DNA from: a virus | Virus record (IMG/VR): IMGVR_UViG_3300007559_000017 | Coordinates: 1-30,529 of that record | Strand: one strand, 5' to 3' | DNA: 30,529 nucleotides | Shown here: positions 1 through 30,529 of the stretch, piece after piece | How positions within the stretch are numbered: the stretch's first letter is position 1 | Layout of the letters: each line of letters starts with the position of its first letter | Position numbers and translations under genes: made by a program | Notes under the pieces: model-generated | The model's input: the letters and a program-made list of their open reading frames with translations, nothing else | What the model was told of the DNA's origin: nothing | The model's database searches: none

Positions 1-1
1 A

Positions 2-1303
2 GTGTGTTACGATGCTCATTGGATTGGGTATAAATTAGGTTCAGGAACAGGTGCAACAGCAGGTCAAGCAGCAGCGAAATTATATAGTTTAACAGTAGCA
101 GGTGATGCAGTTCAGACAACAGCAGCAAGTCAGCCATTGTTATTAGCGCATAATGGAGCAAGTAGTGATAATTATTGGTGGGGTAGTGGGGTAAATGGGA
201 ATTTTGCAAGTACTCCAAGTGCAAGTGCTAATCAGATTACAGGTGATATTGAAATAATTTCTTATATTAATTTACCAAATCCGACAGGTTATAATAATAT
301 TGTTACTAAAGACGATGCGACATCAAATAGAATTTTTATATTTTCATTAGGTTCAAATGTATTGTCATTTTCTACAAATTTTGGTGCAGGATTGGTTACA
401 TATTCTTCAACTATTTCATTACCATCTTCAGTTAATAGATGGATTAGAGTAACAAGAAATTCGAGCAATGGTGAAATTAAGTTTTTTTATTCTGCTGATG
501 TAGTAACTACAAATCCAAATTCAGTAACTTGGATTCAATTAGGAACAACAGTAAGTGGAACAGTAGGTGCATCAGTAACAGGAACTTCTATTGTAGCTAT
601 TGGAGCACAAACATCAGCAGGAGTAAATGCAGTCCAAGGTCGTATATATCGTGCAACAATTTCCAACTCAATAGGAGGCACACCTGTAGTTGATTTTAAT
701 CCTGCAACATACAACGCAAGTACAAGTCAAACTGCTTGGACAAGTGCAACAGGTGAAGTTTGGACAATTAACACAGGAACTGCAGCCACAGGTTATAAAG
801 GTGTATTGGTGGATAGAACGATAGTTCAAAGTGATGGTGTGGATGATTTTGTTCAAAATGCAACTGTTTTAAGAGGTGATGTATGTTCACAATATTTAGC
901 ATATAAAACTGAAAATGCAAGTGCATCAGGTTATCCGTTTATAGATTCGTCAAGTGGTATTTATTTAAACTCTTTTTCTCCTGAAGGTGCTAATATGAAA
1001 TTATATATGAATGGTTCTGTGTCGGGTTTGCAAAAAACTTTAGGAACAACACTTGCTTTATTTACTGCTACAAATAATCAAGGTGTATTAAATACTTTGC
1101 AAAAAAATAATGATACACAAATTTCAAATACTTATACACCTGCATTATCAGGAACAGGAGTAACTATTGGAAAATCGGGAACAGGTTTCTTTTATCAAAA
1201 GGGAAATATAAATACTTATATATGTATAACAGGTGTTGATAATTCAACTGTAAGAACTGCAATGTACAACCTAATTCGCTCACTTAATAACAACGCATTC
1301 TAA
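2..1303 (+). CDS. Tail fibre / receptor-binding protein with a LamG-like domain (5' end outside window)
   Basis: The frame is open from the window edge, so the true start is probably upstream and only the last 433 or so residues are seen. The protein is rich in Ser, Thr, Gly, Ala and Asn and has few charged residues, as is typical of beta-structured phage fibres. Roughly residues 75-235 look like a concanavalin/LamG-type jelly roll, with alternating hydrophobic strands, a WIRVTR-like strand and a GRIYRATIS strand. This is followed by DFNPA and TGEVWT motifs often seen in phage adhesins. It starts a rightward run of fibre genes, and its stop codon overlaps the next start (TAATG). It probably sits at the virion tip and binds a host surface glycan or protein. 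The fold is inferred by eye. Confidence 0.75.
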   Translation: MCYDAHWIGYKLGSGTGATAGQAAAKLYSLTVAGDAVQTTAASQPLLLAHNGASSDNYWWGSGVNGNFASTPSASANQITGDIEIISYINLPNPTGYNNIVTKDDATSNRIFIFSLGSNVLSFSTNFGAGLVTYSSTISLPSSVNRWIRVTRNSSNGEIKFFYSADVVTTNPNSVTWIQLGTTVSGTVGASVTGTSIVAIGAQTSAGVNAVQGRIYRATISNSIGGTPVVDFNPATYNASTSQTAWTSATGEVWTINTGTAATGYKGVLVDRTIVQSDGVDDFVQNATVLRGDVCSQYLAYKTENASASGYPFIDSSSGIYLNSFSPEGANMKLYMNGSVSGLQKTLGTTLALFTATNNQGVLNTLQKNNDTQISNTYTPALSGTGVTIGKSGTGFFYQKGNINTYICITGVDNSTVRTAMYNLIRSLNNNAF

Positions 1304-1566
1304 TGGAAGATTCAATTATATACCCACGATTCTACAAATGCAAAACACTTGCAAAATTTAAAGAATTAGACACAAAATGCTGTGTTCTTTTAGGCTTACC
1401 AAATGATGAAGATACAATTGATTACGCAAATCCAATAGTTGACGTTGATGGTAAAAACTGGCTAATTGTAAATCAAGACACGAGTAGCTTGTTTAGTAAA
1501 AAAGAAATAGCTGAAATGATTCAATACGATGAAATAGTTTTACCAAATAATAATATAATTAATTAA
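1303..1566 (+). CDS. Small hypothetical protein between fibre genes
   Basis: An 87-residue protein whose ATG overlaps the stop codon of the upstream fibre gene, so it is probably translationally coupled. It contains two cysteines in a KCCVLLG segment, a central VDVDGKNWLI strand-like segment and an acidic N-terminus, and has no membrane segment. I do not recognise a family. Its place between two fibre genes suggests a small tail accessory protein or fibre chaperone, which is inference from position only. Confidence 0.7.
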   Translation: MEDSIIYPRFYKCKTLAKFKELDTKCCVLLGLPNDEDTIDYANPIVDVDGKNWLIVNQDTSSLFSKKEIAEMIQYDEIVLPNNNIIN

Positions 1567-1568
1567 TA

Positions 1569-2495
1569 ATGAGCAATTTATATAATCAAAATATCGGAAT
1601 CAACTATAAAGGGATTCTAAACTTAGACACAACAATCAACACACCTTTAGACGCTACTCTTAGGGCGGTTACTGATGGAATGGGTACTTCAAGTCCTTTG
1701 CAATTAAGCACAGACCAAGTAGGTATAAGTAGAACAGTTGCTTTAAGTGCAGGTGCTACTAATCCACGTTTATTTAATGAGGTTTATACTATCAATAATA
1801 GCGGAGCGCAAACAGGTGCTTTAACAGGATTTTTCTTAAATGCAACTGAAACGGCATTAAATGGAATTACGCATAATTTAATGGATTTGCAAGTTGGTGG
1901 GGTTAGTAAAGTTAAGGTTAATAATATTGGTTCTCAAACCTTAGCTTATTCATTGACAGTTGGTAGTAGTTCTGCTCATTATATACAATTAGGTGTTGGA
2001 CTTGTATTGAGAAGTGCTACTGATGGACAAGCTACTTTTTTAAACGGAGCAGAAACAGGATTTACTCGTATAAATTTAGGCGGCACAACGTCAAGTTTTC
2101 CCGCAATTAAACGCAACGGGGCAGTGATTGATTTTCGTTTGGCTGATGATAGCGGGTATGCCAATGTAACTGGTCAAGAATTGGGGGCTAATGTTGGATT
2201 TTTTGCGCCAAATTCTACCGAATTAAGAGGAACATATTTAAGAGCAAGGAGTTCGACTTTTATTGGATTTGCAGATTCAACACAAGGCATTGTTTTAGAT
2301 AGTAGCGCAACTACTCCAAGTGCGTCAGCAATACTTCAAACCAATAGCACAACAAAAGGATTTTTGCCACCACGAATGACAACTACCCAAAAGAACGCCA
2401 TCGCAACACCAGCAGCAGGATTAGTTGTGTTTGATACAACATTAGCAAAACTTTGTGTTTATACAACAGCGTGGGAAACAGTAACAAGTGTATAA
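1569..2495 (+). CDS. Tail fibre protein with FLPPRMT C-terminal motif
   Basis: A 308-residue protein rich in Ser, Thr, Ala, Gly and Asn, with repeated short beta-type segments. The C-terminus (about residues 265-308) carries the signature KGFLPPRMTTTQKNAI, then AGLVVFDT and KLCVY. This signature is common in Bacteroidota phage fibres and host adhesins, often just before a Peptidase_S74 chaperone domain. No such chaperone follows here, because the protein ends about 20 residues after the motif. Two small genes sit downstream. The role is virion attachment or tail decoration. The assignment to a fibre-type protein is firm; receptor and oligomeric state are unknown. Confidence 0.8.
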   Translation: MSNLYNQNIGINYKGILNLDTTINTPLDATLRAVTDGMGTSSPLQLSTDQVGISRTVALSAGATNPRLFNEVYTINNSGAQTGALTGFFLNATETALNGITHNLMDLQVGGVSKVKVNNIGSQTLAYSLTVGSSSAHYIQLGVGLVLRSATDGQATFLNGAETGFTRINLGGTTSSFPAIKRNGAVIDFRLADDSGYANVTGQELGANVGFFAPNSTELRGTYLRARSSTFIGFADSTQGIVLDSSATTPSASAILQTNSTTKGFLPPRMTTTQKNAIATPAAGLVVFDTTLAKLCVYTTAWETVTSV

Positions 2496-2511
2496 TTAAA
2501 TAAAAAATAAA

Positions 2512-2811
2512 ATGATAAAATTAAATCAAGCAAGTTTCATTTATACAAGCAATGAAACACAAACAAGTAGTAAGGTAGAATTATTAACGGTTAATTATAC
2601 TAATTATTTAGGCACAAAAGAAGTTGATGGTGTAATTGTAAATCAAGGGTACATTCAATCATTTGTTTACACTGAAACAATGAATTCTATAATGAATGAT
2701 GTACAAGAGGATTTGGTATTCACAAGTAATATTTTAAATGAATTGACAAATCAATACATTACTAAATTACAGTTATTAAACCCTACAATTACATTTACTA
2801 ATACTTTATAA
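2512..2811 (+). CDS. Hypothetical protein following tail fibre
   Basis: A 99-residue protein preceded by an A-rich leader. It contains many Thr, Asn, Tyr and Val residues in alternating patterns and an acidic DVQEDLVF stretch, with no transmembrane segment. It lies two bases before the next small gene and in the same direction as the fibre genes, so it is probably part of the tail-tip transcription unit. I do not recognise a family. Confidence 0.7.
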   Translation: MIKLNQASFIYTSNETQTSSKVELLTVNYTNYLGTKEVDGVIVNQGYIQSFVYTETMNSIMNDVQEDLVFTSNILNELTNQYITKLQLLNPTITFTNTL

Positions 2812-2813
2812 TT

Positions 2814-2963
2814 ATGATTACATTAAGCGAAGAAAAGTTAAAAGAATTAGATGCATTCTTTCAAGAAATGCCTACTAAATTTGGTTTACCATTATTGCAA
2901 TTCTTTAGCAAATTAGCTGAAGAGCAAAAGCCAAAAGTAGAAGAAGCAGAAGTAGTAAATTAA
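2814..2963 (+). CDS. Small acidic helical protein (49 aa)
   Basis: ATG at 2814 follows the previous stop by two bases and the frame ends with TAA at 2961-2963. The 49-residue product begins MITLSEEKLKELDAFF and is predicted to be helical, with a Glu/Lys-rich tail ending KVEEAEVVN. A clear terminator follows at once, so this is the last gene of the fibre unit. No family is recognised. Tight spacing and codon pattern support a real gene. Confidence 0.6.
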   Translation: MITLSEEKLKELDAFFQEMPTKFGLPLLQFFSKLAEEQKPKVEEAEVVN

Positions 2964-2972
2964 CTAATAGAA

Positions 2973-3000
2973 AAGGGGTTAATAGCCCCTTACTATTTTT
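2973..3000 (+). terminator. Rho-independent terminator after the fibre genes
   Basis: The arms AAGGGG and CCCCTT form a six-base-pair stem with a seven-base loop, followed by ACTATTTTT. It lies 10 bp after the last fibre-unit stop codon and just before the holin gene, separating tail and lysis units in the rightward direction. Confidence 0.7.
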
Positions 3001-3010
3001 AACTCAACCA

Positions 3011-3379
3011 ATGAAAGAAATATTTCAAAAATACTCGTTACCAATAGCTGCATATCTTACCAGCTACTTTAGTCCTGCTTTCCCTATGATGGTAGCTATT
3101 ATCTTTTTCTTAATTGCAGATTTTATTACAGGAATAATGGCAGCTCAAAAAAGAGGAGAAGAAATATTAAGCAAGAAAATGCGCCCAACTATTACAAAAG
3201 GAATAGGATATATGGTTGCTATCTTAGTGGCTCATGTCTTTCAAAAGAATTTTTTAGTTGACATAGAGGTACTAAAGATAATAAGTGGATTAATAGCTTT
3301 TATTGAGGTTAAGAGTTTAGATGAGAATTTTAGAATTATTACAGGTAAGAGTTTATTTAAACAATTTTTAAAGAAGTAG
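3011..3379 (+). CDS. Phage holin (Phage_holin_4-like)
   Basis: A 122-residue membrane protein. Residues about 20-44 form a strong hydrophobic segment containing the DFITGIMAA motif, and further hydrophobic stretches lie at about 64-79 and 85-98. The later EVKSLDEN motif is characteristic of the Phage_holin_4 / toxin-secretion holin family (established knowledge). Holins oligomerise in the inner membrane and open it at a set time, releasing or activating the endolysin. The gene begins the lysis cassette, followed by a small TM protein, an endolysin candidate and a spanin candidate. Length fits the family. Confidence 0.85.
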   Translation: MKEIFQKYSLPIAAYLTSYFSPAFPMMVAIIFFLIADFITGIMAAQKRGEEILSKKMRPTITKGIGYMVAILVAHVFQKNFLVDIEVLKIISGLIAFIEVKSLDENFRIITGKSLFKQFLKK

Positions 3380-3384
3380 AAATA

Positions 3385-3492
3385 GTGAAAGAGATTCCTG
3401 CAACAAATAAGGAAGTAGTCAAGGTAGTACTAATCCTTACAGCGTTGTGGTCTATATTTTTTTACATAATACATTTATATGAAAGTAAATAA
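3385..3492 (+). CDS. Single-TM microprotein downstream of holin (GTG start)
   Basis: A 35-residue frame starts with GTG at 3385, six bases after the holin stop. It has a short polar N-terminus (KEIPATNKE) and then one hydrophobic stretch (VVKVVLILTALWSIFFYIIH). Position right after the holin suggests a lysis regulator or antiholin. The start is not certain, because the frame is also open a little upstream and GTG is an unusual start in this window. The call rests on hydropathy and position only. Confidence 0.4.
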   Translation: MKEIPATNKEVVKVVLILTALWSIFFYIIHLYESK

Positions 3493-3507
3493 AATAAATA
3501 AAAAATA

Positions 3508-3540
3508 TTGTAAGTAATTAGTACAATTTGCTTATATTTG
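3508..3540 (+). promoter_or_regulatory. Flavobacterial-type promoter for the HNH gene
   Basis: A -33 TTG (3508-3510), a 22-bp spacer and a -7 TATATTTG (3533-3540) match the Bacteroidota TTG-N17-23-TAnnTTTG consensus. The start codon at 3545 lies only four bases beyond the -7 box, so the transcript is probably leaderless. This gives the HNH gene its own expression inside the lysis cassette. Confidence 0.65.
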
Positions 3541-3544
3541 TATT

Positions 3545-4150
3545 ATGAAAGTTATAGATTTAAAAGGCAAAAAATTTGGGAAATTAACAGTAATAGAGCA
3601 ATTATTACCAAAAGAAAAAGGATACGCAAAATGGATATGTAAATGCGATTGTGGTGGAGAGAAGACAGTACAAAGTGGTCATTTAAAAAAGGGGGATGTC
3701 AAGTCTTGCGGATGTGCAAATGTAACACATGGGCATACAAGAGGAAGAATATATACAGCAGAATATAATACATGGATAAGTATGAAGGACAGATGTTGTA
3801 ACCCTAAAAATAAAAGATATGACAGATACGGAGGGAGAGGTATTACTGTCAGTAATGAGTGGCTGAATAACTTTGATGTTTTTTATAAAGACATGGGGGA
3901 TAAACCGACACCAAAGCACAGTATAGATAGAATTAATAACGATAAGGGGTATTGCAAGGAAAACTGCAAATGGGCAACCGATAAAGAGCAAGCTAGAAAC
4001 CAAAGTTCCAACGTAATGGTACTTAATTTAAATACTGGAATATTTTTTTCGTCTATAAATGAAACGGTTGAAGCACATAATTTAAATAAAAATGTTTTTA
4101 ACGGAAAACTAGCTAGAGGGAAAATAAAAGATTTTATAAAAATAATATAA
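3545..4150 (+). CDS. HNH-family homing endonuclease-like protein
   Basis: A 201-residue protein. The N-terminus (GKKFGKLTVIE, then WICKCDCGG and HLKKGDVKSCGC) is the zinc-binding module seen in many free-standing phage HNH proteins. The central part (YNTWISMKDRCCNPKN, YGGRGITV, then HSIDRINNDKGY and CKWATDKEQARN) matches the HNH/AP2-associated nuclease block; the His and Asn residues around HSIDRINN are likely catalytic or metal-binding. The C-terminal 50 residues resemble a small DNA-recognition segment. Such genes are mobile and cut phage DNA lacking them (established knowledge). It interrupts the lysis cassette and has its own promoter, as expected for a late insertion. Confidence 0.85.
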   Translation: MKVIDLKGKKFGKLTVIEQLLPKEKGYAKWICKCDCGGEKTVQSGHLKKGDVKSCGCANVTHGHTRGRIYTAEYNTWISMKDRCCNPKNKRYDRYGGRGITVSNEWLNNFDVFYKDMGDKPTPKHSIDRINNDKGYCKENCKWATDKEQARNQSSNVMVLNLNTGIFFSSINETVEAHNLNKNVFNGKLARGKIKDFIKII

Positions 4151-4151
4151 T

Positions 4152-4544
4152 ATGGAACTAAAATTAATTAGAGAAACAAAAACAAACGATTCTACGATAG
4201 GGAAATTATATATTAATGAAATATATCATTGCTATACATTAGAGGACAAAGAACGTGAAGTAAAGGTACAAAATGTAACAGCTATTCCAAAAGGAAAGTA
4301 TGAAGTAATTGTAAATTTTAGCAATAGATTTCAACAGCAAATGCCATTACTTTTAAACGTACCAAACTTTGAAGGTGTAAGAATTCATTGGGGTAATTAT
4401 TCAAAAGATACTGAAGGTTGTATTTTGCTTGGAACAACAAAAGCAGTAAATATGATTGGTAATAGTAGGACTGCTTATGCTAAATTTATGTCAATTATAA
4501 ATAAAGTTGGTAAAAAAGAAAAAATATACATTACTATTGAATAA
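4152..4544 (+). CDS. DUF5675 protein, candidate endolysin
   Basis: A 130-residue protein with the DUF5675 pattern: N-terminal KLIRETKTNDSTIGKLYI, then YTLEDKERE, TAIPKGKYEVIV, and the core VRIHWGN followed nine residues later by GCILLG. The His-Gly-Asn and Gly-Cys pair resembles the catalytic His/Cys arrangement of YkuD L,D-transpeptidases, so a peptidoglycan-acting enzyme is plausible. Family members are commonly encoded next to phage holins, as here (established knowledge). No other lysozyme or amidase is visible in the cassette, which makes this the best endolysin candidate. The enzymatic role is inference. Confidence 0.75.
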   Translation: MELKLIRETKTNDSTIGKLYINEIYHCYTLEDKEREVKVQNVTAIPKGKYEVIVNFSNRFQQQMPLLLNVPNFEGVRIHWGNYSKDTEGCILLGTTKAVNMIGNSRTAYAKFMSIINKVGKKEKIYITIE

Positions 4545-4580
4545 CAAACTTTATTTTAAACCTTGTTAATAAATAAATAT

Positions 4581-4850
4581 ATGGCATCAGAAATTTGGCA
4601 GAAGAAAGAAGGGCAGAATAAAAATGGAGGTTTGAATAAAGCTGGAGTAGCATCTTACAGAAAATCTCATCCTAATAGTAATTTAAAGACAGCCGTTACT
4701 ACACCGCCATCTAGATTAAAAGCAGGGAGCGAAGCTGCTAATAGAAGAAAATCATTTTGTGCTCGTATGAAGGGGGTAGAAGGTGCTATGAAGAAGCCAA
4801 ATGGAGAGCCAACAAGAAAAGCATTGGCACTTCGTAAATGGAACTGCTAA
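4581..4850 (+). CDS. DUF6321 basic protein
   Basis: An 89-residue basic protein starting at ATG 4581, chosen over an upstream in-frame TTG because the family begins just before the WQKKEGQNKNGGLN motif. It contains KAGVASYRKSHPNSNLK, then GSEAANRRKSFCARMKG and the ending MKKPNGEPTRKALALRKWNC. This RRKSFCARMKG pattern is strongly conserved in a small phage protein family (DUF6321). Its function is unknown; the abundance of Lys/Arg and the two conserved Cys suggest nucleic-acid or metal binding. Its place between endolysin and membrane-protein genes is noted without a functional claim. Confidence 0.8.
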   Translation: MASEIWQKKEGQNKNGGLNKAGVASYRKSHPNSNLKTAVTTPPSRLKAGSEAANRRKSFCARMKGVEGAMKKPNGEPTRKALALRKWNC

Positions 4851-4871
4851 CAAAATAATAACAAAAAAATT

Positions 4872-5171
4872 ATGATAGTATTCGCAATCTTATTATTACT
4901 ACAGACCTGCTTAAATGCAATGTCGGACTCAATAGTGCATCATGATGCTTACAAGAACTACGGATACTTCTTTTCAAAGAAGGCAGCAGAAGCACCTAAG
5001 TTTGATTGGTTTCATAGATACTTTCCGATGTTCCATGATTTTTGGCACTTATCAAAAGTAGGTCAAACCTTATGTACCGTAGGAGTGATTTATATTGCTA
5101 CAGGTTCATTTATATTTGTTGCTGCCATACTTGTGGCAAGAGGCTTACTATTTAATATCGTATACAAATAA
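4872..5171 (+). CDS. Phage membrane protein (99 aa)
   Basis: The protein has an N-terminal hydrophobic helix (about residues 2-16), a polar middle rich in His, Trp, Phe and Tyr (SIVHHDAYKNYGYFF, then FDWFHRYFPMFHDFWH) and a C-terminal hydrophobic stretch (about 65-95). The aromatic/histidine pattern recurs in phage membrane proteins of Bacteroidota and might bind metal, but I know no function. The stop codon overlaps the start of the downstream spanin candidate (TAATG), which suggests coupled expression within the lysis cassette. Confidence 0.7.
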   Translation: MIVFAILLLLQTCLNAMSDSIVHHDAYKNYGYFFSKKAAEAPKFDWFHRYFPMFHDFWHLSKVGQTLCTVGVIYIATGSFIFVAAILVARGLLFNIVYK

Positions 5172-5671
5172 TGAAAAGAATAACAAAACTAATTCTATTA
5201 CTGTTAGTAATATCATCGTGCTCAAGTGATTTTTATTTGCGCATGGCATTGAAGAAAAATCCTAAGTTAGGAGATTCAACTACTGTTCTAGTTCCTTACT
5301 ATAAGGACACTACGATAACATTTACTATTGTGGGGGATACTTCTGACCAAGCAAAGAAGTTTAAGGAATGGTACAAACAGGCATCGGATTCGATGACTAT
5401 AGCTTTTAATGATAGCTTTGTACAGGTGAGCCAAGTAATTGACTCTCTTGGTAATTTAAAGACTAAGGTTATAAGAAAACCTTTCTTACATACTATTCAA
5501 GTAATTATACACGACACAGTAAAAGTGCAAGTGCCACCGAGAATTGTATTACAAGAAAAACAAACCATGTGGCAAAAGATTAAGTCTTATACTATCGATT
5601 GGCTTGCTTTTCTTGGTATTATTTTTATTGTTATTTTACTATTTAGAAAATTAGTTAGTATGCTTAGCTAG
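5171..5671 (+). CDS. Candidate unimolecular spanin (lipoprotein with C-terminal TM)
   Basis: A 166-residue protein. Residues 1-17 are a lipoprotein signal (MKR start, hydrophobic LILLLLV core, lipobox ISSC with Cys17). A predicted periplasmic region of about 120 residues with beta-rich and helical parts follows, and a strong hydrophobic segment at about 148-164 ends in FRKLVSMLS. An outer-membrane lipid anchor plus an inner-membrane TM in one chain is the architecture of u-spanins, which fuse the two membranes in the last lysis step (established for phage T1 gp11). The gene is last in the lysis cassette. Its 3' end overlaps the convergent neighbouring gene by eight bases. Confidence 0.65.
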   Translation: MKRITKLILLLLVISSCSSDFYLRMALKKNPKLGDSTTVLVPYYKDTTITFTIVGDTSDQAKKFKEWYKQASDSMTIAFNDSFVQVSQVIDSLGNLKTKVIRKPFLHTIQVIIHDTVKVQVPPRIVLQEKQTMWQKIKSYTIDWLAFLGIIFIVILLFRKLVSMLS

Positions 5672-5939
5672 TCCTATTAGCAGCATTAGTCCTATCCACC
5701 AAGAACTTCCACATAGCCTGTAGCTTTGCTAATTTGTCTGCGAATGGGAGCTCTTTAGCTTCTGTCCTAACATTACTGTCATCATACCTTTTAAAGGAGC
5801 TACAATGCTCTTGTAGGTGGTAAAAAGATATAGAGGTGTTCTCTTGATGATTCTTCATGAACCTCGCACATTCGTGTCTATCCTTGCACAATCTTCTTGT
5901 GTCGTGGTCTTCTGCGTTACATGGTTTAAGTTTTCCCAT
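5664..5939 (-). CDS. Cys/His-rich hypothetical protein, last gene of recombination operon
   Basis: A 91-residue protein with cysteines and histidines spread through the first half (KPCNAEDHD, RLCKDRHEC, then HLQEHCSS), compatible with metal binding. The C-terminus is helical (KLAKLQAMWKFLVDRT). It is the most distal gene of the leftward operon that starts at 8759, and its end overlaps the convergent spanin gene. No family is recognised. Confidence 0.65.
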   Translation of the reverse strand: MGKLKPCNAEDHDTRRLCKDRHECARFMKNHQENTSISFYHLQEHCSSFKRYDDSNVRTEAKELPFADKLAKLQAMWKFLVDRTNAANRTS

Positions 5940-5950
5940 AATATTATTTT

Positions 5951-6220
5951 TTATTGTTGCTTTTTTGGTTTTAATATATTTACTGGTTCTTGTCCTTTTT
6001 CTATTAGCTTTATATCAACAGACTTGGCAGCCTCTTTTTCAGTAAGGAAGAACACAGCCCAATTATACTTGCTTATTTGAGCCTTATAATAAACTTGTCC
6101 CTTATAATCAAATAAAGAGACGTGTGCGTACTCTTCTGACTTACGAATATACTTCTTGTCTTTTTTTGTTCTTACAATTAAGACTACGTCCTCTCTCTTC
6201 TCTAATTTTTTAATTCCCAT
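5951..6220 (-). CDS. Hypothetical basic protein
   Basis: An 89-residue Lys-rich protein with alternating strands (VVLIVRTKKDKKYI, VSLFDYKGQVYYKAQI, WAVFFLTEKEAA) and a charged C-terminus ending KPKKQQ. It resembles small single-domain beta proteins but no family can be named. It lies four bases after the upstream stop in the recombination operon. Confidence 0.65.
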   Translation of the reverse strand: MGIKKLEKREDVVLIVRTKKDKKYIRKSEEYAHVSLFDYKGQVYYKAQISKYNWAVFFLTEKEAAKSVDIKLIEKGQEPVNILKPKKQQ

Positions 6221-6224
6221 ATTT

Positions 6225-6422
6225 TTACTCCTCCTCCATTTCTACTTCATCTATTGAATGTGATAGCACTAAGAACTTTTCTCCTGTTTCAAGGTTCATT
6301 AGTACTATATCATATATTGGTCTTAGCTCCTTCATTGTTGCACCTACTTTTGTGGCATCTATCAGAACCTTCATATCAGGATGTTCGTCCTTTAGTACTT
6401 GTATTAGTTGTGTAACATCCAT
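6225..6422 (-). CDS. Small hypothetical acidic protein
   Basis: A 65-residue protein with an N-terminal helix (MDVTQLIQVLKDEHPDMKV) and then strands (YDIVLMNLETGEKFLVL), ending EVEMEEE. It lies two bases downstream of the YqaJ-like exonuclease gene, so it is co-translated with the recombination module. No family is recognised; an exonuclease or SSB accessory role is only a guess from position. Confidence 0.65.
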   Translation of the reverse strand: MDVTQLIQVLKDEHPDMKVLIDATKVGATMKELRPIYDIVLMNLETGEKFLVLSHSIDEVEMEEE

Positions 6423-6424
6423 TA

Positions 6425-7111
6425 TTACAGTATAGGTCTAACAAATATTGATATTAATAAATCTCTTTGCTCTACAGCCTTCTCTATCTCTTCCATCATC
6501 TTCTTCTGAACAGCAATATCCCTCTTAATTAGCTTGTAGAATATTCTAGCTTCTAGGGGTAAATTTATTTCAATCTTGTTTCCATCATCATCATACTGAG
6601 TGCTTGTCAAGTAACGCACTAGGTAATGCTCTTCTACAGGAGAATGTCCTAGTGCCTCATTGGACTTAGATAGAGCCATCATCTGACACTGTGCTTGGTA
6701 GAAGTATTCTTTAGGCACGTCTTGGTACTCAGAATTCTTATCATCAAACATCATCATCTTCTGCTCAAAGAACTTCTCTGTAGGGCACTTGATATCTCCA
6801 CTAGCTATGATAACATCACCATCCATAACTGCGAAGTCGGGAGTAGCTCCACTATTCTCGTTGATAGGATAGTAACGCTCCTCTAGGTATATAGCATTAA
6901 TTCCTGTTGTTGCAACAAAGTTCTCTAGAGCCTCTGACTCGTTTAGAATACCATGGTCGGTGTGTCTGCTACTGAAAGACTTAGAGTAACCCTTAACACT
7001 CTCCTCTGCTTTATTAAATATGTACTTATCCTTGGTAGCACCCTTGCCACCTATGAATAAATTGTGAATACCCGATGCGGTAAATCTTCCTAGTCTCTCG
7101 TTGCTTAGCAT
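6425..7111 (-). CDS. YqaJ-like phage recombination exonuclease (PD-(D/E)XK)
   Basis: A 228-residue protein with the order of YqaJ/lambda-exo nucleases: N-terminal RLGRFTASGIHNL, then HGILNESEALENF (His53 and Glu58/Glu60), TPDF with Asp92, and GDIKCP with Asp106 and Lys108, followed by a Gln-rich helix (YFYQAQCQMMAL) typical of the family. These residues form the metal-dependent 5'-3' exonuclease site that makes ssDNA for annealing. The usual Glu of the E-x-K motif is Asp here. The gene is two genes downstream of the SSB-like gene in the same operon, forming a phage recombination/repair module with the RusA-like resolvase. Confidence 0.85.
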   Translation of the reverse strand: MLSNERLGRFTASGIHNLFIGGKGATKDKYIFNKAEESVKGYSKSFSSRHTDHGILNESEALENFVATTGINAIYLEERYYPINENSGATPDFAVMDGDVIIASGDIKCPTEKFFEQKMMMFDDKNSEYQDVPKEYFYQAQCQMMALSKSNEALGHSPVEEHYLVRYLTSTQYDDDGNKIEINLPLEARIFYKLIKRDIAVQKKMMEEIEKAVEQRDLLISIFVRPIL

Positions 7112-7119
7112 ATGTATTT

Positions 7120-7239
7120 TTATTTTTTATCTTGTTGATATTGTTCTTCTACTATCCTTTGTTTTATTAAGGCTACTTCTTCTTTGGGCAAGGAAGCTAT
7201 CTCTAACTCCCTTGCTTGTCCAAATAAATCTTTACTCAT
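7120..7239 (-). CDS. Small helical protein (39 aa) between SSB and exonuclease
   Basis: ATG at 7239 and TAA at 7120-7122 give a 39-residue charged helical peptide (starts MSKDLFGQARELEIASL, ends QYQQDKK). It fills the gap between the SSB-like and YqaJ-like genes exactly, one base after the former's stop and eight bases before the latter's start, which is good evidence for a translated gene in a packed operon. Function unknown. Confidence 0.55.
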   Translation of the reverse strand: MSKDLFGQARELEIASLPKEEVALIKQRIVEEQYQQDKK

Positions 7240-7240
7240 A

Positions 7241-7912
7241 TTAGAAAGGGAGGTCACTAGATTCCTCATCATCAGCCACTTTCGGTGCTTCTGCTTTTGC
7301 CTTTTCTACTTTTGAAGCATACTCAGGGGCAGGTGCTCCACCTAACTTAGGAACGATAGTAGTCATAACTAAATTCTCTAACCACTCCATCTGTTTTGTG
7401 TCATCCCACACCAAAGAACCTTTAACTTTAATCTGCTCCATAGGAGGTAAGCCATTAGGGTTCTCCTTAGGGAAAGCAGTCTCAACCTTGTGTCCTTTAG
7501 TCATTCCACCTTGGTACACTACTAGGTAATCCTTGTCCTTCTTGCTAACCTCGTTAAAGATTCTAAAAACCTTTAAGATAACGTCCTTAGAGAAGTCAAT
7601 GTTTGGTAACTTATTTAATAAGCCCATTGTTGTTCCACCCGAGTACGATAGGTGTAAGTAATAGAAGTCGATACCATCACGAATTGTTACTACCCATACC
7701 TTAGGTGCGTAAGGAGAAGGTTCTATGTGTATGTTAACGATTTGACCCGATAATGTGTCAAAGTGTAGTTCCGATACCTCGACACCCATCTTGTTAGTTC
7801 TTACTACTGCACCTGTTGTGCCTGCCTTAACCTTCTGAGTGATTTTACCACCTGTAATGTTAAGGTAGTTCTTGATTGAGCCATTAGGCTCTTCTGTTGT
7901 TGATAATCCCAT
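7241..7912 (-). CDS. Phage single-stranded DNA-binding protein
   Basis: A 223-residue protein with a beta-rich N-terminal domain of about 180 residues, a Pro/Ala/Lys-rich linker (GGAPAPEYASKVEKAKAEAPK) and an acidic tip DDEESSDLPF. An acidic tail ending in a hydrophobic pair is the protein-interaction tip of bacterial and phage SSBs (established knowledge). The neighbours are RusA-like and YqaJ-like nucleases, which fits coating of ssDNA during replication and recombination. The fold of the N-terminal domain is inferred; it does not look like a classical E. coli SSB in sequence. Confidence 0.75.
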   Translation of the reverse strand: MGLSTTEEPNGSIKNYLNITGGKITQKVKAGTTGAVVRTNKMGVEVSELHFDTLSGQIVNIHIEPSPYAPKVWVVTIRDGIDFYYLHLSYSGGTTMGLLNKLPNIDFSKDVILKVFRIFNEVSKKDKDYLVVYQGGMTKGHKVETAFPKENPNGLPPMEQIKVKGSLVWDDTKQMEWLENLVMTTIVPKLGGAPAPEYASKVEKAKAEAPKVADDEESSDLPF

Positions 7913-7933
7913 CTGTTTTTTTTATTTTTATTT

Positions 7934-8260
7934 TTATTTAATTGTTAATATTTCAAAGAGTATGAATTCGCCACCCTTGACAGTCTTCTCCTTCTTTACG
8001 TTTAGCTCTACGATATCTTTATCGTTAAACTCGTACCTTTTCTGAAGGATGTCAATGAATGGCTTTAGCCCATTGTCTATATCTGCTAGAGGCGATGAGA
8101 ATCCAAAGACTATGTTTAATAAGTACGGAGGCACACCAACTTTTATTTTTGGTAATAATAGTATGCACTTCTTCTCGTATAAGAGGTACTCTTTTGTCTT
8201 GAACCTTTTGCCTTGCCAACACTTATTGACACTGAGCGGTTTTATATCTAACTTTTTCAC
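7934..8260 (-). CDS. RusA-like Holliday junction resolvase
   Basis: A 108-residue protein of normal RusA length. It has the N-terminal SVNKCWQGKRFKTKEY segment, the core ADIDNGLKPFIDILQ (Asp60, Asp62, Lys66, Asp70) and the later FNDKDIVELNVKKEK (Asp82, Lys residues). These match the acidic metal-binding residues and essential lysine of RusA, which cuts four-way DNA junctions symmetrically (established knowledge). It lies directly upstream of the SSB and exonuclease genes and overlaps the preceding stop by one base. The role is probably resolution of branched phage DNA before packaging. Confidence 0.85.
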   Translation of the reverse strand: MKKLDIKPLSVNKCWQGKRFKTKEYLLYEKKCILLLPKIKVGVPPYLLNIVFGFSSPLADIDNGLKPFIDILQKRYEFNDKDIVELNVKKEKTVKGGEFILFEILTIK

Positions 8261-8463
8261 TACCGATTGTATTCAATTGGTACTATGTTTATACTATCAA
8301 AGCCTTCACCTTCGTAATCTAATTCAATGTCAATCTTAAAAGCAAAGGATTTTTCTGCTATTCTTGCGTCACACCAATCTCTTAGGCTTCTTACTGTAAT
8401 ATGGTCTCCATATGTATGAGCCATATCAATAATTTTTTCTTGAGGATTTATTACTGTTAGCAT
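8260..8463 (-). CDS. Small hypothetical protein
   Basis: A 67-residue protein with an N-terminal helix including VRSLRDWCDARIAEKSFAF and an alternating C-terminal part (FKIDIELDYEGEGFDSINIV). It is the second gene of the recombination operon and its stop overlaps the RusA-like start. No family is recognised. Confidence 0.65.
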   Translation of the reverse strand: MLTVINPQEKIIDMAHTYGDHITVRSLRDWCDARIAEKSFAFKIDIELDYEGEGFDSINIVPIEYNR

Positions 8464-8468
8464 ACTAA

Positions 8469-8759
8469 TTATAAATTAAACCATAAGTAATCTAGAATGT
8501 ATATAGGATACCCTTCTCCTTTGCTACCTTGGATGTTGTAGTCGAAGTACTCGATTGCTTCCTCCCAAGTCATCTCACTATCCTTAATTAGCTTCTCTAG
8601 CATAAGTTGTGTGGAGTAGACTAGGATAGTGTCACCTGTACTTTCTACACCTACGATACAATCATCAAAGCCATCAGCCTTAATAATTTCTTCCTCGCTA
8701 AACATCTCTAATATGCTTTCAAGGGAAATTGTTGTTGTTGTTTTTTTGTTTTTCTTCAT
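8469..8759 (-). CDS. Hypothetical acidic protein, first gene of the recombination operon
   Basis: A 96-residue protein, starting at ATG 8759; an upstream in-frame ATG at 8807 lies inside the promoter and cannot be used from that transcript. It begins with a Lys/Thr-rich segment (MKKNKKTTTTISLES) and continues with an acidic helical middle (EMFSEEEIIKADGF, then DSEMTWEEAIEYFDYN), ending in YPIYILDYLWFNL. It is first after the 8784-8814 promoter. No family is recognised. Confidence 0.65.
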   Translation of the reverse strand: MKKNKKTTTTISLESILEMFSEEEIIKADGFDDCIVGVESTGDTILVYSTQLMLEKLIKDSEMTWEEAIEYFDYNIQGSKGEGYPIYILDYLWFNL

Positions 8760-8783
8760 GTGTATGTTATTTTTTTGTCTTTG

Positions 8784-8814
8784 CAAAGATAATATTTCAT
8801 ATCGCAATACAAAA
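8784..8814 (-). promoter_or_regulatory. Leftward flavobacterial-type promoter (recombination operon)
   Basis: Read on the minus strand, TTTTG at 8814-8810 is followed by an 18-bp spacer and TATCTTTG at 8791-8784, matching -33 TTG and -7 TAnnTTTG. The start codon lies 24 bases downstream of the -7 box. It faces away from the promoter at 8825-8854, so the two form a compact divergent pair. Confidence 0.75.
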
Positions 8815-8824
8815 TATATTATTC

Positions 8825-8854
8825 TTGTTTTGTGGATTTATTTAAATATATTTG
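8825..8854 (+). promoter_or_regulatory. Rightward flavobacterial-type promoter
   Basis: TTG at 8825-8827, a 19-bp spacer and TATATTTG at 8847-8854 match the Bacteroidota housekeeping promoter. It decides the start of the downstream gene: an ATG at 8832 lies inside the promoter, so translation must begin at 8874. Confidence 0.8.
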
Positions 8855-8873
8855 CAACTATAGTTTATATAAT

Positions 8874-9209
8874 ATGAAAATAAGTAATTTTGAATCTTAT
8901 AGGGAGAACCCTATGAATAGTGATAGTAAGAGCAGTGCCAAGGATAGTATACGAATAAATAAGAGAGCATTTGCAGTTATCAAGGACTTTAGCACATCAT
9001 CTTTTAAAGTTTGGTGTTATATAGCCTCGGTTAAGGAGCATAATAATGATGAGGTTCATATCAGTATAGACGACTGCGCTGAGTTCTGTAATTACAGTTC
9101 CAAGGTAGCTGTGTATAAAGGAATAATTGAATTATTAGAGGCTAACTTTATATTCAGAAAGACTGGGTCTAATTCTCTTTACTTTGTTAACATTGAAAAG
9201 TTGTTCTGA
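8874..9209 (+). CDS. Winged-helix DNA-binding protein (RepL-like)
   Basis: A 111-residue protein starting at ATG 8874, 19 bases after the -7 box. After a Ser/Asp/Lys-rich N-terminus it shows a winged-helix pattern: SSFKVWCYIASVKEHN, then HISIDDCAEFCNYSSKVAVYKGIIELLEANFI and the wing FRKTGSNSLYFVN. The pattern resembles the C-terminal part of plasmid RepL-type initiators and MarR-like helix-turn-helix proteins. It could act as a transcription regulator or replication protein; the sequence does not distinguish them. It is co-oriented with the HNH gene two bases downstream and placed opposite the recombination operon, whose promoter it may control. Confidence 0.65.
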   Translation: MKISNFESYRENPMNSDSKSSAKDSIRINKRAFAVIKDFSTSSFKVWCYIASVKEHNNDEVHISIDDCAEFCNYSSKVAVYKGIIELLEANFIFRKTGSNSLYFVNIEKLF

Positions 9210-9211
9210 AA

Positions 9212-9667
9212 ATGAGCAGTACAATTATACCAAAGAAAAAACTATGCAAGTGTGGATGCGGTAAACTAGGATACATATGGGCTAGAGGCTTCATTAAAGG
9301 ACACGAGAATAAAGGTAGTGCAAAAAGGATAAAGAAGGTAAGCGACAAGCAAAAGAGTCGTATAATAGCAAATAAAAGCTACTATGCTCAAGAGATTGCT
9401 CGACATATGGAAGAGAACAAGGGACAGTGCCCATGTGAGAACTGCGGTGTTGAGATAATTAATCCTAGTGGAAGGAACGTGAGCCATATTATATCAGGCT
9501 CAGCAAATAGTGCCTTGTATCATCATCCCCTGAATAGATTCATCCTATGTCACGACTGCGAGAGGATATGGACTAACGAGGATAAGACAAAACTAAAAAT
9601 CTACCATAGCTCCGAGGAACGTATGATAGATTTAAAGAATTTCTACTACACCACAATGATGGTCTAG
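9212..9667 (+). CDS. HNH / NinG-like zinc-finger nuclease
   Basis: A 151-residue protein with an N-terminal Cys cluster (KLCKCGCGKLGYIWARGFIKGHE), a basic helical linker, and a second module: CPCENCG, SHIISG, an Asn in NRFILCHDCERIW and a Lys/Tyr tail. The order C-x2-C, [SG]H, N, C-x2-C matches HNH-type folds such as phage NinG recombination proteins, with His in SHII as the likely catalytic residue. Such a protein would cut or bind DNA during phage recombination; a mobile HNH nuclease is the alternative. Its stop codon overlaps the convergent neighbour's stop. Confidence 0.65.
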   Translation: MSSTIIPKKKLCKCGCGKLGYIWARGFIKGHENKGSAKRIKKVSDKQKSRIIANKSYYAQEIARHMEENKGQCPCENCGVEIINPSGRNVSHIISGSANSALYHHPLNRFILCHDCERIWTNEDKTKLKIYHSSEERMIDLKNFYYTTMMV

Positions 9668-9831
9668 CTACCACAAGATAAACACTCATCGTCATCCAAT
9701 TCGGGACGTAGTGCAATCTCAGGATTTAGCTTTAGCTTTAGTTGGTATATCTCATCGTGGATTTCACCATCAATGAATAGGTTGCCAACGAGTTTGGTTT
9801 TTAGTTCTGCTATCTGCTCTTGTATTGTCAT
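9664..9831 (-). CDS. Small hypothetical protein, last gene of the long leftward operon
   Basis: ATG at 9831, stop TAG at 9664-9666. The 55-residue product has two helical segments (MTIQEQIAELKTKLV, EIYQLKLKLNPEI) and ends in an acidic/Cys tail (DDDECLSCGS). It follows the DnaA-like gene by seven bases and its stop codon overlaps that of the convergent HNH gene. No family is recognised. Confidence 0.6.
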   Translation of the reverse strand: MTIQEQIAELKTKLVGNLFIDGEIHDEIYQLKLKLNPEIALRPELDDDECLSCGS

Positions 9832-9838
9832 ATTATTA

Positions 9839-10219
9839 TTACCTCCATTTTGTTATTAAGTTATACTTATCTTGGACTTCCATCCAAACTTTATACTTTA
9901 CATCTCTTGAGCCAAGGTCTTCTATATTCTCAATATTCTTACATTGAGCCAATATACTAGTATGGTCGTATGTATGTATAAATAATTCTCCTATAGCTTT
10001 TAAACTTAGCTTAGTATGTTTTCTTACTAGAGCACTAAAGCACTGCCTAGCAAATGTTAAATCATGTTTTCTGCATACTCTATCATATTCCTCAAAACTA
10101 ATCCCTAGCACCATTCTAACAGCATCTTTGGATGCCTCTATAGTTTGCACCTCACTCAACTTAATTCTATTTGGTAAAGGGACGTGCGTATTCCACCACA
10201 TTGCGTAAACTCCTTTCAT
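9839..10219 (-). CDS. DnaA domain IV-like DNA-binding protein
   Basis: A 126-residue protein. Residues about 45-100 read RVCRKHDLTFARQCFSALVR, then KLSLKAIGELF and YDHTSILAQCKNIE. This is the order of DnaA domain IV: the basic R..ARQ helix, the L-S-L..IG..F helix and the [RY]DH[TS]-[ST]-[IV]-L signature that reads the DnaA box in the major groove (established knowledge). No AAA+ ATPase part is present, so it cannot open an origin by itself. It may compete with or recruit host DnaA, or mark a phage origin. It is the second-to-last gene of the long leftward operon. Confidence 0.75.
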   Translation of the reverse strand: MKGVYAMWWNTHVPLPNRIKLSEVQTIEASKDAVRMVLGISFEEYDRVCRKHDLTFARQCFSALVRKHTKLSLKAIGELFIHTYDHTSILAQCKNIENIEDLGSRDVKYKVWMEVQDKYNLITKWR

Positions 10220-10220
10220 A

Positions 10221-10460
10221 CTAGCTTAAATCCTCCTCGTGTTCTGGGTTTATTGGTTTGTAAATGTTCTTGGTCTTCGTGTTTTTCGGTGGCAGTATCG
10301 TGTCTACTATATCCTTTGCCATTGCTATAGCAATCTTTTCTAGGCTCTTGCCACCAAGACCTCCGCTATTGTTTAGTGCGTACAAGCAACTAGGGATGTA
10401 GTAAGTTACTAGATATTCTCTATAACTTTCTTCTGATGCGAAATCATTCTTTGCTTTCAT
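10221..10460 (-). CDS. Small hypothetical protein
   Basis: A 79-residue protein with an N-terminal helix (SEESYREYLVTYYIPSCLYALN), a Gly-rich turn (NSGGLGGKSLEKIAIAMAKDIVDTIL) and a charged tail with KNTKTKNIYKPINPEHEED. It lies just upstream of the DnaA-like gene, with one base between them. No family is recognised. Confidence 0.65.
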   Translation of the reverse strand: MKAKNDFASEESYREYLVTYYIPSCLYALNNSGGLGGKSLEKIAIAMAKDIVDTILPPKNTKTKNIYKPINPEHEEDLS

Positions 10461-10472
10461 TATATTTATTTA

Positions 10473-10649
10473 TTATTTTTTTAATTGATTTGAATAGAAT
10501 GCGTGTAGCTCATCTTTATTAACAACCTCTAAATCATTCTCATTACAGTAATGAACTGCTTTCTGAGGGTCGCTAAACCTAATGCTCTCACCCTTGCTTA
10601 TTGGGAATACATACGATACCGTTCCTTTAGTCACTATCTTAACCTTCAT
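10473..10649 (-). CDS. Small hypothetical protein (58 aa)
   Basis: ATG at 10649 overlaps the stop of the preceding gene (TAATG) and the frame ends with TAA at 10473. The product has strands (KVKIVTKGTVSYVFPI) and a short helix region (SDPQKAVHYCNENDLEVV), ending FYSNQLKK. Overlap with its neighbour and the lack of any other use of the interval support it. Function unknown. Confidence 0.6.
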   Translation of the reverse strand: MKVKIVTKGTVSYVFPISKGESIRFSDPQKAVHYCNENDLEVVNKDELHAFYSNQLKK

Positions 10650-10855
10650 TATTTAAATTCTCCTACACTGTTTTTAGGGCTATCTAATAGCTTAACTTTC
10701 ATTCTATCTGATATGAATAGCACTTGTCTATCTAAAGGGCTTAAATCAACGTAAAAATCTACTGTATGGCTAACCTTTGGCTTAGGATATTCTGCTCTTA
10801 ATATATCACTAGCTACTTTCAACTGTTCTGATGTTGCGAATTTAATCATTCTCAT
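10649..10855 (-). CDS. Small hypothetical protein (68 aa)
   Basis: A 68-residue protein with an N-terminal helix (FATSEQLKVASDILRAEY) and alternating strands (HTVDFYVDLS, RQVLFISDRMKVKLL). Its start lies 14 bases inside the end of the upstream gene and its stop overlaps the downstream start, so it is packed and probably coupled. No family is recognised. Confidence 0.6.
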   Translation of the reverse strand: MRMIKFATSEQLKVASDILRAEYPKPKVSHTVDFYVDLSPLDRQVLFISDRMKVKLLDSPKNSVGEFK

Positions 10856-11009
10856 ATAATTTAATTATTAACTTTTTGACTTGTTTCTTGAATTCTTCGT
10901 GGTGCTTTACTCTAACACTTATTGTCACCCCTTTAACCTCGAACCCGAAGCCCTTGCGCCCCGAGTTCTCTCTCTTACCACCCCAACTACCTTTGTTTTT
11001 TATTTCCAT
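10842..11009 (-). CDS. Small basic DNA-binding-like protein
   Basis: ATG at 11009, TAA at 10842-10844, 55 residues. The motif GSWGGKRENSGRKG, followed by a strand (VTISVRVKHHEEF) and a helix (KKQVKKLIIKLYEN), is a recurrent pattern in very small phage proteins with a ribbon-helix-helix-like layout. It may bind DNA as a dimer. Its start overlaps the stop of the upstream gene and it overlaps the next gene by 14 bases. Confidence 0.6.
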   Translation of the reverse strand: MEIKNKGSWGGKRENSGRKGFGFEVKGVTISVRVKHHEEFKKQVKKLIIKLYEND

Positions 11010-11272
11010 TATAATATTATTTCATTAAAATACTGTGATACTTTGTAGAATACGGTGTCGAACTCTTTTTCAGTAATAATCTCCCACTTACCATGCAAGG
11101 CAATACTTACTGACACCTCGGTAATACTATTATTACCAAACTTTGATTGACACACTTGAATGACCTCACCTTCACTTATTATCTTATAGAAGTAAATATC
11201 ACTATTCTTTACATACATCGGGAGACTCATCTCAACCATTTCCGTTACTGTTTTTCTTATTTCTACTTTCAT
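11009..11272 (-). CDS. Hypothetical protein (87 aa)
   Basis: A beta-rich 87-residue protein (VEIRKTVTEMVEMSLPMYV, IYFYKIISEGEVIQV, then HGKWEIITEKEFDTVFY). It lies upstream of, and overlaps by one base, the small RHH-like gene. No family is recognised. Confidence 0.65.
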   Translation of the reverse strand: MKVEIRKTVTEMVEMSLPMYVKNSDIYFYKIISEGEVIQVCQSKFGNNSITEVSVSIALHGKWEIITEKEFDTVFYKVSQYFNEIIL

Positions 11273-11306
11273 ATTGTTTATTTATTTTTATTTTTATTAT
11301 TTTTTA

Positions 11307-11396
11307 TTATTTATTGAATGCTACTAGGTATATGTAAAAGAATAATATTAATCTACATATCCACATTACTATGTGAAACTTTATCTTGTGTATCAT
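11307..11396 (-). CDS. Single-TM microprotein (29 aa)
   Basis: ATG at 11396 overlaps the TGA of the upstream gene (ATGA), a strong coupling signature, and the frame ends at TAA 11307-11309. After MIHKIKF nearly all residues are hydrophobic (HIVMWICRLILFFYIYLVAF), so the product would be a one-pass inner-membrane peptide. It is one of three or four similar membrane peptides in this operon. Function unknown. Confidence 0.45.
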   Translation of the reverse strand: MIHKIKFHIVMWICRLILFFYIYLVAFNK

Positions 11397-11626
11397 TGTT
11401 GAAGACTAATTAAATTGTCCTCGTACCATCCGTACCACATATTGAAACTATCTTGGATAAAGTCCTTATACACTAGGTATTCTGGGTCATCCTCAGATGG
11501 CTGATACATATTTTCTTCTTCATCTTCTAGAATGTCTCTAAACTCATCGAATACTCTCGCATGAGCAAGTTCACAAGCTACTTCTATTACACTTATGGTT
11601 ATTAATTTATTTGCTGATTCCATCAT
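11393..11626 (-). CDS. Hypothetical acidic protein (77 aa)
   Basis: A 77-residue protein with an N-terminal helix (KLITISVIEVACELAHARVF) and an acidic aromatic part (EDEEENMYQPSEDD, then MWYGWYEDNLI). Both its start and stop form ATGA overlaps with flanking membrane microproteins, so all three are probably translated together. No family is recognised. Confidence 0.65.
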   Translation of the reverse strand: MMESANKLITISVIEVACELAHARVFDEFRDILEDEEENMYQPSEDDPEYLVYKDFIQDSFNMWYGWYEDNLISLQQ

Positions 11627-11712
11627 TTGTTACTATCGTTAATTGTTTTAATTAATGTTCCTACCATAACCGCTAGGATTATGAATAGGCTAAACTCTAT
11701 TATTTCTTCCAC
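11623..11712 (-). CDS. Single-TM microprotein (29 aa, GTG start)
   Basis: GTG at 11712 begins a frame reading EEIIEFSLFIILAVMVGTLI and ending KTINDSNK, with TGA at 11623-11625 inside the ATGA overlap with the downstream gene. One hydrophobic segment with an acidic N-terminal flank and Lys after it predicts an inner-membrane peptide. It fills the gap between two larger genes. The start codon choice is uncertain. Confidence 0.45.
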   Translation of the reverse strand: MEEIIEFSLFIILAVMVGTLIKTINDSNK

Positions 11713-11716
11713 AATA

Positions 11717-11920
11717 CTATTCTATTATATGTATTCTATTTGAGTCAGGAATTTCAGTGACAAACAACTTATTGTCACATCTTCTGAATAGTTCATCATA
11801 ACTAAATTCGTATTCTTTAATCCTCTTGATATCTTCTTCACTCTTAGCATAGAAGAATTGTGTTCCCATGTAGTCTCCATTACAAATATGAACGACTGCG
11901 AATAATTTATTACTTTCCAT
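11717..11920 (-). CDS. Small hypothetical protein (67 aa)
   Basis: A 67-residue protein with a compact alpha/beta pattern (NKLFAVVHICNGDYMGTQFFYA, then EEDIKRIKEYEFSYDEL and LFVTEIPDSNRIHII). It is preceded by an A-rich leader. No family is recognised. Confidence 0.65.
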   Translation of the reverse strand: MESNKLFAVVHICNGDYMGTQFFYAKSEEDIKRIKEYEFSYDELFRRCDNKLFVTEIPDSNRIHIIE

Positions 11921-11956
11921 ATTATTTTTTATCTCTCCTTTTTTTTTATTATTTTA

Positions 11957-12400
11957 TTAAATTGTTGATGGTGTTCTCTGAGCTAGTTTATCGCATTCTT
12001 CTTTAGTTATAAAGCCATACCTACAAAATGAATGCATGATAGAGTAGTTAGTGTGGAATATCATATCCATCCCACATCCACTTATTGTAAAGTAACCATA
12101 GCTATTTTTACTTTCCTTGTACCCTAGGGCTCTGAATAAGCAAGAATAATTCCTTTGATAGTATTCGTTATTGTTATGTGGGGATTTCTCACAGCTAGTA
12201 AACTTAATCTTTCTACTCATGCCACTTGAAGACACCGACCCGATTACGTTAATCATCCTGTTTTCTTTAACTGCTTTAACGTATGCCTCTGCGTCAGATA
12301 TAAAAGTATCTACACTGTAGTAAGGCACGTTGTTTATGTCTTTAACTAAAGAAGTGTCAGACATAATGTTTTCTTTGATTCTTTCAATTTGATTTTCCAT
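11957..12400 (-). CDS. Conserved phage hypothetical protein with GSVSSSGMSRKI motif
   Basis: A 147-residue protein. After a helical N-terminus it has INVIGSVSSSGMSRKIKFTS, then RNYSCLFRALGYKES and the very regular YFTISGCGMDMIFHTNYSI, ending with GFITKEECDKLAQRTPS. I have seen this combination of motifs in phage hypothetical proteins, but know no function. The conserved Cys and His in GCGMDMIFHTN might be catalytic or metal ligands, which is speculative. It lies in the long leftward operon between membrane peptides. Confidence 0.7.
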   Translation of the reverse strand: MENQIERIKENIMSDTSLVKDINNVPYYSVDTFISDAEAYVKAVKENRMINVIGSVSSSGMSRKIKFTSCEKSPHNNNEYYQRNYSCLFRALGYKESKNSYGYFTISGCGMDMIFHTNYSIMHSFCRYGFITKEECDKLAQRTPSTI

Positions 12401-12415
12401 GATTGTTATTTTTTT

Positions 12416-12571
12416 TTAAACTAATTCTTCAATAATTCCTATACCTTCACTTGCTACTAATACTGCGACTGCTATCTCAATATCTACTACCAATAGTATG
12501 TAACCTACTATTCTTATTACTGATTTAAATAGGCTTATTTGTAAGTGCCTCTTTGCGTTTGGATGATTCAT
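12416..12571 (-). CDS. Small membrane protein (51 aa)
   Basis: ATG at 12571 overlaps the preceding TGA (ATGA) and the frame ends with TAA at 12416-12418. A basic N-terminus (MNHPNAKRHLQ) precedes a hydrophobic stretch (VIRIVGYILLVVDIEIAVAVLVA) and an acidic C-terminus, predicting one long or two short membrane helices. Coupling and gap filling support translation. Function unknown. Confidence 0.55.
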   Translation of the reverse strand: MNHPNAKRHLQISLFKSVIRIVGYILLVVDIEIAVAVLVASEGIGIIEELV

Positions 12572-12756
12572 ATTTTTTCCTCCTTTTCTTCTTTTATTAA
12601 ATAAATGTTATTTTCTTCTATCCACTCATCGACTACTCTCTCTGATTCGTCTATGCATGAACCCATTTCTCCTAGTCCAAAGTCCTCATTGGACATCAGT
12701 GTTTCGTATATTTTATATACTAATTTGTCGTAACTTTTTTGCGTTATTGTATCCAT
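12568..12756 (-). CDS. Small acidic hypothetical protein (62 aa)
   Basis: A 62-residue helical, acidic protein (DTITQKSYDKLVYKIYETL, GSCIDESERVVDEWIEENN) with a charged tail EEKEEKI. Its stop overlaps the start of the membrane protein downstream. No family is recognised. Confidence 0.6.
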   Translation of the reverse strand: MDTITQKSYDKLVYKIYETLMSNEDFGLGEMGSCIDESERVVDEWIEENNIYLIKEEKEEKI

Positions 12757-12774
12757 ACTTTCTATTATTTTTTT

Positions 12775-13581
12775 TTATCTTGGTTCTAAATCTTTATTTA
12801 CTTTACTAAATGGCAGTGCTGATATTAACTCACTATACCCTATCTCTACTAGCTCCTCTATAAAGTCAGTAGCTAGTAAGATTGATTTTGCCCTAGCCTC
12901 CTCTGATAATATTTTTAAGTAACCATACTCCAAGTCAATAGAGTCGATATTATCTCTGATTAGCTTGATTTTATCATAACTATTTAGCTCCTCGATATTA
13001 ATGTAGTTTATAGTAGCAAATTCATCGAAACAAACATCGCTAATTATATCGCAATAAAAATCGTGCTCACTTAAATCTTCATTTACTAAGGCAAAGTCTA
13101 GCAAAGCACCTAGCACATGACTATCCTTACCTAAAGCAGTAAAGTTTGACGTGTCCTCAGCCCATTCTACTGCACTATTAAATCTAAAAGATATAAAGCC
13201 ATCCCTAGAGGTGTATCTTTGTTTTAAATAGGTGTCAAAAGCATCGTAATTACTATGTATGTATGAAACAATACCATCTACTATAGGAACAATATTCACA
13301 TCTATAGAATCATTCACAAAATTGTAGTAGTTAGGGGAGATGATAGTCTGATATTTTACCGACTCAACTAATCCTAATTCTATTAACTTGCTCTCTATCT
13401 CAGATGTTATTGCTACTGCTACCTTTTGTCTATAGCCTAGCCAATCTACATCCACCTCATCTGCATCTACCTCATGGTATTCACAAAAACTATCTAACTC
13501 ACTGTCTCCATCCCATATTGTACCATAGAATCCTCTGAATAATGGCAACCATGTATCGATTGCTTTTGCTTGACTATCCAT
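12775..13581 (-). CDS. Large acidic hypothetical phage protein (268 aa)
   Basis: A 268-residue protein very rich in Asp and Glu and poor in Lys/Arg. It begins AIDTWLPLFRGFYGTIWD, continues with the acidic HEVDADEVDVDWLGYRQKV, and includes aromatic segments such as SPNYYNFVNDS. The net negative charge and early-operon location resemble DNA-mimic anti-restriction proteins, but no Ard or Ocr motif is recognised. Its start overlaps the end of the upstream gene by eight bases. Confidence 0.65.
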   Translation of the reverse strand: MDSQAKAIDTWLPLFRGFYGTIWDGDSELDSFCEYHEVDADEVDVDWLGYRQKVAVAITSEIESKLIELGLVESVKYQTIISPNYYNFVNDSIDVNIVPIVDGIVSYIHSNYDAFDTYLKQRYTSRDGFISFRFNSAVEWAEDTSNFTALGKDSHVLGALLDFALVNEDLSEHDFYCDIISDVCFDEFATINYINIEELNSYDKIKLIRDNIDSIDLEYGYLKILSEEARAKSILLATDFIEELVEIGYSELISALPFSKVNKDLEPR

Positions 13582-13969
13582 ATACCACCTCCCCTAAAAC
13601 TATGTACTGAAAAACAACATCACTACTAGTGGCATCTCCATCTTCCTTTAGCTCATTCTCTAGAGCCCATGCATCAGAGCTATTAGCTAGTAACTCTAGC
13701 CTTTCAATTAGTGTGCTTCTAGTGATTACTCCTAGCACTACATCCTCATCCTCGGCATCGTTTATCTCCACCTCTACGTTATGCTCTAGAACTGCCTCTA
13801 AAATGGCTGATGCAATGTAAGGATAATTTGACTTGGGCACTGCTTGTCTAACCTTCTGAACTTGTTCATCGGTTATGTAGTACCAATAGTTACTTCCACC
13901 CTCTAAAGCGGTGGTAAAGATGTTATCTAAAACATCCTTGCTGATTTTTCTTTTGATTGTAATTTCCAT
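13574..13969 (-). CDS. Conserved acidic phage protein with ALEGGSNYWYYI motif
   Basis: A 131-residue protein. The N-terminal part (RKISKDVLDNIFTTALEGG, then NYWYYIT) is a motif that recurs in phage early proteins. The middle is acidic (EVEINDAEDEDVVLGV) and the C-terminal half has helices (LIERLELLANSSDAWALENEL) and a DVVFQYIVLGEVVYG ending. It overlaps the large acidic protein downstream by eight bases, so the two are probably made together. Function unknown. Confidence 0.7.
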   Translation of the reverse strand: MEITIKRKISKDVLDNIFTTALEGGSNYWYYITDEQVQKVRQAVPKSNYPYIASAILEAVLEHNVEVEINDAEDEDVVLGVITRSTLIERLELLANSSDAWALENELKEDGDATSSDVVFQYIVLGEVVYG

Positions 13970-13995
13970 GATTGATTTATCTCCTGTTTTTTAAA

Positions 13996-14787
13996 TTATG
14001 ATTTTGTACTCCAAGCAAGTGATTCATTACTATTTAAATCACAAGCAATCTCTATGTTGTTTAAGTGTGTTATTGCGCTATCGCATTGAATAGTTGGCTT
14101 ATTGAATATGTCTGAAGCATTGATATTAATAAAATCTCTTATAAATACTTGGTCTTCTAGAATAAATCCTAATCTATGCTTTAAAGACTCATTCTCTACT
14201 CTTAAAAGGTAGCCTAACTGTGAGAGCATTTGGTCTTCCATGTTTACATTCTTAATAATAAACTCCATGGTTTCGCCATCGATGTCTATAGTCTTTAACT
14301 CATTAATTGCATTGTGAACGATATCTCTAACACGTTTGTCATTCATGATGTATGTGCCACTATTTAAGAATTCCTGTCTATCTTTATAATCTTTGTAGAA
14401 TAACTCCATGCAATCTAGCTCAGACATTGTATCCACGTTAAACTTGCTCTCAGCAAATATGTTATAGACTTCAATTGCTTTGTCCCAAATAATGTCTAGC
14501 TCTCTAGTGTTAACACCAATGATGTTAGCCATGCAGAATACACCATACGAATTATGGTGATTGATTATCACTTCTTCAACTACAATATCTTCATCTTCAC
14601 ACTTTACATTGTATCTGCCAATGTTTAAATGGTTAATGATAGCTTGAATTTGAGCACAGTCATCTTCCGCCTCCCATCCCTTGCCTAAGACATTTTCTGC
14701 TACTTCTTCTAGATTGTTAATACCCACGAATGCGTTGGTTGAAAAGTAATTTCCTTCGATTGATTTTTTAATTTGATTGTTTGTCAT
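13996..14787 (-). CDS. Hypothetical phage protein downstream of hammerhead ribozyme A
   Basis: A 263-residue, mildly acidic, mostly helical protein with scattered Cys residues (EDDCAQIQAIINHLN, then ELDCMELFYKDYKD and VNMEDQMLSQLGYLLRVENESLKHR). I do not recognise it. Its start lies 35 bases downstream of the cleavage site of the ribozyme at 14817-14876, so cleaved mRNA would begin with a short A/U-rich leader and a 5'-OH. It is followed by the acidic protein genes. Confidence 0.65.
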   Translation of the reverse strand: MTNNQIKKSIEGNYFSTNAFVGINNLEEVAENVLGKGWEAEDDCAQIQAIINHLNIGRYNVKCEDEDIVVEEVIINHHNSYGVFCMANIIGVNTRELDIIWDKAIEVYNIFAESKFNVDTMSELDCMELFYKDYKDRQEFLNSGTYIMNDKRVRDIVHNAINELKTIDIDGETMEFIIKNVNMEDQMLSQLGYLLRVENESLKHRLGFILEDQVFIRDFININASDIFNKPTIQCDSAITHLNNIEIACDLNSNESLAWSTKS

Positions 14788-14816
14788 AATGATTGTTTTT
14801 TTTTAAGTGATTAATT

Positions 14817-14876
14817 GTTTAAGACAATTGGCGATTAAACCAATTGTTTCGACTATTAAAGTCTCGTCAGCTAAAC
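14817..14876 (-). ncRNA. Type I hammerhead ribozyme A
   Basis: Read on the minus strand from 14876: stem I 5' arm GUUUAG, core CUGACGA, stem II GACU-UUAAU-AGUC, core GAAA, stem III CAAUUGG-(8 nt)-CCAAUUG, then UC and the stem I 3' arm UUAAAC. Every invariant hammerhead core base is present, and G-U-C forms the cleavage triplet, so cleavage is predicted between 14823 and 14822. Stem I is open to both transcript ends, making it type I. It begins two bases after the DUF932 stop codon and ends 30 bases before the next start codon. All stems pair perfectly apart from one G-U in stem I. Confidence 0.93.
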
Positions 14877-14877
14877 T

Positions 14878-15780
14878 CTATGCGAAAGTGAATATTTTAT
14901 TATCCACAGTATTCTCGTTTACAAATTTCATAACCTCATCAAATGCAAGATTATTCATTTTGTATCCACCACCACTAACCAAGTAGTGTAGTTTGTCGTT
15001 CTCATCCTTTGGCGCACTAACGTGATTTGTGTAACGTGTAACGGCATTAAACAATCCCCATATCGTTTTACCTTCCAAGTTAATCTCGGTTTGTAAGGAG
15101 TCAGCAAAAGCGGTCACTTGGTTTAGCTTTCTACTGCTCACATCTTTTTTGTTTGTAGTCACGTCAATTGTGAATAACTTTCTGATTACACGTTCTACCA
15201 TCTCATCTTTTAACTCGATATCCGCCATCTTTTTAAAATTACCCATCAATACTTCATCTAGATGCAAAGCCTTGCGTAAATCAGCCATGGCAGTCTCAAT
15301 TCTAGACTTTGCTGATTCAGTATGTCTGAACTTGTCTAAATCTTTGTAGGCACGATGGAAAGTATTTTTGCATACTACCACTTGACTTGTTGACCCGAAT
15401 CCGATGGATGCACTACCATCGTTAGAATTCAAGGCAGTAATCCATCTCATGATAGATGATTTGCCTATGTACATAGATGGTAATGCGGCTTGTAAGTAAA
15501 CCTTCTTACCACCATCTAATTCTCCACCTCTCGTGGTTTCTAAACCGATGCCTTCAGTAGCTCCTACAATGGTTTCTGCTAACTCCCAATTCTGCATTGG
15601 CACATAACGATTACCTACACTGCCTAACCATGCATCAGTATCGTTTCTGAAGATACCAAATGTCTCAGTAGCTTTGCCATCTTTAGCGATTAACTCTTCT
15701 TTGCTTACTGACCAATTTAAATTAGTGCTTTCTAATAAATTGAAAGTCTTTTCTTGGATTGATTGATTGTTGTTTTTCAT
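14878..15780 (-). CDS. DUF932 family protein between two hammerhead ribozymes
   Basis: A 300-residue protein of the DUF932 / phage-plasmid TIGR03299-like family. Visible blocks include TNLNWSVSKEELIAKDGKA, SVGNRYVPMQNWELAETIVG, GLETTRGGELDGGKKVYLQ, then GSTSQVVVCKNTFHRA, TIWGLFNAVTRYTNH and the C-terminal LVSGGGYKMNNLAFD. Members occur on phages, plasmids and integrative elements; their biochemical role is not settled. It is the only gene here with a ribozyme on each side: copy B ends 23 bases upstream of the start and copy A begins right after the stop. Cleavage at both would release it as a separate mRNA. Confidence 0.85.
   Translation of the reverse strand: MKNNNQSIQEKTFNLLESTNLNWSVSKEELIAKDGKATETFGIFRNDTDAWLGSVGNRYVPMQNWELAETIVGATEGIGLETTRGGELDGGKKVYLQAALPSMYIGKSSIMRWITALNSNDGSASIGFGSTSQVVVCKNTFHRAYKDLDKFRHTESAKSRIETAMADLRKALHLDEVLMGNFKKMADIELKDEMVERVIRKLFTIDVTTNKKDVSSRKLNQVTAFADSLQTEINLEGKTIWGLFNAVTRYTNHVSAPKDENDKLHYLVSGGGYKMNNLAFDEVMKFVNENTVDNKIFTFA
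14900..14908 (+). promoter_or_regulatory. DnaA-box match inside DUF932
   Basis: TTATCCACA is a perfect match to the bacterial DnaA box (TTATNCACA). It lies within the end of the DUF932 coding region. A single copy in an AT-rich 30-kb sequence could be chance; it is listed because the phage encodes a DnaA domain IV-like protein. Confidence 0.25.
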
Positions 15781-15803
15781 GTTGTTTATTTATTTTTTTA
15801 ATT

Positions 15804-15859
15804 GTTTAAGACAAGGCTTTTATACCTTGTTTCGCATATTAAATGCTCATCAGTTAAAC
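15804..15859 (-). ncRNA. Type I hammerhead ribozyme B
   Basis: On the minus strand from 15859: stem I 5' arm GUUUAA, core CUGAUGA, stem II GCAU-UUAAU-AUGC, core GAAA, stem III CAAGG-(8 nt)-CCUUG, UC, then the stem I 3' arm UUAAAC. All core bases and the GUC triplet are present; predicted cleavage is between 15810 and 15809. Compared with copy A, stems II and III differ in sequence on both sides yet remain fully paired, which is covariation support for the RNA fold. Its first base is part of the stop codon of the preceding gene, and the DUF932 start follows the cleavage site by 29 bases. Confidence 0.94.
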
Positions 15860-16020
15860 TATTGGACATTGTCTCTATAATAGTTAGCTATACTTATTAC
15901 TTCCAATGCTAACTGCTCACTAGACATCTTTGCCAAGCTAACTACATCTTTTACTGTCTCGAATTCGTCAGATGCTAAATCCATAATAGCATCAATTAAT
16001 TTTTCTCTTATTGTTTCCAT
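15859..16020 (-). CDS. Small helical protein upstream of ribozyme B
   Basis: ATG at 16020 and TAG at 15859-15861 give 53 residues, mostly helical and amphipathic (METIREKLIDAIMDLASDEF, VSLAKMSSEQLALEVISIA). The TAG stop overlaps the first base of hammerhead ribozyme B, so the ribozyme occupies the gap from this stop to the DUF932 leader. No family is recognised. Confidence 0.6.
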   Translation of the reverse strand: METIREKLIDAIMDLASDEFETVKDVVSLAKMSSEQLALEVISIANYYRDNVQ

Positions 16021-16025
16021 GTGAT

Positions 16026-16187
16026 TTATCCTCCTATTTTAATGATTGAATAATAGCCATCAATGAATTCATTATTAATTGAATCGAATTGATAGTACTC
16101 GTTAACTCTTGCTTGTGCCAATTCCAATGTAGGAAATGCACTAATAATACTGCCGTTTGCAGTGTTTTGAATGATGTAATTTGTCAT
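16026..16187 (-). CDS. Small hypothetical protein (53 aa)
   Basis: Start chosen at ATG 16187 (MTNYIIQNTANGSII), because the longer frame to 16232 would run into the upstream gene ending at 16189. The rest reads FPTLELAQARVNEYYQFDS and DGYYSIIKIGG, a beta-alpha-beta pattern. No family is recognised. Confidence 0.6.
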   Translation of the reverse strand: MTNYIIQNTANGSIISAFPTLELAQARVNEYYQFDSINNEFIDGYYSIIKIGG

Positions 16188-16188
16188 A

Positions 16189-16521
16189 CTATTTAATTGT
16201 TTTTTTTTTAGGTTTGATAAAATATGCTCCATTTGGGCTATATACTTCGTAATTCATAGCATCTGCTATCTTAGTTAAATCTAGCAGTCTTTGAGCTATT
16301 TGCTGAGGAAGAAATGAGTACTTTGTACCTACATTCCACTGCTCTTTTTTACTGCTCTGCTCCTCTAAGCACTTATACTTATTGAATTGCCATTCCAATT
16401 CACATTTCAATTCTCTAGCATTCTCGCAGTCATTTATTATACGTTCTGCAAATTTTGTTGATGCTAATGATGGACTGTTTTTTAATCTTAAGAAAGATTC
16501 CTTTTGAGTGATTGTTTTCAT
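16189..16521 (-). CDS. Hypothetical basic protein (110 aa)
   Basis: A 110-residue Lys-rich protein, largely helical (ITQKESFLRLKNSPSLAS, RIINDCENARELKCELEWQF) and ending in a short strand region (EVYSPNGAYFIKPKKKTIK). It is preceded by an A/T-rich leader without any promoter motif I can see. No family is recognised. Confidence 0.65.
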   Translation of the reverse strand: MKTITQKESFLRLKNSPSLASTKFAERIINDCENARELKCELEWQFNKYKCLEEQSSKKEQWNVGTKYSFLPQQIAQRLLDLTKIADAMNYEVYSPNGAYFIKPKKKTIK

Positions 16522-16558
16522 AGTGATTTTGATTGTTTTTTAGTGATTGATTAATTAA

Positions 16559-16846
16559 TTATTGTGAGCACAAGTCCCATGACTCTAGCTCGTTTACTCT
16601 TTTAACATTTAAGCCTAATTCCTTATAGATGAAATTAGCTAGTTTGGTATTACCTACAGTGCCCTCAGCTATCTGATTTGTGCCTATAGATGCTACAACA
16701 TCTGATGTGCTCATGCCTAATATCCTACTGCAAAATTTAACATCTTGCCCAAGGAAGAACTGCTTTACATATTTTTTGTTGTAAATTACTAATGACCAAT
16801 TGTGACAAAAGCCATATTCCGATGTGATTAAGATTGTTTTCTTCAT
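16559..16846 (-). CDS. Conserved small phage protein (95 aa)
   Basis: A 95-residue protein. N-terminal strands (KTILITSEYGFCHNWSLVIY) lead into QFFLGQDVKFCSRILGMSTSDVVASIGT, a motif I associate with short phage hypothetical proteins, then KLANFIYKELGLNV. Function unknown. A tRNA-like hairpin lies just upstream of its start in the same transcript. Confidence 0.65.
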   Translation of the reverse strand: MKKTILITSEYGFCHNWSLVIYNKKYVKQFFLGQDVKFCSRILGMSTSDVVASIGTNQIAEGTVGNTKLANFIYKELGLNVKRVNELESWDLCSQ

Positions 16847-16873
16847 GATATTTATATTTAATTAATTGTTTTT

Positions 16874-16921
16874 GAGCATAGCATAGGAATCGAACCTATG
16901 CCTTGAACCATTTATGCTATG
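16874..16921 (-). ncRNA. tRNA T-arm-like minihelix
   Basis: On the minus strand, GCATAGG-TTCGATT-CCTATGC (16901-16881) is a perfect T-arm with a canonical seven-base T-loop (G53-TTCRANY-C61 pattern). The flanking arms CATAGCATA (16921-16913) and TATGCTATG (16885-16877) are perfect complements and can form an acceptor-like stem. There is no D-arm or anticodon arm, so this is not a functional tRNA. It lies between two genes of the long leftward operon. It could be a tRNA-like processing signal or the 3' end of a host tRNA carried as an attachment site. Confidence 0.5.
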
Positions 16922-17145
16922 AAGTATTTTCTATCGTAAAATAGTTTACCATCTACTCTAGTATATTCCTCAATATTTGATAGAAACATAAAGCCACGAT
17001 AACTATTTGCAGTATGTAAAATGTCGGTTAACATCTCACATAAACCTTTTTTATATTCTTGTGAGTGATGCCATAGTGATAACTGATAGTTAACACGAGT
17101 AACAATAGCTACTATTTGCGCAGTTTTTTTAGGTTTTTTATTCAT
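16912..17145 (-). CDS. Hypothetical basic protein (77 aa)
   Basis: A 77-residue protein with a basic N-terminus (NKKPKKTAQ), an alpha/beta pattern (IVAIVTRVNYQLSLWHH, then MLTDILHTANSY, RGFMFLSNIEEYT) and a basic end. Its last codons form one arm of the tRNA-like inverted repeat. Its start overlaps the end of the upstream gene. No family is recognised. Confidence 0.6.
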   Translation of the reverse strand: MNKKPKKTAQIVAIVTRVNYQLSLWHHSQEYKKGLCEMLTDILHTANSYRGFMFLSNIEEYTRVDGKLFYDRKYFIA

Positions 17146-17296
17146 GTGATTTAAGTTTAGTTATTAATTCATTAATATAATTGATTCTTTTTTCGCCAAA
17201 ATTAAAGCGAATTGCCATTGTTAATTGCGTTTGCAATTCTTCTAGAGACAATAACTCTAAAGTTCTAGGTGATTCTAATTCATTGTAGTGATTCAT
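17138..17296 (-). CDS. Small protein, first gene of the long leftward operon
   Basis: ATG at 17296 and TAA at 17138-17140 give 52 residues, helical (ESPRTLELLSLEELQTQL, then RINYINELITKLKSHE). It overlaps the next gene by eight bases. Upstream there is no gene for about 670 bases, so it should be the promoter-proximal gene of the 17296-9664 array. I found no good TTG/TAnnTTTG pair there; a lone TAATTTTG lies at 17401-17394 on the minus strand. Confidence 0.55.
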   Translation of the reverse strand: MNHYNELESPRTLELLSLEELQTQLTMAIRFNFGEKRINYINELITKLKSHE

Positions 17297-17326
17297 ATGA
17301 TTGATTGATTTTTTAAATGTGATTGG

Positions 17327-17376
17327 TTAGCCAATAGATGAATCGACATCTGATGAATTCCAAATTAATTGGCTAA
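17327..17376 (-). repeat. Inverted repeat in the leader of the long leftward operon
   Basis: TTAGCCAAT (17327-17335) and ATTGGCTAA (17368-17376) are perfect nine-base complements; between them AGATG (17336-17340) and CATCT (17347-17351) form an inner hairpin. The structure lies about 30 bases upstream of the first start codon on the minus strand, so it would be in the mRNA leader. It may be a cis-regulatory RNA or a protein-binding operator. Confidence 0.5.
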
Positions 17377-17421
17377 TATATTTTATTAATGGTCAAAATT
17401 ATTTACTTGTTAGGCAAATAA

Positions 17422-17451
17422 TAAAAACATCATGGTATTTCCCTCCATGAT
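17422..17451 (-). terminator. Leftward terminator upstream of the long operon
   Basis: On the minus strand, ATCATGG and CCATGAT form a perfect seven-base-pair stem with a nine-base loop, followed by GTTTTTATTATTT. It would stop transcription coming from the Xre-like regulator gene before it enters the long leftward operon. Confidence 0.6.
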
Positions 17452-17963
17452 AGGTTTATTCGATTGATTCGTAGCCTATTATACGATATCAGTATCTATT
17501 TTCAACTGTATTTCAGTGTTTATTGGTTTATAGTCGTAAATGATTCGAGATTATAATAGATTCGCAATGTTTCACAACAAACTAACTACTATAATAACTT
17601 ACTCAATGATTAGCATCTTTATGTATACATACTAATTGACTAAAAGAACGATATTTTCGAGAATTTTACTGCTTGAAAACATTGGCAATATACGAGCACT
17701 ATCTATAAATGCAAGCACTATTCAAGATGAAATTATAATTATTTTTCAAGTGATTGATTATCAAGATGATTATTTTTAGTATAATTCAAGATAATAATGC
17801 AAGTAGCTAATAATGAGGGGAATAAAATATAGTGTTGATAATCAATGATATAGCAAGTAGTATTCAAGAGTAAAAACTAAATAGCTGAAAATGAGCACTA
17901 TAAGTTAATAAACTGAATGTGAGGGAATTGCATTACTGAAAATGAGCAACAAATAACCAAATT
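17452..17963. other. Non-coding region with scattered direct repeats
   Basis: About 510 bases without a convincing gene. It is very AT-rich and holds related words: CTGAAAATGAGCA twice (17885-17897, 17936-17948), GAGCACTAT twice (17694-17702, 17893-17901) and a 17-base pair, GCAAG[CT]A[CG]TATTCAAGA, at 17711-17727 and 17853-17869. Further TTCAAGA-like words lie between. Repeats of this type can be iterons of a replication origin or operator sites for the adjacent regulator. No DnaA boxes are seen here. Confidence 0.45.
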
Positions 17964-18218
17964 TTAGGCTAAATAATCAGATAAATTGAAAGGGAAATTA
18001 TAACGTCTAGAGAGCAGTATAACAATGTCCAAACTGATAGGATATGTTCTATAACCTTTACGCAAGTTACTAACGAATGACGATGGAAGATTACAGTCTA
18101 GTAATAGTCTATATACACTAATGTTTTTAGCTAGGCACAATGCATCGATGTAACGTAAGAATGCCAATTGTCCATCCTTGGTTAATTGCTTCCGCTCTGC
18201 GCTTATTTGCTTGGTCAT
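17964..18218 (-). CDS. Cro/CI-like HTH regulator
   Basis: An 84-residue protein. Residues about 18-58 read LAFLRYIDALCLAKNISVYR, then LLLDCNLPSSFVSNLRKGYR, and the last part is PISLDIVILLSRRYNFPF; this fits the five-helix Xre/Cro fold, with the recognition helix at about 47-55 (SSFVSNLRK). No C-terminal peptidase or dimerisation domain exists, so it is Cro-sized. It stands alone between two long non-coding stretches and next to the recombinase cassette, which suggests control of early or lysogeny transcription. No clear flavobacterial promoter is seen upstream. Confidence 0.7.
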   Translation of the reverse strand: MTKQISAERKQLTKDGQLAFLRYIDALCLAKNISVYRLLLDCNLPSSFVSNLRKGYRTYPISLDIVILLSRRYNFPFNLSDYLA

Positions 18219-18731
18219 TAATAGTAATAGTGTTTTAGTGATGCAATGATAAGGATAAATTGACGTTATTAGTCTCTTTTAGGCATAAAAAAATCATGCT
18301 CTCAAAAACTTGTCTCCGAGCGGTGAGCAATTGGCATTTTGCATCTGACATTCAGCAGTTTATATTTTGACAAGGATTTTATAATGTGCTGATTATCATT
18401 CAACCATTTCATTGCATCTTCGAGGATTGTATGCTAGATATATTTACCCATGCGAAACGTTCCTTTCGTATAGTACAAACGATGGAAGATGCATCTATGT
18501 TTATGCTTGTATGGTCATTGGCTTTGCTCAGTTTCTTTGGTTTCTATTTACCAAATTATTATTATTTGTATGTAGTATGTATGTGTAATGGCTTTTAAAT
18601 CAATGTGGTAGCAGTGGTTACGATGGGATGGCGGGTATTTTTTTGAGCGGATTTTTTTTTGTAATTATTATGGTTACCGCACATTTTCACCACCATACCC
18701 TCTTTTCAAGAATGCACGCACCTGCACGCAC
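18219..18731. other. Non-coding region next to the recombinase gene, possible attachment/recombination site
   Basis: About 510 bases with no convincing gene. I see a small inverted repeat (CGAAA, six bases, TTTCG) near 18452-18467 and locally higher GC near the recombinase terminator. Phage recombination sites often lie beside the recombinase gene, so this is the first place to look for an attP or res-like site, but no site can be recognised by sequence alone. Confidence 0.35.
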
Positions 18732-18766
18732 AAAAAACCCACCGCCCTAGTTGTCAGGGGGTGGGG
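18732..18766 (-). terminator. Strong leftward terminator after the recombinase gene
   Basis: On the minus strand a GC-rich stem (CCCACCCCCT against AGGGCGGTGGG, about ten pairs with one bulged base and a seven-base loop) is followed by TTTTTTG. It lies 24 bases after the recombinase stop codon and closes the cassette. Confidence 0.75.
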
Positions 18767-18789
18767 CTATTTAAAAGGGGCTGGGGCTA

Positions 18790-19476
18790 TTAGTGAGCGT
18801 ACTTGTATATAGACTTCAAAGATAGCGATATGCCGTTCTCTAGCAACCTCCTTTGTATCTCTGCCTTGGGGACATTATTCTGGGAGTACGCTTTGATTAG
18901 TTCTATACCTACGTTAGACTTCTTAACGTAAGTTCTTTTCTTGGCTATCTCTGCCATTAGTATTTTTGCTTTCTCTGGGTCTTGCATTTCAGGATTGCCC
19001 AGTGACTTGATAATGCGTCCATTCTTTGTTACATGGAATCCGTTCTTCTGTATACGAACCTTTATTGAGTTTAGTCCTGCTGCTGTTCTTTCTGATATCA
19101 TCACTCTTTCTCTTTCTGCCATAGAGCCGAACAGGTGGATAGAGAAGTTGTCCATCTCTGGTGCATCAGCACACTTGAATTGTACCTTACTATCCATTAG
19201 GTTTGCTATGAAACTTATGCTACGAGACAACCTATCTAACTTTGCCACGAGTAGTATTGCCTTCTCTCTTTTACACAAATTTATTGCCTCTCTTAACTTG
19301 GGTCTATCGCTCTTCTTTCCTGACTCAATTTCAGTAAAGGTTGCTAGTACTATCCCCTTGTTTGTTATTGGTAATACCATTTGTTCTTGTGCCTCTAGTC
19401 CTAGTCCGCTGTTGGCTTGTTTGTCTGTTGATACCCTGAAGTATGTGACGTAATTGTTGATTGTTGTGTGATTCAT
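18790..19476 (-). CDS. Small serine recombinase (resolvase/invertase family)
   Basis: A 228-residue protein. The N-terminal YFRVSTDKQ block contains Arg14 and the catalytic Ser16. KLDRLSRS carries the conserved active-site arginines, and ERERVMISERTAAGL is the long helix E. A C-terminal helix-turn-helix (about 185-227, NVGIELIKAYSQNNVPKAEI, then SLKSIYKYAH) reads DNA. The length matches small resolvase/invertase enzymes, not the large serine integrases. Reaction: concerted cleavage and strand rotation via a Ser-phosphate link. It could resolve, invert or integrate DNA; no partner sites were identified. It has its own promoter and terminator. Confidence 0.9.
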   Translation of the reverse strand: MNHTTINNYVTYFRVSTDKQANSGLGLEAQEQMVLPITNKGIVLATFTEIESGKKSDRPKLREAINLCKREKAILLVAKLDRLSRSISFIANLMDSKVQFKCADAPEMDNFSIHLFGSMAERERVMISERTAAGLNSIKVRIQKNGFHVTKNGRIIKSLGNPEMQDPEKAKILMAEIAKKRTYVKKSNVGIELIKAYSQNNVPKAEIQRRLLENGISLSLKSIYKYAH

Positions 19477-19488
19477 TTTCAGTTCTGA

Positions 19489-19620
19489 TTATTTATTTTT
19501 ATCTTTTTGTAATTTCTTTAACTCGTCCCTAAGCATTTGCTTTAGTCTTTCGTAATGACTAGCTGGAACTTTTTCCGATAGCACTATAGTAGGCTCGTTA
19601 TACATTGAAGGTCTTGCCAT
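19489..19620 (-). CDS. Small basic protein co-expressed with the recombinase
   Basis: ATG at 19620, TAA at 19489-19491, 43 residues. It starts MARPSMYNEPTIVLSEKVPA and continues with a basic helix (HYERLKQMLRDELKKLQ). The strand-helix layout resembles ribbon-helix-helix DNA-binding peptides. It is first after the promoter at 19644-19673 and directly upstream of the recombinase, so it might be an accessory factor or autoregulator of the cassette. Confidence 0.55.
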   Translation of the reverse strand: MARPSMYNEPTIVLSEKVPASHYERLKQMLRDELKKLQKDKNK

Positions 19621-19643
19621 ATGTTTTTATTATTATTATGGTA

Positions 19644-19673
19644 CAAATATAATTAAGTAGACTAAATAAACAA
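19644..19673 (-). promoter_or_regulatory. Leftward flavobacterial-type promoter (recombinase cassette)
   Basis: On the minus strand TTG (19673-19671), a 19-bp spacer and TATATTTG (19651-19644) match the consensus. The start codon of the 43-residue gene lies 23 bases downstream. Confidence 0.8.
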
Positions 19674-19680
19674 GTAAAAA

Positions 19681-19722
19681 AAAATAAAATAAATAAAATA
19701 ACCCTAGCAATCAATACTAGGG
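19681..19722 (-). terminator. Leftward terminator of the second leftward operon
   Basis: CCCTAG (19702-19707) and CTAGGG (19717-19722) form a perfect six-base-pair stem with a nine-base loop; on the minus strand it is followed by a T-rich run (TTATTTTATTTATTTTATTTT). It lies between the nuclease gene end and the recombinase promoter and insulates the two units. Confidence 0.65.
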
Positions 19723-19739
19723 CTGCTTGTACTTTTTTT

Positions 19740-20099
19740 TTATAATAACTTTATCATCGGGACTAATATTCCTTTACTTGTATTGTTGTCTCCTCCTAAT
19801 GTATACTTCTGGTTGTTTTTCATAAAGCATTCTCTAACTACCTCCTTTATAATCCTTGTTGGGACTATAATAGCAGTGCCATGCGTCTCTATTCTGTATA
19901 TCCAAATGTCTGCGGTGGTAATAGATATTCCACTTGGCTTGCCTCTTGAAAACACTTCTATAAATAGGTTGCCAGTCTTATGAGCCATTCTATCGCTCTT
20001 AACCTCTACCTTAAATGCTCCAGTGAATATTCCCTTTACCCAGTCTTCTGCCTCTTCGCCAAAAGCTAAGTCATGTGTAAATGAATTTGAGTGCTTCAT
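19740..20099 (-). CDS. PD-(D/E)XK nuclease-like phage protein
   Basis: A 119-residue protein. Start chosen at ATG 20099, because it has an A/G-rich leader (AAAGGAAAAGGAAAAAAAAA) just upstream; an in-frame ATG at 20153 would add 18 Lys/Asn-rich residues. The sequence has LAFGEEAEDWVKGIFTGAF, then KVEVKSDRMAHKTGNLFIEV, a Gly-rich SRGKPSGIS turn and ADIWIY. An acidic residue in the first helix, E-x-K in VEVK and a following IEV strand fit PD-(D/E)XK nucleases of phage, which cut or resolve DNA. Last gene of its operon. Confidence 0.65.
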   Translation of the reverse strand: MKHSNSFTHDLAFGEEAEDWVKGIFTGAFKVEVKSDRMAHKTGNLFIEVFSRGKPSGISITTADIWIYRIETHGTAIIVPTRIIKEVVRECFMKNNQKYTLGGDNNTSKGILVPMIKLL

Positions 20100-20193
20100 A
20101 TTATTTTTTTTTCCTTTTCCTTTTTTTATTATATTGTCTGACATATCATACATTATTTTTTAAACTCAATAGCGTTAAAAAATTACTGAATGA

Positions 20194-20226
20194 TTTGTCA
20201 CACATTTAGGATATATTTGTGACGAA
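20194..20226. repeat. Inverted repeat TTTGTCACA / TGTGACGAA
   Basis: TTTGTCACA (20194-20202) and TGTGACGAA (20218-20226) are complementary at eight of nine positions, separated by 15 bases, in the gap between two genes. Arm spacing and length suit a dimeric regulator site; an RNA hairpin is also possible. Confidence 0.35.
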
Positions 20227-20406
20227 CTATCTCAAGAATACTTTAATAGTTCTACCACCATCTTGATACTGAACCTCGACTTCCTGAAAGTCTCCCATCT
20301 CTTTATACATGGTTAGTAATCTACCTATAGGCTTATCGTTGCCTGCGTGGTTAATAACCTCAAAACGAGTCACTTCTACTTCTTTTTTTTCTTTATTGTT
20401 TTCCAT
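20227..20406 (-). CDS. Small conserved-looking phage protein (59 aa)
   Basis: ATG at 20406, TAG at 20227-20229. The product has a charged N-terminus (MENNKEKKEVEVTRFEVINH), a middle with PIGRLLTMYKEMGDFQEVEV and a strand end (DGGRTIKVFLR). The codon pattern, an A-rich leader and position within the operon support it. Function unknown. Confidence 0.6.
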   Translation of the reverse strand: MENNKEKKEVEVTRFEVINHAGNDKPIGRLLTMYKEMGDFQEVEVQYQDGGRTIKVFLR

Positions 20407-20412
20407 TATTTT

Positions 20413-20718
20413 TTATTTATTTGTTGTTAGGTATTGATGTAATAATCCTGCTATAGACTCTACTAGTTGCTCATTCATCCAATCTGGGTTTCCACTATGG
20501 TAAAGTATGCAATGTGCAAGCTCATGGCAAAACGTAGATTCGATGATGCTCTGCTTGTACTTTCTCCAGCCTTTCTCTGCCTTGTACTTGCTTGCTATTA
20601 TGATTACGTTGTCATAAGATATAAATCTTCCGAAGCATTCGTTTTCAGCACAGTACTTATTATCGTACTTTACTACTATTGTTTGCCCTAGCATATTGAA
20701 GGAGGAAGGTATAATCAT
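20413..20718 (-). CDS. Zinc metallopeptidase-like protein (HELAH)
   Basis: A 101-residue protein with HELAHCIL at 65-72 (His65, Glu66, His69) and downstream MNEQLVESIAGLLHQYL, whose Glu83 or Glu87 is a probable third zinc ligand. This fits the minimal gluzincin core of SprT- or ImmA/IrrE-like peptidases. Phage members may cleave repressors or act on DNA-bound proteins, but the substrate here is unknown. Its start overlaps the stop of the upstream gene by one base. Confidence 0.75.
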   Translation of the reverse strand: MIIPSSFNMLGQTIVVKYDNKYCAENECFGRFISYDNVIIIASKYKAEKGWRKYKQSIIESTFCHELAHCILYHSGNPDWMNEQLVESIAGLLHQYLTTNK

Positions 20719-21089
20719 TATAAGAATGCTTTCTTTATCTCCTCCATTATTTCTGCTCTCTGTTCGTCTGTCATTGGAGCTGCTGGCTCATAATCCTTTT
20801 TGCTCATTTTCAGTTCTTCGCAATAAGCCCACAACTCATCCTCGTCTTTTAATATTTCATTACCATCCTTATCCCAAGCCCACGCATTCTTAGGGTCTCT
20901 CAAATCGTATAGGTAAGAAGAAATCCATTCTGCTGCGTCTTCTCCGTAGTAACACTTCATCATCATCTCTATGACGCTAACATACTCTTCCGTTACGCCA
21001 GTTACATCTACCATTGGGTACAGCACGTTAACAACTGCATCTGCCTTCCTAATCCTATCAAGGATACTTTTAAATACTTCTACTTTCAT
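20718..21089 (-). CDS. Hypothetical phage protein (123 aa)
   Basis: A 123-residue protein with an N-terminal helix (VEVFKSILDRIRKADAVVNV), an acidic/Trp-rich middle (YYGEDAAEWISSYLYDL, then NAWAWDKDGNEILKDEDEL) and a helical C-terminus (TDEQRAEIMEEIKKAFL). It resembles small phage early proteins in composition, but no family can be named. Confidence 0.65.
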   Translation of the reverse strand: MKVEVFKSILDRIRKADAVVNVLYPMVDVTGVTEEYVSVIEMMMKCYYGEDAAEWISSYLYDLRDPKNAWAWDKDGNEILKDEDELWAYCEELKMSKKDYEPAAPMTDEQRAEIMEEIKKAFL

Positions 21090-21097
21090 AATTTTTA

Positions 21098-21736
21098 TTA
21101 TTTTACCTCATTTATATCGTAATAAAAAGAGTTCGTATCAGAACTCACCCATCTATCGCTTTTAGCTTCCACACACTCTAATACAGTATCTACCTTAAAG
21201 CTTTTTGAATTAACAGGGAACTCGGCTGTAATGAAGTTAGAGTCCTTCCAGAATATTCTGTTATTTGGTTGACACATCAAATATCCATCATCAGCTCTCA
21301 GAACGTGTCCACACTTATAGTCAGTAGGCTCATCAGAGTATGGGTTATTAAACCAGTCAACAGTAAATAGGTATGTAGCCCAAGCGAATGTCTTGTCCTT
21401 TAGTATCACCTTACATCTTTTTTCGGTCAAGTAAGAATACTCAATAACGCTTACATTCTCTGAAAAGCAATCCCATAGTTGTTTGAAGTCAGCAGGTATA
21501 TCATTCTCTGTACTTATTGTAAATAGTTCTGATATAGGAACTCTGCTGCGTAGCATTCCGTAGTCAGTCATAATGTGAAATGTTAGTATCTTACCTGCTA
21601 TGCTCTGTATTGCGAATGCGTAGCAGTTATCAAATATAAGTTGGTCGGCTGAATCTTTGGTCATCCAGCTTCTTCTCACCTTTAGTTTTAAGTTAGGTAT
21701 GTTTGTATTTAATACATTTGATTCGTTTATTACCAT
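21098..21736 (-). CDS. Hypothetical phage protein (212 aa)
   Basis: A 212-residue beta-rich protein (LKLKVRRSWMTKDSADQLIF, ILTFHIMTDYGMLRSRVPI, then TFAWATYLFTVDWFNNPYSD, CGHVLRADDGYLMCQPNNRI). Conserved-looking Trp, Cys and His residues occur in the last third. The GMLRSRVPI and VDWFNNPYSD patches look conserved but I know no function. Confidence 0.65.
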   Translation of the reverse strand: MVINESNVLNTNIPNLKLKVRRSWMTKDSADQLIFDNCYAFAIQSIAGKILTFHIMTDYGMLRSRVPISELFTISTENDIPADFKQLWDCFSENVSVIEYSYLTEKRCKVILKDKTFAWATYLFTVDWFNNPYSDEPTDYKCGHVLRADDGYLMCQPNNRIFWKDSNFITAEFPVNSKSFKVDTVLECVEAKSDRWVSSDTNSFYYDINEVK

Positions 21737-21744
21737 TACATTTA

Positions 21745-21888
21745 TTATTTATTTATTTTTTTGAAATATCTTCTTGCTGATAGTAGGCATAATAATTTTT
21801 CAACATTTGGTTTTATTCCTATTTCTGGAAAAACTTCCATCATTACCTTAATTGCTTTTGTTGTTTCTTTTCTAGTGTATATTGTCAT
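21745..21888 (-). CDS. Small hypothetical protein (47 aa)
   Basis: ATG at 21888, TAA at 21745-21747. It starts MTIYTRKETTKAIKVMM, followed by EVFPEIGIKPNVEKLLCLLS and a basic end (RRYFKKINK). It fits the gap between two leftward genes, two bases after the previous stop. Function unknown. Confidence 0.55.
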   Translation of the reverse strand: MTIYTRKETTKAIKVMMEVFPEIGIKPNVEKLLCLLSARRYFKKINK

Positions 21889-21890
21889 TT

Positions 21891-22076
21891 TTATTTACCT
21901 CCTATTTCTATTTCGTTTGATGGAAAGCTATCATAGAATTTCTTTACATATAATAGTCTGTAATTTCTTTGTGCTTCTTCTGCGTCCCACTCTTTGTTTT
22001 CCTCAACTATTCTGTCGTATTCTTTTTGAGAAATGATTCTCTTTAGTGCTTCTTCTCTGCTTGTTGTTTTTGCCAT
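21891..22076 (-). CDS. Small charged helical protein (61 aa)
   Basis: A 61-residue, highly charged helical protein (TTSREEALKRIISQKEYDRI, then EENKEWDAEEAQRNYRLL) with a short end FPSNEIEIGGK. Preceded by an A-rich leader. No family is recognised. Confidence 0.6.
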   Translation of the reverse strand: MAKTTSREEALKRIISQKEYDRIVEENKEWDAEEAQRNYRLLYVKKFYDSFPSNEIEIGGK

Positions 22077-22090
22077 ATGATTATTTTTTT

Positions 22091-22459
22091 TTATCTACTT
22101 ATTACTACTCCGTTGTGAGTTAGAGTTACCTGACAAGGTACTTCCACATTCTCTACTTGTTTGTGTCTCTTTCTTAACCTCTTGCAGTAATGCTCGTAAC
22201 TCCACTGACAACTTTTTTCTTTTTTATTATATGATTCCCATCTGTAAATCAAACCCTTAGCACATTTATTAGTTAAGTCGTACACTATATCGCTGATGCT
22301 GAAGTAGTAATGTTCAAAATATTTTACAATATTCCCAGATTGCTGTGCCATATTGTAGTCAAAATTAATTTTTTGCTTCTTTATAAACTCTTCTATATAT
22401 CCTGTGCAGATGCGCTCGTATTGAAAGTTTAAGGTGGATATGGTTTCTTTGCGTGTCAT
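22091..22459 (-). CDS. Hypothetical phage protein (122 aa)
   Basis: A 122-residue basic protein with a long helix (FQYERICTGYIEEFIKKQKI), aromatic residues (YFEHYYFSISDIVYDLTNKC), a Trp/Cys segment (CQWSYEHYCKRLRKRHKQV) and a C-terminal strand pair. It starts two bases after the metallophosphoesterase stop. No family is recognised. Confidence 0.65.
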   Translation of the reverse strand: MTRKETISTLNFQYERICTGYIEEFIKKQKINFDYNMAQQSGNIVKYFEHYYFSISDIVYDLTNKCAKGLIYRWESYNKKEKSCQWSYEHYCKRLRKRHKQVENVEVPCQVTLTHNGVVISR

Positions 22460-22461
22460 AA

Positions 22462-23685
22462 TTAAAAGATATAATCGTGATTACTAATTTGTCCGTTAAT
22501 ATAATAGTTTCTAAAGGTAAAGCCACTCATACTGTTTTGAAAGTTAGTCTTAACCCAGTTACTAGGTGGAGCAAAGCTAGGGAAATTATGGTATTGAAAC
22601 TTAGTACTACAAGATTTATCTATCAACAATTGGTGACTATCTCCTTTATCAAACTCTATTACAACACCTTTATTAGATAAGTAATTTTGGTCAATAAAGT
22701 GAGAAATAGTCTTGATAATTTTGTCAGTAATCTGTGGTTTCATTCCAAACTTCATAGTTCCACCATCCTTGCCATGACACTCAATTATACAGAATTTATC
22801 TAGAACCATATAATAATCCATAAATTTGCGTTGTATGTTAATTATCACGTTATTAGGATATTTAAGTTCTATATAAGTCTTAAATGCCGAGTTCACTATG
22901 TAAGAAAATGCTCCAGAGTGATTATCATCGGTAATATTATTACAAACAATTTTATTGTAAAAAGGAATTAAGCTATCAATCATTCTTATTTTAAATCTAA
23001 GAGCAACATCAAAAGATTTTTGATTGTCCATATTCTGTGGCAAGTGATGTTCTCTTCTTATTGTCATGCCGTCCCAACCGTCCATAAAGTCTCCTAAGTC
23101 ACTGATATACAGAGTATCAAACTTTTTGTGGTTTAATATCCAATCAACAGCTATTTTAAGTCTCATATTTAATTCTTCTTCATCCCACTTGCCTTCGTAT
23201 AATGCAAAACCATCCTTATTAACACACATACCAACGTGAACATCAGTATAAATAAACCTGTCAAAGCCATGAAGACTATCGAGTGAAGGTTCTAATATAA
23301 TAGGCTCTATCTTATCTTTGAATATTGATAGAAAATCTATTTCCTTAAAATCTATCTCACCTTCCTCTGGTTTTATATAATTAGGGTTCTTTACAAATAC
23401 TGAGAAGTCTTTATTTCTTTTATCCCAATAATGAGGGACATCTTGACTAGCCATATTTACAGCTTCAGATACTTCAAAATCTCCTTCGTGATTATCTAAT
23501 ATCCTTTTCTTATGTCTGTATATATACTTCCTGAATTCTCTAAGCTCATTAAAACTTAAAGTAAAATTTAGTTTCTGACAAACCTGTCTTGCAATTTCGG
23601 TATCTGATTCTAAATTTTTTTCAAAAATAACTTCTTTAATTACCTCCTCGTAAATTGCCCACCTCGATACTTTATTGTTTGCCAT
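22462..23685 (-). CDS. Metallophosphoesterase-like phage protein
   Basis: A 407-residue protein. Residues about 1-100 form a charged helical N-terminal region. From about 140 the calcineurin-like motif order is visible: IYTDVH (Asp148, His150), ISDLGDFMDG (Asp199, Asp202), DDNHSG (Asn255, His256), IECHGKD (His304) and GDSHQ (His351). These are the two-metal ligands of metallophosphoesterases, which may be nucleases or phosphatases. Phage members are often early genes and may act on DNA, RNA or nucleotides. It is the second gene of the leftward operon begun at 23821. Confidence 0.85.
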   Translation of the reverse strand: MANNKVSRWAIYEEVIKEVIFEKNLESDTEIARQVCQKLNFTLSFNELREFRKYIYRHKKRILDNHEGDFEVSEAVNMASQDVPHYWDKRNKDFSVFVKNPNYIKPEEGEIDFKEIDFLSIFKDKIEPIILEPSLDSLHGFDRFIYTDVHVGMCVNKDGFALYEGKWDEEELNMRLKIAVDWILNHKKFDTLYISDLGDFMDGWDGMTIRREHHLPQNMDNQKSFDVALRFKIRMIDSLIPFYNKIVCNNITDDNHSGAFSYIVNSAFKTYIELKYPNNVIINIQRKFMDYYMVLDKFCIIECHGKDGGTMKFGMKPQITDKIIKTISHFIDQNYLSNKGVVIEFDKGDSHQLLIDKSCSTKFQYHNFPSFAPPSNWVKTNFQNSMSGFTFRNYYINGQISNHDYIF

Positions 23686-23695
23686 ATGTATTTTT

Positions 23696-23821
23696 TTATA
23701 ACTTATTTATATGTTTACTTAAAAATAAAGCGAAGTCATACTTAAAACTATTATTTGGACAAACTTCAAACGCCCAATTAATCAATACTGATGCTAACCA
23801 TCCTCTAAATTCATTTTTCAT
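23696..23821 (-). CDS. Small protein, first gene of the second leftward operon
   Basis: ATG at 23821, TAA at 23696-23698, 41 residues (MKNEFRGWLASVLINWAFEV, then FKYDFALFLSKHINKL). It starts 19 bases after the -7 box and ends 10 bases before the metallophosphoesterase start. Function unknown. Confidence 0.55.
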   Translation of the reverse strand: MKNEFRGWLASVLINWAFEVCPNNSFKYDFALFLSKHINKL

Positions 23822-23840
23822 AAGTTTGTAATTTATTTTG

Positions 23841-23870
23841 CAAATATATTTCATAAAATGAGAAAAACAA
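23841..23870 (-). promoter_or_regulatory. Leftward flavobacterial-type promoter (second leftward operon)
   Basis: On the minus strand TTG (23870-23868, within TTTG), a 19-bp spacer and TATATTTG (23848-23841) match the consensus. It drives genes from 23821 to 19740. It is divergent from the promoter at 24009-24038, leaving about 140 bases of AT-rich DNA between them. Confidence 0.8.
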
Positions 23871-24008
23871 ATTATTTATTTATTATTTTAAATTATTATT
23901 GTTTTGACTTATATATTGGCTAAATATTGTTTTTATATTCTGTATTAGATAATATATTGTCCAGTAAATTTTAATTGGCTGATTTTCATTAATTATTTAA
24001 AATAAAGC

Positions 24009-24038
24009 TTGCGTGTTTAAAATGCTAAACTACATTTG
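24009..24038 (+). promoter_or_regulatory. Rightward flavobacterial-type promoter (replication operon)
   Basis: TTG (24009-24011), a 19-bp spacer and TACATTTG (24031-24038) match the consensus. The first start codon (24043) is only four bases beyond the -7 box, so the mRNA is probably leaderless, as at 3508-3545. Confidence 0.8.
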
Positions 24039-24042
24039 CGAC

Positions 24043-24186
24043 ATGGAAAACATAGAAAATTATAAGAGTGTATTAGAATACGCCAAGGAAAAGAGTATAA
24101 GCGTTCAGGCTGTATACCAAGCAATATCAAGAAAAACCTTAGATTTTATCAAGCTAGGGAAAACTATTTTAGTAAAAGTTAAATAA
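24043..24186 (+). CDS. Small HTH (excisionase/MerR-like) protein
   Basis: ATG at 24043, TAA at 24184-24186, 47 residues. SVLEYAKEKSISVQAVYQAI followed by SRKTLDFIKLGKTILVKVK matches the winged helix-turn-helix layout of short excisionase-type regulators (V..YA...gvs...vy..i, then a strand pair). It is first in the replication operon and may autoregulate it. Probably translated from a leaderless mRNA. Confidence 0.65.
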   Translation: MENIENYKSVLEYAKEKSISVQAVYQAISRKTLDFIKLGKTILVKVK

Positions 24187-24193
24187 AAAAAAC

Positions 24194-24835
24194 ATGGCGG
24201 AGAACAAAAAATCATTTTTACTTTATTGTGATATAATACACACAATAGAAAAATTAACAGACGAGCAGGCAGGAAAACTTTTAAAACATACTTTAAAATA
24301 TGTAAACGATTTAAATCCTACTCCAGAAGATATTATAACCGAGATTGCTTTTGAGCCTATAAAACAGTCTTTAAAAAGGGATTTACTTAAATATGAGGGT
24401 ATTAGAGTAAAGAATAAAGACAATGCTAATAAAAGATGGGCGGATAAAAATAATGCCACCGCATCCGAGCGCATACCATCGGATACCAAAAATGCCGATA
24501 GTGATAGTGATAGTGATAGTGATATAGTAAAGGATATAATAAATTGGGCTGAGCTTTTAAAATTTTTTAATACTAAAACCAAAAAGAACTGCAAGGTTAT
24601 ACCAACAAAAGCTAAAACTACTTTTACTGCTAGACTAAAAGAAGGTTACAGTAAACAAGATTTTGCTACAGCTATCCAAAACTGTGCGGCAGACGAGTTT
24701 CATATAAACAATCCTCACCATCTAACTCTAGAGTTTATAAGCAGACAGGATAAACTAGATAAATACTTAAATGTTGGAGATAAACCTAAAAACTCAGAAA
24801 AACAAAACCCTAAAAACCTAAGAGTAGTAATATGA
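24194..24835 (+). CDS. Replication initiator / helicase-loader-like protein (DUF6291 + Phg_2220_C-like)
   Basis: A 213-residue protein in two parts. Residues 1-85 (FLLYCDIIHTIEKLTDEQAG, LLKHTLKYVNDLNP, then IAFEPIKQSLKRD) match the DUF6291 type. Residues about 115-195 (LLKFFNTKTKKNCKVIPTKA, ARLKEGYSKQDFATAI, then HHLTLEFISRQDKLDKYLNV) match the conserved phage C-terminal domain found in DnaD-like initiators. A flexible DSDSDSDS linker coded by a GATAGT repeat joins them. It directly precedes and overlaps the DnaB-like helicase gene by four bases (ATGA), as expected for a helicase loader. Confidence 0.75.
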   Translation: MAENKKSFLLYCDIIHTIEKLTDEQAGKLLKHTLKYVNDLNPTPEDIITEIAFEPIKQSLKRDLLKYEGIRVKNKDNANKRWADKNNATASERIPSDTKNADSDSDSDSDIVKDIINWAELLKFFNTKTKKNCKVIPTKAKTTFTARLKEGYSKQDFATAIQNCAADEFHINNPHHLTLEFISRQDKLDKYLNVGDKPKNSEKQNPKNLRVVI

Positions 24836-25827
24836 AAGTTAAAAGAATCAACGATGTAACAGAACAATTATTTGATTTACATAAAAACAACACATCAAAC
24901 CTACTAAGCACTGGTTTTAAGACTTTAGACAATTACTATCAAGTAAGACCTAGCAACACTACCATCATTTACGGATATCCTAGTGCAGGTAAGAGTGAAT
25001 TTGCTATACAATTACTTATAGGTCTTACAGTTAAGTACGGAAAGAAGCATTTAATCTATACACCTGAGACAGGAACAGCTGAGGAGATATTTTCTGAAAT
25101 AGCACACGCACTAACAGGTAAAAGCTTTGATAAAAGATTTCCTAATTACATTACAGAAGCAGAAATTTATAGGGTACAACCTTTTATTCAAGAACACTTT
25201 GCAGTTATTGAGGACGATGGTGTGAACGGATTAAGTTTAGATAATTATTTTGATTTAGCTAGGGAAGTAAAGAGAGATAGGGGATTGGATTGTACTTTGC
25301 TAGATAACTTTAACGATTTAGAGCATAGTGCATCAGACCTAGCCAATATTGCAGCTTACTTACCTGTCTTTCTTCCTAAATGGAATAAGTTTTCTAAGAT
25401 AGAGAACCTACATTCTTTTATGATATGTCACGCAAGAAACCCTACAGGTGTTAAGTCAGGAGAACTACCGAAAGCACCTAGTGTATTTGAAATAAATGGA
25501 GGTCAGGCTTGGTATGCAAAGGCTCAGAGTTTAATTTGCGTTGACAGACCCTACGAGGAGATAAACGGACTCATGCAACAGTCTAATACGGCAAACATTG
25601 ATGTTAAGAAGATTAAACCTAAGATTGTAGGCAAGAAAGGATTAGTCCCTTTGGAGTTTGAGTTTAGTAAGAAGTGCTATAACGAGACAGTTGATGGTCG
25701 TATACTTAGGATTGACACTGGATTTAAGAATTCTTATCAAGTTCCAGAAGAAACTAAAAAGAAGATAGGCGAGAAGATAGCCACACAAGCAAGTTTTGAT
25801 TTACCAGAAGATTACACCCCTTTTTAA
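24832..25827 (+). CDS. DnaB-like replicative helicase (RecA-type ATPase)
   Basis: A 331-residue protein lacking the DnaB N-terminal domain. Walker A GYPSAGKS is at 48-55, YTPETG at about 76-81 contains the acidic residue expected for catalysis, the Walker B-like CTLLDN is at 154-159, and MICHARNP (about 197-204) resembles the DnaB H3/sensor strand. The C-terminal VDRPYEE and KKIKPKIVGKKG segments fit motif H4. The role is unwinding phage DNA at the fork. The start overlaps the stop of the loader-like gene by four bases. Confidence 0.8.
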   Translation: MKVKRINDVTEQLFDLHKNNTSNLLSTGFKTLDNYYQVRPSNTTIIYGYPSAGKSEFAIQLLIGLTVKYGKKHLIYTPETGTAEEIFSEIAHALTGKSFDKRFPNYITEAEIYRVQPFIQEHFAVIEDDGVNGLSLDNYFDLAREVKRDRGLDCTLLDNFNDLEHSASDLANIAAYLPVFLPKWNKFSKIENLHSFMICHARNPTGVKSGELPKAPSVFEINGGQAWYAKAQSLICVDRPYEEINGLMQQSNTANIDVKKIKPKIVGKKGLVPLEFEFSKKCYNETVDGRILRIDTGFKNSYQVPEETKKKIGEKIATQASFDLPEDYTPF

Positions 25828-25829
25828 AT

Positions 25830-26225
25830 ATGGAAATAGAAGAATATAAAGAAATACAGAAGATTAGAACAGAAGAGTATAAACTTATGCTTGAGTCTAT
25901 TAACAAATATTTTGCTTTGTTTGACACCAACAATAGAAACATAGGATTATATGCAGAATTTTGGGAGTTTGACGAGTTTATAGAGCAGTTTGAGGTTAAA
26001 GTGATAAAGTCACAAGGCACACAAAAAGAAAACGGTTTAAAGCATCTTGAAATACTTTATCGTATGCAACAGTTTAACGCAAAGGTGTTCGCAAACTTTA
26101 ATTACGAGAATGTTTTGCTAAATGCCAAGGCTAAAAGGTTGCAGAAGGAGCAATTTATATTCCTAAATGAAATTAAAGAGTTAAAAGAACAAATAGAACT
26201 TACAGAAAAAATAAATAATCTATAA
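25830..26225 (+). CDS. Coiled-coil hypothetical protein (131 aa)
   Basis: A 131-residue helical protein with heptad-like stretches at both ends (EEYKEIQKIRTEEYKLMLES and QFIFLNEIKELKEQIELTEK), starting two bases after the helicase stop. It could be a helicase-associated factor by position. No family is recognised. Confidence 0.65.
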   Translation: MEIEEYKEIQKIRTEEYKLMLESINKYFALFDTNNRNIGLYAEFWEFDEFIEQFEVKVIKSQGTQKENGLKHLEILYRMQQFNAKVFANFNYENVLLNAKAKRLQKEQFIFLNEIKELKEQIELTEKINNL

Positions 26226-26234
26226 AAAAAACAC

Positions 26235-26675
26235 ATGAAAAAGAATCTAAATTACAGAGAATGTTCATTTATTTTAAACAAATCTGAGGAGTATTGCCAA
26301 GGATTACTAATGAAGGAAAACGGCAAGATGGGTATCCATAAGGATTTAACCCCAAAAGAATTTAAGGAAGAGGCTGCATCTTGGTCAATATCAGTTGAAA
26401 GACTATCAGAAATAACAAAGATAGATGTAGCTCATTTGCTAGAAGATATAAATAAAAACTTCTTCAGAAACGAGGTGTGCGTAGAATATTTACTAAAGAA
26501 AGTGAATCAGAAGTTCAAGCCTAATGCTAAGACTGGAGCATATCCTGTTGCAATTATTATTCCTGAGGAAATTACAGCATTGATGAACGAGGATAATCAA
26601 AAGAAATGCATTAAGGTGCTTGAAGAAAGAGTAAGTAAAAATGTTAACTTTAAACTAGTAAATAAAAATATATGA
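26235..26675 (+). CDS. Hypothetical replication-operon protein (146 aa)
   Basis: A 146-residue protein with two possible HTH-like parts (LNYRECSFILNKSEEYCQGL and WSISVERLSEITKIDVAHLL) and an alpha/beta C-terminus (YPVAIIIPEEITALMNED, CIKVLEERVSKNVNF). Its stop overlaps the next start (ATGA). It may bind DNA, but no family is recognised. Confidence 0.65.
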   Translation: MKKNLNYRECSFILNKSEEYCQGLLMKENGKMGIHKDLTPKEFKEEAASWSISVERLSEITKIDVAHLLEDINKNFFRNEVCVEYLLKKVNQKFKPNAKTGAYPVAIIIPEEITALMNEDNQKKCIKVLEERVSKNVNFKLVNKNI

Positions 26676-27046
26676 TAACTAAATCGCAATGGGCAGCAAT
26701 GCCAGAGACTGACAAAGACAAGATTATGACTAATATCAGGATTTCTATGGTTGGTCTTCATGCCACCTTAAACGCAGCCAAACACTACAAGGATTTTATT
26801 CGAGAATACGAGGTTGGAATAGGTAATAAAAAGACGGTCAAGGTTTTAAAGGACGGATTTATTAGTTTAGAGTATTTATTGTCGTTTATTGATAGTGCCT
26901 TTAAGGTGAGCAAAGAAGTTAAGAAGGAAGATATGGATGCCGAAGAAGAATTCACCTACAAGATTCTTGAAAACTTAGAGGACGAGTGTTTTCAGTTTGT
27001 CAATCACGAGATGGGTTTCAATATGATTAAAAAAGCTTTAGGATAA
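26672..27046 (+). CDS. Hypothetical helical protein (124 aa)
   Basis: A 124-residue helical acidic protein (SQWAAMPETDKDKIMTNIRI, LHATLNAAKHYKDFIREYEV, then EEFTYKILENLEDECFQFVN). It overlaps the preceding and following genes by four bases and one base, so it is coupled to both. No family is recognised. Confidence 0.65.
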   Translation: MITKSQWAAMPETDKDKIMTNIRISMVGLHATLNAAKHYKDFIREYEVGIGNKKTVKVLKDGFISLEYLLSFIDSAFKVSKEVKKEDMDAEEEFTYKILENLEDECFQFVNHEMGFNMIKKALG

Positions 27047-27234
27047 TGGAAATTAGAATACTTAAGCAGGGCATTTACGAGACCGACAAAGGCGAAAAGA
27101 TAAAGATTATTGAAATATGGTATGGGGCTAATCCTCGTATCGTATTTCAAATAGGTGATACAGTTTATACAAGAAGTAGAAAGATTTTTGAGGAAGGAAT
27201 CAGAAATAATAAAATAATTAAAAAACTTTTTTGA
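27046..27234 (+). CDS. Small hypothetical protein (62 aa), last of the replication operon
   Basis: A 62-residue basic protein, beta-rich (EIRILKQGIYETDKGEKIKI, NPRIVFQIGDTVYT) and ending with a basic helix (RKIFEEGIRNNKIIKKLF). It overlaps the preceding stop (TAATGG). Its stop codon lies in the -33 element of the next promoter. Confidence 0.6.
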   Translation: MEIRILKQGIYETDKGEKIKIIEIWYGANPRIVFQIGDTVYTRSRKIFEEGIRNNKIIKKLF

Positions 27235-27259
27235 AATGAGAAAAATATTTCTATCTTCG
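27231..27259 (+). promoter_or_regulatory. Promoter-like site upstream of a candidate small RNA
   Basis: TTG (27231-27233), an 18-bp spacer and TATCTTCG (27252-27259) match TTG/TAnnTTTG with one change in the -7 box. There is no gene start nearby; a hairpin and a terminator follow at once. Confidence 0.5.
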
Positions 27260-27264
27260 CACTC

Positions 27265-27339
27265 GATTGTTGGGTTTGATTGACCCGAGTTCTTCATGTG
27301 ATTAAAATCGCCCAGTAGTAATATTGGGCTTTTTTTTTG
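27265..27339 (+). ncRNA. Candidate small RNA or terminated leader
   Basis: About 75 bases between the promoter-like site at 27231-27259 and the terminator at 27310-27339, with no open frame longer than 15 codons. It contains one internal hairpin (GGGT, seven-base loop, ACCC at 27272-27286, with CTC/GAG outside). The transcript could be a stand-alone small RNA, or an attenuated leader of the virion genes. Unclassified; supported only by signal arrangement. Confidence 0.35.
27310..27339 (+). terminator. Rightward terminator of the replication operon
   Basis: GCCCA and TGGGC form a five-base-pair stem with a ten-base loop, directly followed by a nine-T run. It separates the replication unit from the virion genes. 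Confidence 0.75.
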
Positions 27340-27352
27340 TTCGATTATATAT

Positions 27353-27360
27353 TACATTTG
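27353..27360 (+). promoter_or_regulatory. -7 box of a probable virion-gene promoter
   Basis: TACATTTG is a perfect -7 element 21 bases before the start at 27382. No TTG sits at the usual distance (the nearest are 13 and 26 bases away), because the terminator T-run occupies that place; a phage-specific or activator-dependent promoter is possible. Confidence 0.5.
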
Positions 27361-27381
27361 CAATATTAAATAAAAATAATT

Positions 27382-28191
27382 ATGGCTTTACCATTAATAG
27401 CAGCAGGAATAGGAGCAGGACTACAAGCGTACAATATGTATAATTCTTATCAAGCACAAAAAAAGGCAGAAGCTGACGCTGCTAGACTTGACGCACAGCC
27501 AGTTCCTCAATATACCCCAGACGCAAGATTAAATAGTTTCTATCAGCAAGCAGTTGCTGGTGTTGCTAACCCTCAAGGATATACAGGAGCAGAAACAGCA
27601 GGATATAACTCTCGCTTAGCTCAAATAATGGCTTCTAGAAACGCTAACGCTCAAAATATGGCTGGCGGTCAATTGTCAAGAGCTATTGGCGGAATGGGTA
27701 ACGCAGAATCTATAAATGCTTTAAATCAATTTAGCGGTAACGATGCTGCTCTAAGAAGAAGTGCTTATAACGCTGCCATGGGTAGACAACAAAGTGCTAT
27801 GGGTCAATATCAAAGTTTAGCTAACATGAATACTCAAACAGCTTTACAAAGAAGATTAATGAAGGAGCAAGGTTTAGGTCAGGCTATTCAAAGTAATAAG
27901 GCTATGATAGCAAATAGTTTAAATAATTTGGGAGGTGATTTAATGGGCTACGGTATGACTAAAGACCTTATGGCACAAAGATTGGCTGGAGCAAATCCTA
28001 CAGCTACAGTAGGAATGCCTAGTGCCGATCTAGCTAGAACTTACTACGGAACAGGCGGCAAGATGAATTTAGGTAATAGATTTGGAAATTACGCAAAACC
28101 AAATGCAGGAAATTCTATGTTCCCTCAACCTGAAGAATATTACAAAACACCATACACAGCAACAGAAGGTATGGATTATAATAATTTTTAA
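27382..28191 (+). CDS. Virion structural / internal protein (269 aa)
   Basis: A 269-residue protein very rich in Ala, Gly, Asn, Gln and Met. The N-terminus is a glycine/alanine-rich hydrophobic helix (ALPLIAAGIGAGLQAYNMYN), then a helical region with RQQSAMGQYQSLANMNTQTA, and a C-terminus with YYGTGGKMNLGNRFGN. This composition and the GGKM motif are typical of Bacteroidota phage virion proteins, often internal or ejection proteins that interact with membranes. First gene after the -7 box and two bases before the next gene. Confidence 0.65.
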   Translation: MALPLIAAGIGAGLQAYNMYNSYQAQKKAEADAARLDAQPVPQYTPDARLNSFYQQAVAGVANPQGYTGAETAGYNSRLAQIMASRNANAQNMAGGQLSRAIGGMGNAESINALNQFSGNDAALRRSAYNAAMGRQQSAMGQYQSLANMNTQTALQRRLMKEQGLGQAIQSNKAMIANSLNNLGGDLMGYGMTKDLMAQRLAGANPTATVGMPSADLARTYYGTGGKMNLGNRFGNYAKPNAGNSMFPQPEEYYKTPYTATEGMDYNNF

Positions 28192-28193
28192 TA

Positions 28194-29570
28194 ATGGAAG
28201 ATACTATAGGACTCGCAGGGAGCTTAGGCTTAATAAATAAAGGCGGTGCTGCTTTTGGCGGTAACGTACTAACAAGAGCGGCTAATAAGGAACTTGAGAT
28301 AAGTGTAGCTGAAAAAAAGGCTGAGGCAGCAAGATTGGCTAAACAGGCTAAAGAAGAAAAGGCTTTGCAAGCAAAAATAAGTGCTAGTGGAAAGTTTGAT
28401 GAATTAGCTAGAAAAGATGTAGAGAAAATGGCAAACGATATGCTTATGACTAGAGGTTACTTAGACGCTAAGAGAAATTATGAATATAAGTTAGATTTAG
28501 GTAGGCAAGAAGAGGCTACTAGAGAAAGAGCTGCCGCTAAAGAACTTTTTAGTAAAAATGATTACCTAATATCTCCAGAAGATAGAAAGGCTATAATAGA
28601 ACATAACATTCCATATTTAACAGAAAGAGCAAAAGACGCTACAAGCGGAATAAAGGCAGACGAAAATCTTCCAAATGTGTTTCGTGTAGCTCCTGAAAAA
28701 ATGATTAAAAGAATGGATGCTAATAAGATGATGACTGATATAGGCTCTAATATTTCTAAAGACGAGTCTTCTTATGATTACAGCAAAAAATCAAAAACAA
28801 TAAACGTAAACGGCAAGAATATAGTTACATATCCAGTTAAAGAAAATATATTGGCAGAAAGAGCTAATAATGTTTTAGGCTATGGTGTAGATGGTGATTA
28901 TCAAGGTAATCCTGAAATAGCAGCAAACTTTATAGACGCAAATAAACCTAAAATAGATGCAGTTATAGCTGCTAATCCTAAGTTAACTCCTTACGAAGCT
29001 ACTAAGAAAGTATTTATTGACGTTCTAAGAGAAAAGACAATGGGTGGTGATACTCGTACACTTAGCAAAGGTTTAACCATAAACAATACTTTTACTTCGA
29101 CTAGTGGCGGAGGTTACAAGAGCAAAGATGTTGACTTAAATCCAGAGACAAGTAAAGATTATCCTGACGGAACACTATACAGATATAACAGAGCAGGTTC
29201 TAAGCCTGACGTTTATAATTTAAATGTAGGCTCAAAAGACGATTCTGTAAAAAAATTCACAGAGGTTAATTATGTAGTTAAGCTAGATGACGAAACAGGG
29301 CTTGTTATAGGTAAGAGAAAAAAAATAGGTGATGCTGACTATACTCCAGAAAATGAAGCGTATTCAGATGCAACTGGAGACTATAAAAATGTTCCTGCAT
29401 CAATAAAAGTTCCGCTTTCTGTTGTGTACGGAGAATTACGAATAGACGATAAGACTTGGAAGTCAATGAAATCGGAAGGTAAGCCAGCAGTAAAAGCAGC
29501 AACCAACACAGGCGGAGCACCTAAACCAAAACCAGCTTCAGCAGGCGGTGCACCAAGACCAAAAAAATAA
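28194..29570 (+). CDS. Virion structural protein (458 aa)
   Basis: A 458-residue protein with an Ala/Lys/Glu-rich coiled-coil N-terminal part (about 30-130, including EKKAEAARLAKQAKEEKALQ) and a more structured C-terminal half. The tail (about 435-458) is Pro/Ala/Gly/Lys-rich (GGAPKPKPASAGGAPRPKK). Length, position between two virion-type genes and coiled coil fit an internal core or ejection protein. No catalytic motif is seen. Confidence 0.6.
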   Translation: MEDTIGLAGSLGLINKGGAAFGGNVLTRAANKELEISVAEKKAEAARLAKQAKEEKALQAKISASGKFDELARKDVEKMANDMLMTRGYLDAKRNYEYKLDLGRQEEATRERAAAKELFSKNDYLISPEDRKAIIEHNIPYLTERAKDATSGIKADENLPNVFRVAPEKMIKRMDANKMMTDIGSNISKDESSYDYSKKSKTINVNGKNIVTYPVKENILAERANNVLGYGVDGDYQGNPEIAANFIDANKPKIDAVIAANPKLTPYEATKKVFIDVLREKTMGGDTRTLSKGLTINNTFTSTSGGGYKSKDVDLNPETSKDYPDGTLYRYNRAGSKPDVYNLNVGSKDDSVKKFTEVNYVVKLDDETGLVIGKRKKIGDADYTPENEAYSDATGDYKNVPASIKVPLSVVYGELRIDDKTWKSMKSEGKPAVKAATNTGGAPKPKPASAGGAPRPKK

Positions 29571-29582
29571 AAATATTAGGAT

Positions 29583-30529
29583 ATGCCACAAGAACCAGAT
29601 TACACAAGCGAAATATATAACTACCTAGGAACTTTAGATAAAACATATCAAAAAGAAGTTAGTTTAGATAAATTCAAGGAGTCTATGAAGGATAAAAACT
29701 ATGCTTCTGATATTCATTCTTGGATTAGTAGTAAGGACGAAACATTTACTAAAGATGTGCCTTTTGATGATTTTTATGGCTCAATAAATCCAAAAAAGCC
29801 TGCTACACCATCGTTCTCAACGGACATAAGAAATACAAATACATTACCTGTAATGAAGAATTCTCCTTTACAGGCAAATGTAGCTGAGGTTGTGGTAGAC
29901 AAGCCTGTGAAAATGGCTAAGCCTGTAAAAGAACCTGTTACTCCAGCAGTTCCTCAAGAAAATCCTTTTTTAAAGAGGGCTAACGATTTAGTTTGGGACA
30001 AAACTCCTTTAGGGCAAGAGCAAAAGAAAACAGAAATAATAGGAATGCTTCCTCAAACTCCAGCAAAGCCTACCATGGCGGTTAAAAGTGAAGAGGATAA
30101 AATAATAGAAGCAGGTATAAATGGTCTTCCGCCATTATCTAAAATAATGCTGAAGAATAATCTTATATACAATAAAGATTTTAATGATTGGCTAAAAGCA
30201 AATCCAAAAGAAGCACAAAGACTAAATGCTTATGCTGGCAATAAAGACGTTCAATCTGAATATCAAAAATCTCAAGTTTTTGATAAATTTCAAAAAGATA
30301 TATTATCTTCTAGAATTTTAAAGCTTACCGAGCTAGAAACTATGGGTGCTGGTGAAATTCTTAAACAAAAGAATGATTTATACACTAATATAAATAAGGT
30401 ATCTGACGACTTAAAGAAGAAACAAACAGAACTTAACTTTTATCAAAATACTTTTTTAACGCAAAGTGGGAATAAAGATTTAGTAGATAGAATAAAAGAG
30501 CTTTCTAATATTTTAAATAAATACGATAA
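29583..30529 (+). CDS. Large virion protein with N-terminal tandem repeats (3' end outside window)
   Basis: ATG at 29583 opens a frame that runs off the window after 315 codons, so the gene is longer. The N-terminus holds two similar repeats of about 38 residues: YTSEIYNYLGTLDKTYQKEV and YASDIHSWISSKDETFTKDV, each followed by a [LF]D-x-F helix. A Pro/Lys-rich linker (about 75-170) and then a helical, Lys/Gln-rich part follow. Very long virion proteins at this place in short-tailed phages are often ejection or lytic-transglycosylase proteins, which needs the missing part to decide. Confidence 0.7.
   Translation, partial: MPQEPDYTSEIYNYLGTLDKTYQKEVSLDKFKESMKDKNYASDIHSWISSKDETFTKDVPFDDFYGSINPKKPATPSFSTDIRNTNTLPVMKNSPLQANVAEVVVDKPVKMAKPVKEPVTPAVPQENPFLKRANDLVWDKTPLGQEQKKTEIIGMLPQTPAKPTMAVKSEEDKIIEAGINGLPPLSKIMLKNNLIYNKDFNDWLKANPKEAQRLNAYAGNKDVQSEYQKSQVFDKFQKDILSSRILKLTELETMGAGEILKQKNDLYTNINKVSDDLKKKQTELNFYQNTFLTQSGNKDLVDRIKELSNILNKYD

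Follow-up and report, generated by a model that had tools for sequence, protein, structure and literature searches.

Clusters of hammerhead ribozymes flanking single prophage genes or short blocks of genes were described by Perreault et al. in 2011, who proposed that they process transcripts to gene-length mRNAs and found that the flanked genes were of no constant identity; three of these arrays cleaved in vitro, and one cleaved in E. coli (PMC3088659). Different ribozyme classes share similar phage-associated locations (PMC10085705, 2023), and the role of phage hammerheads is still called an open question in reviews.

The window, the whole 30,529-nucleotide stretch of viral DNA analysed here, contains two same-strand hammerheads flanking a single phage gene, as in the published arrays, the gene being one for a DUF932 protein (Table 1). 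It differs from those arrays in that its hammerheads belong to one tight type I subfamily with invariant flanking A residues and exact placement at stop codons, a subfamily that reaches 15 cores in one viral record, can give way to a tRNA-like element in the same slot and recurs next to DUF932 genes. Judged by their sequence, copies A and B are real, complete type I hammerheads of the minus strand, which reads GUUUAA-CUGAUGA-GCAU(UUAAU)AUGC-GAAA-CAAGG..CCUUG-UC-UUAAAC in copy A and GUUUAG-CUGACGA-GACU(UUAAU)AGUC-GAAA-CAAUUGG..CCAAUUG-UC-UUAAAC in copy B. Each is composed of a 4-bp stem II with loop UUAAU, a stem III hairpin followed by UC directly 3′ of the closing G, and a 6-bp stem I that encloses the whole. 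Stem I of copy A has as its first base the G of the upstream gene’s TAG stop codon, and that of copy B starts one base past the DUF932 stop, with A14877 in between. An earlier note on this DNA had located both hammerheads correctly and had rightly described their stems as compensated between the copies, with stem II changing from GCAU/AUGC to GACU/AGUC and stem III likewise remaining paired. The 5′-OH ends it expected, at 15809 and 14822, agree with the cuts predicted from the sequence, and the precise setting that it gave the pair within the minus-strand operon, one on each side of DUF932, with copy A on the upstream stop codon and copy B just past the DUF932 stop, is borne out.

Table 1 Features of the hammerhead-flanked DUF932 locus, in coordinates of the window
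Feature	Position	Strand	Basis or remark
Anticodon-less tRNA-like element	16876..16918	−	Model R2, 34.1 bits, E 4.6e-7
53-aa ORF upstream	15859..16020	−	Stop codon overlaps copy A
A preceding copy A stem I	15860	−	A of the upstream TAG stop; invariant position, 164/164 listed complete motifs
Copy A, type I hammerhead	15804..15859	−	Upstream of DUF932; sequence and model R1
Copy A stem I	15859-15854/15809-15804	−	
Copy A core CUGAUGA	15853-15847	−	
Copy A stem II; GAAA	15846-15834; 15833-15830	−	
Copy A stem III; UC	15829-15812; 15811-15810	−	
Copy A predicted cut	15810/15809	−	
AA following copy A stem I	15802..15803	−	First A 164/164, second A 116/164 listed motifs
DUF932 gene, 300 aa	14878..15780	−	Bracketed by copies A and B; PF06067, E 1.6e-29
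A preceding copy B stem I	14877	−	Flanking-A test of listed motifs
Copy B, type I hammerhead	14817..14876	−	Downstream of DUF932; sequence, model R1 and sub-gathering RF00163
Copy B stem I	14876-14871/14822-14817	−	
Copy B core CUGACGA	14870-14864	−	
Copy B stem II; GAAA	14863-14851; 14850-14847	−	
Copy B stem III; UC	14846-14825; 14824-14823	−	
Copy B predicted cut	14823/14822	−	
AA following copy B stem I	14815..14816	−	Flanking-A test of listed motifs
263-aa ORF downstream of copy B	13996..14787	−	ORF list

A covariance model, R1, was built from 45 hammerheads of other viral contigs, leaving out the window and its relatives. It matched copy A at 66.3 bits (E 1.9e-14) and copy B at 59.2 bits (E 1.2e-12), the next-best match in the window scoring 11.3 bits. 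Rfam models at gathering scores gave no match to either copy in the window, and with a relaxed E-value copy B alone matched RF00163 (Hammerhead_1), at 28.2 bits against a cut-off of 34, with copy A unlisted. The window copies share the permutation, core and 6-bp stem I of RF00163, to which copy B aligns end to end, but both lie below its 34-bit cut-off. Copy B is also a weak match to RF03152 (RAGATH-1-hammerhead), a type I variant of bacteria and phages, at 25.4 bits against a cut-off of 56.3; the upstream hairpin and one-pair stem II of RF03152 are absent here. The type I hammerhead of Pseudomonas phage PaP3, which lies among small early genes, matched R1 at 31.0 bits (E 1.2e-4) and differs in being GC-rich, in having a stem I of 5 bp, with a mismatch in place of the sixth pair, and in lacking an A immediately before that stem. 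Rfam at gathering scores recovered only 1 of 58 perfect hammerheads of the A-flanked subfamily from twelve viral loci, so the miss of the window copies reflects a limit of the models, whose cut-offs hide the greater part of a common group of viral ribozymes. The covariance-model check proposed in the earlier note therefore divides, with no match from Rfam at gathering scores and strong R1 matches for both copies, and its suggestion that the lack of any such hit would refute the hammerheads would have misled, because Rfam cut-offs alone miss both.

To define the extent of the subfamily, a search pattern, CTGANGAGNNTTTAATANNCGAAAC, was used that constrains no more than the core, loop II and a part of stem II; the middle of stem II, the two other stems and the cleavage site are left free. 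This pattern, representing one loop sequence, occurs at no fewer than 118 viral loci, often with several hammerheads per locus, and a second loop II sequence occurs at 67 loci. The pair in the window, which the earlier note had considered unusual, is thus not special to this phage, and its arrangement is of a known kind, already reported in 2011 for hammerheads around single phage genes (PMC3088659). Among the unique matches listed, the middle of stem II pairs in 173 of 175 (35.5 expected by shuffling), and 164 of the 175 are complete type I hammerheads, compared with 8.1% after swapping 3′ halves. In all 164 complete motifs among the matches listed, an A lies directly before and another directly after stem I, and in these 164 no outer helix was found beyond stem I. 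A full descriptor requiring the core, three stems and a UH cleavage site was matched 220 times in 1.1 Mb of fetched sequence and 0 times once this sequence was reversed, which excludes a chance origin.

Stem I is exactly 6 bp long in 186 of 195 unique motifs, and the cleavage triplet is GUC or GUA in 191 of the 195, while stem sequences vary freely. All six stem I pairs change on both sides among the rows of R1; as these rows were chosen by a descriptor that requires pairing, their pair counts are not independent proof of covariation, which is provided by the 175-match test. A peripheral contact, suggested by the flanking A residues and the narrow range of loop II sequences, would take the place of the loop or bulge in stem I that classical fast hammerheads have. 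This A-flanked phage subfamily with a 6-bp stem I appears to be new; no paper on it was found in the open-licence literature, a comparison outside which the alignments of Perreault et al. fall. Cultured phages with a hammerhead of the subfamily include the Pelagibacter phages HTVC019P (at 2948-3008) and HTVC131P and Flavobacterium phage elemoC (at 17010-16950), and bacterial genomes with one include those of Aquimarina algiphila and Mucilaginibacter pedocola. HTVC019P (L191) has, in addition, a hammerhead-like core, CTGACGAGGACACGCAGACGCACAGTCCGAAAC, at about 950-1030, which is not type I by the descriptor and occupies the slot of a type I copy in the related contig L059.

The position of the hammerheads relative to genes, called by a simple longest-ORF rule on which all the placement counts rest, is narrowly defined. 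Intergenic positions account for 80% of 253 hammerheads, while positions drawn at random from the contigs concerned are intergenic in 16% of cases, and the hammerhead lies on the same strand as the upstream gene in 190 of 203 cases and as the downstream gene in 183 of 203. The median distance from the upstream stop codon to stem I is −1 nt (interquartile range −6 to +1), and that from stem I to the next start codon is 21 nt (15–33). All copies lie on a single strand in each of the 80 loci with two or more hammerheads. Three viral records hold 12 cores in 18.8 kb, 13 in 22.5 kb and 15 in 39.8 kb, with 0 cores on the opposite strand and 0 in the reversed-pattern control. These high-copy records (G002, G001 and G003) correspond to loci L067, L125 and L136, all cores of each lying on one strand. 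The occurrence of up to 15 one-strand cores per record, together with the exact stop and start placement, is new here.

Within the window, the DUF932 start codon lies 23 nt past copy A, and that of the 263-residue ORF lies 29 nt past stem I of copy B. The DUF932 product belongs to PHROG 1221, of the category unknown function, and its AlphaFold model, of moderate confidence, had no significant match in the PDB. Family searches gave no match for the 53-residue ORF or for the 263-residue ORF; other genes of the window have weak matches to Flavobacterium elemo and Cellulophaga phages, and megablast with the window found no near-identical named phage record. The genes adjoining hammerheads are generally small and diverse (median 87 residues; 237 downstream proteins in 187 clusters), as are the prophage genes beside hammerheads according to Perreault et al. 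(PMC3088659). With the window left out, a hammerhead adjoins 4 of 5 non-edge DUF932-like genes, compared with 13 of 137 other ORFs that are 250 or more residues long (Fisher p 7e-4), in a small sample of loci picked by hammerhead cores only, two of which (L098 and L078) are mutually related. In L171 the DUF932 protein is 48% identical to that of the window, and its gene has hammerheads on both sides, as in the window. The hammerhead-adjacent DUF932 genes are 21–48% identical to the window’s and are located at L171 4452-5459, L098 3163, L078 4660, L145 593 and L028 3836. Recurrence of hammerheads beside divergent DUF932 genes, as seen in these sequences, appears to be new.

The DUF932 operon also contains a different candidate processing element, which resembles a tRNA without its anticodon arm. 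It overlaps a stop codon, lies 29 nt before the next ATG and is predicted to fold into an acceptor stem (AGCAUA/UAUGCU), a linker (AAUGGUUCAAG) and a T-stem (GCAUAGG/CCUAUGC) with T-loop UUCGAUU. Elements of this type occupy the slot of copy B in four close relatives of the window (L003, L004, L005 and L298), whose DUF932 3′ ends are 87–94% identical to it in DNA sequence and in which CAUAAAUGGUUCAAGUGAGGGGUUCGAUUCCCCUCAUAUGUUC, or a close variant, stands in place of the hammerhead. The replacing element has an acceptor-like stem, a GG-bearing linker resembling a D-loop, a T-stem and the canonical UUCGAUU T-loop. Copy A is kept in L003 and L004, whereas in L005 DUF932 has no hammerhead before it, which makes the upstream hammerhead dispensable in some relatives. 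In a second lineage, a hammerhead in L064 corresponds to a tRNA-like element in L267 and L286, before homologous genes. Neither the element of the window nor the replacements of copy B contain a cloverleaf with an anticodon arm, ARAGORN finds none, and Rfam has no family for the tRNA-like element. Replacement of the hammerhead slot in the four relatives appears to be a new observation, and it would extend the sharing of locations by ribozyme classes (PMC10085705) to an element that is not a ribozyme. The earlier interpretation of the locus thus holds for the identity and placement of the hammerheads and fails on their rarity; it overlooked the invariant A residues, the tRNA-like replacement and the tRNA-like element of the window.

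The tRNA-like elements were identified with a descriptor that requires GG in the linker and a stricter T-loop, a looser version having been weak against loop controls. Their pairing was then tested with a pattern in which neither the acceptor nor the outer pairs of the T-stem were imposed. In the 110 unique usable matches, the T-stem pairs in 102, compared with 10.3 when tails are swapped, and the acceptor is at least 5 bp long in 93, compared with 1.5% with swapped tails. The alignment of the family is a gapless set of elements. The stacked acceptor and T-stem helix is 11–13 bp long in 105 of 115 elements, close to the 12 bp separating T-loop and 5′ end that bacterial RNase P is believed to measure (reviewed in PMC11143913). 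Like the minimal RNase P substrates covered there, the elements have an acceptor, a T arm and a canonical T-loop; those substrates are laboratory designs, whereas the elements are natural, viral and often multi-copy, and are putative substrates. Their placement is looser than that of the hammerheads (medians of 10 nt past the stop codon and 44 nt before the start), and contigs selected for them seldom carry hammerheads, which confines the overlap of the two systems to some phages. The family is apparently undescribed, being missed by ARAGORN and Rfam, and no paper on it was found in the open-licence literature.

In viral contigs the family is large, with an acceptor stem, an AAUGGUU linker, a T arm and a UUCGAUU loop. 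Its elements lie in L003 at 4579 and 6904, in L004 at 6795-6840 and in L005 at 4035 and 6895, and further ones in L057, L087, L101, L113, L183 and L189 and in L194-L312. One viral record (L216 1096-1771, minus strand; record G010 19241-20090) contains six elements about 150 bases apart, leaving little space for protein genes in between.

Copies A and B probably serve as self-cleaving type I hammerheads that punctuate an operon in a phage of a Flavobacteriia-like host. This reading rests on the sequence and covariation of the motif, the precision with which it is placed, its strand bias and recurrence, and the replacement found in its slot, together with the published cleavage of comparable phage arrays (PMC3088659). 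Once the minus-strand operon is transcribed, each hammerhead would fold only after the ribosome that terminates on the upstream gene has left, since stem I either overlaps that gene’s stop codon or starts right after it. Contacts of loop II (UUAAU) with the two flanking A residues would hold stem II to stem I, and each hammerhead would then cleave 3′ of GUC. The two cuts would free a one-gene DUF932 mRNA with a 5′-OH leader of about 30 nt (UUAAACAAUUAA...) and, as its 3′ end, the leftover hammerhead with a 2′,3′-cyclic phosphate, so that the message could be expressed and decay separately from its neighbours. The slot would also take other processing signals, and the tRNA-like element of the relatives is expected to be cut by RNase P, a 3′ endonuclease or both. 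Cleavage by itself leaves the benefit to the phage unspecified. Whether many phages have a modular intergenic RNA-processing set, in which a hammerhead and an anticodon-less tRNA-like minihelix, as a natural minimal substrate for tRNA processing, are interchangeable from slot to slot, we judge to be evenly balanced; if so, phage RNA would be diced by the phage’s own ribozymes or by host tRNA-processing enzymes. Fixed placement, high copy number, cultured members and the tRNA-like replacement make the operon-processing idea directly testable.

The same two cuts could instead yield a circular DUF932 RNA, if the UUAAAC at the 5′ end left by copy A paired with the GUUUAG of copy B and copy B then ligated the ends, as in retrozymes. 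Copies A and B have fully cross-compatible stem I strands, which makes the reaction chemically possible, and across contigs stem I is cross-compatible in 42.5% of comparisons within contigs and 7.6% between them, the corresponding values being 27.5% and 15.5% for stem II and 26.5% and 9.3% for inner stem III. Shared descent or a shared leader would explain this likeness equally well; unlike neighbours comprise 7 pairs compatible with circularisation and 7 compatible only with gene skipping, with no directional excess; in the relatives one partner is a tRNA-like element, which could not ligate in this way; and Perreault et al. sought circular products and saw none (PMC3088659). Circularisation is therefore improbable. 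In contigs L008-L183, copies of the same contig are more alike in stem I than in stems II and III, for which shared descent, a shared leader and a need for cross-pairing are all candidates.

There is similarly little likelihood that the hammerheads are small selfish or recombination-driven repeats, spreading between phage genes with no role in expression. Near-identical copies do occur within some contigs (L080, L090 and L031), and copies have been gained and lost between homologous slots, but the changes between stems are compensatory, the strand and the spacing from stop and start codons hardly vary, and an unrelated element can occupy the same slot. Least probable of all, and very unlikely, is that the structures are terminators or mRNA-end hairpins that resemble hammerheads and need no cleavage, as their intergenic position and stable stem III hairpin might suggest, since there is no terminator-like site at copy A or copy B and conservation of the core, cleavage triplet and flanking A residues while the stems vary is the opposite of what a plain hairpin needs. 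A search for a promoter or terminator explanation likewise gave nothing specific at either copy.

Two observations weigh against operon punctuation, the lack of an upstream hammerhead in L005 and the folding of copy B at the end of the DUF932 gene. In isolation, a competing structure (−14.8 kcal/mol) is favoured over the hammerhead (−13.3 kcal/mol), which becomes the best secondary structure once the bases upstream of stem I are omitted. Pairing is possible between the region of the DUF932 stop and the 5′ strand of copy B stem II (window 14850-14881, minus strand), through UAGAGUUU with AGACUUUA, and this competing pairing at the stop codon might couple cleavage by copy B to translation.
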